64,000 nucleotides of DNA from positions 1,054,001 to 1,118,000 of the forward strand of contig NZ_CP132719.1 of NCBI RefSeq assembly GCF_030845995.1, in the 5' to 3' direction. Below are positions 1 through 64,000 of this stretch, in pieces. The translations under genes were made by a program, and so were the position numbers. The stretch is from Geothrix sp. 21YS21S-4. Lineage in GTDB: Bacteria > Acidobacteriota > Holophagae > Holophagales > Holophagaceae. The notes under the pieces were generated by a model. That model was not told the DNA's origin. It saw nothing but the letters and a program-made list of their open reading frames with translations, and searched no databases. Position 1 is the stretch's first letter, and every line of letters begins with the position of its first letter.

Positions 1-812
1 AGGAGGACGCCTCCCTTCAGGTGGAACAGAACGCCGAGACCCAGGAGCGGATCCTGTGGGGCCAGGGCGAAGTCCACCTCAAGTGCGCCATGGACCGCCT
101 CAAGAGCCGCTTCGGCCTGGACGTGCAGCACCATCCGCCGATGGTTCCCTACCGCGAGACCTTCACGAAGGGCGCCAAGGTCCACGGCCGCCACAAGCAC
201 CAGACGGGCGGCCACGGCCAGTTCGGCGACGTGTGGTTCGAGATCAAGCCCCTGCCGCGCGGCGCCGGATTCGAGTTCGAGGAGCGCATCGTGGGCGGCG
301 TGGTGCCCAGGAACTTCTTCGGCGCCATCGAGCATGGCGTCGTGGACTGGATGAAGCGCGGGCCCCTGGGCTTCCCCGTGGTGGACATCCACGTGGCGCT
401 GGTGGACGGCAGCTACCACACCGTGGACAGCTCCGACATGGCCTTCAAGACCGCGGCCCGGATCGCCATGACCGAGGGCGCCCCGCAGTGCAACCCCGTG
501 CTGCTGGAACCCATCTGCGAAGTCCACATCAGCGTGCCCAGCGAGTTCACGCCCAAGGCCCAGCGCCTCGTCACCGGCCGCCGCGGGGGCCAGGTGCTCG
601 GCTTCGACGCCAAGCCCGGCTGGAACGGCTGGGACGTGGTCTCCGCCTACATCCCCCAGGCCGAGATGGGCGACGTCATCGTCGAACTGCGCAGCCTCAC
701 CATGGGCGTCGGCTCCTTCACCTGGGCCTTCCACCACCTCCAGGAACTCGTGGGCCGCGACGCCGACAAGGTGGTGGAGGCGCGGAAGCAGGCGAAGGCC
801 GCCGCGCAATAG
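1..812 (+). CDS. Elongation factor G-like translation GTPase, C-terminal part (5' end outside window)
   Basis: Only the last 270 or so codons are present; the frame is open from base 3, so the GTG at 21 is internal and not a start. What is visible is the region after the GTPase domain: the domain III signature GQGEVHL, the PYRET opening of domain IV, then HKHQTGGHGQFGDV and the GVVPRNFFGAIEHGV segment, and a domain V ending in FTWAFHHLQEL. EF-G moves tRNA-mRNA through the ribosome at the expense of GTP. The HKHQTGGHGQFGDV version of the domain IV loop differs from canonical EF-G (usually R-Q-SGGRGQ) and resembles the second EF-G paralogue many bacteria carry, so this may be an accessory EF-G2 and not the essential fusA. 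The GTPase motifs cannot be checked here. Confidence 0.88.
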   Translation, partial: EDASLQVEQNAETQERILWGQGEVHLKCAMDRLKSRFGLDVQHHPPMVPYRETFTKGAKVHGRHKHQTGGHGQFGDVWFEIKPLPRGAGFEFEERIVGGVVPRNFFGAIEHGVVDWMKRGPLGFPVVDIHVALVDGSYHTVDSSDMAFKTAARIAMTEGAPQCNPVLLEPICEVHISVPSEFTPKAQRLVTGRRGGQVLGFDAKPGWNGWDVVSAYIPQAEMGDVIVELRSLTMGVGSFTWAFHHLQELVGRDADKVVEARKQAKAAAQ

Positions 813-843
813 GCCGGGTTTCCGGAACCCGCCCCGAAGTCTA

Positions 844-873
844 GAGAAGCGCCCGGGTTGCCGGGCGCTTCTC
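844..873 (+). terminator. Hairpin terminator after the EF-G-like gene
   Basis: A perfect 13-bp stem (844-856 with 861-873, arm GAGAAGCGCCCGG) closes a GTTG loop 31 bases after the stop codon. There is no T-tract on the plus strand, so it may be a factor-assisted or weak intrinsic terminator. Confidence 0.6.
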
Positions 874-972
874 CAATCGGAAGGGAGGGCCCCGGATTCC
901 GGAAAAGCCTTTTTCTTCCTCCAATGAGACACTTGTCTCTGAATCTTCATCTGAAGGTTTGGAGGAACGGCA

Positions 973-2451
973 TTGGCCCAGCAAGGCGTTCAGATCATCG
1001 CGGTGGAATCCGGCAGCCTGGCGGAGGAGGCGGGGCTGCGGCCGGGGGACACGCTGCTGGAGATCCACGGGGAGGCGGTGCTGGACCAGCTCAGCTACCA
1101 GTACCTGATCAGCCGGGAGGACGAGGCGGAACTGCGGGTGCGGCGGCCGGACGGCAGCACGTTCGGGACCCGGGTGGAGAACGGCGGCGAGGGGATCGGG
1201 GTGGACCTGGCCCAGGACGAGGTGAAGGTCTGCAAGCAGAACTGCGTGTTCTGCTTCGTCCACCAGATGCCCAAGGGGTTCCGGAAGTCGCTCTACCTGA
1301 AGGACGAGGACATCCGGCTGTCCTTCCTCTACGGCCACTTCACGACGCTTTCGAGCAGCGACGACGCGGAACTGGATCGGATCGTGCGGGAGCGGCTGGG
1401 GCCCATCCACGTGTCCGTCCACGCCACGGACCCCGAGACCCGGGTGAAGGTGGTGGGCAATCCCCGCGAGGGCCACATCCTGCGCAAGATCGACCGGCTG
1501 CTGGCGGGCGGCATCGACGTCCACACCCAGGCGGTGGTGGCGCCGGGGCTCAACGACGGCGACATCTGGCAGCGCACCGTGGACGACCTCTGGGCCCGGC
1601 GGAAAGAGGGCCGGGGCAGCGTCCTCAGCCTGTCCTGCGTGCCCGTGGGCCTGACGGCCCACCGGGACCACCTGCCTTCCGTCCAGGACGTGGATTCCGC
1701 CTTCGCGCGCGAGTGGGTGGCGCGCTGGACCCCGGAGGTCCGTCGGTACGCCCGGGCCAATGACGGGGAGCCCTGGTTGCTGCTGGCGGACGAGTGGTTC
1801 ACCCGGGCCGGAATCGAGGTCCCCGGGCGGCCTTTCTATTCCCGCTCATGGGCGCAGTTGGAGAATGGCGTGGGGCTGGTCCGCCGCTTCCTGGAGCACA
1901 GCCGCCGGTTCATCCGCAGTCCCCGGGCCCGGGGATTCGCCGGCCGCCGGGTGCTGCTGCTGACGGGATCCAGCTTCGCGCCGACCCTGTCGCGGGTGGC
2001 CATGGAGCTGAACCGCGCGGTGGGAAGCCACCTGCGCGTCGCCGTGGCGAAGAACTTCAGCTTCGGCGAGAGCGTGACCGTGGCCGGCCTGCTCTGCGGG
2101 GAGGACCTCAAGTACGCCGCCCATGCGGACCGGGACGCCAAGGGCGGCGGGCCGGATTGGGTGGACGCGGTGGTGGTGCCCTCCGCCAGCCTCCGGACCC
2201 ACACCGGGCCCACGGACCAGTACACGCTGCGGGGAGCCGTGGTGCGCGAGGAAGGGACCTTCCTGGACGACGTGACCCTGCCCGAACTGGCTTCGGATCT
2301 CGGCGTGCCCGCCGTTCCCAGCGGCGCGAACCTGTCCCATCTCCTGGACCATCTGGAGGCCGCCGACCGGGGGGCTTTCCGCGGGGGGGCACTGAAGTCG
2401 GCGTTCCATGGCGCCGGATTGAACTCGCCGCAGGGCGCATATAACCCCTGA
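973..2451 (+). CDS. PDZ-like/radical SAM/DUF512 domain protein
   Basis: A 492-residue protein starting at TTG, chosen because GGAGGA sits 7 bases upstream and no better ATG exists. The N-terminus is PDZ-like (SGSLAEEAGLRPGDTLLEIHG, interrupted here at the usual GLRPGD loop). A CX3CX2C cluster follows (CKQNCVFC, about residue 86), the iron-sulfur ligand pattern of a radical-SAM half-domain, and then the long DUF512 region (about 200-420) with VVAPGLNDG and LTGSSFAP. The family is widespread in Gram-positives, cyanobacteria and some acidobacteria; its substrate is not known to me. A redox enzyme using a 4Fe-4S cluster is inferred. It stands alone between a terminator and the EamA gene, and the 24-base gap to that gene suggests co-transcription. 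Confidence 0.85.
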   Translation: MAQQGVQIIAVESGSLAEEAGLRPGDTLLEIHGEAVLDQLSYQYLISREDEAELRVRRPDGSTFGTRVENGGEGIGVDLAQDEVKVCKQNCVFCFVHQMPKGFRKSLYLKDEDIRLSFLYGHFTTLSSSDDAELDRIVRERLGPIHVSVHATDPETRVKVVGNPREGHILRKIDRLLAGGIDVHTQAVVAPGLNDGDIWQRTVDDLWARRKEGRGSVLSLSCVPVGLTAHRDHLPSVQDVDSAFAREWVARWTPEVRRYARANDGEPWLLLADEWFTRAGIEVPGRPFYSRSWAQLENGVGLVRRFLEHSRRFIRSPRARGFAGRRVLLLTGSSFAPTLSRVAMELNRAVGSHLRVAVAKNFSFGESVTVAGLLCGEDLKYAAHADRDAKGGGPDWVDAVVVPSASLRTHTGPTDQYTLRGAVVREEGTFLDDVTLPELASDLGVPAVPSGANLSHLLDHLEAADRGAFRGGALKSAFHGAGLNSPQGAYNP

Positions 2452-2475
2452 TCGGAAGCGGGATTTCCCGGCAGG

Positions 2476-3378
2476 ATGGTGGGGATGCCCGATCCAGCCG
2501 CCGCTCAGACCCGCCACCGGATGGCGGCCCGTGTCCAATTGGCGGGATCGGCCCTGTGTTTCGGGCTGATGGCCATCCTGGCGCGGAAGCTGACGCAGCC
2601 GGGCATGGGTTTCACGGCTGGGCACCTGGCCGTTCTCCGCTTTGTGGCCGGAGCGCTGGTGAGCCTGGCGGTGTTTCGCGCCGTTCCGGGCCTCTATCGG
2701 CCGCGCAACTACCGCCTGCTGGTGAGCCGCGGGCTGTCCGGTGGGGCGGTGGTGGTCCTGTACTTCTACGCACTGGCGCACATGCCGGCGGGGGAGGCGG
2801 GGATCCTCTACAACGTGTATCCGGTTCTGGCCACGGTGATGTCCCTGGCGGTATTTCCGGAGCGGCCCACGGTCCATCTGTGGCTGGCGATCCTCGCGGC
2901 GTCCGTGGGGGTGGTTCTGGTGCTGGGGCAGGGCCATGGGGGACTGACCCTGGGCCGGGGGGCGCTGGCCGCCCTGGCGGCGGCCGGATTCGCGGCGGCC
3001 AGCGCCAACGCTATCCGGGCGGCGCGTCACACGGAAAACGCGGCGACGATCTTCTTCTTTTTCTGCCTCGCGGGGCTGCCGGTGGTCCTTCCCTTCGCCC
3101 TGGATCCTTGGCCCAGCCTCGTTCATGGGGGGGCGTGGGCCCTCGCGGTGGCGATGAGCCTCCTGGCCTACGGCGGGCAGATGCTGATGTCCCAGGCCTA
3201 CGGCACGCTGTCGGTCTCCGAAGCCGCGGTCTGGCTCCAGCTCCTGCCCATCGTCCAATACCTGCTGGCGGTGCCTCTCCTCGGGGAGCGGGCCACGGGA
3301 TTCGGGCTGGCGGGCGTCCTGATCACGGTCGCCGGGGTGGCCTACGGCACCGTCTTCGGCCATCGCAAGCGGGCATGA
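2476..3378 (+). CDS. EamA/DMT-family membrane transporter
   Basis: A 300-residue, very hydrophobic protein with about ten predicted helices in two repeats, as in the drug/metabolite transporter superfamily (first helix around LAGSALCFGLMAILARKL; second EamA repeat from about residue 160). Substrates in this family range from amino acids to drugs and cannot be told from sequence. ATG 2476 is followed by a second ATG at 2485 that has GGTGGGG just before it; the second start is equally likely. A strong hairpin terminator begins at the stop codon. Confidence 0.85.
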   Translation: MVGMPDPAAAQTRHRMAARVQLAGSALCFGLMAILARKLTQPGMGFTAGHLAVLRFVAGALVSLAVFRAVPGLYRPRNYRLLVSRGLSGGAVVVLYFYALAHMPAGEAGILYNVYPVLATVMSLAVFPERPTVHLWLAILAASVGVVLVLGQGHGGLTLGRGALAALAAAGFAAASANAIRAARHTENAATIFFFFCLAGLPVVLPFALDPWPSLVHGGAWALAVAMSLLAYGGQMLMSQAYGTLSVSEAAVWLQLLPIVQYLLAVPLLGERATGFGLAGVLITVAGVAYGTVFGHRKRA

Positions 3379-3379
3379 A

Positions 3380-3401
3380 AAAGGGCCCCGAAGGGCCCTT
3401 T
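3380..3401. terminator. Bidirectional terminator between convergent genes
   Basis: A perfect 9-bp stem AAAGGGCCC/GGGCCCTTT (3380-3388 with 3393-3401) with a CGAA loop. The A-run on one side and T-run on the other let it act in both directions, serving the EamA gene (plus) and the ExbD genes (minus). Confidence 0.8.
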
Positions 3402-3420
3402 GGCTTTGCGGTGCGTCGGT

Positions 3421-3918
3421 CTAGCTGACGGGAACGGCGGCGCCGGCCCGCTTCCTCAGGGAGACGGCCACCTTGATGTCGCCGCCGTCCTGGCCCTGGA
3501 ACTTGTCGATCTGTTCGAGGGACTTCTTCTTCGCGTCGTCCGAGGCCACGCGAATGGCGTCGAGGATGTCCACCATGTTCTGGTACCGCACGTCCTCGTC
3601 CACCTTCAGGAAGACCTTCCGGTAGTTGAGGGGCTGCAGCAGCACGGCGTCGGGCAAGCGATCCTTCAGGCCCTGCACGTCGATCTTGTCGGACTGCAGC
3701 ATGAGGGTTCCATCCTGATCCACCTGGATGAGGATGTTGTTGGGATCCGGAGGGGAGGGCTTGGAGGTCTGGACGACCTGGGGCACCACCACCTTCGTGG
3801 CCCTGTCGAGCCCGGGCACCATCACGATGAACACGATGAGCAGCACGAGCACGATGTCGATCAGGGGAGTGACGTTGATATCCGATTTTGCTTTGCCCTT
3901 GGGGCCACCGGCATCCAT
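3421..3918 (-). CDS. exbD: ExbD/TolR family protein (second copy in operon)
   Basis: 165 residues: a short cytoplasmic head, one membrane helix (about 18-36) containing the proton-pathway aspartate in the motif NVTPLIDIVLVLLIVF, and a periplasmic domain. ExbD/TolR works with ExbB/TolQ as a proton-driven motor that energises TonB across the periplasm. Its ATG overlaps the TAA of the preceding exbD by one base (TAATG), which points to translational coupling. It differs from its neighbour throughout the periplasmic half, so this is not a recent duplication. Having two ExbDs beside one ExbB and one TonB is common in Gram-negative bacteria with several TonB-dependent functions. Confidence 0.92.
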   Translation of the reverse strand: MDAGGPKGKAKSDINVTPLIDIVLVLLIVFIVMVPGLDRATKVVVPQVVQTSKPSPPDPNNILIQVDQDGTLMLQSDKIDVQGLKDRLPDAVLLQPLNYRKVFLKVDEDVRYQNMVDILDAIRVASDDAKKKSLEQIDKFQGQDGGDIKVAVSLRKRAGAAVPVS

Positions 3919-4415
3919 TACTTGCCCCCTTCCTGCTGATTGCCCTTGTCTTCGCTGGTCACGATGGACGCTTCATCGGCGCCCCCCTTGCGGCAGACCT
4001 GGAACAGCTCGTTGATGTACTTGAAGGGAAGGTCGGCGTCGGCCTTGACGAACACCACGCGCTGGCTCAACTGGGAGACGTTGCGGTTGATGTAGTCCGA
4101 CAGCTTCTGCTGCTGGGCTTCTTCGTTGATGAAGAAGCGCTCGTCCTTGGCGTCCTTGTCGTCGATCAGGACGGGGCCGGGGCCGATCACTTCGTACTTA
4201 TCGTTGCGCTTGGAGGTCAGCATCAGGGTGAGGTACTTCTCGCCCTGGTTCTTCTCCGCCTTCGGACTGTGCTTGGCCAGCGGCAGCTTCACTGCGCTGT
4301 TCACCGCGGGCGTGATCACGATGAAGATGATCAGCAGCACCAGCACGATGTCCACAAGGGGCGTGACGTTGATGTCCGACTTCACGCCACCCTTGCCACC
4401 ACCACCTGCATCCAT
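3918..4415 (-). CDS. exbD: ExbD/TolR family protein (first copy in operon)
   Basis: 165 residues with the same head-helix-periplasmic-domain plan as the downstream copy: NVTPLVDIVLVLLIIF carries the conserved aspartate of the proton channel. A glycine-rich cytoplasmic start (MDAGGGGKGG) is shared with the second copy (MDAGGPKGK). The periplasmic part is lysine-rich and unrelated in detail to the other copy. It lies 58 bases downstream of exbB. ExbD dimerises in the ExbB pentamer, and two different ExbDs could form heterodimers; that is inference. Confidence 0.92.
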   Translation of the reverse strand: MDAGGGGKGGVKSDINVTPLVDIVLVLLIIFIVITPAVNSAVKLPLAKHSPKAEKNQGEKYLTLMLTSKRNDKYEVIGPGPVLIDDKDAKDERFFINEEAQQQKLSDYINRNVSQLSQRVVFVKADADLPFKYINELFQVCRKGGADEASIVTSEDKGNQQEGGK

Positions 4416-4473
4416 GGTGTGTTCTCCTCTGAATGGCCCGGGAGCTCGCGCCCCCGGGCAAGGGTGGGAAGTC

Positions 4474-5202
4474 CTAGCTCTGGCTCTCGCGGCGGATGAA
4501 CTCGTCGATCATCTGGGAGGCCGCGTTGTTGATGTTGGTGACGACCACGTCCTGCTTGTTGGTCAGCAGGTTGTAGATCCACACGGCCGGGATGGCGACG
4601 ATCAGGCCGAGGGCGGTGGTGGCCAGGGCCTCACCGATGGAGCCGGCCAGGGCGTTGATGTCGCCGGCGCCCTTGGTCTTCAGGTCGGAGAAGACCTTGA
4701 TGATGCCGATCACGGTGCCGAGCAGGCCGATGAAGGGGGCCAGGGCGCCGATGGTGGCCAGGCCGCTCATGCCCTTCTTGAGGAGCTCGAGGACCTCGGC
4801 GGTGCCGCGCTGGATGGCGCGCTCGACGGGCTGGATGGCGTCGTGGTTGGGGTTCATGGTCTTGAGCTGCTTCTCGTACTGGAAGATGTCCAGGCCGTGC
4901 TTCAGCACGAGGGCGATGTGGCTCTTGTTGTGGGTGGTGGCGGCGCGCTTGGCGGCTTCGAAGTCCCCGCGGCGGAGGGTGTCCATGAAGAGCTTCAGGA
5001 ACTTGTCCGAGGCCTGCTTGCTCTGGGCGTAGGTCACGAAGCGCTCGACGGCCACGTAGATCTGGTAGGCCAGCAGCACGAAGAGGATGGCGATGATGAA
5101 CTTGTTGGCGATGGAGGCCGAGCGCCAGATCTCGGCCGCGGAGAAGCTGTCGTGGCCGCCTTCGGCGAGACCGAGGACCAGGGAAGAGGAAAGCAGGTTC
5201 AT
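4474..5202 (-). CDS. exbB: MotA/TolQ/ExbB proton channel protein
   Basis: 242 residues with three membrane helices: one near residue 33 (FIIAILFVLLAYQIYVAVE) and two in the conserved MotA/TolQ/ExbB domain (LATIGALAPFIGLLGTVIGI and LATTALGLIVAIPAVWIYN). The large cytoplasmic loop between helix 1 and 2 is as expected. It forms the pentameric stator that, with ExbD, converts the proton gradient into movement of TonB. It is the second gene of the tonB-exbB-exbD-exbD operon, 52 bases after tonB. Confidence 0.94.
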   Translation of the reverse strand: MNLLSSSLVLGLAEGGHDSFSAAEIWRSASIANKFIIAILFVLLAYQIYVAVERFVTYAQSKQASDKFLKLFMDTLRRGDFEAAKRAATTHNKSHIALVLKHGLDIFQYEKQLKTMNPNHDAIQPVERAIQRGTAEVLELLKKGMSGLATIGALAPFIGLLGTVIGIIKVFSDLKTKGAGDINALAGSIGEALATTALGLIVAIPAVWIYNLLTNKQDVVVTNINNAASQMIDEFIRRESQS

Positions 5203-5254
5203 GAGGTTTCCTTGTGGGGTTGAAAAAGTGGGGTGACGGGGGGAAAGGGGTGAG

Positions 5255-6058
5255 CTACTTCAGCCGGAACGACATGGTCAGCTTGAAGCGGGCATATTGG
5301 GGGACGCCATTCATCATGGCGGGCTCGAAACGCCAGGTCTTACCCCAATCGGCCGCGTACTGCCTCAGCTGAGGAGGACCTTCCTTGGCGACGGCATCCG
5401 TGGGAATGCCGTCGGGCCCAATGACGATTTCCACCACCACCGTGCCCTGGATCTTGGCGATCTTGGCGAGGGGGGGATAGGGGGGCTGGGGCGGCTGGTA
5501 CTTGATCTTCACTTGGCTGAAGTCGAAGTCCACCACCTTGCCGGTGCCGCCGACCACGCCGCCGACGACACCGCCGACCACGCCGCCGATGACGCCACCC
5601 GGGACACCGCCCGGAACGCCGCCGGGAACGCCACCCAGGGAGTGATCCTGCTTGGGCAGTTCCTTGGGCACCGTCTCAGGCACCACTTCCTGCCGGGGAT
5701 CGATGGGCGTGGTGTCCGCCTTGCTCGTCGTCGTCATCGCCATGGGCGGCGGCGGCGGCGGGGGAGGAGGGGGGGGCGGAGGCGGAGGAGGCGGCGCATC
5801 CTCTGCTTTCTGCTCCGAGATGTCGATGCCCACCGTCTTGATCACCTTCTGGCCGGCTTCCGTGTGCTTGGCCAGCTGGAAAGCCGCGACGGCGAACAAG
5901 GCGTACATGGCCACCGTCGTGGGGATGGTCACCATGGGGTTGCCCCGCTTGATGGCTTCGTTCCCGGCGGAGAGGGAGGATTTGTAGACGGCATCCTCCA
6001 GCGTCTCCGTAGGAGCAGCCTGTTTGGCGGGAACTGGTTTTTGGGGATCTTTGCTCAT
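5255..6058 (-). CDS. tonB: TonB-family energy transducer with Pro17 tract and Gly-Gly-Val repeats
   Basis: 267 residues from the ATG at 6058, chosen because GGGAG lies 6 bases upstream; the frame stays open another 32 codons upstream without an RBS. Cytoplasmic part 1-42, one membrane helix about 44-62, then a run of 17 consecutive prolines (89-105, bases 5744-5794), a spacer with a GGVPGGV/GGVVGGV repeat (bases about 5544-5636), and a C-terminal TonB domain (about 190-267; YPPLAKIAKIQGTVVVEIVI, then WRFEPAMMNG). TonB spans the periplasm and drives outer-membrane receptors. The cytoplasmic part is longer than in E. coli TonB. First gene of the operon with exbB and two exbD. Confidence 0.92.
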   Translation of the reverse strand: MSKDPQKPVPAKQAAPTETLEDAVYKSSLSAGNEAIKRGNPMVTIPTTVAMYALFAVAAFQLAKHTEAGQKVIKTVGIDISEQKAEDAPPPPPPPPPPPPPPPPPMAMTTTSKADTTPIDPRQEVVPETVPKELPKQDHSLGGVPGGVPGGVPGGVIGGVVGGVVGGVVGGTGKVVDFDFSQVKIKYQPPQPPYPPLAKIAKIQGTVVVEIVIGPDGIPTDAVAKEGPPQLRQYAADWGKTWRFEPAMMNGVPQYARFKLTMSFRLK

Positions 6059-6165
6059 GCGACTCCCTTGAAAGATCCATATGAAAAAAACATCGAGCCG
6101 AATCGGCGGGAACACCGGTTCGGCTACCGAAGATGGGATAAAGAGCTGGGGCAAGCCCAGCGGCT

Positions 6166-6194
6166 AAGATGGCAAAGGGCCGACGGCAGGTCAA
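6166..6194 (-). promoter_or_regulatory. Candidate sigma-70 promoter of the tonB operon
   Basis: Reading the minus strand: TTGACC (6194-6189), 17-base spacer, CATCTT (6171-6166), about 108 bases before the tonB ATG. The leader contains a hairpin (GCTGGG/CCCAGC, about 6147-6163) and a 7-bp inverted repeat AGCCGAA/TTCGGCT (6096-6102, 6119-6125). The -10 matches only three of six consensus bases. Confidence 0.4.
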
Positions 6195-6322
6195 GTGCGG
6201 ATGGCTGACGGAACCCCCCGTGAACAGGGCATTCCACGGTTTTTTACTGACTACCGCAACATCCATCTCCGGGGTTAAAGGACCGGATTGTTAATTTTTG
6301 TTAAGGAAGCGCTGCCATTCCC

Positions 6323-7465
6323 ATGTCCAAGATCACAACTCCTGATTTCGCACTCATCCCCGAGGCCTCCTGCGGCGTAGCCCGCGCAGGCCGATTCCCC
6401 ACCTCCCATGGCGAGGTGCTGACGCCTGCCTTCATGCCCGTGGGCACCCAAGGGACGGTGAAAGGCATCACCCCCGTCCAACTTGGGGACCTCGGACCCC
6501 AGGTGATTCTAGGCAATACTTACCATCTGGGCCTCCGGCCCGGCGATGAACTGGTGGCCCGCCTGGGCGGCCTTCACCGTTTCATGGGATGGGAGGGACC
6601 CATCCTCACGGACTCGGGCGGGTTCCAGGTCTTCTCCCTGGCCTCCCTTCGGAAGATGAGCGAGGACGGAGTCACGTTCCGGAGCCACCTGGACGGCAGT
6701 TCCCAGTTCCTCTCCCCCGAGCGGAGCATGGAGATCCAGCGGAACCTGGGGTCGGACATCTGCATGGCCCTGGACGAATGCCCGCCGGGCCGGATGGAGC
6801 GGACGCCGCTTGAAGCCAGCATGGCGCGGACCACCCGCTGGCTCGCCCGCAGCCGGGCCGTGCCCCTCCAGTCCCACCAGGGGTTGTTCGCCATCAATCA
6901 AGGGGGGACCCACCTGGACCTCCGCCGCCGCCACTTGGAGGAGGCCCTGGAGCTGGACGCCCGGACTCCGTTCCAGGGCTTCGCCGTGGGCGGCCTCAGC
7001 GTGGGGGAACCCAAGGCCGAGATGAATGCCGTCCTGGCGGAGTTCGTGAAAGAGCTGCCCCAGGACCGGCCCCGCTACCTGATGGGGGTCGGGACACCGG
7101 AGGACCTCCTGTTCGGGATCGAACATGGGGTAGATCTGTTCGACTGCGTGCTGCCCAGCCGGGAAGCGCGCCACGGCCGCATCCTCACCAGCCGGGGGAA
7201 GCTCAACCTCAAGAACGCCAGGCACCGCGAGGCGGACATTCCCCTGGATCCGGACTGCGGATGCTACACCTGCCGCACCTTCAGCCGGGCCTACCTCCAC
7301 CACCTGTTCCGGTGCGGAGAGCTGCTGGCCTTCACGCTGAATACCATCCACAACCTGAGCTACACTGTGGGGCTCACCCGCGCCGCGCGGCAGGCCCTGC
7401 TGGAGAACCGTTTTCCGGCCTTCGTCCGGTCCGCGCGCGCCGGATGGACGACCGAGGAGCCTTGA
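6323..7465 (+). CDS. tgt: Queuine/preQ1 tRNA-guanine transglycosylase
   Basis: 380 residues, normal length for bacterial Tgt. It exchanges the guanine at the wobble position of GUN-anticodon tRNAs for preQ1. Seen directly: TDSGGFQVFSL with the first catalytic aspartate, the substrate loop GGLSVGEP, GVDLFDCVLPSR with the nucleophilic aspartate, and the zinc site CGCYTC...H near residue 315. It heads the tgt-yajC-secDF cluster, an order conserved in many bacteria, with yajC starting at the very next base. An AT-rich stretch (6288-6305) lies upstream and probably holds the promoter, though I cannot assign clean hexamers. Confidence 0.96.
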   Translation: MSKITTPDFALIPEASCGVARAGRFPTSHGEVLTPAFMPVGTQGTVKGITPVQLGDLGPQVILGNTYHLGLRPGDELVARLGGLHRFMGWEGPILTDSGGFQVFSLASLRKMSEDGVTFRSHLDGSSQFLSPERSMEIQRNLGSDICMALDECPPGRMERTPLEASMARTTRWLARSRAVPLQSHQGLFAINQGGTHLDLRRRHLEEALELDARTPFQGFAVGGLSVGEPKAEMNAVLAEFVKELPQDRPRYLMGVGTPEDLLFGIEHGVDLFDCVLPSREARHGRILTSRGKLNLKNARHREADIPLDPDCGCYTCRTFSRAYLHHLFRCGELLAFTLNTIHNLSYTVGLTRAARQALLENRFPAFVRSARAGWTTEEP

Positions 7466-7774
7466 ATGATGTACGCCCTTCTTCAGCAGCCCGCGTCCGG
7501 CGGACCGGCCTGGATCCAGTTCGTGTTCATCGGCGGCATGGCCCTGATGTTCTACTTCCTCCTCATCCGCCCCCAGAGCAAGGCCCGCAAGGAGACGGAG
7601 GCCCGCCTGTCCAAGCTGAAGGCCGGCGACGAGGTCGTCCTGACCTCCGGTCTCTACGCCACCATCGACCGGGTGGAGGACAAGCACATCTGGGTGAAGC
7701 TGGGCGGATCGGTGGTCAAGGCGCGGCGGGCCGCCGTCGCTGCCCTGGCCAGCGAGCCCGAAACGCAGAACTGA
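7466..7774 (+). CDS. yajC: Preprotein translocase accessory subunit YajC
   Basis: 102 residues with one N-terminal membrane helix (about 17-37, FIGGMALMFYFLLIRPQSK) followed by the typical cytoplasmic part (LKAGDEVVLTSGLYATIDRV). YajC associates with SecDF and the SecYEG translocon. Its ATG directly follows the tgt stop codon (TGAATG), and a second ATG follows immediately. The secDF gene begins 59 bases downstream. Confidence 0.96.
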   Translation: MMYALLQQPASGGPAWIQFVFIGGMALMFYFLLIRPQSKARKETEARLSKLKAGDEVVLTSGLYATIDRVEDKHIWVKLGGSVVKARRAAVAALASEPETQN

Positions 7775-7832
7775 CCTCTTTTCGACTCCCGGGCCGGATC
7801 CGTTCCGGCCCGCTTTCTGTGAGGAGCGCCCC

Positions 7833-10679
7833 GTGACCAAGCGGAGCCTCTGGCGCCTCGCCATCGTCCTGGCCGTCGTGTTCGGCTGCGGATACTTCTT
7901 CACGCCCCTGTCCAAGGTGAAGCTGGGCCTCGACCTCCGGGGCGGCGTCCACTTCGAGCTGGAGGTCCAGGGCCAGGAGGCCCTCGCCGCCGACCTGCGC
8001 GACAGCAAGGACCGCCTCGTCGCCCGCCTAAAGGAAAAGGGCCTTCCCGATGCCTCGGCCATCGTGGACGGCACCGCCCTCCGGATCGAAGGGGTGAACC
8101 CCGATCAGCGGGCCACCGTGGAGAAGGTCACCAAGGACTTCTTCTCCGGCTACGCCCTCGTCGTCGACGGCAGCTCCTTCCGCCTGTCGCAGAAGGCGGA
8201 CTACCAGAAGCAGCTCAAGGACGACGCCAACAAGCGCGCCCTGGAGGTGATCGAGAAGCGCATCCGCGACATCGATCCCGCCAACGTGCTGGAACCCGAG
8301 ATCACCGCCAGCGGCGCCGAAGGCAACCGCATCGTGGTGGAGATCCCCGGAATCGAGGAGGGCGACCGCGAGCGCATCAAGAAGCTGCTGGCCACCCCGG
8401 GTCACCTGGAGCAGCGCCTTCTCGCCAAGGCCCCCCAGCTCTACTTCGCCACCAAGGAAGACGCGCTGGCCGCCTACAAGGGACAGATCCCGCCCGAATT
8501 CGAGCTGCTTCCCGAGATCGAGAGCGACCGCCAGGCGCGCCGCGGGGGCCAGTCCGTCGTGAAGGCCAAGCCCGGCGAAGAGAAGATCAGCCGCTGGATC
8601 CTGCTGGAGAGCCGCATTGCGGTGGACGGCGCCGACATCATCGACGCGCACCGGGCCTCCAACTCCCAGACCGAGGCCAACGAGGTCAACTTCACCCTGA
8701 ACAAGAAGGGCGGCGACGACTTCGCGCGCCTCACCGGCACCGCCGCGGACGAGAACCGGCTGATCGCCATCGTCCTCGACCACAAGATCGTCACCACCCT
8801 CAGCGCCAAAGAGAAGATCATCGGCGGCGCGGTCCGCATCAGCGGCAGCTTCACCGCCCAGGAAGCCGACGACCTCGCCAGCCAGCTCCGCAGCGGCGCC
8901 CTGCGCGCCCCCATGAAGTTCCTCGAAGAGCGCGTCGTGGGTCCCGGCCTCGGCCGCGACTCCATCCACTCGGGCGTCATGGCGGCCGCCATCGGCTTCG
9001 CCGCCATCATCGCGTTCATGGTGTACTTCTACCACTGGTCCGGGGCGAACGCGATCGTGGCCCTGACGGTCAACGTGATCGTGATGATGGGACTCCTGGG
9101 CTCCTTCCGCGCCACCCTGACCCTCCCAGGCATCGCGGGCTTCGTGCTCACCCTCGGCATGGCGGTGGACGCGAACATCCTCATCTTCGAGCGCATCAAG
9201 GAGGAACTGGGCCTCGGCAAGAGCGTTCCGGGCGCCATCGACGCGGGCTTCAACCGGGTGTTCTGGACCATCGTGGACAGCCACGTGACCCAGCTCTTCG
9301 CAGCCCTCCTCCTGTTCATCTTCGGAACGGGGCCGGTCAAGGGCTTCGCCGTCACCCTCACCGTGGGCGTGGTGGCCTCGCTGTTCACCAGCATCTACAT
9401 CAGCCGCTACATCTACGATTGGATCCTGGAGCGGCATCCCGGCACCAAGACCCTCTCCGTGGGCACCCACACCTTCTTCAAGGGGTCGAGCTACGACTTC
9501 ATGAAGTACAAGGCCCAGGCTCTGGCCATCTCCTGGGGCATCATCCTCCTGTGCGTCCTGTGGGTGCGCCCCTGGAACCTGACCCACAACAACCGGATCC
9601 AGCTCGGAATGCAGTTCGTGGGCGGCAACGACATGACCGTCCGGTTCCGCGGCGCCATGGAGCCCGAGACCATCCGCGAAGCGCTGGCGAAGAACGGCTA
9701 CGTCGACGCCACCGTCGTGGCCTACGAGAACAAGGACAAGTCCGTCCGCGACTTCGCCGTCAAGGTGAAGGCCAAGAAGGACGGCGACCAGAAGGACAGC
9801 ACCAAGCAGGCGAACGCCCTGCGGGCCATCTTCAAGCAGATGGATCCCGAGGGGACCAGCAATCCGCTGCCCGCCCTGAACCTGGAAGGCTCGAAGACCC
9901 TCACCGACACGCTGGCGAGGGTCAATCCGGCGGGCATCGGCGGTGACGACGCGGCGCTCCAGGCGGCCTACACGCCCTTCGCCGAGAAGGTCATCGCGGG
10001 CCGGGACCGGCTGCCTTCGGGGCTCTACCAGAGCTTCAGCGAACTGCCGCAGGATCTGCCCCAGGTGGTGAAGGACAGCATCCAGAAGAGCTACCGCCTG
10101 GGCGCGGTGGGCCTCCTCAAGGATGAGAGCTTCTCGCCCAGCATCTCCGGCGAGTGGACCCGCAAGACGCTCACCGCGGTGGCGTGGGCCCTCGGCGCCA
10201 TCCTGGTCTACGTGATGTTCCGGTTCACCGCCAGCTACGCCGTGGGGGGCATCGTCTCGCTCCTCCACGACATGCTGATGGCGCTGGCGCTGTTCGCGGC
10301 CTTCGGGTACGAATTCAACGTCCCGGTGGTGGCGAGCTTCCTGACCTTGATGGGCTACTCCATGGCCGACACCATCGTGGTCTTCGACCGCATCCGCGAG
10401 AACGGCCACCGGCCCGAATACCGCCGCGCCACGGTCACCAAGCTGGTGAACGACTCCATCAACCAGACCCTGGGCCGGACGATCCTCACCTCTGCGTCCG
10501 TGCTGTTCGTCAGCGTCTGCCTCTGGCTGTTCGGCGGCCCGGCCCTCAAGGACCTGGCCTTCCCCTTGGTCATCGGCGTCATCACCGGCACCTACTCGTC
10601 CATCTACATCGCCAGCCCCGTGGTGGTGTATTGGGACAAGTGGTTCGGCGGCAAGGACAAGCTCAAGCAGCATGCGTGA
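7833..10679 (+). CDS. secDF: SecDF fusion protein, protein-export membrane subunit
   Basis: 948 residues carrying SecD (about 1-540) and SecF (about 560-948) in one chain; GTG start with GAGGAG upstream. It uses the proton gradient to pull exported proteins out of the SecYEG channel. Visible: KLGLDLRGG after the first helix, the periplasmic P1 region (about 40-360), GMAVDANILIFERI (SecD motif D4), then the SecF half with MGYSMADTIVVFDRIREN and NDSINQTLGRT. The fused form is usual in some phyla, while E. coli has two genes. The periplasmic region between the two halves (about 600-740) is long. A strong terminator follows the stop. Confidence 0.96.
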   Translation: MTKRSLWRLAIVLAVVFGCGYFFTPLSKVKLGLDLRGGVHFELEVQGQEALAADLRDSKDRLVARLKEKGLPDASAIVDGTALRIEGVNPDQRATVEKVTKDFFSGYALVVDGSSFRLSQKADYQKQLKDDANKRALEVIEKRIRDIDPANVLEPEITASGAEGNRIVVEIPGIEEGDRERIKKLLATPGHLEQRLLAKAPQLYFATKEDALAAYKGQIPPEFELLPEIESDRQARRGGQSVVKAKPGEEKISRWILLESRIAVDGADIIDAHRASNSQTEANEVNFTLNKKGGDDFARLTGTAADENRLIAIVLDHKIVTTLSAKEKIIGGAVRISGSFTAQEADDLASQLRSGALRAPMKFLEERVVGPGLGRDSIHSGVMAAAIGFAAIIAFMVYFYHWSGANAIVALTVNVIVMMGLLGSFRATLTLPGIAGFVLTLGMAVDANILIFERIKEELGLGKSVPGAIDAGFNRVFWTIVDSHVTQLFAALLLFIFGTGPVKGFAVTLTVGVVASLFTSIYISRYIYDWILERHPGTKTLSVGTHTFFKGSSYDFMKYKAQALAISWGIILLCVLWVRPWNLTHNNRIQLGMQFVGGNDMTVRFRGAMEPETIREALAKNGYVDATVVAYENKDKSVRDFAVKVKAKKDGDQKDSTKQANALRAIFKQMDPEGTSNPLPALNLEGSKTLTDTLARVNPAGIGGDDAALQAAYTPFAEKVIAGRDRLPSGLYQSFSELPQDLPQVVKDSIQKSYRLGAVGLLKDESFSPSISGEWTRKTLTAVAWALGAILVYVMFRFTASYAVGGIVSLLHDMLMALALFAAFGYEFNVPVVASFLTLMGYSMADTIVVFDRIRENGHRPEYRRATVTKLVNDSINQTLGRTILTSASVLFVSVCLWLFGGPALKDLAFPLVIGVITGTYSSIYIASPVVVYWDKWFGGKDKLKQHA

Positions 10680-10726
10680 TGTTCTCCGGGGGTTCCGCGC
10701 TGCGCGCATACCCCCGGACCCCCGCG

Positions 10727-10753
10727 AAAAAGCCCGGCGCAGCCGGGCTTTTT
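10727..10753. terminator. Bidirectional terminator after secDF
   Basis: A perfect 12-bp stem AAAAAGCCCGGC/GCCGGGCTTTTT (10727-10738 with 10742-10753) and GCA loop between the convergent secDF and hydrolase genes; A- and T-runs flank the GC core on both strands. Confidence 0.88.
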
Positions 10754-10778
10754 CTTGTTTCCGATTCGGCGCTTCCGC

Positions 10779-11780
10779 TTACTTCAGGTGCTTTTCCAGG
10801 AAGGCGTAGATCTCCTTCCTCGATTCCTGGGCCAGGGTGGTGTCGATTCGGTTGAAGCTGTGGCCGCCGGGGGCGTCCTGGTAGATCCGGTGCTCGAAGG
10901 GCTTGCCGGCGGCTTTGAGGGCGGTGATGAGCTGTTCGACTTCGACCACGTTCACGTCGCGGTCGTTGGTGGTGGTGTGGACCAGAAGCGGGGTGCGCAG
11001 CTTGTGGACGTTCCACACGGGGCTGCGGCGGCGGTACTCGTCCACGGCGTCCTTGGGCTCCTTGCCCAGGTGGTACGTGGCGGAGAATTCGGCCACGTAG
11101 TCCGATCCCAGGTAGCCGAGGCGCGTGATCAGGTCGGAGACGGGAACGCCGGCGTAGCAGGCGGCGAATTTCCCGGGGTGGTCGAAGACGGCCATCAAGG
11201 CGATGAGGCCCCCGTGGCTCCAGCCCACGATGGCGCAGCGGGCGGGATCGACGGGCAGGTGCTCCACCGCCCAGTCCCGGCCCGCCACCACGTCGCCGAT
11301 CTCCAGGCCGCCGTAGTCGATGGCCTCGTAGAAGCCGCGGCCGTAGCCGGTGGAGCCGCGGTAGTCCGGGGCGATCACGGCGTAGCCGCGCGCCACCATC
11401 TCCCGGACGATGTGGGCGTGGTAGGTGGTGAAGTCGGCGTGGACGCCGCCGTGGGGAAGGACGATCAGCGGCAGCTTCCGGCCCTTTTCGGCCTTCCGCG
11501 GAAGGAAGACGTACTGCTGGATCTTCAGAGGGTGCCGCTCGTTCTTGATCCCGTAGGTCTCCTCGCCTTTGGGATTGGGCGGGCCGGTGTAGGTGACCTT
11601 GTCCACCACCGCCACGTCCGACAGGCGCTGGAACCACAGCTGGTCGTCCGCGGCCTTCCGCAGGCTGTCCAACTCCCACCGCAGGCCCTCCACCTGCTTG
11701 AGGGCGGCGTCGGGGGAGGCGGTCTGGGCGCCGAGGGGAAGCAGGGCGGCGCAAAGAAAGGCGGCAAGGCGACAGCGCAC
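10779..11780 (-). CDS. Secreted prolyl-oligopeptidase-like (S9) serine hydrolase
   Basis: 333 residues from a GTG start, with a cleavable-looking signal peptide (LAAFLCAALLPLGAQT, cut near residue 19). The alpha/beta-hydrolase core shows LPHGG (oxyanion region), YRGSTGYG, the nucleophile elbow GWSHGG, a likely acid in TNDRDV, and the catalytic histidine in GGHSF. That is the S9 catalytic domain without the beta-propeller that prolyl oligopeptidases and dipeptidyl peptidases carry, so it is about half their length. Probably a periplasmic peptidase or esterase; the substrate is unknown. Confidence 0.85.
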   Translation of the reverse strand: MRCRLAAFLCAALLPLGAQTASPDAALKQVEGLRWELDSLRKAADDQLWFQRLSDVAVVDKVTYTGPPNPKGEETYGIKNERHPLKIQQYVFLPRKAEKGRKLPLIVLPHGGVHADFTTYHAHIVREMVARGYAVIAPDYRGSTGYGRGFYEAIDYGGLEIGDVVAGRDWAVEHLPVDPARCAIVGWSHGGLIALMAVFDHPGKFAACYAGVPVSDLITRLGYLGSDYVAEFSATYHLGKEPKDAVDEYRRRSPVWNVHKLRTPLLVHTTTNDRDVNVVEVEQLITALKAAGKPFEHRIYQDAPGGHSFNRIDTTLAQESRKEIYAFLEKHLK

Positions 11781-11835
11781 GGAAACCTCGGATGGACGCC
11801 CCGAGCCTACCGCAACTAGCCTCGTCTTGCGAGGT

Positions 11836-12726
11836 TCAGCCTTCCCAGCTCACCCAGCCGGCCCGGCCCGGGATCTCCCGGCGGGTGACCGCCTTGGCGG
11901 GCGGGTTCGCGGCTTTCAATTCGGGGAGCCACTCCTCATGGGTGCGGACGGCGATGCCCCGGTCGTTGAGGCCGCCCAGGAAGGCGTCGAAGGTCTCGAA
12001 CAGGGCGCCGCCTTCCACCTCGGTGTGCAGGGCGTAGACGTTCAGGGCGTCCTCCCGCACCAGGTCCCAGACCTCGCGGTTCACCTGGTCCGGGGCGCGC
12101 CCGTCCAGGCCCAGCAGTTCGTCCAGAGTGGGCAGGGTGGTGGGGATTTGGAGGGTGGAGAGCGTCCGGCCCTTCACGACGGGATAGAAGGGCGCGAAGC
12201 CGCGGCAGTCCCCGGCGTAGGCCAGGCCGTAGCTCTCCTGGAGTTCCAGGGTGGCGTCGTTGCAGCGCCACGCCGGGCTGACGGCACCCAGGGGCTTCTC
12301 GCCGAACACCGTCCCGAAGGCGTCGTGGGCCTGGGCGAACCAGTCGGACAGCCACTGGCGCGATTTCCGGTCCAGCAGGTCGTGGTACTGGACGTGGTCC
12401 CAGGCGTGGATGCCCACCTCGTGCCCGGCCATCTTCGCGGCGCGCATCTCGGCGGCGGCGCGCTTCCAGATGGTGGGGGCGGGCAGGAGCACGCCGTACA
12501 TCATCGTCTTGAAGCCGTAGAGCTTCGCCGCGTTGGTGCGGCGCATCTTGGCGAGAAAGCCCTTCCGGAAGATCCGGCGCAGGGCCTTCCCGCTGTTGTC
12601 GGGACCGAAGCTGAAGTAGAACCCGGCCTTCATCCGGTGCTTGTCCAGGAGGCGCAGGAGGGTGGGGATGCCGGTGATGGAGCCTTCGAGGGTATCGACG
12701 TCCACGCGCAGGGAGATGGCTTTCAT
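11836..12726 (-). CDS. ArnD-like polysaccharide deacetylase (4-deoxy-4-formamido-arabinose-phospholipid deformylase family)
   Basis: 296 residues, the same length as E. coli ArnD, from the ATG at 12726 with GGAAGGA upstream; an in-frame ATG at 12753 is further from any RBS. It shares ArnD landmarks from memory: LRVDVDTLEG near the start, FSFGPDNSG, RTNAAKLYG, GIHAWDH, DCRGFAPF, IPTTLPTLDE, EVEGG, and the ending IPGRAGW. NodB-type metal residues are D (RVDVD) and H (HAWDH). ArnD removes the formyl group from undecaprenyl-phosphate-L-Ara4FN during lipid A modification with aminoarabinose. No other arn genes are in the window, so the substrate here may differ. Confidence 0.85.
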   Translation of the reverse strand: MKAISLRVDVDTLEGSITGIPTLLRLLDKHRMKAGFYFSFGPDNSGKALRRIFRKGFLAKMRRTNAAKLYGFKTMMYGVLLPAPTIWKRAAAEMRAAKMAGHEVGIHAWDHVQYHDLLDRKSRQWLSDWFAQAHDAFGTVFGEKPLGAVSPAWRCNDATLELQESYGLAYAGDCRGFAPFYPVVKGRTLSTLQIPTTLPTLDELLGLDGRAPDQVNREVWDLVREDALNVYALHTEVEGGALFETFDAFLGGLNDRGIAVRTHEEWLPELKAANPPAKAVTRREIPGRAGWVSWEG

Positions 12727-12782
12727 GGCGGTTCCTTCCGCTTTCCATTCCACCCGCGAAGGCGTGGCGCATCAAGGCGCGG

Positions 12783-14558
12783 TCAGCGCGGATCCTTGGA
12801 ACTGTCGCCCGCGCGGCGCCGCTGGACCAGGCCTTCGGTGCCTTCGAGCCAGGTCCGCTGGATGGCGCCCATCCGCTGCCACAGCCGGAAACCCACGGCC
12901 AGCATGATGGCCAACGCCAGCGCGGGCACCAGGCTGGTGGGAAGGAGCGGCTGGAGGATCGCCACCATCGGGAGGGCGACCATGGCCCCCAGCCCCAGCT
13001 CGATCACGAAGCGGATGGCGTCCTCCACGCCCTCTGCCGTATCGCCCGAGGCCTGGGTGGCGGTGGCCGCGATGGACCGCGCGATGCGCCGGATCTGCTT
13101 CACCATCCCGAACAGGAAGCGCAGGGCGATCCCGCCGACGGCCAGCCAGACGAGGTACTCCGCCATGGCGGGGGAGATGCCGCGGCGTTCGAGGAGGGGC
13201 GTCAACTGGCGGTGGACCAGCGCGCCCAGGGCCACGGAGACGGCGACGAGCAGGCTGTCCAGCAGCAGGTAGCGGAAGGGGCGGTGCAGGTGGCGCCAGG
13301 CCGCCTTCCGGAAGGGAATCGCCCGCAGGTGCCCTGTGGCGGCCCGGTGGTGCATCAGGAAGTGGCGGAACGACCGGGGCAGGCGCTGCTCGATCCGGTC
13401 GGCGAGGCTCTCCGAATGCTGGATCAGGAGCGGCGTGGTGAGGGTGGTCCAGGCGCAGGTGGCCACCAGGACGGGGAACAGCGCCGGCCCGATGACGCCG
13501 AGGCTCTGTCCCAGGGAGGCGATGATGAAGCTGAACTCCCCGATCTGCGCCAGGCTCGCGCCGGTCCGCAGAGAAATCCGCAGGCTGTTGCCGCCGATCA
13601 GGGCGCCCAGGGAGGCCGAGGCGAATTTCCCGATCAGGACCAGGGCGCCGAAAGCCAGCAGGGCCTTCCAGTTGGGGGGAAGCTGCCCCGGATCGATCAG
13701 CATCCCGATGGATACGAAGAACACCGCCACGAACATGTCCCGCAGGGGCAGGACGAGGTGCTCCACCTTCCGCTCGCGGCCCGATTCCGCCACGATCATC
13801 CCGGCGAGAAAGGCGCCCAGAGCCACGGAATAGCCGGCCTTGGCCGCCAGGAGCGAGAACCCGAAGCACAGGCCCACCACCGTGACGAGGAGGGTCTCGC
13901 TGCTGCCCGAATCGGCCACCCAGCGGATGAACCGCGCCAGCACCCACAGGCCCACGGCCATGACGCCCACCAGGAACCCGAGGAGTTTCCCGACGGTGAT
14001 CACCAGGGCCGGGAGGCTGAGCCCCGATCCGCTCCCGATGGCGGTGAGGAGGGTGAGCATCAGGATGGCGAGGAGATCCTCCACGATCAGGGTGGACAGG
14101 ACCAGTTCCGCGAGCGGCCCCTTGATCCGCAGGTTCTCGAAGGCCCGGGCGATGATCATGGTCGAGCTGATGGCGAGGGCCGCCCCGGCGAAGATGCTCT
14201 CGATGGCGCCCCATCCCACGAGGCGGCCCACCAGATAGCCCGCCCAGGTCATGAATCCGGCCTGGATGATGGCCACCAGGGCGGCGGGGGGGCCGGCCCT
14301 CAGCAGCTTCTTCAGGCTGAACTCCAGCCCCAGGGAGAACATCAGGAAGATGACTCCCAGTTCCGACAGGGTGTGGACGTTCGCCTGGTCGGCCACCAAG
14401 GGGACCGGAAGGTGGGGGCCGATGATCAGCCCCGCCAGGAGATAGCCCACCACCACGGGCAGCCGGAAGCGCTGGCAGGCGACCGTGGTGAGCGCGGCCA
14501 CGCCGAGGACGGTGGCCAGGTCGACGAGAATGCCGGGAGGAGTCGTGGCTGCGATCAT
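12783..14558 (-). CDS. CPA2-type cation:proton antiporter (KefB-like) with an extra C-terminal membrane region
   Basis: 591 residues from ATG 14558. Residues about 1-390 form the Na+/H+ exchanger domain, with roughly 12 helices and the segments VVGYLLAGLIIGP, MFSLGLEFSL, ALAISSTMIIARAF, FLAGMIVAESG and FVSIGMLIDP. KefB/KefC usually carry a cytoplasmic TrkA-N nucleotide-binding domain after this; none is visible. Instead there are about four more helices (about 425-570) and a short charged tail. It could exchange K+ or Na+ for protons; ion specificity cannot be read from sequence. It is encoded 56 bases upstream of the ArnD-like gene on the same strand. Confidence 0.87.
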   Translation of the reverse strand: MIAATTPPGILVDLATVLGVAALTTVACQRFRLPVVVGYLLAGLIIGPHLPVPLVADQANVHTLSELGVIFLMFSLGLEFSLKKLLRAGPPAALVAIIQAGFMTWAGYLVGRLVGWGAIESIFAGAALAISSTMIIARAFENLRIKGPLAELVLSTLIVEDLLAILMLTLLTAIGSGSGLSLPALVITVGKLLGFLVGVMAVGLWVLARFIRWVADSGSSETLLVTVVGLCFGFSLLAAKAGYSVALGAFLAGMIVAESGRERKVEHLVLPLRDMFVAVFFVSIGMLIDPGQLPPNWKALLAFGALVLIGKFASASLGALIGGNSLRISLRTGASLAQIGEFSFIIASLGQSLGVIGPALFPVLVATCAWTTLTTPLLIQHSESLADRIEQRLPRSFRHFLMHHRAATGHLRAIPFRKAAWRHLHRPFRYLLLDSLLVAVSVALGALVHRQLTPLLERRGISPAMAEYLVWLAVGGIALRFLFGMVKQIRRIARSIAATATQASGDTAEGVEDAIRFVIELGLGAMVALPMVAILQPLLPTSLVPALALAIMLAVGFRLWQRMGAIQRTWLEGTEGLVQRRRAGDSSKDPR

Positions 14559-14678
14559 GCGCCGGAACCTCACTGAGGGGTGGCGGCCGATGGGCGGGCG
14601 GAGAGCTTCCTCCACCATGCCACGGACGGGCCTGCCATGCGGATCGAACGGAGTTTCCCGCCGGGCGGGAGCGGAGCG

Positions 14679-15074
14679 TCAGCGCGGAAGGGGCGGGGAA
14701 GGCGGCCCGGTGCGGCCCCCTTCGTCGGGCGTCAATCCCTGGCTGGCCCTGGGCATGGGCCGATTTGGCGCGGTCGCCGCGGCGGAAGGGTCCGGGCCTT
14801 TCCCGCAGAAGGGGATCGAAAAGGGGAGGCTGGGCGCGTCTTTTTCCGGCGGGGCGCCGCCCCCTTCGTCCGAGGATCCGCGATGGACGGCGGGCGCTTC
14901 CCGCGGCGGCGCCTGGGAGGATCGGAGGGGACGGGCGGCTTCCACTTTTGGTGCGTCGTGCGGATAAGGCGCGGGAAGGGCGTGACTGGGGGACTGGGAA
15001 GGGACCGCCGCGAGCAGGAAGCCGCAGGCGACGAAGCCCAGCGCCATCCGGATCCCGGTCCACCTTCCCGTCAT
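14679..15074 (-). CDS. Possible small secreted Pro/Ala-rich protein (uncertain)
   Basis: 131 residues from ATG 15074, with AAAAGG 6 bases upstream. It begins with a plausible signal peptide (MALGFVACGFLLAAVPSQS) and continues as a low-complexity, proline-, alanine- and serine-rich chain with no recognisable domain. It is the only credible gene in the 590-base gap between the antiporter and the POT gene; such compositions also arise by chance in GC-rich DNA. The rest of the gap (14559-14678, 15075-15148) shows only a TATCAT -10-like hexamer (15101-15096, minus) and a TATACT (15137-15142, plus). Confidence 0.35.
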   Translation of the reverse strand: MTGRWTGIRMALGFVACGFLLAAVPSQSPSHALPAPYPHDAPKVEAARPLRSSQAPPREAPAVHRGSSDEGGGAPPEKDAPSLPFSIPFCGKGPDPSAAATAPNRPMPRASQGLTPDEGGRTGPPSPPLPR

Positions 15075-15148
15075 CGCCATCCTTTTCAGAACGTCATGAT
15101 AACCGCCGGCGGCGCTGGTTCGGGACGCGCCTCCCGTATACTCCCTGG

Positions 15149-16627
15149 ATGTCCACTTCGCGTCGCGCCGGGATTCTCTCCTCGTTTCCGCCGGTCTTCT
15201 GGCTGGCGAACGTCATGGAACTCTTCGAGCGGGGCGCCTACTACGGGCTTAATTCGGTGCTCGCGGTCTACCTCACCAACCAGGTGGCGGCGGGCGGCCT
15301 GGGCTTCACCGAGCAGTCCGTGGGCTTCCTCCAGAGCCTGATCTACGCCATCACCTACGTGGTGCCCATCGCCGGCGGGGCCCTGGCGGACCGCTACGGC
15401 TACCGGCGGATGCTGCTGTTCGCGTTCTCGATCCTGACCGTGGGCTATTTCGTGGCGGGGAACGTCACGGGCTACGGGGCGGTGTTCACCGCGCTGCTGG
15501 TGATGGCCACGGGCGCGGGCCTGTTCAAGCCCATCATCTCCGGCACCCTGGCCCGCACCACCACGGAGGAGAACTCGGGATTCGGGTTCGGGATCTACTA
15601 CTGGATGATCAACATCGGGGCCTTCCTCGCCCCGCTGGCGGTGAGCATCCTCAAGGGCTTCTCCTGGCGCTATGTGTTCATCGCGTCCGCCGCCTACTGC
15701 GCGGCGATGCTGCTGCCCACGGTGTTCCTGTTCAAGGATCCGCCGCGGCCCGCCAACACCAAGAGCCTCGGCGAGGTCGCCCGCGGCGCGGCGCTGGTCC
15801 TGGGCGACGCCCGGTTCATGCTGATGATCGTGGTCTACTCCGGCTTCTGGATCCTGTACTTCCAGAATTTCGGATCCATCCTGTGGTACCTCCGCGATTT
15901 CGTGGATGTGACGCCGGTGAATGCCGCCTTCGCCTCGATCGGGATTCCCCTCAAGTTCGACGCCGAGCACGTCACGGTGGTCAACGGAGGGACCATCATC
16001 TTGCTCCAGGTGCTCGTCAGCCGCATCGTGCGGAAAGCGCGTCCCCTGCCGACCATGGTGGCGGGGATCGTCATCGGCACCATCGGGTTCCTGTGCCTGG
16101 CGGCCTCCACCCACGTGTGGGTGTTCATCCTGGGCATCTCGGTGTTCTCCATCGGGGAGATGACCGCCCACCCCAAGTACTACAGCTACGTCGGGCTGGT
16201 GGCCCCCGCGGACAAGAAGGCCGTCTACATGGGCTACGCCTTCCTGTACGGCGTGATCGGGAGCCTGATTGGCTCCAGCCTGGGCGGGATGCTGTACGGC
16301 TCCATGCTGAAGCCCATGATCGGCCAGCCGGGAGCGGCCGCGGCGGCGCGGACCTTCTGGCTGATCTTCGTGGCGCTCAACGTGGTGGCTGCCGTGGGGC
16401 TGGTGGTCTACGACCGCCTGTTCGCCGAGGACACGCCCCGCACCAACGCCCAGGCCCGGAAGGTGATGCTGGGGATCTACGTCCTCCTGCTGGCGGGGGG
16501 CGTCCTGTTCGTCCGGTCGGCGCTGTTCGGAGGCGCGGAGGTCTCGTACAAGACCCTCGTCCAGGCCGCGATCATGCTGGCCCTGGGCGCCAGCGGCACC
16601 GTGGTGAGCCTGCGGAAGGCGGGCTAG
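15149..16627 (+). CDS. POT/PTR2-family proton-dependent transporter
   Basis: 492 residues with about 12-14 helices. The first helix and loop (FWLANVMELFERGAYYGLNS) match the POT family E-R-x-x-Y-Y region, followed by GGALADRYGYRR in the helix 2-3 loop and FKPIISGTLAR. POT proteins import di- and tripeptides, or sometimes nitrate or other metabolites, with protons. ATG 15149 was chosen over longer upstream in-frame codons because the protein aligns from this methionine. A TATACT hexamer lies only 6 bases before the ATG, so the message may be nearly leaderless. Its end overlaps the convergent PilZ gene by 4 bases. Confidence 0.87.
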   Translation: MSTSRRAGILSSFPPVFWLANVMELFERGAYYGLNSVLAVYLTNQVAAGGLGFTEQSVGFLQSLIYAITYVVPIAGGALADRYGYRRMLLFAFSILTVGYFVAGNVTGYGAVFTALLVMATGAGLFKPIISGTLARTTTEENSGFGFGIYYWMINIGAFLAPLAVSILKGFSWRYVFIASAAYCAAMLLPTVFLFKDPPRPANTKSLGEVARGAALVLGDARFMLMIVVYSGFWILYFQNFGSILWYLRDFVDVTPVNAAFASIGIPLKFDAEHVTVVNGGTIILLQVLVSRIVRKARPLPTMVAGIVIGTIGFLCLAASTHVWVFILGISVFSIGEMTAHPKYYSYVGLVAPADKKAVYMGYAFLYGVIGSLIGSSLGGMLYGSMLKPMIGQPGAAAAARTFWLIFVALNVVAAVGLVVYDRLFAEDTPRTNAQARKVMLGIYVLLLAGGVLFVRSALFGGAEVSYKTLVQAAIMLALGASGTVVSLRKAG

Positions 16628-17319
16628 GACTGCCGGAAGCGCTGGGAGAGGTCGGTGCGGCGCGCCTGGATGAAGCGGTGGATGGGATCCAGGTCCGTGT
16701 CGGGCCGGGGCTGGAGGACGACGCCCAGCCTGGCGGGGTAGGGCTGGCCTTCCAGATAGGTGATGTGCCGCACCTCGCCCGGACAGCGGAGGACGGCGCC
16801 GTCGGGAAGCTGGGCATCGATCTCCACCGGGGCGTAGAGGTCCACGTCGGCCGGCTCCTCGAGCCCGAGGCCCACGCCGGTTTCCGTGAGGTTCACCAGC
16901 ATCGCCTCCAGCCGCCGTCCGCCCAGATTCACGCGGATCCGAAGGGGGGACTGCTCGGGGGCGGCGACCCGGACTTCCCGCCGCTGGTGAAGGCGGGCGG
17001 CTTCCCGGGGCCACGCCAGCCGAAGGAGGAGGCCGCTGTCGTCGCCCGCGCCGGGAAGCACGCGGGATTCCAGGGTCAGGACTTCCTCGTCCAGCAGGAC
17101 GGTGAGCGTCACGGGCGTGCCCTCGGAGGGCGGCAGGTCCCGGGCGCGGAGCCCGGCCAGTTCCAGGAAGGCGCCCGGGCGGAAGGCGTGGACCCGCAGG
17201 TCGCCCTGCAGGCGCGGCGTGGCGCCCAGCAGCCGCAGGCTCGCCGCGGCCCCGGCCAGGTGGGCCTGGGCGAGCGCCTGTTCCAGGTCGGGAGCGGACA
17301 GAAGGGATGCGTGACCCAT
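16624..17319 (-). CDS. PilZ-domain protein (probable c-di-GMP receptor)
   Basis: 231 residues from ATG 17319, with AAAGGCAGGA upstream. An N-terminal domain of about 110 residues without a clear family precedes a C-terminal PilZ domain beginning at HQRREVRV (the RxxxR c-di-GMP-binding motif) and continuing with NLTETGVGL (the [D/N]xSxxG position, serine replaced by threonine). The arrangement is like YcgR, which slows flagella on binding c-di-GMP. Target unknown. It follows the phosphoesterase gene by 14 bases on the same strand. Confidence 0.85.
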   Translation of the reverse strand: MGHASLLSAPDLEQALAQAHLAGAAASLRLLGATPRLQGDLRVHAFRPGAFLELAGLRARDLPPSEGTPVTLTVLLDEEVLTLESRVLPGAGDDSGLLLRLAWPREAARLHQRREVRVAAPEQSPLRIRVNLGGRRLEAMLVNLTETGVGLGLEEPADVDLYAPVEIDAQLPDGAVLRCPGEVRHITYLEGQPYPARLGVVLQPRPDTDLDPIHRFIQARRTDLSQRFRQS

Positions 17320-17333
17320 GGAGATCCTGCCTT

Positions 17334-18074
17334 TCAAATGCCTTGGCACAGCCGGTCGGCAAGACTTGGATGCATCCCGACGGCCAAAATGGCCCGGGCC
17401 GCGCCGTCCACGTCGTACTCCAGGCGATGCAAGCGGATGCGCCTGCGCCCGGGGTCGAAGGTCATGAAGGAGGCTCGGGGGTCCCGGTCCCGCGGCTGGC
17501 CCACGGAACCCGGGTTCACCAGGTAGCGGCAGTTCGGCTGGAGCTGGAACCACTCGCCCGGCTTGAGGGTGATCCAGTTGAGGCGGCCTTCGGTCTCGTC
17601 CAGCTCGAAGCAGCCCGCGACGTGGGTATGGCCGAAGAAGCACAGCGGGCCCTCGAAGGCGTCGAACGCCACGCCCACCTCCCGGATGTGAAGGAGGTAG
17701 GCATCCTCGTCCATGGGCGACCCGTGCGCGATCACGTAATCCCCCTCCACCTGGAGAGGTCCCACCGGCAGGCTCGCCAGGAAGCGCCAGTTGTCGCGCC
17801 GCAGCTTCTCCTGGGTCCATTCCGCGGATTCCCGGGCGGCCTGGTTGAAGCTGGAATCCGCCGCCAGCCCGGCGCAGACCTTGTCGTGGTTCCCCCGCAC
17901 CAGGAAGCAGGGGCGCAGGTCCCGCACCTTCTCCAGCACCTGGTTGGGATGGGCGCCGTAGCCCACGAGGTCGCCCAGCACGGCGAAGCGCCGGATGGAG
18001 CGGCGCTTCGCGAACCGCAACACGGCGCGGAGGGCGTGCAGGTTGGCGTGCAGATCGGAAAGGATCAGGTCCAC
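17334..18074 (-). CDS. Calcineurin-like metallophosphoesterase
   Basis: 246 residues from a GTG start. All metal-binding motifs of the family are visible in order: SDLHANLHAL (DxH), LGDLVGYG (GDxxxxG), GNHD, AHGSP and GHTHV. It resembles the YfcE/MJ0936-type stand-alone phosphodiesterases with two metal ions; the natural substrate is not predictable. The invariant NPGSVGQPRD near the C-terminus is typical of that subgroup. It lies 20 bases downstream of the ThiE-AroK gene and 14 upstream of the PilZ gene. Confidence 0.9.
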   Translation of the reverse strand: MDLILSDLHANLHALRAVLRFAKRRSIRRFAVLGDLVGYGAHPNQVLEKVRDLRPCFLVRGNHDKVCAGLAADSSFNQAARESAEWTQEKLRRDNWRFLASLPVGPLQVEGDYVIAHGSPMDEDAYLLHIREVGVAFDAFEGPLCFFGHTHVAGCFELDETEGRLNWITLKPGEWFQLQPNCRYLVNPGSVGQPRDRDPRASFMTFDPGRRRIRLHRLEYDVDGAARAILAVGMHPSLADRLCQGI

Positions 18075-18094
18075 GGTTGTCCGGAAGGGTTTCT

Positions 18095-19240
18095 TCAGTC
18101 TAGCAAAGCCGAAGCCAACTGCTCAGCGCTCCGGCCGAAGGGGAGGATCATCGGCGCCAGGGACCAGGCGGGCACCCGAGCCGCCCAGCGCTGCAGGAAG
18201 ACCGTCCGATCCTGGGCCAAGGGGCGCCGCGGATCTCCCGCCACCCGCGCCCAGGCCCGCAGGGGCGGTTCGGCCAGCCACAGGGGCGAAGCTCCGGCCG
18301 CCGCCACGGCGGCGCGGTTGGCCGGGGACTCCCAGGCGCCGCCCCCCAGGGCCACTACCGCCGGCGCCTCAAGAAGGCCGGGGAGGAGGGCCGATTCGAG
18401 GGCACGGAAGGCGCCTTCCCCCGAGGCGGCGAACACCTCGGCGACGCTGCGGTTCTCCCGGGTTTCGATGGCGGCGTCCAGGTCGTGGAAGGGCAGGCCC
18501 AGCCCCCGCGCCAGCTCGCGCCCCAGGGAGGTCTTGCCCGCGCCGCTGCCCCCGATGAGGACCACCGGCCGGTCGCGCCGGAACGGGGGCCGGATCCGCC
18601 AGCGCTGCCGCTGGACCTCCCAGCCCAGCGCGGCCGGATCCTCCGCGTCATGGACGGCCCCGACCATGGCCACGGATTCGGCTCCCGCCTCGAAGCAGGC
18701 CGCGACATCCTCCACCCGAAGGCCCCCGATGGCGACGGGCGCCAGCCCCCGGGCACGCAGGGTCGCGCAGCCCGCCCGCAGCCCTTCGAGGCCCACGGGC
18801 GCCGCGTGATCGGCCTTGGTGGCGGTGCCCCGGAAGGGCCCCACCCCGGCGTGGTCGCAGGCGGGATCGACCGCCGCCCATTCGGCGAGGTCGTGGGTGG
18901 AGGCCCCAATGTGGCAGACCTCCAGCCCCGGCAGACGCGCCGCCTCCGACGCGGGCAGGTCCCCCTGGCCCAGGTGAAGCCCCCACGGGGTGAGTCCCTC
19001 CCGGGAGGCGAGGAGGGCAAGATCGGCCCTGTCATTGACGCAAATCCACGGCCATCCGCCATTTGCGGTGGACTCCTCCAGGGCCCTTCTCAGCTCGGAC
19101 CACTGGGCCTGGATTTCCAGTGGCTTTCCCCGGAACTGCACCAGAGGAAAACCCGCTTCGCCCAACCGTCGGACCTGGTCGGAAAGGGGCTCCGCCCGGG
19201 TGGCGTCGGTGATGGGGTAGAGGGGGGGCAGGTGGAGCAT
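18095..19240 (-). CDS. Fusion of thiamine-phosphate synthase (ThiE-like) and shikimate kinase (AroK-like)
   Basis: 381 residues in one uninterrupted frame. Residues 1-215 form a ThiE/TenI-type barrel: LVQFRGK, CVNDRADLAL, GLHLGQGDLP, IGASTHDLAEW, VGPFRGTATK, PVAIGGL and SVAMVGAV. Residues about 222-381 are shikimate kinase: P-loop GGSGAGKT (230-237), DLD (253-255), GEGAFRALE with the substrate arginine, GGG (299-301), and RRPL in the lid. ThiE joins the thiamine pyrimidine and thiazole; AroK phosphorylates shikimate. The two pathways are unrelated, so the fusion is odd. aroB lies 3.6 kb away on the other strand. The ThiE half could instead be a TenI-like isomerase. No TPP riboswitch is visible upstream. 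Confidence 0.85.
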   Translation of the reverse strand: MLHLPPLYPITDATRAEPLSDQVRRLGEAGFPLVQFRGKPLEIQAQWSELRRALEESTANGGWPWICVNDRADLALLASREGLTPWGLHLGQGDLPASEAARLPGLEVCHIGASTHDLAEWAAVDPACDHAGVGPFRGTATKADHAAPVGLEGLRAGCATLRARGLAPVAIGGLRVEDVAACFEAGAESVAMVGAVHDAEDPAALGWEVQRQRWRIRPPFRRDRPVVLIGGSGAGKTSLGRELARGLGLPFHDLDAAIETRENRSVAEVFAASGEGAFRALESALLPGLLEAPAVVALGGGAWESPANRAAVAAAGASPLWLAEPPLRAWARVAGDPRRPLAQDRTVFLQRWAARVPAWSLAPMILPFGRSAEQLASALLD

Positions 19241-19272
19241 GGAGGAAGTCTACCGGGGGAGCGATCCCCGCT

Positions 19273-21060
19273 TCAGGCGGCTTCCCCATCGGCGAACTGC
19301 AGCCGCACCAGCTTGGCGTAGACGCCGTCCTGGGCGACGAGGCCGTCGTGGGTCCCGCGCTCCACGAGGCTGCCCTGGTCCATGACCCAGATCTCGTCGG
19401 CGTCCCGGATGGTGGACAGGCGGTGGGCGATGGTGAAGGTGGTCAGCCGGTGACTCACCCGCTCGATGACGGTCTGGATCTGGGACTCCGTTTCCGAGTC
19501 GATGTTGGCGGTGGCCTCGTCCAGCAGCAGGATGGCGGGCTCCAGGTAGAGCATCCGGGCGAAGGCCAGGAGCTGGCGCTCGCCGGCGCTGAGCTTCTGG
19601 CCGCGCTCGCCCACGGGCGTCTCCAGTCCCTGGGGCAGGCGCTCGACCAGCCCCTTCAGCTGGCTCTGCTCCAGGACCGAGGCCAGCCGGGCCTCATCCC
19701 GGGGGCGGTCCAGCAGGATGTTCTCCCGCAGGGTGCCGGAGAACACGAAGACGTCCTGGAGGACCAGGCCGAAGAGGCTCCGCAGGCCGCGGATCTGGAG
19801 GTCGCGCACGTCGACGCCGTCCACGGTGATCCGCCCGTCCCGCACGTCGTAGAACCGCATCAGGAGATTGATGAGGGTGCTCTTCCCGGCGCCGGTGTGG
19901 CCCACCACGGCGATGCGCCGCCCCTTGGGGATGACGCCGCTGAGGTCCCGCACCACCTGGCGGCCGCCCTCGCTGTAGGCGAAGGTCACGTTCTCGAAGC
20001 GGATCTCGTGCTCGAACGCGGCGGGCCGGGCATCCGGCGCCTCGGGGATCTCGTCGCGGTTGTCCAGCAGCCGGAAGATCCGTTCGCTGGAGGCCAGGGC
20101 GGTCTGCATCACGTTGTACCGCTCCGCCAGTTCGCGGATGGGCCGGAAGAAGCGGCCCGACTGCTGGATGAACGCCAGCAGCAGGCCCCAGGTGATGGCC
20201 CCCGCCTGGAGTTTGAAGCCCGCGTAGAAGATCAGCGCCGCAAGGGTCGCGGAAGTGATGAACTCCACCACGGGGAAGAACACGGCGTAGGCGAGGATGG
20301 TCCGCAGGAAAGCCTGGAAGTAGTCCTCGTTCAGCCCCCGGAACTGCCGGTCGCTGCGGCTCTCCTCCCCGTTGATCTGCACCAGGCTCATCCCGGAGAT
20401 CTGCTCCTGGAGGAAGGCGTTGATGGCGGCGTAGCGGCGCTGGGTCTCGCGGAAGGCCTCCCCCGCCCGGCGGCGGAAGACCTCCGTGGCCACCAGCAGG
20501 AAGGGCAGGATCCCCAGGGCGACCAGGGCCATGCCGGGATGGGTCCAGAACATCCACGCCACGATGGCCAGCAGGGAGAGGGCGTCCCCGACGATCGCCA
20601 CGAAACCCGACGCGAACATCTCGTTCAGGTTCTGCACGTCGCTGGTCACGCGGGTCATCAGCCGCCCCACGGGGTTGCGGTGGAAGAAGTCCGTGTTGCG
20701 GCCCATCAGGTGCTCGAACAGCTGGATGCGGAGCTGCAGCATGGCCTGCTGTCCCACCCGGGCCAGCAGGAAGTAGCGGGCCAGGCTGACCACCATCCCC
20801 GCGATGAGCACGCCGAAGAAGCCCGCCACCAGCGGCGCGGCGCCCCGCAGATTGCCCTGGCCCATGAACCGGTTGATGAGGCGGAGGGTCAGCTCCGAGG
20901 GCATCACCTCCAGGAAGGCGCCCAGGGCCATCAGGCCCAGCAGGGCCAGGAGGGAGGCCCACTGGGGCTTCAGGTAGCCCGCCAGGCGCCAGAGGAGCGC
21001 GTGGCGCACGGGCTGCTGGTCCACCCGGTCCGATTGGAAGAAGGCTTCCTGTTCCGACAT
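19273..21060 (-). CDS. ABC transporter, fused membrane and ATPase domains (MsbA/LmrA type)
   Basis: 595 residues. An exporter-type six-helix membrane domain (about 25-330) is followed by a complete ATPase domain (about 350-580): Walker A GHTGAGKST, Q-loop LVLQDVF, signature LSAGERQ, Walker B ILLLDEATANID, and the switch histidine in IAHRLST. As a half-transporter it should work as a homodimer and export a lipid or drug. The membrane region fits the lipid-flippase and multidrug group, but substrate is not predictable. It ends 32 bases before the ThiE-AroK gene on the same strand. Confidence 0.92.
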   Translation of the reverse strand: MSEQEAFFQSDRVDQQPVRHALLWRLAGYLKPQWASLLALLGLMALGAFLEVMPSELTLRLINRFMGQGNLRGAAPLVAGFFGVLIAGMVVSLARYFLLARVGQQAMLQLRIQLFEHLMGRNTDFFHRNPVGRLMTRVTSDVQNLNEMFASGFVAIVGDALSLLAIVAWMFWTHPGMALVALGILPFLLVATEVFRRRAGEAFRETQRRYAAINAFLQEQISGMSLVQINGEESRSDRQFRGLNEDYFQAFLRTILAYAVFFPVVEFITSATLAALIFYAGFKLQAGAITWGLLLAFIQQSGRFFRPIRELAERYNVMQTALASSERIFRLLDNRDEIPEAPDARPAAFEHEIRFENVTFAYSEGGRQVVRDLSGVIPKGRRIAVVGHTGAGKSTLINLLMRFYDVRDGRITVDGVDVRDLQIRGLRSLFGLVLQDVFVFSGTLRENILLDRPRDEARLASVLEQSQLKGLVERLPQGLETPVGERGQKLSAGERQLLAFARMLYLEPAILLLDEATANIDSETESQIQTVIERVSHRLTTFTIAHRLSTIRDADEIWVMDQGSLVERGTHDGLVAQDGVYAKLVRLQFADGEAA

Positions 21061-21128
21061 TCGGCCATTCTCCCACAGGCGGGACGGATCCTCCCCGCGC
21101 CGCTACAGTGGAAGACTCCGGAGACGAG

Positions 21129-22874
21129 ATGGCCCCCTGGATTCCCGTTCTGCTTGCCGCTTCCTTCCTGGCGGGCGCCCCCGTGGCCCAGGAGAGCGCG
21201 GCGGCGGCCCGGATGCGCCGGGACGTGGCCTTCCTGGCGTCGCCGGAACTGAAGGGCCGGGGCAACGGCTATCCCGAGCTGGATCGCGCGGCGGACCGCA
21301 TCGCCGGCGAGTGGAAGAAGCTCGGATTGAAGGCCGAGATCCAGCGGTTCCCCTTCATCGCCCGGATCGTGCGCGAGCAGCAGGAAGCGGTGGTGGCCGC
21401 CGGGAACGAGCGCCGCACGCTGGTCTGGGGCCGCGACGTGGAGGCCCTGGGACTGAGCGCCGACGCGGATTTCGGCGCCGCCCCGCTGGTCTTCGCGGGG
21501 TACGGCGTGCAGATCCCTGGGGGCTATGACGATCTGGCGGGCCTGGATCTGAAGGGCCGCGTGGTCGTGATCTCCCGGGCGGTTCCGGATCTGGATGCCT
21601 TCGCGCACCTGCCCCGCGGCGAGCGGAGCCTGCTGGTGCGCCTCAAGCGGCTGGAAGCCGCCCAGGCCGCGGCGGTGCTCGTTCTGGAAGACGGCGGACC
21701 TCGGCCCCTCCAGCGGGAGGAAGGCCCGGTGAAGGGGGGCATTCCTGCGCTCGGCATCACGCCCGAGGCCCTGGGAACAGCCTGCGGCGACCTGTCGGCC
21801 CGCTTCCGGACGATGCGCGAGACGGGCCGCCCCTCGGCGCCGGAGGCCTCTTCCGCGTCCTTCTCGCTCAAGCTGAAGCTGCGGCGCGAGGAGGCGCCGG
21901 TTCCCAACGTGGTGGCCGTGATCCCGGGCCGGGATCCGAAGCTGCGGAAGGAATACGTCGTCCTCGGCGCCCACCTGGATCACCTGGGATTGGGCGAGCG
22001 CCACAGCATGGGCGGGGCCGAAGCCCGGGGCCAGGTGCATCCCGGCGCCGACGACAACGCGTCCGGCACGGCCCTGGTGGTGGAACTGGGCCGGGAACTG
22101 AAGAAGACCCGGCCGCGGCGCTCCATCCTGCTGATGCATTTCGGCGGCGAGGAGGAGGGCCTGCTGGGTTCCGCCCACTGGGTGCGGAATCCCACCCACC
22201 CGCTGGAGTCCGTCAAGTTCATGCTCAATTTCGACATGGTGGGCCGGCTGGATCCGAAGGCGCCCAAGCTGATGATGGGCGGCCTGGGCGCCTCTCCCGC
22301 GGCGACGGAGGCCGCGAAGAAGCTCGCGCCCCGGGGACTTTCCGTCACGCCCGAGCTGGGCGCGGCGGTGGGAGGCTCCGACCACATGAGCTTCTCCCAG
22401 GCGAAGATCCCCACGTTCTTCTTCTTCACCGGCCTCCACGGCGACTACCACCGACCGACGGACACCGCCGACCGCATCAACTTCGAAGGCATGGCCCAGG
22501 TGGCGGCCTTCGGCAAGGCGGTGGCCCTCGACCTCGCCAACGCGGACGCCATCCCGGCCTTCGATCCGGAGACCGCCAAGCTCCCCGCCCGGGGCGACGG
22601 CGGGCCCATGCGGATCGCCTTCGGCACCATCCCCGACTACGCGGACCATCCCAAGGGCTTCCGGATCAACGGCGTGTCCAAGGGCTCCACCGCCGAAGCC
22701 ATCGGCCTCCAGGCGGGCGACGTCCTCATAGCTTTCGGGGACCAGCCCATCCGCACGATCTACGACTTCATGGCCGCCCTCGGCGCCCACAAGCCTGGCG
22801 ACAAAGCGATGATCCGCTGGCTGCGCGAGGACCGGCCCATGGAAGCGGAAGCCACTCTGAAAGGCCGACCATGA
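21129..22874 (+). CDS. Secreted M28-family zinc aminopeptidase with PA and C-terminal PDZ domains
   Basis: 581 residues from ATG 21129, with a signal peptide (IPVLLAASFLAGAPVAQ). A protease-associated insert (about 110-230) is followed by the M28 core with metal ligands visible: GAHLDHLG (His), GADDNASG (Asp), GGEEEGLLGS (catalytic Glu and ligand), FDMVGR (Asp) and GGSDHMSF (His). A PDZ domain (about 490-575, KGSTAEAIGLQAGDVL) ends the chain. A periplasmic or extracellular peptidase. Its stop codon overlaps the aroB start by 4 bases (ATGA). TACAGT lies 19 bases before the start and may be a -10. Confidence 0.9.
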   Translation: MAPWIPVLLAASFLAGAPVAQESAAAARMRRDVAFLASPELKGRGNGYPELDRAADRIAGEWKKLGLKAEIQRFPFIARIVREQQEAVVAAGNERRTLVWGRDVEALGLSADADFGAAPLVFAGYGVQIPGGYDDLAGLDLKGRVVVISRAVPDLDAFAHLPRGERSLLVRLKRLEAAQAAAVLVLEDGGPRPLQREEGPVKGGIPALGITPEALGTACGDLSARFRTMRETGRPSAPEASSASFSLKLKLRREEAPVPNVVAVIPGRDPKLRKEYVVLGAHLDHLGLGERHSMGGAEARGQVHPGADDNASGTALVVELGRELKKTRPRRSILLMHFGGEEEGLLGSAHWVRNPTHPLESVKFMLNFDMVGRLDPKAPKLMMGGLGASPAATEAAKKLAPRGLSVTPELGAAVGGSDHMSFSQAKIPTFFFFTGLHGDYHRPTDTADRINFEGMAQVAAFGKAVALDLANADAIPAFDPETAKLPARGDGGPMRIAFGTIPDYADHPKGFRINGVSKGSTAEAIGLQAGDVLIAFGDQPIRTIYDFMAALGAHKPGDKAMIRWLREDRPMEAEATLKGRP

Positions 22875-23935
22875 GACTCGCCACGCCCCCGGGTTTCGCC
22901 ACCGAAGTGTTCCTCCTGGAAGCTCCCGATCCGAGCCTGCTGCCGGAAGGCCCCTGGACCCTCGTGGGCGACCAGCGCCTCCGCGAGGCATGGATCGAAG
23001 GGGGGCTGCCGGAACCCTCCGACGCGCTGTGGATCTCGGTGTCGGAGGAGGAGAAGAAGCTGCGCACGGTCATCCCCTGGCTGGAGCACTGGGCCCGGAT
23101 CCCGCTCCACCGCGATGCCACCGTGGTGGCGCTGGGGGGTGGCGTGCTGTCGGATCTCGCGGGCCTCGCGGCCGCCCTCTACCTTCGCGGGATCGCCTGG
23201 CAGGTGTGGCCCACGACCCTGCTCGGGATGGTGGACGCGGCCCTGGGCGGCAAGACTGGCGCGGATCTGGCCGCCGGGAAGAACCTCGTGGGCGCCTTCC
23301 ATGCGCCCAAGCGCCTGGTGGCCTGCACCGGCTTCCTGCGGACGCTTCCCGAGCGCCACATGGAGAACGGGCGCTGGGAGCTGGTGAAGACGGCCATCCT
23401 CCAGGGCGAGTTGGGCTGGGCGACGGAGATCCTGCAAACGGGACCCGTGCGGACTGGCTGGATCGAGCGCGCACTCGCCTACAAGGCGGGCGTGGTCCAC
23501 CGGGATCCCCGCGAGGCCGGAGAGCGGCGCCTGCTGAACCTCGGCCACACCCTGGGCCACGCTCTGGAAGCCGCTTCCGGCTACCAGCTGCTTCACGGCG
23601 AGGCCGTGGGACTCGGCCTCCTGGCCTCCTGCCTGCTGGGCGAGGAGCAGGGCTTGAAGCCCTTCCCGGCGGAGCTGCTGGACGCCCTCGCCCGGCGCCT
23701 GGCGCCCCTCGCGCCCCTGGTCGCGCCGTGGCAGGCCTGCCTGCCGCTGCTCCACCGCGACAAGAAGGCCCGCCACGCCCCCGGCCACACCGAGGACGCG
23801 CCCGTCACCGAGATCCACTGCATCCTGCCGCGCCCGGGCGAATCCGCCATCCAGCGGGTCCTGGCGCCCCGGGTTTGGGAAGCTCCCCACGCCCGTCTCG
23901 TCGACCTCCTCGACCGCGAGGCCACCCGTGCCTGA
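22871..23935 (+). CDS. aroB: 3-dehydroquinate synthase
   Basis: 354 residues. Converts DAHP to 3-dehydroquinate, the second step of the shikimate pathway, using NAD and zinc or cobalt. Motifs: VALGGGVLSDLAG, TTLLGMVDAALGGKTG, NLVGAFHAP, ELVKTAIL (E and K of the metal/substrate site), LNLGHTLGHALE and HGEAVGLG with metal ligands, and RDKK. Its start overlaps the M28 peptidase gene (ATGA) and its end overlaps the TPR gene by 8 bases, so these unrelated genes are translationally linked. The next-but-one pathway kinase is the fused AroK at 18.1-19.2 kb. Confidence 0.94.
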   Translation: MRLATPPGFATEVFLLEAPDPSLLPEGPWTLVGDQRLREAWIEGGLPEPSDALWISVSEEEKKLRTVIPWLEHWARIPLHRDATVVALGGGVLSDLAGLAAALYLRGIAWQVWPTTLLGMVDAALGGKTGADLAAGKNLVGAFHAPKRLVACTGFLRTLPERHMENGRWELVKTAILQGELGWATEILQTGPVRTGWIERALAYKAGVVHRDPREAGERRLLNLGHTLGHALEAASGYQLLHGEAVGLGLLASCLLGEEQGLKPFPAELLDALARRLAPLAPLVAPWQACLPLLHRDKKARHAPGHTEDAPVTEIHCILPRPGESAIQRVLAPRVWEAPHARLVDLLDREATRA

Positions 23936-25805
23936 TGTCCGACTTCCCATTCTGGGAGCCCTTCTGGGGGCCGCCCTTCTCGCTGCGCCTCCGGCCGAGG
24001 ACGTCCGCGCCCTCATGCTGCAGGCGCGCGCCCTCCAGATCCGGGGCGGGGGAGGCGATCCCCAGGAGGCGGCGGCCCTCTACCGGCGCGTCGCGGCCCA
24101 GGTGCCTGACAGCGCCGAAGTCCAGCTCCGCCTCTCCGAGGCCCTGCAGGAAGCCCAGGATCCGGCCGGCGCCCTGGCTCCCGCCCGCCGCGCCGTGACG
24201 CTGGCCCCCGGCAATGCCGAGGCGCGGGCCCACCTGGGGCTCCTCCTCTACCAGCTGGCCCAAAAGGACCCGGCGATGGCCGCGGAAGCGGTGAAGGTCC
24301 TGAAGGCGGCCGCCCTGCTTCTGCCGCAGGATCCCGAAGTCTGGGCTCGCCTGGGCGAGATGGCCGAGCAGGTGAAGGACACCGAGGGCGCCCTGCGGGC
24401 GTGGCTGCGGCTGGGCCGGCTGCGTCCCGGCTTCATGGTGGCGTGGGAGCGCGCGGCGATCCTGGCCCGGGGGCTGGAGGACTACGAGGGGCGGCGGGAA
24501 TCCGTTCTCGCCCTGAACGCGAGGACGCCCGAGGATCGCCACCTGCGGATGCTGGAGGAGCTGGCCCGGGATCAGATCCAGGCGGGCTACCTGGCTCACG
24601 CCGAGGAGAGCTTCCTGCTCCTCGCGCGCCACCTGCCGCAGGAATCGGGCCTGTGGGAAAACGTGGCGCTGGTGCGGCTCCAGACCTCCCGCTTCGAGGA
24701 GGCCCTGGAAGTCCTGGCGCGGGCCGAAGCTCTGAAGCCCACGCCGCGCCTGTCCTTCAACACCGCCCTGGCCCTGATGAACCTGGGGCGGTACCAGGAG
24801 GCGGAGGCCCGGCTGCGGACCCTGTTGGGCGAGAAGGTGGACGAGGAGCGGATCGCCGACGGCGCGCAGGCGCTCTACGCCGAGGCGCTGCTGCTTCAGG
24901 GCAAGGGCCGCGAGCTGTTGGCATTCGTCCGCGAGCAGTCGATCCGCCCGCGGGTCGCCGGAGAACTGCAGGTGTTCACGTCCCAGGCCCTGATCAGCCT
25001 CAACGACTGGCGCAGCGCCCTGGCCGCGATCCGCGAGGGCATCGAGCGGTTCCCGAAGGTTCCCTTCTTCCAGCAGGCCGCGGGCCTTCCACCCAAGTAC
25101 CTCGAGTACCGCTTCTTCTCGCGGAAGGAGGCGCGGGCGGGCCTGGAGCAGCTCCACCTGGAGGGCATGGCGGCCATCTGGTCCGAGTTCCGCCGCTGGG
25201 ACAAGTGCCTGGAGTGCCTCGAAAAGGCCCGGAAACTGGGGCCGGTGCGGAATGTGGACGTGCTGCTCATGCGGAGCAGCGCCTATGAGCAGGTCGGTCG
25301 GCTGGACGATTCCCTGAAGGTGTTGCGCGAAGCGCAGAAGGCCGAGCCGGAGAATCCCCTCGTCCAGAACAACCTGGGCTACCTCCTGCTGGAGCGGGAG
25401 CAGGACCTGGAGGAGGCCGCGGCCCTCATCGCCGCCAGCGCCAAGGCTACGCCCGACAACGGGAACGTGATCGACAGTCTGGGCTGGGCCCAGTTCAAGC
25501 TGGGCCGCCTGGAGGAAGCGGAAGCCACCCTCCGCCGCGCCGCGGACCTGAGCCCCTTCAGTCCCGAGGTCCGGCGCCACCTGGGCGAGGCCCTGGTGAA
25601 GCAGGGCAAGCTGGCCGAGGGCGCCGAGCAGTGGGAGCGGGCCCTGGCCTTCGTCTTCCCCGAGCGCGCAGACCTGGAGAAGCGCCTGGGCCAGTTGCGC
25701 ATCCGGATGGCCAAGGAGCAGGCCCTGAAAGTTCCTCCGGCAGATGGCGTTTCAGACCCCATTCTCGATGCGGACCCGTCGGCGGACGACGAGGATCAGC
25801 CGTGA
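23928..25805 (+). CDS. Secreted tetratricopeptide-repeat protein
   Basis: 625 residues from a GTG that overlaps the end of aroB by 8 bases. A short signal peptide (LPILGALLGAALLAAPP) is followed by TPR-like helical pairs almost throughout, e.g. about 40-130, 215-300 and 400-560, with typical units such as NNLGYLLLEREQDLEEAAALI. A periplasmic or outer-membrane-associated scaffold is inferred, but no partner is evident. The downstream gene starts inside its stop codon (GTGA), so the two are probably made together. Confidence 0.87.
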   Translation: MPDVRLPILGALLGAALLAAPPAEDVRALMLQARALQIRGGGGDPQEAAALYRRVAAQVPDSAEVQLRLSEALQEAQDPAGALAPARRAVTLAPGNAEARAHLGLLLYQLAQKDPAMAAEAVKVLKAAALLLPQDPEVWARLGEMAEQVKDTEGALRAWLRLGRLRPGFMVAWERAAILARGLEDYEGRRESVLALNARTPEDRHLRMLEELARDQIQAGYLAHAEESFLLLARHLPQESGLWENVALVRLQTSRFEEALEVLARAEALKPTPRLSFNTALALMNLGRYQEAEARLRTLLGEKVDEERIADGAQALYAEALLLQGKGRELLAFVREQSIRPRVAGELQVFTSQALISLNDWRSALAAIREGIERFPKVPFFQQAAGLPPKYLEYRFFSRKEARAGLEQLHLEGMAAIWSEFRRWDKCLECLEKARKLGPVRNVDVLLMRSSAYEQVGRLDDSLKVLREAQKAEPENPLVQNNLGYLLLEREQDLEEAAALIAASAKATPDNGNVIDSLGWAQFKLGRLEEAEATLRRAADLSPFSPEVRRHLGEALVKQGKLAEGAEQWERALAFVFPERADLEKRLGQLRIRMAKEQALKVPPADGVSDPILDADPSADDEDQP

Positions 25806-26266
25806 TCGCGCTTCAGGCGCCCCCCGCGGAAACGGCCCCCGCTCCGGCAGCCCCGGTGCGCGCCCAGTACGGCTGGGGCTATTCGGGACCAGAGGGCGAG
25901 GGCGTCGGCACCCTCAGCCTCCTGATGGATCCGAGTTCGGGCCGGCTGGTGGCGGAACTCCACGGCCTCGGCGAGCGGCTGCTCCTCCTGGAAGGGGACC
26001 GGGCGGCGGGCTACCGCGTCCAGGTGCCGCGGCAGGGCCTGGATCAGCGCGCGGCCACCCTGGGCGCTTTGCCGGTGCCCTTTCTTCCGCAGCTGCCCAG
26101 CGTGGAGGCGCTGCTTCGTCTGCTCGGCACCGGCGAAGGGCCGGGCGTCTCGGTCCTGAAGAAGGACGCGCAGGGACCCCTCAAGCTCCACTGGCGGGGA
26201 AAGGACCTGCGGGGTCGCGAGGAGCAGGTGTGGCTCGAGCGGAAGCGATGGGAGGCTTCTCGCTGA
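25802..26266 (+). CDS. Small conserved-looking protein of unknown function, coupled to the TPR gene
   Basis: 154 residues from GTG 25802, which overlaps the TPR stop codon (GTGA). Not recognised. The first 25 residues are alanine- and proline-rich, then a mixed region with GTLSLLMDPSSGRLVAELHGLGERL and a basic end (KLHWRGKDLRG...ERKRWEASR). The pattern of alternating strands with DPSSGRLV suggests a beta-rich, outer-membrane-associated lipid- or protein-binding fold like the LolB group, but this is weak. It has no lipobox cysteine. It is last in the four-gene chain starting at the M28 peptidase. Confidence 0.6.
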   Translation: MIALQAPPAETAPAPAAPVRAQYGWGYSGPEGEGVGTLSLLMDPSSGRLVAELHGLGERLLLLEGDRAAGYRVQVPRQGLDQRAATLGALPVPFLPQLPSVEALLRLLGTGEGPGVSVLKKDAQGPLKLHWRGKDLRGREEQVWLERKRWEASR

Positions 26267-26325
26267 GGGGCATAAAAGCACCGGGTGCTCGATGGGTGAA
26301 GTGTAAAAAAACGAATAAAGACGCC

Positions 26326-26353
26326 TTGACGGAAGGAATCCGGCGGGTACCTT
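26326..26353 (+). promoter_or_regulatory. Strong-looking promoter facing a gene-free region
   Basis: TTGACG (26326-26331), 16-base spacer, TACCTT (26348-26353), preceded by an A-rich tract (26305-26320) resembling an UP element. Transcription would start near 26360. No convincing coding sequence follows for 500 bases on this strand. Confidence 0.45.
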
Positions 26354-26359
26354 GATGCC

Positions 26360-26740
26360 GAGGCTCCCATGATGATTTCGTTCCCATTCCTGAAGGCGAA
26401 AGCCTGGCTCCAGGTCTGGGTCGGCGTCCGTCCGCAGTCTCCTTGCCATTCCCTTTTCGGGGACCCGCGCGCTGGGCAATCCGCCCGCGCGTACGTCGAC
26501 GCTGCCGAGTGCGGAGCACCCGGTCCGGAGCCGCGGGGCGATGCCCCGATCCGGCGGACGCTCCGGCGGAATCGATGGTCCCCACCAATCTCCCCGTGCC
26601 CAGCCGGAAGAGCTCTCTTCCGCGGCTGGCTTTGATCCCAAGAGGCGGTCAGGAACCAAGTAACCCCCCGGTTCCGAGGGCTCCAAGGAAAGTCACCTTC
26701 AAAGCGGCGGAGGGAAGGCAGAGACGCCCTTCTCCGCCCC
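26360..26740 (+). ncRNA. Candidate structured non-coding RNA (unidentified)
   Basis: The gap 26267-26859 between the unknown protein and lepB contains no credible gene, but many stems: AGGC/GCCT with a GAAA loop (26394-26405), a 9-bp stem with AATCC loop (26468-26491), CGGGGC/GCCCCG (26534-26548), and CCAGCC-GGAAGA/TCTTCC-GGCTGG (26600-26629). A bulged 11-bp hairpin at 26706-26738 could end the transcript, though it lacks a T-tract. It does not match what I recall of tmRNA, RNase P RNA, 6S, SRP RNA or the common riboswitches. GC-rich DNA folds readily, so this remains a candidate. Confidence 0.35.
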
Positions 26741-26795
26741 TCTGCCTTCACGCCTGGGGGACGGGAACCCCGAGCTCTCCCTGACCGGCGAGATG

Positions 26796-26838
26796 CTTTT
26801 CTTGGTGTCTTCGCGCCTTGGTGGTGATCTTTGTCTTT
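26796..26838 (-). repeat. Short interspersed repeat, copy A
   Basis: On the minus strand this reads CACCACCAAGGCGCGAAG followed by ACACCAAGA, so the CACCAAG unit occurs in tandem. The same 20-base core recurs as an inverted pair at 47.5 kb. It lies between the candidate RNA and the 3' end of lepB. Confidence 0.6.
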
Positions 26839-26859
26839 TGATATCGGAATGAGCCGGAC

Positions 26860-27726
26860 CTATTCCGGGATCGTGCCCGTCCGCTCCCACCGGGTGCGCG
26901 TCAGGAAGTGGCGGGCGGCGTCGATGAAGTCCGCGGCCACGTCCGTGGGGCCGTCGGGCACGCGCCCGTTGTCGTTGTCGGTGTCGCCCTCGCGGAAGCT
27001 CCACCACACGATGAAGGGCCGGCCGCGGAGGTGGTCCAGGGGCAGGAAGCCCCAATAGCGGCTGTCCATGCTGTTGTCGCGGTTGTCGCCCATGGCGAAC
27101 AGGTGGCCGGGCGGGACCGTGACGGGCCCCAGGCTGTCCTTGAAGCTCTCCTGGATGAGGCTGTTCATGGCCTGCATCTGGTTGCGGTCCTGCAGCCCCA
27201 GCACGTCGGGATCCGCGTGGCGCCATAGGCCCATGGGCCGCTCCGCCTCGCCGGCGTAGCGCTGCGGCGGCCAGGGGCCGGGCGTCGGGCCTTCGGGGCT
27301 GCGCCCGAACTGATGCTCGAAGGGGCCCGTCACCTGCTTGCCGTTCACGTACAGCCGCTTGTTCCGCATCTCCACGGTGTCGCCGGGCAGGGCCACGCAG
27401 CGCTTCACGTAGTCCTGGTCGCGGTCGAGGGGGTAGCGGAAGACGATGATGTCGCCGCGCTTCACGCCGCGCATGGGGAAGAGAGCTTCCTCCCAGCCCC
27501 ACTGCGGCTGGGCGAAGATGAACTTGTTGGCCAGCAGGTGGTCCCCGATCATCAGCGTGTTGCGCATGGATGCCGACGGGATCTTGAACTGCTGGCCCAC
27601 GAAGGCCTTGAAGAACAGGATCAGGACCATCGCGAAGCACACCACTTCGAGGTTGTCCCGAATGGCGCCCTTGGCGGCGCCCGGCGGGAGGGCCGCTTCG
27701 GGCTTGTCGGCGGTCTCAGCGGCCAT
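26860..27726 (-). CDS. lepB: Signal peptidase I
   Basis: 288 residues. Cleaves signal peptides of exported proteins at the outer face of the inner membrane. One N-terminal membrane helix (about 28-45) is followed by the catalytic serine motif IPSASMRNTL, the general-base lysine in DYVKRCVALPGD, and the conserved box GDNRDNSMDSRYWG. A loop of about 60 residues (about 140-200, GPTPGPWPPQRY...) lies between the last two motifs and is longer than in E. coli. Same strand as the lipoprotein gene and tex, 21 bases after the former. Confidence 0.95.
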   Translation of the reverse strand: MAAETADKPEAALPPGAAKGAIRDNLEVVCFAMVLILFFKAFVGQQFKIPSASMRNTLMIGDHLLANKFIFAQPQWGWEEALFPMRGVKRGDIIVFRYPLDRDQDYVKRCVALPGDTVEMRNKRLYVNGKQVTGPFEHQFGRSPEGPTPGPWPPQRYAGEAERPMGLWRHADPDVLGLQDRNQMQAMNSLIQESFKDSLGPVTVPPGHLFAMGDNRDNSMDSRYWGFLPLDHLRGRPFIVWWSFREGDTDNDNGRVPDGPTDVAADFIDAARHFLTRTRWERTGTIPE

Positions 27727-27747
27727 GGAGCCTCCGGAAGGGATCGA

Positions 27748-28346
27748 TCACGGACGGGGGGCGGGGAAATCGACGAAGCCCCGGCCCACCAGGCGGTTGA
27801 CGGCCACCCAGGCTCCGCCGCGCTCCTCCAGGGTCTCCACCTCGCCGAGGTTGGGCAGGTAGAGGGTGCGGCGCTGGGGTGCCCGCGGGGAAGTGGCTTC
27901 CACCCACACGCCGACCGAAGGGGAGGTCTCGGGAAGGATGGCCGCGCCTTCCCACGCCCCGCGTCCGATCACGCGGAAGCTCGTGCCGCGATCTTCCCAG
28001 GCGGCGACGGCGGGGAATCCCTCCGGCAGGATCCGCGCGGCCGGCCGGCCATCGGCCAGCAGGGCCACGCCGCCCGCCTGGTGGCGGACGAAGATCTCCA
28101 TCTGGCCGCGGGGGCTGCTGAGGGTGAGCTGCACCGTCCGGGCGGCGGCGCCCGGCGCGAGGGCGGCCTTCGCCACCCGCACCTGCAGCCGCTCCTGGGT
28201 CCGCTGAGGGAAGGGCAGGGTCGGATCCTCGTAGGCGAGGGTCAGGCCCTCTTCCCAGGGTGCGAACACGGGCGCCGCGGTCCGGGGCTGGCAGCCGAGG
28301 GCGCCGAGGAGGACCGCGATCGCCGCGACGGCGACGCCGCGGCCCA

Positions 28347-28347
<1 letters not shown>
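27748..28347 (-). CDS. Probable lipoprotein of unknown function
   Basis: 199 residues with a lipoprotein signal peptide: AAIAVLLGALGC, the cysteine at residue 19. The mature part is small, beta-rich-looking and not recognised; FPQRTQERLQVRVAKAAL and YLPNLGEVETLEE suggest strands. Its ATG overlaps the stop of tex by one base (TGATG), and lepB follows 21 bases later, so it sits in a tex-lipoprotein-lepB operon. Confidence 0.7.
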
Positions 28348-30851
<2,504 letters not shown>

Positions 30852-30907
30852 ACTTGCTCCTTGCGATCTTTCCCGAAGGGAACTGCGATCATATCAAGGA
30901 CCCGGCC

Positions 30908-32251
30908 CTACCGCTCGGTCAGCCCCAGGGTGCGGTCCAGGAGATCCTTCAATTCACCGTCGAAATCCACCGGGAGCTTTACGACATGAGTGACGCCCGC
31001 GGCTTTTGCCGATAGCAGCGCCCGCACGTCCGGCGATCGCATGAACTGGAAGATGGGCACGCCCTCCATCCTCCCCATCTTTCTCAGGCGCAGCGCGACT
31101 TCCGTTCCCGAGAGGGGACCGATCTGCTGGTCCAGGAAGATCGCGTCGATGTGGGCCTTCTTGGACATTTCCAGCGCGTGGACCAGGGTCCGGGCCTCGA
31201 AGAAGCAGCAGTACCCGCCCCCCTGGAGGGTGCAGATGAAGGTGCTGCGGTCGAGGTCGTCCGGCATGATGACGAGGAAGTGCCTGCCCCGCCGCCGAAG
31301 CCGGATCCGGCGGTCCTCGGCGGCCGCGTCCCGCTCCTCCGGGGTCTGGCAGGCGGAATCTTCGACCATCTCCTCGAAGCCCTCGTCCAGGGGCTCGTTT
31401 TCCGCTTGATCGGAAGGTTCCTCGTTGGGGCCATCGGAAGGCTCCTCCTCGGGCGGCTCCTCTTCCGCGGCCCCCCGCCTCCGCCGGGAAGGGAAGGCCC
31501 GCCCGAAGGTCGGGAGTCGGCGCAGCATGAACTTCTGGAGGTGGTTCTGGTCGGAGCTGCCCATGCCTTCGAGGCGGATGCCCACGAGGACGGGTCCGCC
31601 CTGCGTCGAATGGCAGAAGCGCACCTCGCCCGCGCATTCGAGGGTGGGCAGATGGGGCAGGTTCAGGATGCGGACGACCTGGAGCGCCTGCCCGGGCTGG
31701 AACAGGTCGGCATGGGGGGCGAGGCGCTTGTTGCCCTGGATCTGCATGACGCGCTCCATGCGCATGCAGAGGCCCTCCATGCTGAGGTTCAGCAGGCGCC
31801 CCGACGCCGCCACCCCCTCCAGGAGGCCTTCGAAAAGGGCGGCGCTGGCTTTTTCCCGCGAGCCGATGCGGGTCCGCATGGCTCCGCGGCGGTCGGCGAA
31901 TCGGATGGCGCGCGGCAGCCGGAAGATGCTTTCCATGTAGCGGCCCCGGTCCAGATAGGTGACCTCCGCGCGGAACCGCATGCCCGCCAGGGGGAAATGC
32001 AGGTCGATGGTTTCCCCGGCGTTCAATCGCGGGACCTGGTGCGGGAAGCTCAGCGAAAAGGTGAAGTCCTGGTCGTTGACCAGCTCCACCCGGGCCCCCA
32101 GGCAGAGGGGCGGCTCCGACCGCATGTGGAGGTGCACGAGGGTGCGGAGACGGGCCAGCTCTTCCAGGTAGGCCAGGATCTGCTGCACGTCGGCCTGCGC
32201 CGGTTCCCGGTCCGTGGAGTCGCCTTTTTTGAGTCCGAGCCGCTTCAGCAT
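30908..32251 (-). CDS. PilZ-domain protein joined by an acidic linker to a receiver-like domain
   Basis: 447 residues. N-terminal half: a YcgR-like/PilZ region with ADRRGAMRTRI (about 125, RxxxR-type basic motif) and LLNLSMEGLCM. Residues about 250-310 are a Glu/Asp-rich linker. The C-terminal 125 residues look like a response-regulator receiver: acidic IMPDDLD, the phospho-acceptor position in AIFLDQQ, and the lysine in VVKLPVDF. The domain order PilZ then REC is the reverse of most REC-output proteins. It could tie c-di-GMP to phosphorylation; the partner kinase is unknown. Encoded upstream of tex, 57 bases away. Confidence 0.8.
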   Translation of the reverse strand: MLKRLGLKKGDSTDREPAQADVQQILAYLEELARLRTLVHLHMRSEPPLCLGARVELVNDQDFTFSLSFPHQVPRLNAGETIDLHFPLAGMRFRAEVTYLDRGRYMESIFRLPRAIRFADRRGAMRTRIGSREKASAALFEGLLEGVAASGRLLNLSMEGLCMRMERVMQIQGNKRLAPHADLFQPGQALQVVRILNLPHLPTLECAGEVRFCHSTQGGPVLVGIRLEGMGSSDQNHLQKFMLRRLPTFGRAFPSRRRRGAAEEEPPEEEPSDGPNEEPSDQAENEPLDEGFEEMVEDSACQTPEERDAAAEDRRIRLRRRGRHFLVIMPDDLDRSTFICTLQGGGYCCFFEARTLVHALEMSKKAHIDAIFLDQQIGPLSGTEVALRLRKMGRMEGVPIFQFMRSPDVRALLSAKAAGVTHVVKLPVDFDGELKDLLDRTLGLTER

Positions 32252-32324
32252 CGCGTTTTCCCGAGGGTTGAGACCCTAATCGGGGCGGCTTGGAAAAAAC
32301 TGAAGCGGCTTTTTGGTTCCTAGT

Positions 32325-33338
32325 TCATGGTCTCACTGTGACTTTTCTGCGCGCGCCAGCCGGGGGCACCTCCAGGGCCCGCAGGGCGCGCTTCCAGTGC
32401 GCGGCGTCGAGTTCCGTGCCGATGACGACGGCGGCACAGGAAGGTGCCGATCCGTCCGCCCGCAGGGGCAGGGGGGAGATCTCCAGGCGCCCGTCGGCGA
32501 GTTGGAAGGCCCAGCGGTCGCTGCCGTCGTTCCGCGCGGCCCAGCCCGCGAAGGCGCACACGCCCTTGGCCCGCAGCAACTCGCCGTGTGCGGGTGGTGC
32601 GAGGAGGAGGGCCTCCAGGGCGGCGGGATCCACCGGATGGTCCCAGGCCGTTGTGAAGGATCGCGCCGCGGCGAAGCTCGGGCCCGCGGTCGCCTCCCAT
32701 CCTTCCGGCACGGGCCGCAGGTCGCCGCGCCAGGGATCGGGGCTGTCCGTGGGCGCCACCCCGTTCCGCGTCAGGACCAGCGGGATGTGCCGGAAGGCGG
32801 ACCGCAGGTCGCCCTCCCACGCCACCGCCGCTGACGGGTCCACATCGCCCTTGCTGAGATGGAGGAGGCTCGCCAGGGCCACCTGCCGGCGGAGGAGGGG
32901 CCGGGTGCGGAGGTGATCCACGGGCCCGAGGCAGGAGACCACCGTCAGCAACCCCGCGAGGCGCAGGCGCCCCGCGAGCTCCGGCTCCTGCTCCAGATCC
33001 ACGAGGTCCGTGGGATCGGCGAGGCCGGTGGTCTCCAGGACGACGCGTTCCGGCCGCTGACCCTCCGGCTGGTCGCACCAGGCCTTCAGGGTGGCGACCA
33101 CGTCGTCCCGCAGGCTGCAGCACACGCACCCGTTGACGAGGTTCTCCACGCCGGCCAGTTCGGGGCGCTCCGCGTCCACCAGGGCGCCGTCCACGCTCAC
33201 CGCGCCGAATTCGTTGATGAGCACCGCGACCCGGCGCCCCGCGGCCACCTCGGCCTTGAGCAGCCGGTTCACGGCGGTGGTCTTTCCCGCGCCCAGGGGG
33301 CCGGTGACGATCAGGACTTCGAGAGCGCGGTGGGACAT
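32325..33338 (-). CDS. CobW/COG0523-family metal-chaperone GTPase
   Basis: 337 residues: Walker A GPLGAGKTT, the family's metal-binding GCVCCS motif (about 69), ETTGLADP (switch II), SKGD as the G4 variant, and a CobW C-terminal domain from about 240 (CAFAGWAARN). COG0523 proteins deliver zinc or cobalt to client enzymes. No zinc-regulated neighbour, Zur box or cobalamin gene is in view, so its metal is not predictable. Divergent from waaA, 45 bases apart. Confidence 0.85.
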   Translation of the reverse strand: MSHRALEVLIVTGPLGAGKTTAVNRLLKAEVAAGRRVAVLINEFGAVSVDGALVDAERPELAGVENLVNGCVCCSLRDDVVATLKAWCDQPEGQRPERVVLETTGLADPTDLVDLEQEPELAGRLRLAGLLTVVSCLGPVDHLRTRPLLRRQVALASLLHLSKGDVDPSAAVAWEGDLRSAFRHIPLVLTRNGVAPTDSPDPWRGDLRPVPEGWEATAGPSFAAARSFTTAWDHPVDPAALEALLLAPPAHGELLRAKGVCAFAGWAARNDGSDRWAFQLADGRLEISPLPLRADGSAPSCAAVVIGTELDAAHWKRALRALEVPPAGARRKVTVRP

Positions 33339-33383
33339 CTCTCCATGATGCCGCCGGCCGGGGATTCATGAGAGCGTGGATCG

Positions 33384-34643
33384 GTGGATTCCCTCGACTT
33401 CAGCTACCGGGCCGCGGTCTCCCTGGCGGGCGCCGTTGCCCGTTCCTGCGCCCGCGGCGTGCCCGAGGGCTGGCGGGTGCGGCTGGAGGCGTGGGTCCCG
33501 GATCTTCCCGCGCACCGCTGGATCTGGCTGCACGCCGTGAGCGTGGGCGAACTGCTGCTGGCGGAGGGCCTGGTGGCCCGGCTGCGCAGCGCGGGGCACC
33601 GCCTGCACCTGAGCACGGGCACCCCCGCGGGTCTCGCCCTGCTGGCCCAGCGCCTTCCGGGTTGGGATGCGGGAACGGGCCTCGTCACCGGCGGGGCCTT
33701 TCCTCTGGACGATCCGGCGGGCCTGGAGCCCTTCCTGGCCCATCTGCCGGGAGCCTTCGTGGCCCTCGAAACCGAGCTGTGGCCGGGCCTCCTCCAGGCC
33801 CTGGAGGCGCGCGGGATTCCGCGGCTGGTGGTGAACGGCCGGCTGACGGAGAAATCCCTGGATCGGGGCGGAGCGTGGCTCCGACGGGCCGCGTCGCGCC
33901 TCACCCTGGTGGCCGCCCGGGACGAGTCCAGCGCCGCCGCCTTCCGCCGCCTGGGGGCGCCGGAGGTGCACTTGGGCGGGAACCTCAAAGCCGACCTGCC
34001 TCCTCCGCGTGCCCTCCATGGCGGGTGGGCGGCCCTCCGCGCGGCCTGGGCGGCCGATCCCGTGGTGGTGGCGGGGAATACGGTGGAAGGCGAAGAGGCC
34101 CTGGTTCTTGATGCCTGGGCGGCGGCCCGCCGGGAACTCCCCGGCCTGCGGCTCATCCTGGCGCCGCGGCAGCCCCGGCGCTTCGACGCCGCCGCGGACC
34201 TGCTGGCGGCCCGCGGGCTGGCCTTCCGTCGGGCCTCCGCGCCCTGGTCCGCCGAGGGATGGGCCGACACGGACGTTCTCCTCCTCGATACGCTCGGCGA
34301 TCTGTCCGCGGCCTATGCGGAAGGGACCGTGGCGCTGGTGGCGGGCGGGTGGAACGCGGGGGGAGGGCACAATCCCCTGGAGCCCGTCCGGGCGGGGGTT
34401 CCCACCTTGGTGGGGCCGGGTTTTGCCAATTTCGAGGACCTGGTTCCTCCCCTGGCGGAGGCCGGTCTCGTGGAGATCGCGGCGGTTCCGGACCTCTCTG
34501 TACGCGTGAGGGAGGCGTTGACGGGAGCGCCCCTCCGGCCCCGGGGACCCGGGACCCTGCCGGAAGCCCTGCGGGGGACCCTGGACCGGACCCTGGGCCT
34601 CATCGCGCCCCATCTTCCCCCGTCAGAATCCCCGTTACACTGA
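33384..34643 (+). CDS. waaA: 3-deoxy-D-manno-octulosonic acid transferase (Kdo transferase)
   Basis: 419 residues from GTG 33384. It adds Kdo to lipid A precursor on the cytoplasmic face, which implies this organism makes LPS. Visible: an N-terminal membrane-associated start, HAVSVGEL near 52, VALETELWP (about 127), VNGRLTEKS, and the C-terminal GT-B half with NPLEPVRAGVPTLVGP. Divergent from the CobW gene and only 6 bases upstream of the receiver-ATPase gene. A TACACT hexamer (34636-34641) at its end may serve that gene. Confidence 0.92.
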   Translation: MDSLDFSYRAAVSLAGAVARSCARGVPEGWRVRLEAWVPDLPAHRWIWLHAVSVGELLLAEGLVARLRSAGHRLHLSTGTPAGLALLAQRLPGWDAGTGLVTGGAFPLDDPAGLEPFLAHLPGAFVALETELWPGLLQALEARGIPRLVVNGRLTEKSLDRGGAWLRRAASRLTLVAARDESSAAAFRRLGAPEVHLGGNLKADLPPPRALHGGWAALRAAWAADPVVVAGNTVEGEEALVLDAWAAARRELPGLRLILAPRQPRRFDAAADLLAARGLAFRRASAPWSAEGWADTDVLLLDTLGDLSAAYAEGTVALVAGGWNAGGGHNPLEPVRAGVPTLVGPGFANFEDLVPPLAEAGLVEIAAVPDLSVRVREALTGAPLRPRGPGTLPEALRGTLDRTLGLIAPHLPPSESPLH

Positions 34644-34649
34644 GCGCCC

Positions 34650-35561
34650 ATGCCCCGCCGCGGAACGCACATCCTCCTGATCGACGACGACCCCGATGTA
34701 CTGGACATGGTGCAGACCGCCCTCGCCCATTACGGGATCGAGGTGCACGCCTATCCGGACGCGGCCCAGGCGGTGGACTTCCTGCAGACGCCCGGCGTGC
34801 CGGACTTCGACCTGGTGATCAGCGACATCAACATGGAAGGGCTGGACGGGTTCGACGTCATCCACAAGGTGAAGGCCACGCGGCCCCACCTGCCGGTGGT
34901 CCTCATGACCGGCCAGTCGTCGGTGGACTACGCCATTAAGGCCCTGCGGATGGGCGCCTCCAACCTGTTCATGAAGCCCCTCGCCATCCGCGACCTGGTG
35001 CAGAGCGTGTTCCACCTCGTGGACCTGCACCGCGACCTGCGCAAGGCGGACCACGGCCTCCGGGGGCTGGTGAACGAGCGGCGGCACTTCCTGTGCCGGT
35101 CCGACGAACTGGAAGTGGCCAGCCTGATGCACCACCTCACGGATCGCCTGGTGCCCATGGGCTTCGCATCGTCGAGCAACCTCGACGTGATCACCATGGC
35201 CTTCCATGAGGCCCTCGTGAACGCCCTGGAGCACGGCAACCTGGAGCTGGATTCCAGCCTCAAGACCGACCTCTTCGCGACGGAAGACGCCTACTCCGCG
35301 CTCCGGACCACGCGGATGGGCGATCCCGTCTACGCCGCGCGCCTGATCGAAGTGCGGACGGCGATGGACACCGAGCGCTTCGAGCTGGAGATCGGGGACG
35401 AAGGCAAGGGTTTCGATACCACCCGGATTCCCGCGCTTCCCCCGGATTCCGACATGGCCTCCCACTGCGGCCGCGGCCTGCCCCTGATCTTCCTCGTGAT
35501 GGACGAAGTCCACTTCAACGACAAGGGCAACCGGATCCGGCTGGTGCTGCGGCGGAAATAG
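34650..35561 (+). CDS. Response regulator with C-terminal RsbW-like (anti-sigma) ATPase
   Basis: 303 residues. Residues 1-120 are a complete receiver domain: IDDDPDV, phospho-acceptor in ISDINMEG, LMTGQSS and FMKPLA. Residues about 170-300 are an HATPase_c_2 domain: FHEALVNALEHGNLE (N box), GDEGKGFD (G1) and CGRGLPLI (G2), but there is no His-containing dimerisation domain. This is not a histidine kinase: the ATPase resembles anti-sigma kinases of the RsbW/SpoIIAB type. Phosphorylation of the receiver probably controls an anti-sigma or partner-switching activity. No sigma factor or anti-anti-sigma is in view. Confidence 0.87.
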   Translation: MPRRGTHILLIDDDPDVLDMVQTALAHYGIEVHAYPDAAQAVDFLQTPGVPDFDLVISDINMEGLDGFDVIHKVKATRPHLPVVLMTGQSSVDYAIKALRMGASNLFMKPLAIRDLVQSVFHLVDLHRDLRKADHGLRGLVNERRHFLCRSDELEVASLMHHLTDRLVPMGFASSSNLDVITMAFHEALVNALEHGNLELDSSLKTDLFATEDAYSALRTTRMGDPVYAARLIEVRTAMDTERFELEIGDEGKGFDTTRIPALPPDSDMASHCGRGLPLIFLVMDEVHFNDKGNRIRLVLRRK

Positions 35562-35574
35562 CGTTTACCCCAAA

Positions 35575-35605
35575 GGAAAAGCGCCGGCGGGGCCGGCGCT
35601 TTTCC
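35575..35605. terminator. Strong bidirectional terminator
   Basis: A perfect 14-bp stem (35575-35588 with 35592-35605, arm GGAAAAGCGCCGGC) and a GGG loop, located between the receiver-ATPase gene (plus) and trxA (minus). Confidence 0.88.
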
Positions 35606-35622
35606 GTGAGTGGGGAGATGGC

Positions 35623-35943
35623 TTAGAACGCGCTTTCCACGAAGGCCTTGAGCTGGGGCTTCGGCTGGCCGCCCACGAGCTTGTTCACGGGCTTGCCGTC
35701 CTTGAACACGATCAGGGTGGGGATGCTCATGATCCCGAACTGGCCCGCGACCTGGGGGTTCTCGTCGACGTTCATCTTGACGAATTTGGCCTGGCCCTTC
35801 ATCTCGCCCGCCAGTTCGTCGAGGACGGGGGCGATCATCTTGCAGGGGCCGCACCAGGGCGCCCAGAAATCCACCAGGGTGACGCCCTGGGAGACGGCCT
35901 GGGGGAATTCGGCGTCGGTGATGTGCGCCACGAGGTCGGACAT
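35623..35943 (-). CDS. trxA: Thioredoxin
   Basis: 106 residues from ATG 35943, with AAAGGAG 7 bases upstream; an in-frame codon at 36003 lacks an RBS. Disulfide reductase with the active site FWAPWCGPCKM and the cis-proline in SIPTLIVFKDG. Encoded downstream of the cNMP-binding protein on the same strand (17 bases), with a terminator after it. Confidence 0.97.
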   Translation of the reverse strand: MSDLVAHITDAEFPQAVSQGVTLVDFWAPWCGPCKMIAPVLDELAGEMKGQAKFVKMNVDENPQVAGQFGIMSIPTLIVFKDGKPVNKLVGGQPKPQLKAFVESAF

Positions 35944-35960
35944 GGGAACTCCTTTCAAGT

Positions 35961-36455
35961 TCAGGGGAGGGGGGACGGGCCGGCGGGGTTGGCGCCGCCC
36001 CATTGTGCGATGGTGAAGACGCTCATGTAGCGCTCGTTGGTTTCCCGCAGGCGCTGCGCGAGCACCTCGCAGAGGGCGGAGAGGAGCTTGAGGGCGATCC
36101 CGTGCTCGGCCTCGATGAGCGCCTGGAGGGCGCCGAGGGGGACGAAGAACAGGTCGGAGGGTTCGTTCGCGATGGCGTCCGCCGCCCGCGCGCCCAGGTC
36201 GATGAGGGCCATCTCGCCAAAGTAGGCCGGGGCTTCCAGGATCGCCAGGGCCTCTTCACCGGTGACGCTGCGCTTGGAGATGCGCACCGACCCGCTGAGC
36301 ACGATGAACAGCCCGTCGCCGGGGTCGCCCTCCCGGAAGATCACCTCGCCCGCGATCACGCTCCGGACCCGGCCGATCATCAGGATCTGGGCGCGCTCCG
36401 GCTCGTCCAGGTTCCTGAACAGGGGCGACTGGGTCAGGAAGAGGGTGTCGATCAA
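35961..36455 (-). CDS. Cyclic nucleotide-binding domain protein without an output domain
   Basis: 164 residues. A single cNMP-binding domain (about 12-130): VIFREGDPGDGLFIVLSGSVRI and FGEMALID, with the usual arginine replaced in LGARAADAI. There is no DNA-binding helix-turn-helix, so it is not a CRP/FNR regulator. It probably senses a nucleotide or serves as an allosteric subunit. The TTG start overlaps the TGA of the preceding ribB gene (TTGA), so translation is coupled and the non-ATG start is supported. Confidence 0.8.
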   Translation of the reverse strand: MIDTLFLTQSPLFRNLDEPERAQILMIGRVRSVIAGEVIFREGDPGDGLFIVLSGSVRISKRSVTGEEALAILEAPAYFGEMALIDLGARAADAIANEPSDLFFVPLGALQALIEAEHGIALKLLSALCEVLAQRLRETNERYMSVFTIAQWGGANPAGPSPLP

Positions 36456-37570
36456 CGCGGGTCCGCCGAGGGCTGGTCCGGGGAAGGGTCGAGAGGCACG
36501 TGCGCGCAGATGTCGAGGCCGAAACCGCGCAGGCCAATGTACTTCGTTTCATGCCGGCTCAGCAGGCGCATTTTCCCCACCCCGATCTGCCGGAGGATCT
36601 GGGCGCCCACGCCGAAGTCCCGATCGCTCATGGTTTGCATCTGCGCGTGGCCCTCTTCGGCCACCCCGGGGGTGTGGGCGTGGCGCCGGAGGTAGACCAG
36701 GGCCCCGCGGCCCTCCCGGGCGAGGATGGCCATGGCCTTCTGGAACAGCCCGGACTCGAAGCCGTGCAGGTCGTCCGGCAGGGTCTCCACGTGGACCCGC
36801 ACCAGAGGAGCCTCGCCGGCTTCCAGATCGCCCAGGACGAAGGCCAGGTGGCTGCCGCCGTCCAGGAGGCTGCGGAAGCGGTGGACCCGCAGGTCGCCCC
36901 ACAGGCTGGGCATCTCCCGGGTCTCCAGGAGAGAGACGAGGGGCTCCTGGCGGAGGCGGTAGGCCACCAGATCCGCCACGGTGACCAGCGGCAGACCGTG
37001 CTTTTGGCAGTAGGGGATCAGGTCCGGCACCCGGGCCATGGTCCCGTCGTCCTTCATGATTTCGCAGATGACGCCGCTGGGGTGCAGCCCCGCCAGCCGC
37101 GCCAGGTCCACGCTGGCCTCGGTCTGGCCGGTGCGCGTGAGCACGCCCCCGGGCCGGGCGCGCAACGGGAAGACGTGCCCGGGCTTCACGAAGTGCTGAG
37201 GCTTGGCGTCGGGGGCGATGAGCGCCTGGATCGTGCGGGAGCGGTCCTGGGCGCTGATCCCGGTCGTCGTGCCCTCGCGGGCCTCCACGGAGACGCAGAA
37301 GGCGGTCTCGAAGGGGCTGGTGTTGTCCCGCACCATCAGCGGAATCTGCAGGCGGTCGAGGGCCGGACCCTCCAGGGCGGTGCAGATGAGCCCCCGGCCG
37401 TGGGTGGCCATGAAGGCGATGGCTTCGGGGCTGACGTGTTCCGCGGCGAGGGTGAGGTCGCCCTCGTTCTCGCGATCCTCGTCGTCCACCACGACGACCA
37501 TCCGCCCCTGGCGGATCGCTTCGATGGCCTCCTCGATGGGAGCGAATGGAGAGGAGGCGCGCGTGTCCAT
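36452..37570 (-). CDS. ribBA: 3,4-dihydroxy-2-butanone 4-phosphate synthase (RibB) with degenerate GTP cyclohydrolase II domain (RibBX type)
   Basis: 372 residues from ATG 37570. The RibB half is intact (about 1-205): VVVDDEDRENEGDLT, FMATHGRGLICTAL, GTTTGISAQDR and RTGQTEASVDL. It makes the four-carbon precursor of riboflavin from ribulose 5-phosphate. The C-terminal half aligns with GTP cyclohydrolase II, but the zinc-binding cysteines of the GS-RCDCG motif are absent (HVETLPDDLHGFESG instead) and RQEGRGIGL has become RRHAHTPGV. So the cyclohydrolase activity is probably lost, and the symbol marks domain layout only. No FMN riboswitch is seen upstream. Confidence 0.87.
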   Translation of the reverse strand: MDTRASSPFAPIEEAIEAIRQGRMVVVVDDEDRENEGDLTLAAEHVSPEAIAFMATHGRGLICTALEGPALDRLQIPLMVRDNTSPFETAFCVSVEAREGTTTGISAQDRSRTIQALIAPDAKPQHFVKPGHVFPLRARPGGVLTRTGQTEASVDLARLAGLHPSGVICEIMKDDGTMARVPDLIPYCQKHGLPLVTVADLVAYRLRQEPLVSLLETREMPSLWGDLRVHRFRSLLDGGSHLAFVLGDLEAGEAPLVRVHVETLPDDLHGFESGLFQKAMAILAREGRGALVYLRRHAHTPGVAEEGHAQMQTMSDRDFGVGAQILRQIGVGKMRLLSRHETKYIGLRGFGLDICAHVPLDPSPDQPSADPR

Positions 37571-37613
37571 AGGACCCCCAGCATCGCGCAGGACACCTTC
37601 CGGGGGAAGGGCG

Positions 37614-37625
37614 CACTCCGGAGTG
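37614..37625. promoter_or_regulatory. Perfect 12-bp palindrome in the ribBA/DUF4388 divergent gap
   Basis: CACTCCGGAGTG lies between the two divergent starts, with GCACTCC repeated at 37631-37637. About 15 such palindromes are expected by chance in 64 kb at equal base frequencies, so position alone makes it a weak operator candidate. Confidence 0.2.
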
Positions 37626-37687
37626 AGGACGCACTCCATGGTAAGGTTGGCCATCCGAATTCATCTTCTCCCGAGAGGAATGGCCCC

Positions 37688-38773
37688 ATGTCCCAGGGTG
37701 TGATCCAAGGCTCCATGCGCGAGGCGCCGTTGCCTGACATCATCCAGCTCGTGAGCCAAGGCGGAAAGTCGGGCTGCTTCCATGTGCAGCAGGACGCTTC
37801 CCGGGCCCGCATCTACCTGCGGGACGGGCGGATCATCCACGCGGTGACGCCCGCCGGGGAAGGCTTCGAGGCCCTCATGGACGTGGCCCTGTGGCTCGAC
37901 GGCAGCTACCGGTTCGAGGAAACGGTGCCCGACGTTCCCACCACCATCACCAAATCCAACGCTTCCATCCTGATGGAGCTGGGGCGGCGGATGGACGAGT
38001 GGCGGGTCATCAGCCAGAAGGTCCCCTCGGTGGACCTCTACCCGGCTTCCACCCTCCTGCCCGGCGACGCCCCCCAGGGGATCAATCCCCGCGAGGCGAA
38101 GCTCCTCGCCCTGGCCACCGGCTACTTCAACGTGGCGGAGATCGCCGAGGTCCTGAAGAAGCCCGTCCTGTCCGTCGCCAAGGATCTCTACGGCCTCGTG
38201 ATGTCGGGCCATGTGGCCTTGAAGGGCCTGCGCTCGGGCAAGCCTCCCAAAATCGATGTGCCCGTTCCTCCTCCGGCGGCGTCGCCCTTCCCCGAAGCGG
38301 GTCCGGAACTGGTGCCGGTCTCCGCCTTTCTCGGTGCCGCTCCCGCCCCTGCGCCCTCGGAGCTTGGCGAGGACACCGCCATCGTTCCCCTCCGGCGCCC
38401 GGCGCCGCAGGCCCAGGGCTTTCCCGAAGGGGACGAGCCCCTGCCCGTGACGGTGGGCGGCGGAATCGCAGGGGGCACGCCGCCGGTGGCGCCCAAACCC
38501 GCGTCCGCCGACGATCCGCAGCGGATGGTCAAGCTGATGAATTTCACCCACCGCATCGCCCAGGCGGCCAAGCACGCGCTGCCCGAGCCCCACCACGAGA
38601 TGGTCAACCGCCTGCAGGCCAAGGCCACGCAGCAGATCATCTCCGGCGAAGGTCCGGAAGCGGTGAAGGGCCTGGCTCTGGCCATCAGCCGCGGGGCGGT
38701 GGACGCGGGTTGTGATGCGGACCTGGTGCGCACCCTCAACACCCAGCTGAAGGCCCTCTTCAGCCCCAAATAG
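37688..38773 (+). CDS. DUF4388-domain protein
   Basis: 361 residues from ATG 37688, with GAGAGGAA upstream. Residues 1-110 are a DUF4388/PATAN-like domain (LPDIIQLVSQGGKSGCFHV, ARIYLRDGRIIHA), usually a signalling or adaptor fold near two-component and gliding-motility genes. A middle Pro/Ala-rich linker (about 190-265) leads to a C-terminal helical segment (about 280-361; HHEMVNRLQAKATQQIISGEG). No enzymatic motif. It has no clear partner here; a lipoprotein and FtsX follow directly. Confidence 0.75.
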   Translation: MSQGVIQGSMREAPLPDIIQLVSQGGKSGCFHVQQDASRARIYLRDGRIIHAVTPAGEGFEALMDVALWLDGSYRFEETVPDVPTTITKSNASILMELGRRMDEWRVISQKVPSVDLYPASTLLPGDAPQGINPREAKLLALATGYFNVAEIAEVLKKPVLSVAKDLYGLVMSGHVALKGLRSGKPPKIDVPVPPPAASPFPEAGPELVPVSAFLGAAPAPAPSELGEDTAIVPLRRPAPQAQGFPEGDEPLPVTVGGGIAGGTPPVAPKPASADDPQRMVKLMNFTHRIAQAAKHALPEPHHEMVNRLQAKATQQIISGEGPEAVKGLALAISRGAVDAGCDADLVRTLNTQLKALFSPK

Positions 38774-38781
38774 GGTTTCCG

Positions 38782-39864
38782 ATGGCATCCCGATTCCTGC
38801 TCGGCTTCGTCGCCGCGATCACGCTCCTGTTCTCCGGCTGCAAGGATGCCGAAACTACGGGAGGCACGGCCGGGGCGGCGCTCTACGCCTACGACGGCAC
38901 CACCGCGTCGGTGTTCGTGTGGACCGACCTCTCCACGATCTACGACGGCGCGCCCAGCACCACCGCGCCCACCAAGCAGATCACCTCCAGCGTGTTCAGC
39001 AGCAAGATCACCAGTCTGGCCTGGGGCGGGCTGTGTTTCGACAGCCTCAACGGCTACCTCTATCTCATCTCGGACACCGGCAACATCGTGCGGGTGAGCA
39101 ACATCCGCTCCCAGAGCGGAGCCGTGTCCAGCACGGACGTGGTGTCCTTCAGCCTCTCCAACACCGGCCGCCTTTCGAGTTCGACCTTTGGCCAGGCCGC
39201 CCTGGATCCTCAGAACAACCGCCTCTACATCACCGAGAACAGCAGCAGCAGCACCCAGATCTGGGTGGTGGACAACGCCAGCGGCCAGGCCCAGAGCGCC
39301 ACCATTGCCCTGCAGGCCCTCGCGGTGAGCGGCGATACGGGAGGTACAGGCGTCGCAGCGGGGGCGGGCTCCGTCTACGGTTTCATGCTGGACGGCGACA
39401 CGGTGGGCACGGTGGTCACCTATTCCGGTCCGCGCCTGCGGAAGGGCACCTCCGCGGGTTTCAGTGACGCCACGACGCTGATTGGAAACTCCACCCTGAT
39501 CGGCAAGTACGGTTCTCTCGCGCTGGATACGGGCAATGGCTATCTCTTCGTGGCCCGCCACAATACCGATGCCGGCGCGTCGACGGCGCCCATCCAGGTC
39601 TTCGCCACCGGCCTGTTCGGCCAAGCCTACGATCAGGCTCCGACCACGACGCTGGGAAGCGTCACCGACCAGGCGGACCTGCGCGTCATCGCCCACGCGG
39701 GCACCAAGGACTGGCTGGTGGGCCTGCGGGGGAACGATACGACTTCCTACGGGACGATCTTCATCTGGAAATCGCCCGTGGGCGGCACCGCGGCGAAGGT
39801 CCTGACGGCCTCTCCCACGACCTCCCTGTTCAAGGGACTGGCGGTGGACGGGAACGCGTCGTGA
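38782..39864 (+). CDS. Lipoprotein of unknown function, beta-propeller-like
   Basis: 360 residues with a lipoprotein signal (FVAAITLLFSGC, cysteine near residue 20). The rest is rich in Ser, Thr and Gly and holds repeated strand-like units: LCFDSLNGYLYLISDTGNIV, AALDPQNNRLYITENSS and LALDTGNGYLFVARHNT (each shown in part), about 80-100 residues apart. This suggests a beta-propeller or similar surface fold. No catalytic motif. It starts 8 bases after the DUF4388 gene and overlaps ftsX (TGATG). Confidence 0.65.
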   Translation: MASRFLLGFVAAITLLFSGCKDAETTGGTAGAALYAYDGTTASVFVWTDLSTIYDGAPSTTAPTKQITSSVFSSKITSLAWGGLCFDSLNGYLYLISDTGNIVRVSNIRSQSGAVSSTDVVSFSLSNTGRLSSSTFGQAALDPQNNRLYITENSSSSTQIWVVDNASGQAQSATIALQALAVSGDTGGTGVAAGAGSVYGFMLDGDTVGTVVTYSGPRLRKGTSAGFSDATTLIGNSTLIGKYGSLALDTGNGYLFVARHNTDAGASTAPIQVFATGLFGQAYDQAPTTTLGSVTDQADLRVIAHAGTKDWLVGLRGNDTTSYGTIFIWKSPVGGTAAKVLTASPTTSLFKGLAVDGNAS

Positions 39865-40790
39865 TGCCCCTGAGGCTCCTGGGCCTGCTGCTGCAGGACG
39901 TCGTCCGGGACCTCTTCCGACATCGGGGCCAGTACCTTCTGGCGATCCTCACGCTGGCGTCCGGGCTCCTTCTGGCGGGTGGCGGGCTTCTGCTGGTGGA
40001 AAGCCTGGGCCGCTTCACGGCCCGCCTGGAGGGGATGGCCAAGGTGGTGGCCTACGCGGCCGAAGGCAAGTCCCTGGATGAGGCGGAGGCCCGCCTGCGC
40101 CGGGATCCCCGATTCCGGGAGGTCCGGCGCGTGTCGGCCGAGGAGAACCGCAAGCGCTTCCAATCCGCCACGCGGGAGGCGGGGCTCCTGCTGGAAAGCG
40201 CGGGGCAGGATGCCCTGCCTGAAAGCCTGGAGCTGACCCTTCGCCCCGACCTCGCGTCGGGTCCCCGGGCGGTGGACGTGGGCGAAAGCCTCCGCAGCCT
40301 TCCCGGGGTCGGCGACGTCCTGGCCGACCAGGAGCGGCTGGAGCAGCTCCAACGCATGGCCCGCATGGTGCGCTCCGCGCTGATGGCCCTGGGCGTCATT
40401 CTTCTCATGGCCGCCGGTTTCGCCACGGGCAACGTCATCCGCATGAGCATCCTGGCTCGCGAGGAGGAGATCACGATCATGCGGCTGGTGGGGGCCTCCG
40501 AAAGCTACATCCGGACGCCCCTTCTGCTGGAAGGCGCCCTCCTGGGGCTCGGCGGCAGCGTATTGGCCATTCTGGGCCTGTTCGCGCTGTGGCTGCCCCT
40601 CTCCCGGGGCGTCGGCGGCCTGTCGCCCCTGCTGGTGGAACTGGCGCGCCTCGGCTTCTTCTCCCCCTGGAGCATGCTGCTCTTGGCCCTCCTCGGCGCG
40701 GGGACCGGCGCCCTGGGCGCTTTGTGGGCCTTCTGGATCACCCGCCGCGTGCAACGGGAGCAGGCGGCGCTCATGGAAGGGGCCGGCTGA
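39864..40790 (+). CDS. ftsX: FtsX-like membrane permease
   Basis: 308 residues from ATG 39864; a GTG at 39861 gives one more residue. Four helices, as in FtsX: one near residue 20-40, a periplasmic region about 45-170, then three more (about 175-195, 225-260 and 272-290), with MRLVGASESYIRTPLLLEGALLG typical of the FtsX fold. FtsX with the ATPase FtsE controls peptidoglycan hydrolases at division. FtsE is not next to it, unlike in most bacteria. Overlaps the upstream lipoprotein (TGATG). Confidence 0.8.
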   Translation: MPLRLLGLLLQDVVRDLFRHRGQYLLAILTLASGLLLAGGGLLLVESLGRFTARLEGMAKVVAYAAEGKSLDEAEARLRRDPRFREVRRVSAEENRKRFQSATREAGLLLESAGQDALPESLELTLRPDLASGPRAVDVGESLRSLPGVGDVLADQERLEQLQRMARMVRSALMALGVILLMAAGFATGNVIRMSILAREEEITIMRLVGASESYIRTPLLLEGALLGLGGSVLAILGLFALWLPLSRGVGGLSPLLVELARLGFFSPWSMLLLALLGAGTGALGALWAFWITRRVQREQAALMEGAG

Positions 40791-40819
40791 GGGGCGGAGC
40801 CCCGTCGCAGCCGAAGGCG

Positions 40820-40836
40820 CTCCGGATTTTCCGGAG
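40820..40836 (+). terminator. Possible terminator hairpin after ftsX
   Basis: CTCCGG/CCGGAG stem with ATTTT loop, 30 bases after the ftsX stop. The T-stretch is in the loop, and only AAATTTT follows nearby, so activity is uncertain. Confidence 0.35.
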
Positions 40837-40934
40837 GGGTAAATTTTGATGTCTTCTACAAGAACTTGGCTCGGGCTAGACTTGGAGGACCCCAATACCT
40901 CCATGCCGTGCGGTTCCTTCTAGGAGAATCTCGC

Positions 40935-41861
40935 GTGAGTCTACTCGATGGTTGGATGCAGCAGCATCGGACGACCGGCCAGGCCTACGACTATCTGTAT
41001 CAGATGCATATAGCATTTCTGTGCCGGTATTTTCCTATCATGGCTTCCCGGAGCATCTACCGCGACCGGATGGGGAAGGACCTCGATCTGGGGGCTCCGC
41101 GGAACTTCAACGAAAAGCTGCAGTGGCTGAAATTGTATTGGCGGCATCCCCTGGTTCCGGTCTGCGCCGACAAGGCGCGGATGAAGGGCTACGCCGCCGA
41201 CCGGGGGTTTCCGCACCTGGTGCCCCAAACCCTGGGCGTCTACGGAGATGTCCGCGACATTCCCTGGGCGGAATTGCCCGATCGGTTCGTCCTGAAGTGC
41301 ACCCACGGCTGCGGCTTCAACATCCTCTGCCCCGACAAGAGCCGGCTGGACGTGGCGGAGGCGGCGCGGAAGCTGCGGCGGTGGCTGAAGACGGACTACA
41401 GCCTGGTCGCGGCGGAGTTGCACTACGCCGAGATCCCGCCGCGTATCCTGTGCGAGGAATACCTGACGGACGGTTCGGGGCCGCGGCCCATCGACTACAA
41501 GGTCTACTGTTTCGGCGGGAAGCCCCACTGCATCCTGGCTTGCGCCGACCGGGGCGAGGCGGGAGAGGCCCGGTTCGATTTCTACGACGCGGGGTGGACC
41601 GCCCGGTTGCCCTATTGCGATCCCAGCATTTCGCTGGGGCGCGACCTGCCGGCGCCGGCCTCCCTGCCGGAGATGCTCGCCGCCTGCGAAGCCCTGGCCC
41701 AGCCCTTCCCCTTCGTCCGGATGGACTTCTACGACATCGGCGGCCGGGCGCGGCTGGGGGAAATGACCTTCACGCCCATGGGGTGCGCGGAGACCGGCTA
41801 CACCGAGCAGGCCCTCGATGCCCTGGGCCGGCTGCTCGAACTTCCCGCGAAGCGCCCCTGA
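40935..41861 (+). CDS. TupA-like ATP-grasp protein (cell-surface polysaccharide or teichuronopeptide type)
   Basis: 308 residues from GTG 40935, chosen because TAGGAGA sits 8 bases before it; a TTG at 40866 extends the frame but has no RBS. ATP-grasp fold: NFNEKLQWLKLYWRHPLV, FVLKCTHGCGFN, IDYKVYCFGG, and FPFVRMDFYDI near the end. TupA-like proteins add amino acids or sugars to surface polymers, and this could modify LPS or capsule. Its first 150 bases (about 40935-41080) and the leader before it are less GC-rich than the neighbours, which may mark later acquisition. Confidence 0.8.
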   Translation: MSLLDGWMQQHRTTGQAYDYLYQMHIAFLCRYFPIMASRSIYRDRMGKDLDLGAPRNFNEKLQWLKLYWRHPLVPVCADKARMKGYAADRGFPHLVPQTLGVYGDVRDIPWAELPDRFVLKCTHGCGFNILCPDKSRLDVAEAARKLRRWLKTDYSLVAAELHYAEIPPRILCEEYLTDGSGPRPIDYKVYCFGGKPHCILACADRGEAGEARFDFYDAGWTARLPYCDPSISLGRDLPAPASLPEMLAACEALAQPFPFVRMDFYDIGGRARLGEMTFTPMGCAETGYTEQALDALGRLLELPAKRP

Positions 41862-41864
41862 CCG

Positions 41865-42434
41865 CTAGTTCCCCCACCGCCGGGGATCTTCTTCCCGCAG
41901 CCCCAGCTGGTCGAGGACGCGGGTGGCGAAGGTGTCGTAGAGGTCGTCCAGGGTCTTGGGAGCCGTGTAGAAGCTGGGCATGAGGGGCATGATCACCGCC
42001 CCGGCCCCCTGGGCGCGGAGCATGTTCTCCAGATGGATGCGGTTCAGCGGCGTCTCCCGGAGACAGAGGACCAGCGGCCGCCGCTCCTTGAGGCAGACGT
42101 CAGCGGCCCGGCTGACCAGGCTCTCGCTCGTGCCCGCGGCGATGCGCCCCAGGGCTCCGGCGCTGCACGGGAGGATCGCCATTCCGTCGTGGCGGTAGGA
42201 TCCCGACGAGATGTCGGCGCCCAGGTCCCGCTCGTCCCGCAGGCTCACCTTGGCGAACGCGGCCAGATCCTTGGGCGCCAGGCCCGTCTCGTCCAGCAGG
42301 CAGCGGCGGCCCGTGGGCGAGATGAGGAGCGCGACCTCCTCCACCGCCGGGCTGGCCGACATCCGCCGCAGGAGGGCCACGCCGAAGGCCGAGCCCGTGG
42401 CGCCGGTGATGGCCAGGGTGAAGCGCAGGCCCAT
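41865..42434 (-). CDS. ubiX: Flavin prenyltransferase UbiX/Pad1 family
   Basis: 189 residues. UbiX prenylates FMN, making the cofactor used by UbiD-type decarboxylases. Visible: AITGATGSAFGV at the start, GSYRHDGMAILPCSAG, AAGTSESLVSRAADV, PLVLCLRETP, and HLENMLRAQ. UbiD itself is not in the window. Normal length for the family. It converges with the ATP-grasp gene, 3 bases apart, and ends 8 bases after the M14 peptidase on the same strand. Confidence 0.93.
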   Translation of the reverse strand: MGLRFTLAITGATGSAFGVALLRRMSASPAVEEVALLISPTGRRCLLDETGLAPKDLAAFAKVSLRDERDLGADISSGSYRHDGMAILPCSAGALGRIAAGTSESLVSRAADVCLKERRPLVLCLRETPLNRIHLENMLRAQGAGAVIMPLMPSFYTAPKTLDDLYDTFATRVLDQLGLREEDPRRWGN

Positions 42435-42442
42435 GATTCCTC

Positions 42443-45049
42443 CTATTCCACCGGTGCCCGGTAAGCCCCGAAGAAGATGGCGTTCAGGAGCACGCGGCGC
42501 GTGAACGGCGTCTGCCCGCGAAATACGGGATCGCCCGCGGTGAGGATCACCGCGCCCCGACCCAGGCGTTCGCGCAGGGCATAGGCGGTCTGCTGGAGCT
42601 TGGCTTCCAGGGGCTTCGCCACCAGGCCGGAGACCTTGAGGCCCTCCTTGCCGTAGTGGAGGGGATTCTCACCGCCGGGGCTCAGTTCCAGGATGGGATC
42701 GCCGGTGTTCAGAACCGCCGCGCCGCCCTCGGCGTGGAGGCCCCAGGCCAGCGGATGGCTGCCGTCCACGTCCACCTTCAGGAACGCGCCGGGGATGCTC
42801 TCCTCGAGGATCCGGTCCTCCCGCTTGTCCCAGGGGCGCACCAGATCGGTGGGATCGGGCCTCGGAGCCTCGCGCTTGGGGTCCTTCTCCTGGAGGCGGG
42901 CTTCCTCCGCGGCGCGGCTGAGGAACCGGAAGCCGGCCTGGGCCAGCCCGGCGCGGGACGCGTAGGCCGCTCCGCCCTGGAAGGCGAGGAGGGAGCCGCC
43001 GTCCTGGACCCAGGCCTTGAGCTTCGCGGCCCCGCCTTCGCCGAGGGCCTGCTGCCAGCTTTTTCCGGCCGCGCCGTCGTCCACCAGGATCACGTGGGTG
43101 AAGCGGGCCAGGGGAATGCCCCCCAGCCGATCCGCCCGGAGCTGGACGAAGGGCAGGCCCGTTTCCCACAGCGTGTGGGCCAGGGCGCCGAAGGCGGTGG
43201 GGCTGGCGGGCCGGTCCATCAGGACGGCGATGCGGGGCGCGCGCAGGATGACGCTGCGGTTGGAGCCGAGATCGGGTCCCGACGCCATGTGGGCGGACTC
43301 CGCGGCCGCGACGGGATGACCGTTCTCCGCTGCGAGGGCCTGCAGGCGGGCCCGCAGTTCAGGCGGGTTGTTCCGGAGCGGGAAGACCACGGTTCCGGCC
43401 CCCCAGCGGCGGTCGCCGAGCACGGCGGGCTCCGCCAGGGCCGAGGCCTTGAAGCCCTCTTCCAGGAGCGCCGCCAGGGTGCGGCAGGCCCCTTCATGGC
43501 CCGCGGGGATCACGTAGCCCCACGCCGTTTCGGGCAGGGCGGGGGTGGTTTCCGGCGCGCGGGAAGCCGTTTTCACCTTGGGTCGCACCTTGGCCTGCCA
43601 GGCGGGAACGTGGAAGGCGAGGGGCAGGCTCCAGGCGGTGATGTCGTAGGTGGGCTTGGGGCCCATCCGCGCCTCGCCCTCCAGCAGGGCCTGGGCCAGC
43701 GGACCCCGCGGCTGGTCCAGCGGAACGAGGTAGCTGCCCGCCGGAAGGCCCGCGGCGCGGGCGGGGCCGATGGGTTCCAGCCCGGCGGGATCGAGGTCCG
43801 CGGCCGTGCGGAGCACCTCGATGCCGTTGCGGCCGAGCAGATCCGCCAGGGCCCGCGCCCGCCCCGGATCCTCGCCTTCGGCGAAGAGGAAGGCTCCGGC
43901 CCGGTCGCCCAGGGCCACCCGCTCGCGGCGGATCCGCTGGAAATCCCACAGCAGCGCCTTGCGCTCGGCGGCGGCGGTGGCCACCGTGGCGAGGCTGGCG
44001 GCCACGTGGCGGCGGATGCGGCCGTCCAGGGTCAGGCGCTCCCCGTCCATGCGGCGGTAGGCGGTGCCGCCCTGACCGGCGGATTCGAAGGTCATGCCCA
44101 CGGCGCCCTGGAACGTGGGCCAGGTGTCGCCGTAACCGGGGTAGAAGAGGTCGAACACGTCGCGGCTGAAGTAGGCCCAGCCCTGGGCGTCGAAGCTGCG
44201 CGCCATCGCCTGGCCGAAAGTGGCCTGCCACCGGCCCGACAGGGCGGCGGGAAGGGCGGGGTGGATGGGCTGCATGGTGGGCGGGAAGTAGGCGGAGGCC
44301 TCGGGCCACATCTCGTGCTGGTCCAGCAGGACCTGGGGATTCCAGCGGAGGAAAGCCGCGGCCTTGGCCCGGGATTCGCCCTGCGTCTGCCACGCCCAGT
44401 CCCGGTTGAGGTCGAACAGCCGGTGGTTGAACCGTCCCGCGGGCCAGCGCGAGGTGTTCTGGGCGTCCTGGGGATCCGCGGATTCGAAGGGACCGGCGGC
44501 CTCCATCACCGCCTGCAGGTGGCGGTCCCGCCCGTCGGGGTTCTGGGCGAGATCCATGAGGATCACCACCCGCTCCAGCTGCTTCATCACCTCGGGGCTG
44601 CGGGCGCTGGCGAAGTGGTAGGCCACGGCCAGGGCCGCTTCCGATCCCGATGCCTCGGACCCGTGGACGGAGTAGCCGAGCCACACGAAGGCGGGCTGGG
44701 TCTCCGCGAGCCGTCCGGCCTCCGCCTCGGTGCAGGTCCGCGGATCGGCCAGCTTGGCGTTAAGGGCCTGGAGTTCGTCCAGGCGCCGGAGGTTCTCCGG
44801 CGAGGTGATGACGAGAAAGGGCTGCTCCCGCCCCTCTTCGGTGCGGTGGAGGACGGTCAGCTTGACGCGGTCCGGCGCCGCGGCGGCCAGGGCCCGGGCG
44901 TAGGCGACCAGGGCGTGGTGCGGCGTGAACCGGATTCCCAGGTCCGGCTGCGGGACCTCGGGCCGGGGATCGGCGGGCGGCAGCAGGCCCGGGGGAAGGC
45001 CCGCGATCAGGCCGCCCGTGGCGAAGAGGGCCGGCACGATCCGTCGCAT
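42443..45049 (-). CDS. Secreted M14-family zinc carboxypeptidase, large
   Basis: 868 residues from ATG 45049, with a signal peptide at the start (FATGGLIAGLPPGLLPP). The M14 catalytic domain (about 35-380) shows the HxxE zinc motif in SVHGSEASG, the third ligand LLDQHEMWPEA, and a likely catalytic glutamate in MTFESAG. The remaining 480 residues include a beta-rich region and a type-1 glutamine amidotransferase-like domain (about 610-860; HVILVDDGAAGKSW, VLNTGDPILEL) without an obvious nucleophile. Periplasmic or surface peptidase; substrate unknown. On the same strand as murC, 20 bases after it. Confidence 0.88.
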   Translation of the reverse strand: MRRIVPALFATGGLIAGLPPGLLPPADPRPEVPQPDLGIRFTPHHALVAYARALAAAAPDRVKLTVLHRTEEGREQPFLVITSPENLRRLDELQALNAKLADPRTCTEAEAGRLAETQPAFVWLGYSVHGSEASGSEAALAVAYHFASARSPEVMKQLERVVILMDLAQNPDGRDRHLQAVMEAAGPFESADPQDAQNTSRWPAGRFNHRLFDLNRDWAWQTQGESRAKAAAFLRWNPQVLLDQHEMWPEASAYFPPTMQPIHPALPAALSGRWQATFGQAMARSFDAQGWAYFSRDVFDLFYPGYGDTWPTFQGAVGMTFESAGQGGTAYRRMDGERLTLDGRIRRHVAASLATVATAAAERKALLWDFQRIRRERVALGDRAGAFLFAEGEDPGRARALADLLGRNGIEVLRTAADLDPAGLEPIGPARAAGLPAGSYLVPLDQPRGPLAQALLEGEARMGPKPTYDITAWSLPLAFHVPAWQAKVRPKVKTASRAPETTPALPETAWGYVIPAGHEGACRTLAALLEEGFKASALAEPAVLGDRRWGAGTVVFPLRNNPPELRARLQALAAENGHPVAAAESAHMASGPDLGSNRSVILRAPRIAVLMDRPASPTAFGALAHTLWETGLPFVQLRADRLGGIPLARFTHVILVDDGAAGKSWQQALGEGGAAKLKAWVQDGGSLLAFQGGAAYASRAGLAQAGFRFLSRAAEEARLQEKDPKREAPRPDPTDLVRPWDKREDRILEESIPGAFLKVDVDGSHPLAWGLHAEGGAAVLNTGDPILELSPGGENPLHYGKEGLKVSGLVAKPLEAKLQQTAYALRERLGRGAVILTAGDPVFRGQTPFTRRVLLNAIFFGAYRAPVE

Positions 45050-45069
45050 GGGAGAACCGCCTAGCGGGC

Positions 45070-46437
45070 TCAAGCCAGGTCCAGGAACGCGGGACCGGCG
45101 TGGGTGATGGATCCGGCGCCGAACGTGATCAGCAGATCGCCGCTGCGGGTGAGCTTCTTGAGGACCTGGGGCAGGTCCTCCACGCGCCCCGCGAGGTGGA
45201 CTTCCTTCTGACCGTGGGCCCGCAGCGCCGCCGCCACGGCCGCGCCGTCGATGCCGTACACCGGCGGCTCGCCCGCGGGGTAGATGTCCGTGATCACCAC
45301 GGAATCCGCCTCGAAGAACGCCGTTCCGAACTCCTCCAGGAGGGCTTTGGTGCGGCTGTAGCGGTGGGGCTGGAAGGCCGCTACCAGGCGGCGCTCGGGG
45401 AAGCCGGCGCGGGCCGCGGCCAGGGTCGCGGCGATCTCGGTGGGGTGGTGGCCGTAGTCGTCCACCACCAGGACGCCGCCCTTCTCGCCCTTGAGGTGGA
45501 AGCGGCGGTCCGCGCCGGTGAAGCTGGCGAGGCTGGCGCGGATGACCTCCGGTTCCACGTTCAGTTCCAGGGCGATCCCGATGGCCGCCAGGGCGTTCAG
45601 CACCATGTGGTGGCCCGGCACGCCCAGGCTGAAGGCGCCCAGATCCTCGCCGTAGGCGCTCACGCGGAAGTGGGTGCGGAAGCCCTCCTGGCGGATGTCC
45701 CGCGCGCGGATGTCCACCTGGGGATGGGTGCCGTAGGTGTGAACCTGGCGCTTCATCCGCGGCCGGACGGCGGCGGCGTGGGGATCGTCCATGCACAGGA
45801 AGACGGAGCCGTAGAAGGGCACCTTGTTGGCGAAGGCCACGAAGGCGTCCTGGATCTCCTCCAGGTCGCGGTAGTGGTCCAGGTGCTCGCGGTCGATGTT
45901 GGTGATGGCCGCCAGCGTCGGGTTCAGCATCAGGAAGCTGCCGTCGCTCTCGTCGGCCTCGGCCACCAGGAAGGGGCCCTTCCCGAGCTTGGCGTTGCTG
46001 CCGATGGCGCCCAGCTTCCCGCCGATCACGATGGTGGGATCGATCCCGCCCTGGCTGAGGACCTGGGCCACCATGCTGGTGGTGGTGGTCTTGCCGTGGG
46101 AGCCCGCCACGGCCACGCCGTACTTCATCCGCATCAGCTCGGCCAGCATCTCCCCGCGGGGAATCACGGGCACCTTGGCCGCCAGGGCCGCCACCACCTC
46201 GGGATTGTCGCCCTTGACGGCCGACGAGATGACTACCACCTGCGCCCCCTGCACGGCGTCGCCGCGATGGCCCAGGTGGACGGTGATCCCCAGGCCGCGC
46301 AGCCGCTGCGTGACGGCGCTCTCCTTCAGGTCCGAGCCGGAGACGTGGTAGCCCAAGTTGGCCAGGACTTCGGCGATTCCCGACATGCCGATGCCGCCGA
46401 TGCCCACGAAATGGATGTGCTGGATCTTGCCGAACAC
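45070..46437 (-). CDS. murC: UDP-N-acetylmuramate-L-alanine ligase
   Basis: 455 residues from GTG 46437, with GGGAG upstream. Adds the first L-alanine to the peptidoglycan precursor. Order as in other Mur ligases: IHFVGIGGIGMSGIAEVL (N-terminal UDP-binding), VAGSHGKTTTTSMVAQVL (ATP P-loop), DHHP-like catalytic region (VDDYGHHPTEIAATL), and the C-terminal domain. It stands apart from the usual mur/ftsZ cluster and is followed by the M14 peptidase. Confidence 0.95.
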   Translation of the reverse strand: MFGKIQHIHFVGIGGIGMSGIAEVLANLGYHVSGSDLKESAVTQRLRGLGITVHLGHRGDAVQGAQVVVISSAVKGDNPEVVAALAAKVPVIPRGEMLAELMRMKYGVAVAGSHGKTTTTSMVAQVLSQGGIDPTIVIGGKLGAIGSNAKLGKGPFLVAEADESDGSFLMLNPTLAAITNIDREHLDHYRDLEEIQDAFVAFANKVPFYGSVFLCMDDPHAAAVRPRMKRQVHTYGTHPQVDIRARDIRQEGFRTHFRVSAYGEDLGAFSLGVPGHHMVLNALAAIGIALELNVEPEVIRASLASFTGADRRFHLKGEKGGVLVVDDYGHHPTEIAATLAAARAGFPERRLVAAFQPHRYSRTKALLEEFGTAFFEADSVVITDIYPAGEPPVYGIDGAAVAAALRAHGQKEVHLAGRVEDLPQVLKKLTRSGDLLITFGAGSITHAGPAFLDLA

Positions 46438-46469
46438 CGGGGAACTCCCATGCTTGAAAGGGCCAGGAT

Positions 46470-46483
46470 ACCGCCATGGCGGT
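46470..46483. promoter_or_regulatory. 14-bp perfect palindrome in the murC/secreted-protein gap
   Basis: ACCGCCATGGCGGT, between two divergent genes. About 4 such palindromes are expected by chance in 64 kb, so only its position is suggestive. Confidence 0.2.
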
Positions 46484-46549
46484 TCTTCGCGCCCCGGCGG
46501 TCACCTCTGGCATCCTGAGATGTCATTCGAGATACCGAGGAGGTGCGCG

Positions 46550-47419
46550 ATGACGCGTTCGGGCCCGTCTTTCCGTTTCGCCCTGGCAGCGGCAGGTGTG
46601 ATGGCGCTTGCTTTCCACGCCTCCGCGCAGGATCGCCAGGTGATGCCCCGTCCGTCCGGGCCCATGCGACCCGTGGAAGGGCGGCCCGCCGAGAGCTTCC
46701 GGGAGCGCCCCCGGGAGATGGCTCCGCCCCAGGCGGATGGCCCGCGGGAGGTGGGCCCTCGGGGCGGCGGACACGTCCGCGTGCGCGAGGTGGATCCCCG
46801 TCCCGGTCCCGCGCCCCGGGTCAACCGCATCACCGTCTACCCCGGCACCCGGACCGCCATCCCCCCTGCGTGGCCCCGCTGCGCCGTTCTGCCGACCATC
46901 GCCTATTGGCGGGACCGGGATCTGATGGCCGAGATCCAGTGGCTGTCCCGTCGCGCCTTCGTGCCGGTGACGCCCCTGGGCGACACCGTGGCTTCCCTCG
47001 ACGACTACGTCCAGATGCCCTCCGGCTGGCGCGCCTACGGCATTTCCGTTCCTGTCGGAGGCACCGTCCAGGTGGAGGTCAAGCACCCCAAGGTGGGCTG
47101 GTTCCGCCTGATGATGGTCGACAAGTGGGGCACGCCCGGCCCGGGGATGCTCCAGGCCGCCATCGCGCCCCAGCCCATCCTGGTGACCTACAAGAACCCC
47201 AACAAGGAAGCCACCGCCATCTACGTGATCGTGGACGATCCCGCGTGGTGGTCCGACGCCAAGGATCCCTACACCCTCGTCGTCCGCCGGGACTGGGATC
47301 CCGCCAAGGCCGACCTCAGCGGCGTGAAGATGGTGGCCGGGCTGTGGGGCGCCAGCCCCAGCGTCAGCGCCGAATTCCGCGGCCCCAGCCTCAGCGGCCC
47401 CGCGGTCTATCCCCGCTGA
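46550..47419 (+). CDS. Secreted protein of unknown function
   Basis: 289 residues from ATG 46550, with GAGGAGG 6 bases upstream; an ATG at 46520 has no RBS. Signal peptide (FRFALAAAGVMALAFHASAQ). Residues about 25-105 are Pro-, Arg- and Gly-rich; the last 190 residues form a compact domain (PSGWRAYGISVPVGGTVQVEV, WFRLMMVDKWGTPGPGML, YVIVDDPAWWSDAKD) that reads as beta-rich. Not recognised. It ends before a hairpin terminator. Confidence 0.7.
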   Translation: MTRSGPSFRFALAAAGVMALAFHASAQDRQVMPRPSGPMRPVEGRPAESFRERPREMAPPQADGPREVGPRGGGHVRVREVDPRPGPAPRVNRITVYPGTRTAIPPAWPRCAVLPTIAYWRDRDLMAEIQWLSRRAFVPVTPLGDTVASLDDYVQMPSGWRAYGISVPVGGTVQVEVKHPKVGWFRLMMVDKWGTPGPGMLQAAIAPQPILVTYKNPNKEATAIYVIVDDPAWWSDAKDPYTLVVRRDWDPAKADLSGVKMVAGLWGASPSVSAEFRGPSLSGPAVYPR

Positions 47420-47435
47420 GGGAGTCCGATCCCCT

Positions 47436-47459
47436 GAAGGCCCGCGGAAGCGGGCCTTC
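47436..47459 (+). terminator. Terminator hairpin after the secreted protein
   Basis: Stem GAAGGCCCGC/GCGGGCCTTC (47436-47445 with 47450-47459), with a GGAA loop. No T-tract follows on this strand. Confidence 0.6.
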
Positions 47460-47498
47460 GCTCGTCATACCAAGGGCGATCCAGACCTAAGATCTCTT

Positions 47499-47587
47499 TT
47501 CACCGCCAAGACGCGAAGGAATCAACAAAAGCCCTACCCACTGGGGGGTGTCATTCTTAGCGCCCTTCCCGCCTTGGTGGTGATCCT
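47499..47587. repeat. Short interspersed repeat, inverted pair B
   Basis: Left arm 47499-47519 (TTCACCGCCAAGACGCGAAGG) and right arm 47564-47585, whose reverse complement reads TCACCACCAAGGCGGGAAGG; about 45 bases separate the arms. Copy A at 26.8 kb has the same core. A T-run (47590-47595) follows the right arm. The pair fills the gap between a terminator and the lipid kinase gene. Confidence 0.65.
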
Positions 47588-47610
47588 TATTTTTTGAATG
47601 CAAAGGGGGA

Positions 47611-48558
47611 TCAGGTCCACGGACACGCGCCCGTCACCTGCATGCGGAAGGCGCGGGGCTCGACAGTGAGTTCGGCGCGGTCCCGCTCCCCGGCCGGTTC
47701 GCCGTCCAGATGCCAGGGAAGGGGGCGCTCCAGGCGGAGGACCGCGTGGCGGATCCGTCCCTCGCGCCGGAGCGCCGTGCGGCCGGTTTCCCGGAACAGG
47801 TCCGGCACTTCCGCCAGGAGATCCATCCAGCCCGGCCGCGCCAGCGCCGCCCACTGGAGGGCGCCGTCCGTGGGATCGGCGCCGGGGGCCAGCCACAAGC
47901 CGCTTCCGTGGGTGGGAAGGTTCGCGAAGCACAGGCTCCAGGCGGAGGGGGGTAGCTCGGGCTGCGGGCCGTGGAAGGCGGCGCGCAGCCGCTCCCCGCG
48001 GGTGGCCGGTGCGGGAACGGGCGCGACCTCCGCTTCCCACGTGAGGTCCGTCGCATCCCAGCCGCGCCACAGCTGCCAGCAGGCCTGGGCGTAGGTCCTG
48101 AACCCCCGCGCCGGCAGGGCGCCGAAGCGGTGGGCGACGGCGGCCTCGAAGCCGGTCCCGCACACATTCAGGAAGGGCTCGCCGTCCAGGCGCGGCAGGT
48201 CCACGCGGAGTTCGCGCCCCTCCAGCAGGCGGCGCAGGGCCCCCGCGGGTTCCAGGGGCGTGCGCAGCCCGCGCGCAAGGCCGTTGCCGCTGCCTCCCGG
48301 CACGGCGCCCAGGGGAACGGGGCAGCCCCGGGCGATCAGGGCCTTGGCGGCGTGATGAAGGGTGCCGTCGCCGCCCCACACCAGCAGGGGACCCTCCGCG
48401 CGAAGGGCCTGGGCGACGGCGGGCTCGAAGTCCCAAGGCGGGCCGAACGCCATCGGTTCCACCCGCTCCCGCAGCTCGTTGGGCAGGACCCGGAGGAGGG
48501 CGTCCGGATCCTTGGGGATGGGACCGGAGGCGGGATTGAACAGGAGCGGAAGCTTCAT
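47611..48558 (-). CDS. DAGK/sphingosine-kinase family lipid kinase
   Basis: 315 residues with the DagK catalytic motifs WGGDGTLHHA (nucleotide-binding) and PGGSGNGLARGL, and a C-terminal beta-domain (LNVCGTGFEA, LANLPTHGSGLWL in part). Members phosphorylate diacylglycerol or related lipids; substrate specificity is not obvious. It follows the GT-C-like gene by 4 bases on the same strand, so it belongs to a GT2/GT-C/lipid-kinase operon. Confidence 0.87.
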   Translation of the reverse strand: MKLPLLFNPASGPIPKDPDALLRVLPNELRERVEPMAFGPPWDFEPAVAQALRAEGPLLVWGGDGTLHHAAKALIARGCPVPLGAVPGGSGNGLARGLRTPLEPAGALRRLLEGRELRVDLPRLDGEPFLNVCGTGFEAAVAHRFGALPARGFRTYAQACWQLWRGWDATDLTWEAEVAPVPAPATRGERLRAAFHGPQPELPPSAWSLCFANLPTHGSGLWLAPGADPTDGALQWAALARPGWMDLLAEVPDLFRETGRTALRREGRIRHAVLRLERPLPWHLDGEPAGERDRAELTVEPRAFRMQVTGACPWT

Positions 48559-48562
48559 CCCA

Positions 48563-50080
48563 TCACTCCCACGCGAACACCACCGCCCGCTCGTCGCGGT
48601 AGACGGCGCGGAAGGGGGCGAGGTTCAGCTCGGGGTAGCGGCCCGCGCGGTTGGCCCGCAGCACCAGGTGGCGCGCGCGGAATTCCGTCTTCAGAACCTG
48701 CGCGTCCAGGGGCGCGTCGTGCCGGCGCAGGCGCTCCAGCAGCTTCGCCCGCGCCGGATCGTCCCGCAGCGAGTAGGTGGGATCGAGCCCCCACAGGTAG
48801 GTCTGCCGGGCGCCGTCGTAGAACAGCTCCGGGAAGTCGTCCCAGAACAGGTTGATCACCGTCTCGCCGGGGGGCAGGTGCTGGGCCATCCAGGCGCAGG
48901 CCCCCGTGAAGAAGCGGGGCGGCGCGGCCTCCGTCTGATAGACGCGGTAGAAGTCCAGCGACCGGACGTGGAAGCCCGCCAGTACGGCCAGGGCCAGGCC
49001 GGCCCCGGCCAGGCGCACGGAGCGGCGCGCGATCCACGTGCCAGGCCGTTCCAGAAGAGGCCCCAGGTCCCGGGCGACCAGGGCCCACGCGGCGCAGACC
49101 AGCAGCGCCGAGTACTCCGCGAAGCGCGGCGAGGCCGCCGTCATCCCGAACCAGAACAGGGCCGCCGCGCCCATGCCCACGGTGCCCGGCGCGAGGCGCT
49201 TCCGGCCCAGCACGAGGGCGATGGGCAGGCCCGCGACGAGGATCAGCAGCAGGGGATAGATGTCGAAGAACACCGGCCATGAGTAGGGATAGAGCTCGTT
49301 CCCCAGCTCGAAGCCCGACGCGGCGGAGCCCTGGAGGCCCAGCCGGAAGACCTGGATGTAGGTCAGGAAGGTCTCCAGGGTGAGCGGCGAGTAGGGATGG
49401 ATCGCCAGCCCCAGGACGGAACCGAGGCCCGCGGCGGCCGACGGCCGGAGGTCCAGCCGCCCGCCGCCGGCCCACCAGCCGAGGGCGAAGGGCGCCGCGG
49501 TCAGGAGGAGCACGAAGGGCACCGTGTAGCTCCACGCGTAGACGAAGCCCAGAAGGAGCAGGGGCCGCCACCGCCGCTCCAGCAGGAAATGGAGGCCCAG
49601 CATCAGCAGCAGCATGCTCAGGACGTGGGAGCGGATCATCCCCAGCCGGGCGATGAACAGTCCGCCGGTGGCCAGAGGCAGGGCCGCGAAGAACACGGGA
49701 AACCGCACCCGGTGGGCGCGCAGCACCGCGTAGAAGGCCGCCAGGACCGCCACCGACAGGAGGACGCCGAAGATGCGCGCGCCCAGGATGGGGTCGTCCC
49801 CGAGGCGGGCGAAGGGCGCCATGGCCAGGTGGTAGAGGAACTCCTTGTCGCAGAACTGCTCGCGCCAGGTGCTGAGCTGCGTCCAGGGAAAGGCCCGCGA
49901 CAGGCCGCGCGTCGGCATCATGGCGGCGAGCCGGGCGTGAAAGTAGCCGTCCCGCTCGAAGAGGCCCCTCTGGAAGAGCGCCGTCCCCCCGAAGAGGAGC
50001 AGGGCGTAGAAGAGGAAAAGGGCGGGCGCGGCCCAGGCCTTGAGCCGGGCCGTCCAGGCGGGGCGCCGCTGCGGGCTCAC
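48563..50080 (-). CDS. Polytopic membrane protein, GT-C-like glycosyltransferase
   Basis: 505 residues from GTG 50080. About 11-12 helices, with an early external loop FERDGYFHARLAAMM, whose D-G-Y-x-H resembles the acidic motif in the first loop of oligosaccharide/dolichyl-phosphate-type transferases, and a C-terminal soluble part (about 390-505; GETVINLFWDDFPELFYDG). The GTG overlaps the end of the GT2 gene (GTGA). The neighbour is a polyprenyl-phosphate-sugar synthase type, so this protein may use that lipid-linked sugar to glycosylate a lipid or protein on the periplasmic side. Function inferred from the pair. Confidence 0.7.
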   Translation of the reverse strand: MSPQRRPAWTARLKAWAAPALFLFYALLLFGGTALFQRGLFERDGYFHARLAAMMPTRGLSRAFPWTQLSTWREQFCDKEFLYHLAMAPFARLGDDPILGARIFGVLLSVAVLAAFYAVLRAHRVRFPVFFAALPLATGGLFIARLGMIRSHVLSMLLLMLGLHFLLERRWRPLLLLGFVYAWSYTVPFVLLLTAAPFALGWWAGGGRLDLRPSAAAGLGSVLGLAIHPYSPLTLETFLTYIQVFRLGLQGSAASGFELGNELYPYSWPVFFDIYPLLLILVAGLPIALVLGRKRLAPGTVGMGAAALFWFGMTAASPRFAEYSALLVCAAWALVARDLGPLLERPGTWIARRSVRLAGAGLALAVLAGFHVRSLDFYRVYQTEAAPPRFFTGACAWMAQHLPPGETVINLFWDDFPELFYDGARQTYLWGLDPTYSLRDDPARAKLLERLRRHDAPLDAQVLKTEFRARHLVLRANRAGRYPELNLAPFRAVYRDERAVVFAWE

Positions 50081-51021
50081 GGGCGGCCCACCGGCGGGAT
50101 GGCGAGGTAGGCGAGCCGCTTCAGCTCCTTCCGGCCCCGCGTCACGGTGTCGAGGATCAGGCCGCAGGTGAAGCCCAGGGCCGACACGGTCATCAGCCCC
50201 GTGCACAGGATGGCGGTGGGAAACCGCGGCACCAGCCCCGTGGCGAAGTAGGTGAGGAAGACCGGGACGGACAGGGCCACGGCCGCGGCGGCCAGCAGGC
50301 CCGCCAGGATGGAGAAGAACTGGAGGGGCTTCTCGTTGCGGTAGAGGGCGGCGATCAGCCGCAGGATCCGCAACCCGTCCGCGTAGGTCCGCAGCTTGCT
50401 GGCGGAGCCCTCAGGGCGGGCGCCGTAGGGCGTGGGGACTTCCGCCACGGGCATGGAGAGCTCCAACGCGTGGACCGTCAGTTCCGTCTCGATCTCGAAG
50501 CCGCCGGACAGCGCCGGGAAGCTCTTCACGAAGCGGCGGGAGAAGGCGCGGTAGCCCGACAGGATGTCCGTGAAGCGCTGGCCGAACAGGACGCGCACCG
50601 CGCCGGTGAGCAGCCGGTTCCCGAAGCGGTGGCCCTTTCGGTAGGCCTCCCGCGCCATCTCCGTCCGCGATCCCACCACCATGTCCATGCTTTCGCCGAC
50701 CAGCCGTTCCACCAGCCGGGGGGCGCTGGCGGCGTCGTAGGTGGCGTCCCCGTCCACCATCAGGTAGACGTCGGCGTCGATGTCCGCGAACATCCGCCGG
50801 ACGACGTGGCCCTTGCCCTGGGCGGTCTCCGTGCCCACGAAGGCGCCCGCCGCCCGCGCCACCTCGACGGTCCGGTCCGTCGAATTGTTGTCGTAGACGT
50901 GGATGGTCGCGCCCGGCAGGGCCCGGCGGAAATCCGCCACCACCTGGCCGATCGCCGCTTCCTCGTTGAAGCAGGGGATGAGCACCGCGATCCGGAGGGG
51001 CAGGGGAGCGGGAAGGTTCAT
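50077..51021 (-). CDS. Glycosyltransferase family 2, polyprenyl-phosphate sugar synthase-like
   Basis: 314 residues from ATG 51021. GT-A domain (about 10-220): VLIPCFNEEAAIGQV, the DxD motif (VDGDATYD) and GSRTEM, followed by two C-terminal helices (about 240-310). This layout fits dolichyl-phosphate mannose synthase and bacterial ArnC/GtrB relatives that put a sugar on a polyprenyl phosphate. It overlaps the downstream GT-C-like gene by 4 bases (GTGA), and the lipid kinase comes next. Confidence 0.87.
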   Translation of the reverse strand: MNLPAPLPLRIAVLIPCFNEEAAIGQVVADFRRALPGATIHVYDNNSTDRTVEVARAAGAFVGTETAQGKGHVVRRMFADIDADVYLMVDGDATYDAASAPRLVERLVGESMDMVVGSRTEMAREAYRKGHRFGNRLLTGAVRVLFGQRFTDILSGYRAFSRRFVKSFPALSGGFEIETELTVHALELSMPVAEVPTPYGARPEGSASKLRTYADGLRILRLIAALYRNEKPLQFFSILAGLLAAAAVALSVPVFLTYFATGLVPRFPTAILCTGLMTVSALGFTCGLILDTVTRGRKELKRLAYLAIPPVGRP

Positions 51022-51028
51022 GCGGACC

Positions 51029-51898
51029 TCAGGCGCGGAAGCGGGCGGGCGGCGCCTCCAGGCGGAGGTCCTCGCCGGTAATGGGGTGCTTGAGCCCCAG
51101 CCGCCAGGCGTGGAGCCAGATGCGGTCCGAGGAGGCGCCGCCATAGAGCGCGTCGCCAAGAACGGGGCGGCCCAGGTGCGCGAGGTGGACGCGGATCTGG
51201 TGGGTGCGGCCCGTGTGGATGCGGGCGACGACGTAGTGGCCCGGCGCCAGCCCGGCGGTCTCCTCCGCAGTGGCCGGGCGGAAATCCGTGCGGGCGGATT
51301 TGGGGTCGATCAGATCCCCCTCGCACCCGAAGCGGCCGGGATCGGCGCCCCGCCGGCGGCCGATGGGGGCCTCCACGGTGCAGGCGTCCAGGGGCTCCGA
51401 GATCCGCGCCAAATAGAGCTTCTCCAGTTCCCGGGAGGCGAAGGCCGTCGCGAGGCCGGGATTGGCCTTGGGATCCTTGGCGAGGACCAGCAGGCCCGAA
51501 GTGCCCTGGTCCAGGCGATGGTGGAGGAAGGGCTTCAGGTCGGGCCGCTGGGTCTTGAGCAGGGCCAGGAGGTCGTGGCGGTCCGTGGCCCAGGTGCCCT
51601 GGGTGGCCAGGCCCGCGGGCTTGTCCACGGCCAGGATCCAGGCGTCCTCGTACACCACGGGAATGGCCACGTCCGGCACCGGCGGCAGGTCCGGATCGTA
51701 AGCCACGCGGACCTCGGCGCCGGGCTTCGCCAACCTGCCGGCGACGCGCGTCCGCTTGCGGTCCACCTGGACGCCGCCCAGCTTCAGGGCTTCCCGCGCC
51801 GTCCGGCGGGACAGGTCCGTGCGCTGGGCGATGAGCTGGTCCAGGCGCAGGTTCGCCTCGCCGGGATCCACCGTGAACGTCCATTTCTTGATCGCCAT
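51029..51898 (-). CDS. RluA/RluD-family rRNA pseudouridine synthase
   Basis: 289 residues from ATG 51898. N-terminal S4 RNA-binding domain (about 12-75, RLDQLIAQRTDLSRRTAREAL in part), then the catalytic domain with HRLDQGTSGLLVLAK, whose aspartate is the nucleophile, and RTHQIRVHLAHLGRPVLGD. It isomerises uridines in 23S rRNA; RluD acts in helix 69 and RluC elsewhere. Exact target not assignable. Upstream of the GT2 gene by 7 bases and divergent from the C45 gene. Confidence 0.9.
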   Translation of the reverse strand: MAIKKWTFTVDPGEANLRLDQLIAQRTDLSRRTAREALKLGGVQVDRKRTRVAGRLAKPGAEVRVAYDPDLPPVPDVAIPVVYEDAWILAVDKPAGLATQGTWATDRHDLLALLKTQRPDLKPFLHHRLDQGTSGLLVLAKDPKANPGLATAFASRELEKLYLARISEPLDACTVEAPIGRRRGADPGRFGCEGDLIDPKSARTDFRPATAEETAGLAPGHYVVARIHTGRTHQIRVHLAHLGRPVLGDALYGGASSDRIWLHAWRLGLKHPITGEDLRLEAPPARFRA

Positions 51899-51922
51899 GT
51901 CCCCAGGGTAGCCGGGCCGCGA

Positions 51923-51947
51923 AATTGCCTCAAAAAGCGAGGCAATT
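51923..51947. promoter_or_regulatory. 9-bp inverted repeat in the divergent promoter gap
   Basis: AATTGCCTC (51923-51931), AAAAAGC, GAGGCAATT (51939-51947), located midway between the pseudouridine synthase and C45-hydrolase starts. AT-rich ends in GC-rich DNA make it stand out. It could be an operator for a regulator or a stem in a leader. Confidence 0.35.
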
Positions 51948-51986
51948 CCAGCGCGGGTTTGGCATGCTGGGACGCGGAGGCTCCCC

Positions 51987-54900
51987 ATGATCCGATCGCT
52001 TCGCGCTGGCCTGCTGATGGCCCTGGCGACCCTGGCCGCCGTGGCCGCCGACCTTCCCGTGTCGGGATGGGCGCTGAAGCCCGGATCCACGGCGAAGGCC
52101 GCGGGCCTCCGGCTGGAAGCCGCGGCGGAGGGCTCCGAAGCCGTCCTCGCGTCGGCGCCCGTGGCGCTCCAGGTCGGCGAGCTGTACCGCCTCAGCGCCA
52201 CCATCCGCGCCGAAGGCGTGAAGGCCGACGCCCTGGCGCGGTATCCCACGCCCCTCGGCGCCTGCCTGGCCATGGAGAGCTTCCCCTTCACCAACGCGTC
52301 CCAGAGCGTGGCCGGCACGTCGGAACGGAAGGTGTCCGTCCTGTTCCTCGCCACCAGCCCCAGCGACCGCGTCCAACTCCATCTCGGGCGGAACGGAAAG
52401 GCCACGGGCGCCGCGGCCTTCAGCGCCGTGAAGCTGGAGAAGGTGGAGGACATCACCGAGTTCATCCCGATGCAGACCGTGCGGTGGGCCGGGAAGGGCT
52501 TCCGCTACGAGATGGGCGGCTGGACCTTCCTGCACATTGAGGGCGCGCCCTACGCCCGGGGCCGCCAGCACGGCGAGCTGATGGCCGACGAGATCGTCCG
52601 CTACGTCACCAAGCTGGGCGTGCTGAAGAACGCCGCCGATCCCGTGCGCGGCTGGAACGACCAGCGGCAGACGGCGGACGCCCTGTTCTTCAGGAAATAC
52701 GACGTGGAGTACCTGGAGGAGATGAAGGGCATCACCGACGGCGCGGTGAAGGCGGGCGCCAAGTTCAAGGGCCGCGACCTCGACCTGCTGGACATCGTGA
52801 CGCTGAACAGCGCCGTGGACATGAGCTCCCTCCAGGACGGCCTGGCCCACGCGCCGAATCCGCTCACGGGCCGCACCTTCATGACCGGCGACGACGAGGC
52901 GGCCAAGGGCGGCGAGGGCGACCACTGCTCGTCCTTCGTGGCCACCAAGGGCGCCACGAAATCCGGCCGGTTCATCTTCACCCAGATGTTCATGTGGAAT
53001 GGCTACACGGGCACCGAGTGGAACGTGATGCTCGACATCGTTCCCGAGAAGGGAAAGCGCCTGGTGATGCAGACCTTCGCCGGCGGCATCCACAGCGGCA
53101 CCGACTGGTATCTCAATGCCAGCGGGCTGGTGATGGGCGAGACCACGGTGGGCCAGACGCCCTTCAACGCCGACGGCACACCCCAGAGCAACCGCATCCG
53201 CAAGGCCGCCCAGTACGCCGGCGGCATCGACGAGGCCGCGGCCATCCTGTTCAAGCAGAACAACGGCCTCTACACCAACGACTGGACCATGGCCGACGCC
53301 AAGACCGACGAGGGCGCCTGCTTCCTGCTGGGCACGGAGAAGACGAAGCTGTGGCGCACCGGCAGCAAGGGCAAGGCGGCGGACACGCCGGGCGGCCACC
53401 GCGACTTCATCTGGGCCAACAACAACAACCGCGATCCCGAGGTCCGGGGCGAGTACGTCTCCAATCCCGACAACGCCCCGGCGGACCTGGCCTTCAACAC
53501 CTGGAACCGCGACATCGCCTTCCAGGAGGCCTTCCGGACCTACGGCAAGGGCGGGTTCGACATCGATTCCGCCACGCGCCTGATGGCCACGAGCCCCATC
53601 AACCGGCCCCACGCCTGCGACGCCAAGCTGACCACCGCCGAGATGGCGGAGAAGCTGGTGTTCATCGCCCACCAGGGCAAGACCACCCTGCGGGAGAAGA
53701 TGGTGGGCGGGCGGTGGATCGCTGATCTGCCCGGCGCCACGCCGCACCTGACCCACGGCTACACCGCCTTCAGCCCCATCTGGATCACCGAGAAGCTCCA
53801 GGCCGCGAAGGCCGCCTGGAAGCCGGAGAAGCCCGCCAAGGCGGCGCCCGCGCCCGACGTGGCCGCGGTGAAGGAGGCCTTCTCCTATGACGCCAAGGGG
53901 CTGTGGACGGGTACCGTCCGGCCCGCGTCGGACGCCGACAACTGGTTCGTCAGCGGATCCGCGGCCTACTGGCAGCAGCTGAAGAACCTGCCCGGCGTTC
54001 CCGCGAAGGCCTACGAGGCGCAGGCCGCGGCCCTCGCCGACCTCACCACCCGCCACCTGTGGCTGGACGCCAAGGAAGGCGCCCAGGCCCCCGCCGCCAC
54101 CGCCACGGACTACGGCCGCTACGGCGCCTACCAGATCCCCCGCATCCGCGGCGCGTTCGCGCTGCACCAGCTCCGCCTCCACCTGGGCAATGCCGCCTTC
54201 GCCAGGGCCATGGGCGCCGTCCAGAGCCGCTACGCCGGCAAGGCGGCCTCCACCTCCCAGATCCTGAAGGCGCTCTCCGACGGCGCGGGGAAGGACGTTT
54301 CCCCGATCCTGAAGCCCTGGATCGAGCGGGCCGACCTGCCGGCGCCCAGGGTGCGGGCCCACGTCGAGAAGGCGGGCGAGGCCTTCGAGGTGAAGGTCGA
54401 GGTCGAACAGACCGGCGCCGCCTATCCCTTCATCGCTTTCGCGAGCCTGGAAACCGACAAGGGCGCCCGGCTGGAGCGGCTGGAGGTGAAGGACGCGAAG
54501 GCCTCGTTCACCCTCCGCAGCGACGCGAGACCCACCCGCCTGGCTTTCAACACCGGGAACGACGTGCCGCTGGCCCGGGGCAACTTCTGGGTGCCCGGCA
54601 ACCTGCTGGACGACTGGAGCGCCGGGCTGCTGGTGGTCGGCACGGGCCGCGAGATCGAGGCCCAGCGCACCCTCGCACTGAACTACCGCGAAGTCCTGGC
54701 TGACAACATGACCGAGGTGCTGCTGCCCCTGAAGCCCGACGCGGAAGTGAGCGACGCGGATCTCGCCGCCAGTGACCTGGTGGTGTTCGGCGGCCCCGCC
54801 GACAACGGTGTCCTGGCCCGCCTCCAGGCCGAGGGCAGGCTTCCCTTCCAGGCTGGCCCCGGCTGGTTCGCGTGGCAGGGCCGCACCTACGGCCGCCCCG

Positions 54901-55106
54901 ACGACGGCCTGTTCGCCGCCTTCCCCAACCCCTGGAACCCCAAGCGGATGATGACGGTCATCCTCGCCAACAGCCGCGTCCAGCAGTGGGCCATGACCAA
55001 AGCCCTCCCCCGCGGCCTGCCCGGCTGGGCCGTCTACCGGGGAAGCGAAATCCAGGTGAAGGGACACGCCGAGCCCGGCGGCTTCTCGATCGAGCTCAAG
55101 CCCTGA
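51987..55106 (+). CDS. Secreted C45/phospholipase B-like Ntn hydrolase fused to a peptidase-M1-like C-terminal region
   Basis: 1039 residues, with a signal peptide (1-21). An N-terminal beta-rich domain (about 25-160) is followed by an acyl-transferase/Ntn-hydrolase-like domain (about 165-620): HCSSFVA puts a candidate nucleophile cysteine at residue 314, then FIFTQMFMWNGYTG, WYLNASGLVMGETT and WANNNNRDPEV. From about 640 it resembles the non-catalytic end of M1 aminopeptidases (HQLRLHLGNAAFARAM, ILKPWIERADLP) plus a region about 830-1039 without a known role. Family: C45 enzymes self-cleave to expose the cysteine and hydrolyse acyl amides. The fusion is unusual. RBS GCGGAGG before ATG. Confidence 0.72.
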   Translation: MIRSLRAGLLMALATLAAVAADLPVSGWALKPGSTAKAAGLRLEAAAEGSEAVLASAPVALQVGELYRLSATIRAEGVKADALARYPTPLGACLAMESFPFTNASQSVAGTSERKVSVLFLATSPSDRVQLHLGRNGKATGAAAFSAVKLEKVEDITEFIPMQTVRWAGKGFRYEMGGWTFLHIEGAPYARGRQHGELMADEIVRYVTKLGVLKNAADPVRGWNDQRQTADALFFRKYDVEYLEEMKGITDGAVKAGAKFKGRDLDLLDIVTLNSAVDMSSLQDGLAHAPNPLTGRTFMTGDDEAAKGGEGDHCSSFVATKGATKSGRFIFTQMFMWNGYTGTEWNVMLDIVPEKGKRLVMQTFAGGIHSGTDWYLNASGLVMGETTVGQTPFNADGTPQSNRIRKAAQYAGGIDEAAAILFKQNNGLYTNDWTMADAKTDEGACFLLGTEKTKLWRTGSKGKAADTPGGHRDFIWANNNNRDPEVRGEYVSNPDNAPADLAFNTWNRDIAFQEAFRTYGKGGFDIDSATRLMATSPINRPHACDAKLTTAEMAEKLVFIAHQGKTTLREKMVGGRWIADLPGATPHLTHGYTAFSPIWITEKLQAAKAAWKPEKPAKAAPAPDVAAVKEAFSYDAKGLWTGTVRPASDADNWFVSGSAAYWQQLKNLPGVPAKAYEAQAAALADLTTRHLWLDAKEGAQAPAATATDYGRYGAYQIPRIRGAFALHQLRLHLGNAAFARAMGAVQSRYAGKAASTSQILKALSDGAGKDVSPILKPWIERADLPAPRVRAHVEKAGEAFEVKVEVEQTGAAYPFIAFASLETDKGARLERLEVKDAKASFTLRSDARPTRLAFNTGNDVPLARGNFWVPGNLLDDWSAGLLVVGTGREIEAQRTLALNYREVLADNMTEVLLPLKPDAEVSDADLAASDLVVFGGPADNGVLARLQAEGRLPFQAGPGWFAWQGRTYGRPDDGLFAAFPNPWNPKRMMTVILANSRVQQWAMTKALPRGLPGWAVYRGSEIQVKGHAEPGGFSIELKP

Positions 55107-55110
55107 ACCA

Positions 55111-55128
55111 AGGCCGATCCGTCGGCCT
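55111..55128 (+). terminator. Intrinsic terminator after the C45 gene
   Basis: AGGCCGA/TCGGCCT stem with TCCG loop, followed by CTTTA, 5 bases after the stop codon. Confidence 0.7.
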
Positions 55129-55188
55129 CTTTATCCCAGGCAGCGCCGCCGCTAGCCTGGGGAGAAATCCTTTCCACAGGAGCGCGCG

Positions 55189-56442
55189 GTGACTGAGGTA
55201 GCCCAGGGCCTCCCGAGGCTTGCTGAGCGATACCGGGAGGACCCGGAATCGGTGCATCGGACGTGGTTCCTCGGCGAGGACCGGTTGAAGGCGTTTCGCA
55301 CGATCCGCCGGGGCGTGCAGACCGTGGTGGATGACATCCTGGCGGGGCGGTTCCCCCAGGACTACCGCGGCTCCAGCCTGGAAGTGGTGATGATGGCCAT
55401 CACCGAACAGAAGCAGGTGTTCCAGGGGGCGGCCCACGCCTTCTACTGGAAGCCCAAGCTGCGGATCCCGGACATCTACGAGGACCGGGCCAACCAGCTC
55501 GCCTTCGCCCGTTTCCTGTCGGAGGTCCTGCACGCGACGAAGGAAGACCAGATCCTCCAGGCGATCGCGACCCTCGACCGCCTGCGGATCAAGGGACTGG
55601 GTCCCGCCGCGGCGAACATCCTCTACTTCCTGCATCCGACGCTGGTTCCCCCCTTCAACACCGCGATCCTGAACGGCTTCAATGCCCTGACGGGAGCGCG
55701 TCTGAGGCTGGGATCCTGGGCGGACTATCTGACGCTGCGCGCCGCCATCCTGGAGTTGAACGCCGGCCATCTACCCCTCTTCTCGAAGGATCTGGGTGCC
55801 TTCTGCGGCCTGCTGTTCGAGATCGGAATCGGGAAGGTCGCCACGGAGGGCTCGGTGGAAGCGGCCCTGGCCTTTGAAGCGAAGAAACGCGAAAAGGTGC
55901 TCGAGAAGCGGCATCGGGAAGTCGAGGAGGACGCCGAGGAAATCGGGGCCCATGCCCGCATGCAGGCCCATCTCCTGCGCATCGGCCAGTCCGTCGGGTA
56001 CCAGGTGTGGGTGGCCCGGAACGATCGCAGCGTCCCCTGCCACTACGGCGGCACGTTGGGCGAGCAGTCGCTTCCTGCCCTTCCGTTGGAGGGCCTGTCC
56101 CCGGAGGTCCGCGGCACCATCGAACTGATCGATGTGCTCTGGCTCCAGAACGGCAACGTGACCTGCGCCTTCGAGGTGGAGAAAAGCACCTCGATCTATT
56201 CCGGCATCCTGCGGCTGCAGGACCTGAGCCTGTCGCTGCCGGAACCGGCGCCCCACCTGTATCTGATCGCTCCCGACGCCCGGGAGGGCGAGGTGCGGGC
56301 CCAGCTCGCGCGCCCCGCTTTCGCCCAGCTTCGGAACCGGCCCGGCCTCATCACCTTCAGGGACTTGGAGGACCACTGCGAGGCCATCTGCCGCTTCGGG
56401 GCCGACCGGGACGTGCTCCGCCGGCTGGCCAAGGTGGTCTGA
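55189..56442 (+). CDS. HhH-containing protein with a restriction-endonuclease-like C-terminal domain
   Basis: 417 residues from GTG 55189, with CAGGAGC upstream. The N-terminus (1-120) is helical, then a helix-hairpin-helix at 133-150 ([15 protein letters not shown]), as in DNA-repair glycosylase-type folds. Residues 310-345 read IDVLW...[18 protein letters not shown]: an acidic residue (D315) upstream of E329-x-E331-K, the layout of PD-(D/E)xK-type nucleases, and of BamHI in the D...ExE form. No DNA methyltransferase, helicase or other defence gene adjoins it. A stand-alone nuclease or DNA-binding defence factor is inferred; function unproven. Confidence 0.6.
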
Positions 56443-56452
56443 GCCGCAGGGG

Positions 56453-56884
56453 TCAGATCGAGTACCCGTGGCTGTCCACCTCCAGCGCCTGCTGTTTGGC
56501 GGCGAGGTCGGCGAGGGTGGTGGTGCGGAGGACGGTCCGCGCTGCGTCGGTGGTGCGGGTCCAGAGGTCGCGGACGGCGCGGGCGCCGGCGGGGGCGTCC
56601 AGGGCCAGGGGACTGCCGCCGCCGAGGCGGCCTTCCAGGGCCTCCAGCACGTCCAGGGCGGTGATGTGGCTGGGGTGCCGGGCCAGCTCGCAGCCGCCGC
56701 TGGGGCCGCGCTGGACCTTCACCAATCCGGCGGCCTTGAGGGGACCCAGGAGGACGCGCAGGAATTTGGGCGGCAGATCCTGGCGGCCGGCGGAGGCCTC
56801 CACCTGCACGGGGCCGCGGCCCGCGTGGAGGGCGAGATCCACCATGAACTGGAGCCCGTACCGCCCCTTTGCCGACGCCTTCAT
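56453..56884 (-). CDS. Rrf2-family transcriptional regulator (CymR-like)
   Basis: 143 residues. Winged-helix start as in IscR/CymR/NsrR (SAKGRYGLQFMVDLALH, QDLPPKFLRVLLGPLKAAGLV). It contains no cysteines, so it cannot bind an Fe-S cluster as IscR does; this resembles CymR, which in Gram-positives senses cysteine synthase. It faces cysK across a 113-base AT-rich gap and probably represses cysK and itself. The promoter on its own strand is convincing. Confidence 0.87.
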   Translation of the reverse strand: MKASAKGRYGLQFMVDLALHAGRGPVQVEASAGRQDLPPKFLRVLLGPLKAAGLVKVQRGPSGGCELARHPSHITALDVLEALEGRLGGGSPLALDAPAGARAVRDLWTRTTDAARTVLRTTTLADLAAKQQALEVDSHGYSI

Positions 56885-56907
56885 GCGATGCTCCGATGTA
56901 CAGATAC

Positions 56908-56936
56908 ATAATAAAATGAATTAACAAACTTGACAA
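56908..56936 (-). promoter_or_regulatory. Promoter of the Rrf2 regulator gene
   Basis: Minus strand: TTGTCA (56936-56931), 17-base spacer, TATTAT (56913-56908), 24 bases before the start. Strong match to sigma-70 consensus in a GC-rich genome. It overlaps the cysK -35 region, fitting autoregulation. Confidence 0.8.
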
Positions 56937-56957
56937 TTTGTTTTTCGCCTCCATCCT
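56930..56957 (+). promoter_or_regulatory. Candidate cysK promoter overlapping the regulator promoter
   Basis: Perfect -35 TTGACA (56930-56935), 16-base spacer, CATCCT as a poor -10 (56952-56957), and about 40 bases to the cysK ATG. The shared -35 region with the divergent regulator suggests joint control, and the weak -10 suggests need for activation or anti-repression. Confidence 0.5.
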
Positions 56958-56997
56958 GGAAGGAATTCGGCTCGCACCGACATCCCAGGAGGAACGC

Positions 56998-57954
56998 ATG
57001 GCCCGGCCCACTGATCGTCCCAACCGCGTCGAGCACGCCTACGAGCTGGTGGGCTACACGCCCGTCGTCCGGCTCAACCGCGTGGTGCCGGAAGGTTCCG
57101 CCAAGGTCTACGTGAAGCTGGAGAGCGCCAATCCCGGCGGCAGCGTGAAGGACCGCATCGCCCTGAGCATGGTGGAGGACGCGGAGAAGCGCGGCGCGCT
57201 GAAGGCCGGCATGACGCTGCTGGAAGCCACCAGCGGAAACACGGGCATCGGCTTGGCGTTCGTGGCCGCCGCCAAGGGCTACAAGATCACCCTGGTGATG
57301 CCGGACACCATGACCCTGGAACGCCGCGCCCTGCTGAAGGCCTACGGCGCGGAGCTGGTGCTGACGCCCGGCTCCGGCGGGATGAAGGCCGCGGTGGACA
57401 AGGCCCAGGAGCTGGCGGACGCCGATCCTTCCTACTTCCTGGTGCGGCAGTTCGACAACCCCGCCAATCCCGACGTCCACCGCCGCACCACCGCGCTGGA
57501 GATCCTGGAGCAGGTGCCCGAGTTGGACGCCTTCGTGGCCGGCGTGGGCACCGGCGGCACCGTGACGGGCGTGGGCGAGATCCTGGCCCAGAAGAAACCC
57601 GGAACCCTCGTCGTGGCCGTGGAGCCCGAGACCTCGCCCCTGCTCAGCACCGGGCAGGCCGGCCCCCACAAGATCCAGGGCATCGGCCCCAACTTCGTGC
57701 CGGGCATCCTGAACCGGCAGGCCTTCCAGCGCATCCGCCCCGTGGGCTACGACGACGCCATCGCCACGGCCCGGCGCCTGGCGCGGGAAGAGGGCCTGCT
57801 CACCGGGATCAGCACCGGCGCCATCGTGTTCGCAGCCCTGGAAGTGGCGAAGGAGCTGGGCGCGGGCAAGACGGTGGTCGCGGTCCTGTGCGACACCGGC
57901 GAGCGCTACCTGACCCATCCGCTGTTCGCGGAGATCGACGGGCCCGCCATCTGA
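56998..57954 (+). CDS. cysK: Cysteine synthase A (O-acetylserine sulfhydrylase)
   Basis: 318 residues from ATG 56998, preceded by AGGAGG. Makes cysteine from O-acetylserine and sulfide with PLP. Visible: ESANPGGSVKDRIAL with the PLP lysine, EATSGNTGIGLAFVAAAKGYK in part, GVGTGGTVTGVG, and DTGERYLTHPLF at the end. Full length for CysK. Divergent from the Rrf2/CymR-like regulator, the pairing known from firmicutes where CymR uses CysK as co-repressor. Confidence 0.95.
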   Translation: MARPTDRPNRVEHAYELVGYTPVVRLNRVVPEGSAKVYVKLESANPGGSVKDRIALSMVEDAEKRGALKAGMTLLEATSGNTGIGLAFVAAAKGYKITLVMPDTMTLERRALLKAYGAELVLTPGSGGMKAAVDKAQELADADPSYFLVRQFDNPANPDVHRRTTALEILEQVPELDAFVAGVGTGGTVTGVGEILAQKKPGTLVVAVEPETSPLLSTGQAGPHKIQGIGPNFVPGILNRQAFQRIRPVGYDDAIATARRLAREEGLLTGISTGAIVFAALEVAKELGAGKTVVAVLCDTGERYLTHPLFAEIDGPAI

Positions 57955-57970
57955 GGGATGGAAAGAGGGG

Positions 57971-58048
57971 TTAACCGCCGATGTCGCAGAGGGCGCAGAT
58001 GAAAGCTTGCGAGGCTTTTTCATCGGCGGCCATCTGCGGTTGAAATTC
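57971..58048. repeat. Inverted interspersed repeat C
   Basis: Left arm 57971-58004, with the AACCGCCGATG core, and right arm 58015-58048, whose reverse complement has CAACCGCAGATG and GCCGATGAAA. The left arm also contains a tandem-like CGCAGATGA. It lies between cysK and the CAP gene and looks like the AACCGCAGATG-type short repeats seen in many bacterial genomes. Confidence 0.6.
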
Positions 58049-58075
58049 ATTTATCGTCGACCTTCGGAGGTGCCC

Positions 58076-58699
58076 ATGGGGCTGGCCGCGCTGGTGTTCG
58101 CGACGCTGGCGCTGGGCGCCCAGGCGCCGCCCCAGGAGAAGGCCACGGCCTTCGAGCGGGCGGTGGTGCAGGAGATGAGCGACGCCCGGGCGCGGCCCCG
58201 GGCGTACGCGGCCCATCTGCGGGAGCTGCGTCCCTACTTCGAGGGCGCGCTGTGGAAACGGCCGGACCGCGTGCCCCTGCGGACCGAGGAAGGGGTGGCG
58301 GCGCTTGATGAGGCCGTGGCCTTTCTCGAATCCCTCCAGCCCATGGGGCCCTTGCGCTTCAACGAGGGCCTGGCGAGGGCCGCGCGGGCCCATGCCCGGG
58401 ACATCGGTCCCCGGGGCAGCCTCGACCACGCGGGGGCGGACGGCAGCTCGCTGTCGGCGCGGCTGAACCGTTTGGGGGCGTGGCACGGGCTGATCGCCGA
58501 GAACATCGCCACCTACGAGGACGACCCGCGCCAGGTGGTCCTCCAACTGATCATCGACGACGGGGTGGCGTCCCGCGGTCACCGCCGGAGCCTCTTCAAT
58601 CCGGATCTCCACCAGGCCGGGGCGGGCGTCGCGCCCCATCGCCAGTACCGCACGATCATCGTCATCGACTACGCGGACGGCTTCGTGGAGCGACGCTGA
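58076..58699 (+). CDS. Secreted CAP (SCP/PR1)-domain protein
   Basis: 207 residues from ATG 58076, with CGGAGG upstream; signal peptide AALVFATLALGAQAP. The CAP fold is visible: RAVVQEMSDARARPRAY, RAHARDIGPRGSLDHAG, LIAENIATYEDDP, HRRSLFNPDLHQAGAGVAPH (each in part), with the two His and Glu of the cavity region. Periplasmic or surface protein of unknown activity; some CAP proteins bind sterols or lipids. It precedes the mla operon. Confidence 0.87.
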   Translation: MGLAALVFATLALGAQAPPQEKATAFERAVVQEMSDARARPRAYAAHLRELRPYFEGALWKRPDRVPLRTEEGVAALDEAVAFLESLQPMGPLRFNEGLARAARAHARDIGPRGSLDHAGADGSSLSARLNRLGAWHGLIAENIATYEDDPRQVVLQLIIDDGVASRGHRRSLFNPDLHQAGAGVAPHRQYRTIIVIDYADGFVERR

Positions 58700-58744
58700 G
58701 GGCGGACCGTTCCTGCTAGCCTGGGCCCTTACCTCGGGTGAGAG

Positions 58745-59533
58745 ATGGCTTTCCTTGCGCGGCTCGGCGCGCCGGTGCGCCGCTTCCTGGCCTTCCTCGG
58801 AGCCCAGGCGCGGCTGTGCGGAAGCACGATCCGCCACGGAGCCGCCCTGCGCTCCGGCCAGTGGGCGGTGGTGGGAGAGCAGATCCGCCTCCAGGTGAGG
58901 TTCACGGGATTGGATGCGGCCGGGCTGGTGATGGGAACGGCCTTCCTCCTCGGGGCGGTGACGCTGATCCAGGCCTTCAGCCAGCTGTCCGCCCTCGGCG
59001 CCGAGCGCTATGTGGGCGCCCTGATGGTGGTGATCGTCCTGCGGGAACTGGGCCCGCTGCTGACGGCGATGCTGGTGATCGGGCGCAGCGCCACGGCCAT
59101 GGCCGCCGAACTGGGCGCCATGCAGTTGAACGGCGAGGTGGAGGCGTTGGTGGTCCACGGGGTGGACCCCTACCAGTACCTCCTGCTGCCGCGGTGGGCG
59201 GGGGCGGTGGTCTCCCTCTTCGCCCTGGTGGCGCTGTTCGACGGGGCCGCGCTCGCCGGAGGATTCGCGGTGGTGCGCCTGAATCACGGTGTCACCTTCG
59301 GGTTCTTCATGGAATCGGTGCGACAGTCCCTGTCCAACCTGGATTTCGCCGCCACGCTGCTCAAGGTGGGGCTGTTCGGCAGCGCGATCACCTTCCAGGC
59401 CTGCCATTTCGGCCTCGGGATCCGCCGCAGCCGCACCGAGATCCCCCAGGCCGTCACCCGGACGGTGGTGGCGACGCTGGTGTCCGTGTTCCTCGTCGAC
59501 GGCCTCGTGGCCGCGCTGTTCTACGCCCGATGA
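58745..59533 (+). CDS. mlaE: MlaE-family ABC permease
   Basis: 262 residues, about five helices, with the hallmark MlaE loop (VIVLRELGPLLTAMLVIGRSATAMAAELGAM in part) that couples to the ATPase. It moves phospholipids between the membranes with MlaF and MlaD. Its stop overlaps the mlaF start (ATGA). Confidence 0.93.
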   Translation: MAFLARLGAPVRRFLAFLGAQARLCGSTIRHGAALRSGQWAVVGEQIRLQVRFTGLDAAGLVMGTAFLLGAVTLIQAFSQLSALGAERYVGALMVVIVLRELGPLLTAMLVIGRSATAMAAELGAMQLNGEVEALVVHGVDPYQYLLLPRWAGAVVSLFALVALFDGAALAGGFAVVRLNHGVTFGFFMESVRQSLSNLDFAATLLKVGLFGSAITFQACHFGLGIRRSRTEIPQAVTRTVVATLVSVFLVDGLVAALFYAR

Positions 59534-60159
59534 TCGAAGTCCGCGGCCTCGCCTGCGACACGCCCGAGGGCCGGCCCCTGCTGGAGGGGCTCGACCTGGA
59601 CGTGGCGCGGGGCGGAACCCTGCTGGTGACGGGAGCCAGCGGTTCCGGCAAGAGCCGGTTGCTCAAGGCCATCGCCGGGATCGAGGCTCCGCGGGCCGGA
59701 GGCGTGAAGGTGGCAGGAGGAGGCCGCGTCCGGATGGGATTCGCATTCGCGGAGGGCGGTCTCCTGTCCAACCTCAGCCTGGCGGAGAACCTGGCGCTGC
59801 CCCTGCGCTTCCTGGGCCTTTCGCGGGCCGAGGCGCACCGCCGGGCGGAGGCGGCCCTCGATCGGCTGGATCTGCGGCTGGTGGCGGACCTGCGCCCCCA
59901 TGCCGTGGGCGCCTCCGCCCGGAAGCGCGCCAACCTGGCCCGGGTGCTGGCGCTGGCGCCCGACCTGATCCTCCTGGACGACCCGCTCGAAGGGCTGGAT
60001 GCCGCCGACCGCGCGACCGCCCTGGCGCTGATTCTCGGGTGGGCCGCCGATCCGGAGGTCACCCTGCTCCTCGCCGCGGAGGACGCCGCGGCCTTTCCCG
60101 GGTTGGAGGCTCCGCGGCTGGAGCTCCGGAATTCTTCCCTTCCAGCGGAGGCGCCATGA
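59530..60159 (+). CDS. mlaF: MlaF-like ABC ATPase with degenerate catalytic motifs
   Basis: 209 residues, shorter than E. coli MlaF. Walker A is intact (GASGSGKS, 35-42), but the Q-loop glutamine is replaced (FAFAEGG, A74), the LSGGM signature is VGASA (126-130), the Walker B glutamate is aspartate (ILLDDPLEGLD, 151), and the switch histidine is absent (AAED, 182-185). Its place between mlaE and mlaD with 4-base overlaps on both sides shows it is expressed with them. It may bind ATP but hydrolyse it poorly, or need another ATPase. Confidence 0.87.
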   Translation: MIEVRGLACDTPEGRPLLEGLDLDVARGGTLLVTGASGSGKSRLLKAIAGIEAPRAGGVKVAGGGRVRMGFAFAEGGLLSNLSLAENLALPLRFLGLSRAEAHRRAEAALDRLDLRLVADLRPHAVGASARKRANLARVLALAPDLILLDDPLEGLDAADRATALALILGWAADPEVTLLLAAEDAAAFPGLEAPRLELRNSSLPAEAP

Positions 60160-61121
60160 ACTTCGACAAGCAGGACGTCCGTCTCGGCTGCTTCGTCCTC
60201 CTGGCGCTGGCCCTGTTCGGAGGCCTGGTGGCCTACAAGAACGCCGGGGCGGTGACCGAGCGCACCTACCGGCTGCGGGTGCGGCTGGACGGCATGGAGG
60301 GCCTCGGGCCGGGCACGGACGTGCAGCTCAAGGGCTACCGCGTGGGCCGCGTGGAGCGGGTGGACCTGCTGCGCGAAGGGGAGGACTACCGCTTCCGCGC
60401 CGTCATCGCCGTGCGCGAGGACATCCGGCTGTGGCGGGGCACCCGTGCCGTCGTCGCGCCCAAGGGCGTGGGCGGCGCGGTGCTCGACCTGCGCCTTCCG
60501 GAGCTCGCCCAGCGGACCGTCCCGCTGGCGGAGGGCGAGGAAATCGCCGGCGAAGAGGGCGCGTCTCCGGGCCGCATCCTGGAGCGGGCGGATGGCCTGC
60601 TCGCGAACCTGAACCTGTCGCTGGACGCGCTGCGGGACCGCCTCCGGACGCGGGGCGTGGATGACTTCCTGGAGCATCCGGCGGTGGCGCGCTCCCTTCG
60701 CTCCCTGGACGCGACGCTGGCGGAATTCCAGGCCCTGGCGCGGGAAGGGCGGGGCGTTGCGGCCCACGCGGACCGCAGCATGGCGGGGGCGGACCGGGCC
60801 CTCGCCGACCTGGAGAAGAGCCTGAGCCTGACCCGGGGCCTGCTGGAAGCGCGGCAGCCGGAGCTGGACCGCATCGTGACGGGGCTGGCGTCGGTGCTCC
60901 AGCAGGCGGACGGCGCCCTCGGGCGCTTCCGGACGGAGGAGCAGCCGGAAGTGGACGCCAGTCTGCGCGCGCTTCGCCGCTCGCTGGAATCCGCGGAGGA
61001 ACTGCTCCAGTTGCTCAAGCAGCGGCCCAGCCGGGCGGTGTGGGGACAGCCCGGGGACGCGGAGCGCGAACGGGCGCGAAAGGCCGCGGAGGCGGCCCGC
61101 AAGGGCTCAGATCCCAAGTAG
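60156..61121 (+). CDS. mlaD: MlaD-type MCE-domain substrate-binding protein
   Basis: 321 residues. One N-terminal helix (about 10-28, CFVLLALALFGGLVAYK), then the MCE domain (about 38-120: GLGPGTDVQLKGYRVGRVE). The C-terminal half is a long charged helix-rich region (about 150-300), longer than E. coli MlaD and likely a coiled-coil tunnel or stalk as in longer MCE proteins. Start overlaps mlaF (ATGA). Confidence 0.92.
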   Translation: MNFDKQDVRLGCFVLLALALFGGLVAYKNAGAVTERTYRLRVRLDGMEGLGPGTDVQLKGYRVGRVERVDLLREGEDYRFRAVIAVREDIRLWRGTRAVVAPKGVGGAVLDLRLPELAQRTVPLAEGEEIAGEEGASPGRILERADGLLANLNLSLDALRDRLRTRGVDDFLEHPAVARSLRSLDATLAEFQALAREGRGVAAHADRSMAGADRALADLEKSLSLTRGLLEARQPELDRIVTGLASVLQQADGALGRFRTEEQPEVDASLRALRRSLESAEELLQLLKQRPSRAVWGQPGDAERERARKAAEAARKGSDPK

Positions 61122-61283
61122 GTCTTTGGATCGTTCGTTTTATATCCTTTCGGTGGAAGGGGCATGGTTTGAATTTTGCGACCTTGTTTCACGGGGGGCG
61201 CGCGGCATCCTGGGAAGGAACCTCAAGGCCGCCGCAGGCGGAATTCCCGGGTGCTCCCCGCGCCCCACTTCGCAGGAGCAACC

Positions 61284-61838
61284 ATGGGCAACCTGGCGAC
61301 CATCCGCAACGGCGTGAACGTGGAAGAGCTGGAGGCCATGCGGGCGCGGGTCGAGCAGGAGCCCGCGGGCGCGCAGTTCACCTTCCGGTCCCGCGTGAAG
61401 TGGATCAACCGGGCCCACTCCCAGAGCGCCTTCGGCTCGGTGTACGGCTGGGGCGAGGAGCACGCCCGGCCGGTTCCCCTATTTCTGGAAGGGGATGAAC
61501 CCGCGGTGCTGCTGGGCACGGACCTCGCGCCGACGCCCCGGGAAGCGGCCCTCCACGCCCTGGGAGCCTGCCTCAGCGCCACCTACGCCTATGCCGCCGC
61601 GGCCATGGGAATCGACATCGCCAGCCTCGGGTTCGACCTGGAGACGGACGCCGATCTGCGGGGGTTCTTCGAGACGGACCCTTCCGTCGGGCCCGGCCTT
61701 TCCCAGATCCGGATCAAGGTGAACCTCGCGTGCAGCGGGACGCCGGAAGAGGTGGAGGAACTCCACGCGCGGGCCGCCCGGACTTCGCCGCTTCTCGACG
61801 CGTTCCGGAATCCGGTGGACGTGCGCATCGAAACGTAG
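61284..61838 (+). CDS. OsmC/Ohr-family protein
   Basis: 184 residues from ATG 61284, with CAGGAG upstream. OsmC fold: PREAALHALGACLSATYAY with one of the two redox cysteines (ALGAC) and a C-terminal cysteine near VNLACSG. Ohr/OsmC proteins reduce organic hydroperoxides. Its first 60 residues are longer than in typical OsmC. The region 61122-61283 upstream holds a TATATC (61141-61146) but no clear promoter. Confidence 0.85.
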   Translation: MGNLATIRNGVNVEELEAMRARVEQEPAGAQFTFRSRVKWINRAHSQSAFGSVYGWGEEHARPVPLFLEGDEPAVLLGTDLAPTPREAALHALGACLSATYAYAAAAMGIDIASLGFDLETDADLRGFFETDPSVGPGLSQIRIKVNLACSGTPEEVEELHARAARTSPLLDAFRNPVDVRIET

Positions 61839-61881
61839 CGGAGAGGCGGAGCGACCGCCTGCGGCGAATTAAAGACCCACG

Positions 61882-61897
61882 CGTGATTTGAATCACA
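61882..61897. promoter_or_regulatory. CRP/FNR-like palindrome upstream of the PAS sensor gene
   Basis: CGTGATTTGAATCACA: both half-sites GTGA-N6-TCAC match the CRP-family consensus, differing only at the first base. It lies 126 bases before the sensor ATG. The cNMP-binding protein in this window lacks a DNA-binding domain, so the regulator would be encoded elsewhere. Confidence 0.5.
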
Positions 61898-62022
61898 GAT
61901 GCTGGTGTACAAGGGGTTCCTGGTGGGACATTGGAGTCCATCCGACCGGTCGCCTTCGTGCGCCGATCTGTCCTGTCCGGAAGTTCTGCCGGGATCTCCC
62001 GCACATTTTGGACGCGAGCCGA

Positions 62023-64000
62023 ATGATGTTGCCTCCGCCCCCAGGGCCCTTTCTCCAGAAGACGGTGCAGCGGGTGGTGGTGGCCTTGGCGACCTGCGCC
62101 CTCGCGCTGGTGGTGCTGGGGATCGCCGGCAGGCTTTTGGGCGTGGACGTGCTGTTGACCTTCGGATCGGGCCAGGCCCTCCGGCCGCCCGTGGGCCTGG
62201 GGCTGATGGGCCTCCTGGCGGTGGCGATTCTCCTGGCTGAGGGACGCCCCCGCTCGGCGCCCCTCCGGCGGCTTGCCGCGGGGATGGCGGTAGGGGCGGG
62301 GATCGCGGGCGCGGTCCTTCCGCTGGGCGGCTGGAGTTCCGGGACCATGGCCGTGGCGGTGGTGGGCATCGCCCTTTCCGCCCTTCTGCGGTGGCTCTCG
62401 CCCGCGCCGTCCCGGGGCGCGCGGCAGGCCGCGGCGGTGGGCGTGCATGTGCCGCTGGTGATCGGGACGGTGGTGGTGGTCAGCCATGCGGCGGGGGCGC
62501 CGTCCCTGTACGAGGCCTCGGCCCTGCCGATGTTCCTGCCCTCCGCGCTGTGCGCGGTGCTGCTGGGCCTGGCGCTCCTACTGGCGGGGGGAAGCGACAT
62601 CTGGCCGCTGGCCGCGTTCCAGCTTCTCTCGACCCGAAAGGACGGCCCCAACGGGGATTCCGGTCGCTGGCCGGGGGCGGGCCCGCTGGCGCTTTTCCTG
62701 ACGACGGGCGCGGTGATTCTGATCGTCGGGTCGCTCCATCTCCGAAGCCAGCTGCGGAGCGCGCGGCAACAGGCGCAGGAGGAGTTGGCGGCCATCGCCG
62801 GCCTCAAGGCGCGGCAGGCCGAGGCCTGGTACGGCGAGCGACACTCCGACGCCGACCAGATGCGCAGCCGCGTCTACCTCCACGCGAGGCTCCGCGATTT
62901 CCTCTCGGGCGCTTCGCGGATTCCCGCGGCGGAGGTCGAGGCCTCGCTGAAGGAGCTGCGCCGGGACGTGTATCAGCACGCGGCGCTCGTGGATGGGAAC
63001 GGCCGCGTCCGGTTGGCGGTTCCCGCGGAGGCGGGCGCCGACGAAGTTCTCGCTGAGCCGGCGGACGGCCGCCTGCGCTTGCGGATTCCCCTGGGATCCG
63101 GGGAATCGGGCTGGCTGGTTCTGACGGCGGACATCCGGTCCGCGCTGGGGTCGGGAATCGAGTCCTGGCGGGCCGGCGCGCCCATCGAGACGCTGATGAT
63201 CCCTCCCGGCGGAGTGCCGGGGCTGGTGCTGAATCCGGCCAAGGAAGAGGCGGACCTGGCGACGGGCCGGGACGGGCGCGGGGTGCCCGTGCTGGCTGTG
63301 CTGCGGGACGTGCCGGGGACGCCCTGGCGAGTGGCGGCCAAGGTGGATGCCGCCGGCGTGTACGGCCCGATGCGCCAGCGCGTCTGGGTCACGGGGGCCG
63401 GCCTGATGGCGCTCCTGGCGCTGGCCGCCGCGGTGGTGGGCCTGATGGTGCGCCACCGCGAGGCGGGCATGGTCCACGCCCAGCTGGTCCTGTCGCAGCG
63501 GTTCGAGTGGCTGATGCGCGAAGCCAACGACATCATCCTGCTCCTGGACGAGGAGGGCCGCATCCGCGAGGCGAACCAGCGCGCGGTGGAGAGCTACGGC
63601 TACACGGCGGAAGAACTGAGGGGCAGGTCCATTTCCATGCTGCGCCTGTCCGAAGCGGCCCCGCTCGTGCAGGAACAGCTCGCCCGGCTGCGCGTCGTCG
63701 GCGCCCTGAGGTTCGAGACCCGCCACCGCCGCCGGGACGGATCGACCTTTCCGGTGGAGGTCAGCTCGCGGCTGGTCCGGCTGGACGGCGAACGGGGCGT
63801 GATCAGCTTCATGCGCGACATCTCCGAGCGGGAGGCGCGCCAGCACGAGATCCAGCGGATGACGCAGCTCTATGCCGCGCTCAGCCAGGTCAACCAGGCC
63901 ATCGTCTGGTCCGCCACGCGCGAGACGCTGTTCGCCAAGATCTGCGGCGCCATGGTGGTCTTCGGCAAGTTCTCCATGGCCTGGATCGGCTGGGAGGATC
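62023..64000 (+). CDS. Membrane-bound PAS/GAF sensor protein (3' end outside window)
   Basis: About 659 codons are present and the frame is open to the last base. N-terminal region (1-210) with several hydrophobic segments, then another helix at 220-240, a periplasmic sensor-like region (about 245-445), and a helix (about 455-475). A PAS domain begins near 488 (RFEWLMREANDIILLLDEEGRI in part, then YGYTAEELRG), followed by the start of a GAF domain (AALSQVNQAIVWSATRETLF in part). The output domain is not in view; it could be a histidine kinase or a diguanylate cyclase. A double ATG at 62023 and 62026 begins it. Confidence 0.8.
   Translation, partial: MMLPPPPGPFLQKTVQRVVVALATCALALVVLGIAGRLLGVDVLLTFGSGQALRPPVGLGLMGLLAVAILLAEGRPRSAPLRRLAAGMAVGAGIAGAVLPLGGWSSGTMAVAVVGIALSALLRWLSPAPSRGARQAAAVGVHVPLVIGTVVVVSHAAGAPSLYEASALPMFLPSALCAVLLGLALLLAGGSDIWPLAAFQLLSTRKDGPNGDSGRWPGAGPLALFLTTGAVILIVGSLHLRSQLRSARQQAQEELAAIAGLKARQAEAWYGERHSDADQMRSRVYLHARLRDFLSGASRIPAAEVEASLKELRRDVYQHAALVDGNGRVRLAVPAEAGADEVLAEPADGRLRLRIPLGSGESGWLVLTADIRSALGSGIESWRAGAPIETLMIPPGGVPGLVLNPAKEEADLATGRDGRGVPVLAVLRDVPGTPWRVAAKVDAAGVYGPMRQRVWVTGAGLMALLALAAAVVGLMVRHREAGMVHAQLVLSQRFEWLMREANDIILLLDEEGRIREANQRAVESYGYTAEELRGRSISMLRLSEAAPLVQEQLARLRVVGALRFETRHRRRDGSTFPVEVSSRLVRLDGERGVISFMRDISEREARQHEIQRMTQLYAALSQVNQAIVWSATRETLFAKICGAMVVFGKFSMAWIGWED

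Follow-up and report, generated by a model that had tools for sequence, protein, structure and literature searches.

Thiamine-phosphate synthase (ThiE) and shikimate kinase (SK, AroK) are each known both as stand-alone enzymes and as parts of larger ones. A ThiE barrel is combined with another enzyme domain in the ThiD-ThiE proteins, in the yeast protein THI6 (ThiE plus thiazole kinase, 3NL6), and in the Nudix-ThiE proteins (PRK08999). Similarly, an SK domain is combined with another enzyme domain in the AroK-AroB proteins (PRK13951 and PRK14021), in the pentafunctional AROM protein, and in the AroE-AroK proteins of a sister family of the one studied here (family f2). In ThiD-ThiE and THI6, the partner acts in thiamine metabolism, and in AroK-AroB, AROM, and AroE-AroK, the partners are shikimate-pathway enzymes. 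In contrast, a gene of Geothrix sp. 21YS21S-4 joins a ThiE barrel to an AroK domain, i.e., to a partner from an unrelated pathway, and, seen from the other side, joins an SK to an enzyme outside the shikimate pathway. The combination of domains is new, whereas the enzymes are known and no new activity is involved. We found no description of a ThiE-AroK fusion in the open-access papers that were searched.

Compared with the ThiE proteins of B. subtilis (1G4T/2TPS) and P. furiosus (1XI3), the barrel of the fusion has the same fold (Z 23–25) and the same active-site segments, but it is only about 26–28% identical and is followed by the additional C-terminal SK domain. Compared with the AroK proteins of M. 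tuberculosis (2IYQ/1U8A) and E. coli (1KAG), the kinase half has the same fold (Z 21–23) and shares the P-loop, the DxD, FR, GGG, and RPL motifs, and the C-terminal arginine. It differs in the added N-terminal ThiE barrel and in the diverged sequence of its C-terminal third: the PF01202 match covers only positions 2–116 of the 159 in the profile, which makes the C-terminus of the kinase atypical in sequence, although its fold is not.

Domains and surroundings of the fusion gene

The features of the window, which is the whole stretch of 64 kb that was analyzed, are summarized in Table 1. The earlier note on this DNA had proposed that ThiE and AroK are fused in one frame, and this was confirmed by the 381-residue frame, the Pfam domains, the motifs found by alignment, and the conservation of the gene in the family.

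Table 1. Positions of the fusion gene, its parts, and its neighbors in the window.
Feature	Position	Strand	Evidence or remark
ThiE-AroK fusion gene, 381 aa	18095..19240	-	One open frame from the ATG at 19240 to the stop at 18095, with no frameshift or internal stop
ThiE (thiamine-phosphate synthase) TIM barrel, residues 1–205	18626..19240	-	PF02581, fold matches, catalytic residues
Junction helix, residues 202–216, from the last helix of the barrel to the kinase domain	18593..18637	-	AlphaFold2, pLDDT 94–96
Shikimate kinase (AroK) domain, residues 223–381	18098..18574	-	PF01202; fold match over residues 221–381
Calcineurin-like metallophosphoesterase gene	17334..18074	-	PF12850; conserved downstream of thiE-aroK in fused and unfused lineages
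ABC transporter gene (membrane + ATPase)	19273..21060	-	32 bases upstream of the fusion start
aroB, 3-dehydroquinate synthase	22871..23935	+	PF01761 / PF24621

In the barrel, PF02581 (TMP-TENI) matched residues 7–196 over the full profile (1–180; E-value 3.7e-30, 105 bits against a cut-off of 27). The barrel residues, numbered as in the 381-residue protein, were checked against 1G4T and across the aligned family sequences. The ThiE segments were Q35-R37-K39, N69-D70, HLGQxD (H89 and D94), S114-T115-H116, T139-x-T141-K142, and G172-G173, and the barrel keeps all residues that serve in catalysis or ligand binding in B. subtilis ThiE (QxRxK, ND, HxGQxD, S, TxTK, and GG). In the kinase, PF01202 (SKI) matched residues 233–347 (1.9e-28, 100 bits against a cut-off of 22.1), and the motifs were the P-loop at 230–237, D253/D255, R279 (FR), GGG at 299–301, R339 (RPL), and the C-terminal R355. 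We take the residues listed for both halves to have the roles that general knowledge of the two enzymes assigns to them. In 60 aligned fused sequences, the checked SK residues were all kept except for one conservative change, D253E; the middle G of GGG, which was outside this check, is A in some members.

Neither half reached an NCBIfam equivalog cut-off: the score was 102.4 against 145.1 bits for TIGR00693 (ThiE), and the best of the shikimate kinase models was NF010552, with 101 against 186 bits. Judged by these scores, both halves are divergent members of the ThiE and shikimate kinase families, a cut-off being a score threshold and not a biochemical feature.

The AlphaFold2 model of the fusion, for which ten family sequences were used, is a compact two-domain structure (mean pLDDT 92.5, pTM 0.91). 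Residues 1–219 aligned to ThiE structures (1XI3, Z 25.0; B. subtilis ThiE, Z 23). Residues 221–381 aligned to 4Y0A (Z 22.9, 160 residues, rmsd 1.7) and to another shikimate kinase (Z 22.6), and the kinase fold in the model is complete, including its C-terminus. When PDB entries were ranked by their likeness to the barrel, ThiE chains came first (Z 25.0–23) and TenI followed at 21.0; the fold alone does not separate the two enzymes, but the residues of the barrel favor ThiE. THI6 also appeared among the Foldseek matches, but we rejected it as a two-domain likeness, because the rmsd over both domains was 12–20 Å, and only the ThiE barrel is shared.

An ABC-transporter-type gene also adjoins the fusion in two other genomes (G001 and G065). 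The earlier note had pointed to aroB as a local representative of the aromatic pathway. The gene is indeed 3.6 kb away on the opposite strand, but its proximity carries little weight, as the conserved partner of the fusion is the metallophosphoesterase gene. No Rfam family, including the TPP riboswitch, matched anywhere in the window at the gathering threshold, and riboswitch control of the fusion was therefore rejected.

Distribution of the fusion and the accompanying thiamine and shikimate genes

In a search of relatives for the two-domain architecture, the fusion was found at full length and in a single frame in 67 of the 77 Holophagaceae/Geothrix genomes, which represent 11 genera (manual count). 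The remaining genomes mostly had partial matches on contig fragments, and the one family genome without a match is 77% complete. Because the frame is full-length in so many genomes of the family, the fusion is real and not a sequencing accident; a frameshift or two separate genes, which the earlier note had considered, is ruled out. The fusion is also kept in family genomes of only 0.9–1.2 Mb, which keep ThiC and ThiG as well. Elsewhere in the phylum, full-length fusions were found in families f67, f78, f54, and f34. Among the best 80 GTDB loci listed, with flanks of ≤ 6 kb and a ThiE-biased search pattern, ThiE and SK did not occur together beyond the Holophagaceae loci; given the bias of the pattern, the fusion may occur more widely. 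Fusions of ThiE or SK to other partners were observed nearby in the phylogeny: family f2 has AroE-AroK (shikimate dehydrogenase plus SK; L052 709–1971 and L053 673–1971 by Pfam, and L055 by sequence), and one genome of the same class (G250) has ThiD-ThiE (L066 622–2073).

The genome of Geothrix sp. 21YS21S-4, a single 3.08-Mb contig with a completeness rating of 100%, was searched with profiles for ThiE and SK. The fusion is its only shikimate kinase, and the fused barrel is its only ThiE with catalytic residues. The sole other TMP-TENI match is a degenerate protein of 183 aa at genome position 282523 (L002 1450–1998), which lacks the lysine of QxRxK, the ND pair, and the HxGQxD motif. Concerning the separate thiE and aroK genes that the earlier note had weighed against the fusion, the genome has no stand-alone AroK, and its other ThiE-like protein is without the catalytic residues. 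Weak TMP-TENI matches resembling the degenerate protein were seen in most of Holophagaceae. The Geothrix genome also encodes ThiC, ThiG, and a divergent ThiD (scoring below the cut-off of TIGR00097 but above that of PF08543). A ThiE is therefore required for TMP synthesis, and the fused barrel is the one expected to provide it. One SK per genome was found in 25 of the 26 genomes checked. Some Holophagaceae genera have a second, canonical ThiE beside thiM (hydroxyethylthiazole kinase; L061 and L062), and this is likely to be a salvage pair.

Function of the two halves and decay of the barrel

On the sequence evidence, we consider it highly probable that the gene encodes a bifunctional enzyme, comprising a ThiE and the only SK of the cell with two independent sites, and that it was formed from merged neighbors. 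The N-terminal barrel would be the thiamine-phosphate synthase of the cell, converting HMP-PP and thiazole phosphate to TMP and PPi, and the C-terminal domain would be its sole shikimate kinase, converting shikimate and ATP to shikimate-3-phosphate. Most likely, each active site works independently of the other, and there is neither a common intermediate nor channeling between them. After the joining, the kinase half would have been indispensable in every genome checked, whereas the barrel would have been selected as a ThiE until a lineage gained another ThiE or lost thiamine synthesis; from then on, the active site of the barrel would decay while its fold stayed attached.

Intact members usually conserve the barrel better than the kinase (72% against 53% identity to G050, and 68% against 48% to G071), which is what one would expect if the barrel works as an enzyme. 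In three lineages (G051, G072, and G369), however, catalytic residues of the barrel are lost, and those of SK are all kept. When G051 is compared with its sister G050, the barrel is 49% identical and the kinase is 74% identical; nine of the 14 checked barrel residues are lost but none of the kinase residues, and the genome has two further ThiE copies, which adjoin thiM and thiG, respectively. In G072, six of the 14 are lost, and this metagenome-assembled genome (89% complete) gave no match to ThiC and none to another ThiE. In G369, a barrel without QxRxK, ND, HxGxxD, and K is carried on an intact kinase, and most of its relatives in f34 have aroK without an upstream thiE. None of the 60 aligned sequences showed the reverse, a live barrel joined to a dead kinase. 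G061 gave no ThiC or ThiD matches, yet it keeps the barrel motifs covered by its fragment, and the link between barrel decay and pathway loss is therefore not strict.

The dead barrels that are still attached to intact kinases in these three lineages, together with the firm two-domain arrangement of the model and the helix at its junction, suggest that the barrel might serve as a structural or regulatory module for the folding, stability, or oligomer state of the kinase, besides or instead of TMP synthesis. We consider this unlikely, since ordinary members keep every checked catalytic residue and conserve the barrel more strongly than the kinase, which a scaffold would not need. It may simply be that there has not yet been time for the dead barrels to be deleted, and most f34 relatives of G369 have kinases without an upstream barrel. 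In a stronger form, the barrel would be an obligate non-catalytic partner of SK, either a scaffold or a ligand-sensing regulator, such that a dead thiamine enzyme was kept in several lineages only to run an enzyme of the aromatic pathway; we regard this as quite improbable.

Probable origin from neighboring genes

In the sample of unfused acidobacterial relatives, thiE and aroK are either side by side in the same orientation or have one gene between them, and in six unfused loci they overlap by 4 bases. The metallophosphoesterase gene is located downstream of thiE-aroK in nearly all sampled unfused loci. In one genome (G143), a TGA stands between thiE and aroK, which are in frame with each other. 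The earlier note had offered two explanations for the fusion, namely that the two genes were once neighbors or that the barrel has taken on a new role. The former is borne out by the conserved order thiE-aroK-metallophosphoesterase where the genes are unfused and by the TGA of G143, but the latter is not needed for the window protein, because its barrel has retained the catalytic residues and no other protein of the genome is a plausible ThiE; in the dead-barrel lineages, the barrel may have a new role. Most likely, the fusion arose by the merging of neighbors: thiE and aroK would already have lain next to each other in the same orientation, in many cases overlapping by 4 bases, and the loss of the separating stop or an in-frame indel would have merged them.

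In the SK tree, the Holophagaceae proteins form one clade, and a single clade of all fused proteins was rejected (p = 2e-5). A grouping of f1 with f54 was not rejected in this tree (p = 0.16), and one of f67/f78 with f34 was weakly rejected (p = 0.02). In the ThiE tree, neither a single clade of the fused barrels (p = 0.28) nor f1 with f54 was rejected. Because the SK tree rejects one fused clade and the genes are commonly neighbors when unfused, repeated merging is the simplest reading, and merging probably happened more than once. The results of the ThiE tree, and the grouping of f1 with f54 that neither tree rejects, would also fit a single ancient acidobacterial fusion that was later split in most lineages. 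However, this is opposed by the SK tree, by the frequency, in the class sampled around G330, of unfused neighbors with 4-base overlaps, and by the pre-fusion arrangement in G143, and it is a doubtful alternative, less likely than repeated merging.

The overlapping separate genes of unfused relatives, together with an ATG at residue 192 and a GTG at residue 226 of the window gene, could mean that the kinase is made as a second protein from an internal start and that the fusion frame is incidental. This is very improbable, as no clear ribosome-binding site was seen by eye in the 20 bases before the GTG, residue 226 is variable in the family alignment and a start there is not conserved, W207, Q210, and R213 just past the barrel are conserved in the family, and the frame is open across 11 genera. 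Finally, the same pair has been joined in more than one lineage, and tyrosine, which the shikimate pathway produces, is the source of the thiamine thiazole in organisms that use ThiH; a link between the two pathways by channeling of a substrate or product or by co-regulation is nevertheless hardly credible, given that the ThiE and SK reactions have no common substrate or product, that prior adjacency accounts for repeated fusion without a functional tie, and that the window is without a TPP riboswitch or any other Rfam family.

These results call for caution when functions are transferred: enzymes of unrelated pathways can fuse because their genes are neighbors, and “Rosetta stone” logic alone need not mean a functional link. 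The unfused neighbors, the intermediate with one stop codon, the several fused lineages, and the three decayed barrels form a natural series, with which one can examine the part that a fused domain plays after the cell has ceased to need its reaction. A single gene of these bacteria would carry two functions that are probably both essential.

Follow-up and report, generated by a model that had tools for sequence, protein, structure and literature searches.

The direction in which MCE and Mla systems move lipids, and the role that ATP plays in this movement, are still debated. In ABC transporters, a nucleotide site is formed by the Walker A and Walker B motifs of one subunit and the signature motif of the other, and the neighbourhood of the Q-loop of the NBD contacts the coupling helix of the permease. 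For MCE/Mla systems, both directions of lipid transport are discussed (excerpt of PMC7790496). According to an excerpt of PMC7367683, the MlaF subunits of E. coli embrace each other via a C-terminal extension, and neither of the MlaF mutants K47A and E170Q rescues. Walker B mutants of MceG destabilise the mycobacterial Mce complexes (excerpt of PMC9947336).

The genome of Geothrix sp. 21YS21S-4 consists of one contig of 3.08 Mb, from which we analyzed a stretch of 64,000 nucleotides (hereafter the window; C1:1054001-1118000) that carries an mla-like operon of three genes arranged head to tail on the + strand. The first gene, E2 (58745..59533; 262 aa), encodes an mlaE-like permease that matches PF02405 with 190 bits (cut-off 22.5 bits) and falls in the E2 clade of the MlaE tree described below; its score against NCBIfam TIGR00056 was 144 bits, below the cut-off of 212. 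The second gene, F2 (59530..60159; 209 aa), matches the NBD profile PF00005 with 64.7 bits (cut-off 25 bits) and encodes an mlaF-like, putative pseudo-ATPase, while the third gene, D2 (60156..61121; 321 aa), encodes an mlaD-like MCE protein (PF02470, 44 bits; cut-off 25.1 bits). As the sequence-only reading of this DNA had stated, E2 and D2 are complete on either side of F2 and the genes overlap, by 4 bp at both junctions. A gene for a CAP-domain protein (PF00188; window 58007-58699) immediately precedes the operon in the same orientation, and a gene for an OsmC-like protein (PF02566; window 61176-61838) immediately follows it.

The motifs of F2 were assigned by alignment to the canonical MlaF (F1) encoded elsewhere in the same genome, and all of them are given here on the + strand. 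Walker A (GASGSGKS, residues 35-42; 59632..59655) agrees with the canonical pattern GxxGxGK[ST]; this motif is lost in most sister genera. At the Q-loop position (residue 74), which together with the conserved block GGLLSNLSLAENLALPLRF (residues 76-94) spans 59746..59811, Gln is replaced by Ala (FAEGGLLSN). The signature is degenerate (VGASARKR, residues 126-133, as compared to LSGGMKRR; 59905..59928), with GAS where the canonical protein has SGG. Walker B (DLILLDDP, residues 145-152; 59962..59985) has Asp151 (59980-59982) in place of the catalytic Glu, the mild one among the motif changes of F2, and Glu184 (AAEDA; 60079..60081) occupies the H-switch position instead of His. The D-loop (EGLD) is intact. 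The alignment thus bears out the earlier observation of a normal Walker A combined with an altered Q-loop, signature, Walker B Glu and H-switch; judged by its motifs only, F2 would not qualify as a working MlaF ATPase. We also observed that the F2 of the window lacks 12 residues ahead of the Q-loop (near 59718, between residues 63 and 64) that nearly all other Geothrix F2 have; the F2 of genome G076 lacks a similar stretch.

An AlphaFold2 model of F2 (built with 15 sequences; mean pLDDT 88.6, pTM 0.85) was placed among ordinary NBDs by Foldseek and VIA-align, with LolD, MalK and FtsE first (Z about 25) and MlaF (6xgz) close behind these top matches (Z 23.3). F2 is thus predicted to fold as a normal NBD, and this fold by itself indicates no function. 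D2 is predicted to consist of an N-terminal helix, one MCE domain and a long helical C-terminal part, with no beta-barrel predicted; the model has a mean pLDDT of 59 and is unreliable outside the MCE domain, and we therefore make no claim of a needle or pore.

To place these changes among relatives, motif residues were counted in 60 distinct F2 sequences from E2-type operons of Geothrix, other Holophagaceae and three further Acidobacteriota families. None of the 60 sequences has the H-switch His (the truncated L137 does not extend to that position) and none has a full SGG signature. The Q-loop Gln is kept in 3 of the 59 F2 with sequence at that position, the catalytic Glu in 8 of 60, and the Walker A Lys in 40 of the 59 with sequence there (37/41 in Geothrix, 2/2 in g19, 0/12 in other Holophagaceae and 1/4 in other families). 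By comparison, all 26 canonical MlaFs in the same alignment retain every motif residue.

Within Geothrix, the H-switch His is replaced by Glu in 42 of 42 distinct sequences and the Q-loop Gln is replaced in 41 of the 41 with sequence there. Of the two signature glycines, 32 of 42 sequences have lost the first and 39 the second, and no sequence has both. At the position of the catalytic Glu, 32 sequences have Asp, 2 have Gly and 2 have Ala, and 6 still have Glu (n = 42), while the Lys of Walker A persists in 37 sequences and is replaced by Arg in 4 (n = 41); the Walker B Asp (42/42) and the D-loop Asp (37/42) are also kept. All 12 F2 of g17 and g21-g24 have lost the Walker A Lys together with the Gln and the Glu, and the His is missing from the 11 sequences that reach that position (L137 is cut by a contig end); the two g19 sequences are intermediate in motif loss. 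Outside the Holophagaceae, E2 relatives were found in G251 and G534 (f34), G158 (f41) and G521 (f76), and F2 is degenerate in all four. The F2 of G158 keeps Walker A and the Gln, has LSDENRR as its signature and Asp for Glu, and lacks the His; that of G521 has lost Walker A entirely. Degenerate motifs were hence present in all related genomes found with the operon, and a close relative with normal motifs, looked for specifically, was not encountered among the 60 F2. A sequencing error or the decay of a single copy can be ruled out, as like losses occur in every one of these relatives.

The window genome contains exactly two MlaE and two MlaD matches. The second mla operon is located near 1.608 Mb and includes the second mlaF that the sequence-only reading had proposed to look for, i.e., F1, which has all canonical motifs. 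F1 genes of Geothrix genomes pass the motif patterns in 30 of 30 cases, and F1 is present in 70 of 77 family genomes. In a tree of 71 MlaE (a quick, unrooted tree that includes one very long E2 row, L252), one branch with an SH-aLRT of 99 separates 31 E2 from 40 E1. A degenerate F2 lies beside 31 of the 31 E2, and a canonical F beside 39 of the 40 E1, with no F in the stretch examined for the remaining one (L250). One single loss event in the E2 clade would be the simplest reading of this unrooted tree. No match to MlaC (PF05494) was found in the 77 family genomes, in a search that did recover it from E. coli and Caulobacter among 14 control genomes; an MlaC shuttle of that family is therefore unlikely for either mla system. 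The MlaD of the canonical operon (D1; L033, after F1 near C1:1608850) is much longer than D2, and on visual inspection its end looks similar to the fused outer-membrane barrel that has been described for Veillonella MlaD.

A close E2 ortholog was found in 32 of the 37 genus genomes examined (including that of the window), and F2 matches at E 1e-30 were found in 42 of 47 genus genomes and 44 of 77 family genomes; none of these 44 is interrupted by an internal stop. The five genus genomes in which F2 was not found (G021, G027, G031, G034 and G036) are fragmented, MAG-like assemblies of 210-530 contigs, so that gene loss is indistinguishable from missing sequence there. Six further genus groups of the family carry E2 relatives with 43-58% identity and the same gene order; among 30 non-Geothrix family genomes, 14 contain a full E2 and G086 contains a cut-off piece, whereas no E2 was found in genera g16, g18, g20 and g25. 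Beyond the family, the search for E2 covered Acidobacteriota only (396, 148 and 41 genomes, in partly overlapping sets). F2 follows E2 in 72 of the 72 loci that extend at least 300 bp past E2 (duplicates between collections counted). Distant ABC matches from the genome contig scan (L079-L124) were judged irrelevant, as no MlaE was recognised beside them in the stretches examined except at L084, which adjoins a canonical-type MlaE.

Selection on the operon was assessed with the Nei-Gojobori (NG86) method in 39 Geothrix genomes. Median omega was 0.17 for E2 (741 pairs), 0.41 for F2 (736 pairs) and 0.31 for D2 (741 pairs; D2 is cut in many loci), as compared to 0.08 for F1 and 0.12 for E1 in 30 Geothrix genomes. 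By this comparison, F2 is relaxed yet constrained, i.e., under purifying selection. In all 25 closest pairs listed, omega was below 0.5. Within Geothrix F2, pN/pS was lowest at the altered signature (0.26) and at Walker B and the D-loop (0.27), reached 0.34 for the Q-loop and the block after it, and was highest (0.85) in residues 161-178, which evolve almost freely. Eleven positions are invariant in 52 of 52 family F2 (P54, G57, G76, G77, L78, N81, N87, P91, P123, R138 and P152), and 6 of these fall in the block right after the Q-loop; the first two glycines of the block vary outside the family (L241, L244). We infer that this block may dock on the coupling helix of the MlaE-type permease; gene order and the conserved block likewise suggest a putative association of F2 with E2.

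Motif loss, clade-wide retention, purifying selection and the predicted fold, all drawn from sequence, suggest that F2 is probably a conserved pseudo-ATPase with a structural or gating role in E2-F2-D2, an Mla-like complex of the MCE type in the inner membrane. With its NBD fold and conserved block, F2 would most likely keep the E2 dimer attached to the D2 ring, or gate both. Geothrix F2, which retains the Walker A Lys and the Walker B Asp, may still hold ATP as a static, unhydrolysed ligand. Replacement of the Q-loop Gln, the signature, the catalytic Glu and the H-switch His should, however, leave it unable to hydrolyse ATP fast enough to power transport. In most sister genera, even ATP binding by F2 has probably been lost. 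If so, lipids would cross E2-D2 passively, or their movement would have a driving force outside F2. A broader proposal, to which we would give an even chance, is that an entire MlaE-type clade in Acidobacteriota gave up ATP hydrolysis; its members would have become lipid conduits independent of ATP, in which the pseudo-ATPase acts as a gate or scaffold.

Among the three readings offered earlier for F2, the inactive structural subunit is the best supported, by the clade-wide occurrence of the changes, the deeper losses in sister genera, the conserved block and purifying selection. An F1:F2 heterodimer that powers E2, in the manner of ABC transporters with one degenerate site, seems unlikely: a canonical F1 exists in this and most other family genomes, but F2 is degenerate on both faces, and as a site needs Walker A and B together with the signature of the partner, both composite sites would be damaged and no canonical one could form. 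F1 also occurs in g16, g18, g20 and g25, the genera in which no E2 was found. In favour of pairing with another ATPase, the sharing of an ATPase between MCE operons has a precedent in MceG (excerpt of PMC9947336). It is also quite improbable that F2 has remained, at least in Geothrix, an ATPase whose atypical active site has Asp instead of Glu, Glu instead of His and a SASARK-like signature. Retention of Walker A, the Walker B Asp and the D-loop in most Geothrix F2 would fit such an enzyme, as would the fact that the altered motifs are strongly conserved there (e.g., His to Glu in 42/42), but 4 Geothrix F2 from this very operon carry Arg in place of the Walker A Lys, and all 12 F2 of other Holophagaceae lack it; a different catalytic mechanism, as once suggested for this protein, is unlikely where this Lys is gone. 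In addition, E170Q alone does not rescue E. coli MlaF (excerpt of PMC7367683).

It is very improbable that F2 is in the course of decay and persists only through its neighbours in the operon. F2 does have the highest omega of the three operon genes, as would also appear under slow decay, and this counts against a conserved pseudo-ATPase, as does the variation of the first two glycines of the putative docking block outside the family. The nearly freely evolving residues 161-178 would also fit decay; on the other hand, no internal stop interrupts any of the 44 genomic matches, omega stays below 0.5 in all 25 closest pairs listed, and the degenerate state spans a multi-family clade and retains the conserved block. 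A further point against a pseudo-ATPase is that, in Geothrix, the altered signature and Walker B are constrained while the Walker A Lys, Walker B Asp and D-loop Asp are kept, a pattern that might point to some other, conserved role for nucleotides instead of simple loss. As MceG Walker B mutants destabilise Mce complexes, the catalytic NBD there matters even for stability; together with the results for the E. coli MlaF mutants, this leaves a purely structural NBD without direct precedent among the MCE transporters compared, as far as excerpts of PMC9947336 and PMC7367683 describe them.

The open-licence literature in PubMed Central yielded no report of a degenerate MlaF, or of Mla in Geothrix or Acidobacteria, and nothing on the E2-F2-D2 system was found there under pseudo-ATPase ABC subunits. 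An MlaE-type system with a retained, apparently dead NBD thus looks new, whereas ATPase-less MCE conduits (PqiA, LetA) are already known. A long-conserved natural clade without a working ATPase, present beside a canonical system, would allow the permease and the MCE ring to be studied without hydrolysis, and the graded loss, with Walker A mostly kept in Geothrix and lost in most sister genera, would provide natural intermediates.

Compared to the known systems, E2-F2-D2 resembles MlaFEDB/MlaFED of E. coli and A. baumannii in its gene set (mlaE-mlaF-mlaD), its MlaE and MlaD Pfam families and its NBD fold. Among PDB sequences, F2 is matched best by 6ic4, an entry annotated as ABC transporter ATP-binding protein that we take to be A. 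baumannii MlaF. E2-F2-D2 differs from MlaFEDB/MlaFED in that F2 lacks the ATPase motifs, in that MlaC is absent from 77 of 77 family genomes, and in that F2 has no C-terminal extension like that of approx. 25 aa in E. coli MlaF. The membrane proteins PqiA and LetA differ in kind from E2, which belongs to the MlaE family and keeps an NBD-fold partner. PqiAB and LetAB are likewise MCE lipid conduits, with a membrane subunit that has no ATPase (excerpt of PMC12436622). Mycobacterial Mce1 and Mce4 with MceG are also MCE-type complexes, in which the ATPase subunit is needed for stability (excerpt of PMC9947336), but MceG has canonical motifs and serves two operons, while F2 is degenerate and encoded in its own operon. 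ABC transporters with one degenerate site, such as ABCB11, have also lost the catalytic Glu and other motif residues (excerpt of PMC7544095). These transporters, however, keep one good site per dimer whereas an F2 homodimer would have none, and F2, if it is a homodimer, would represent a pseudoenzyme among ABC proteins with both sites dead.
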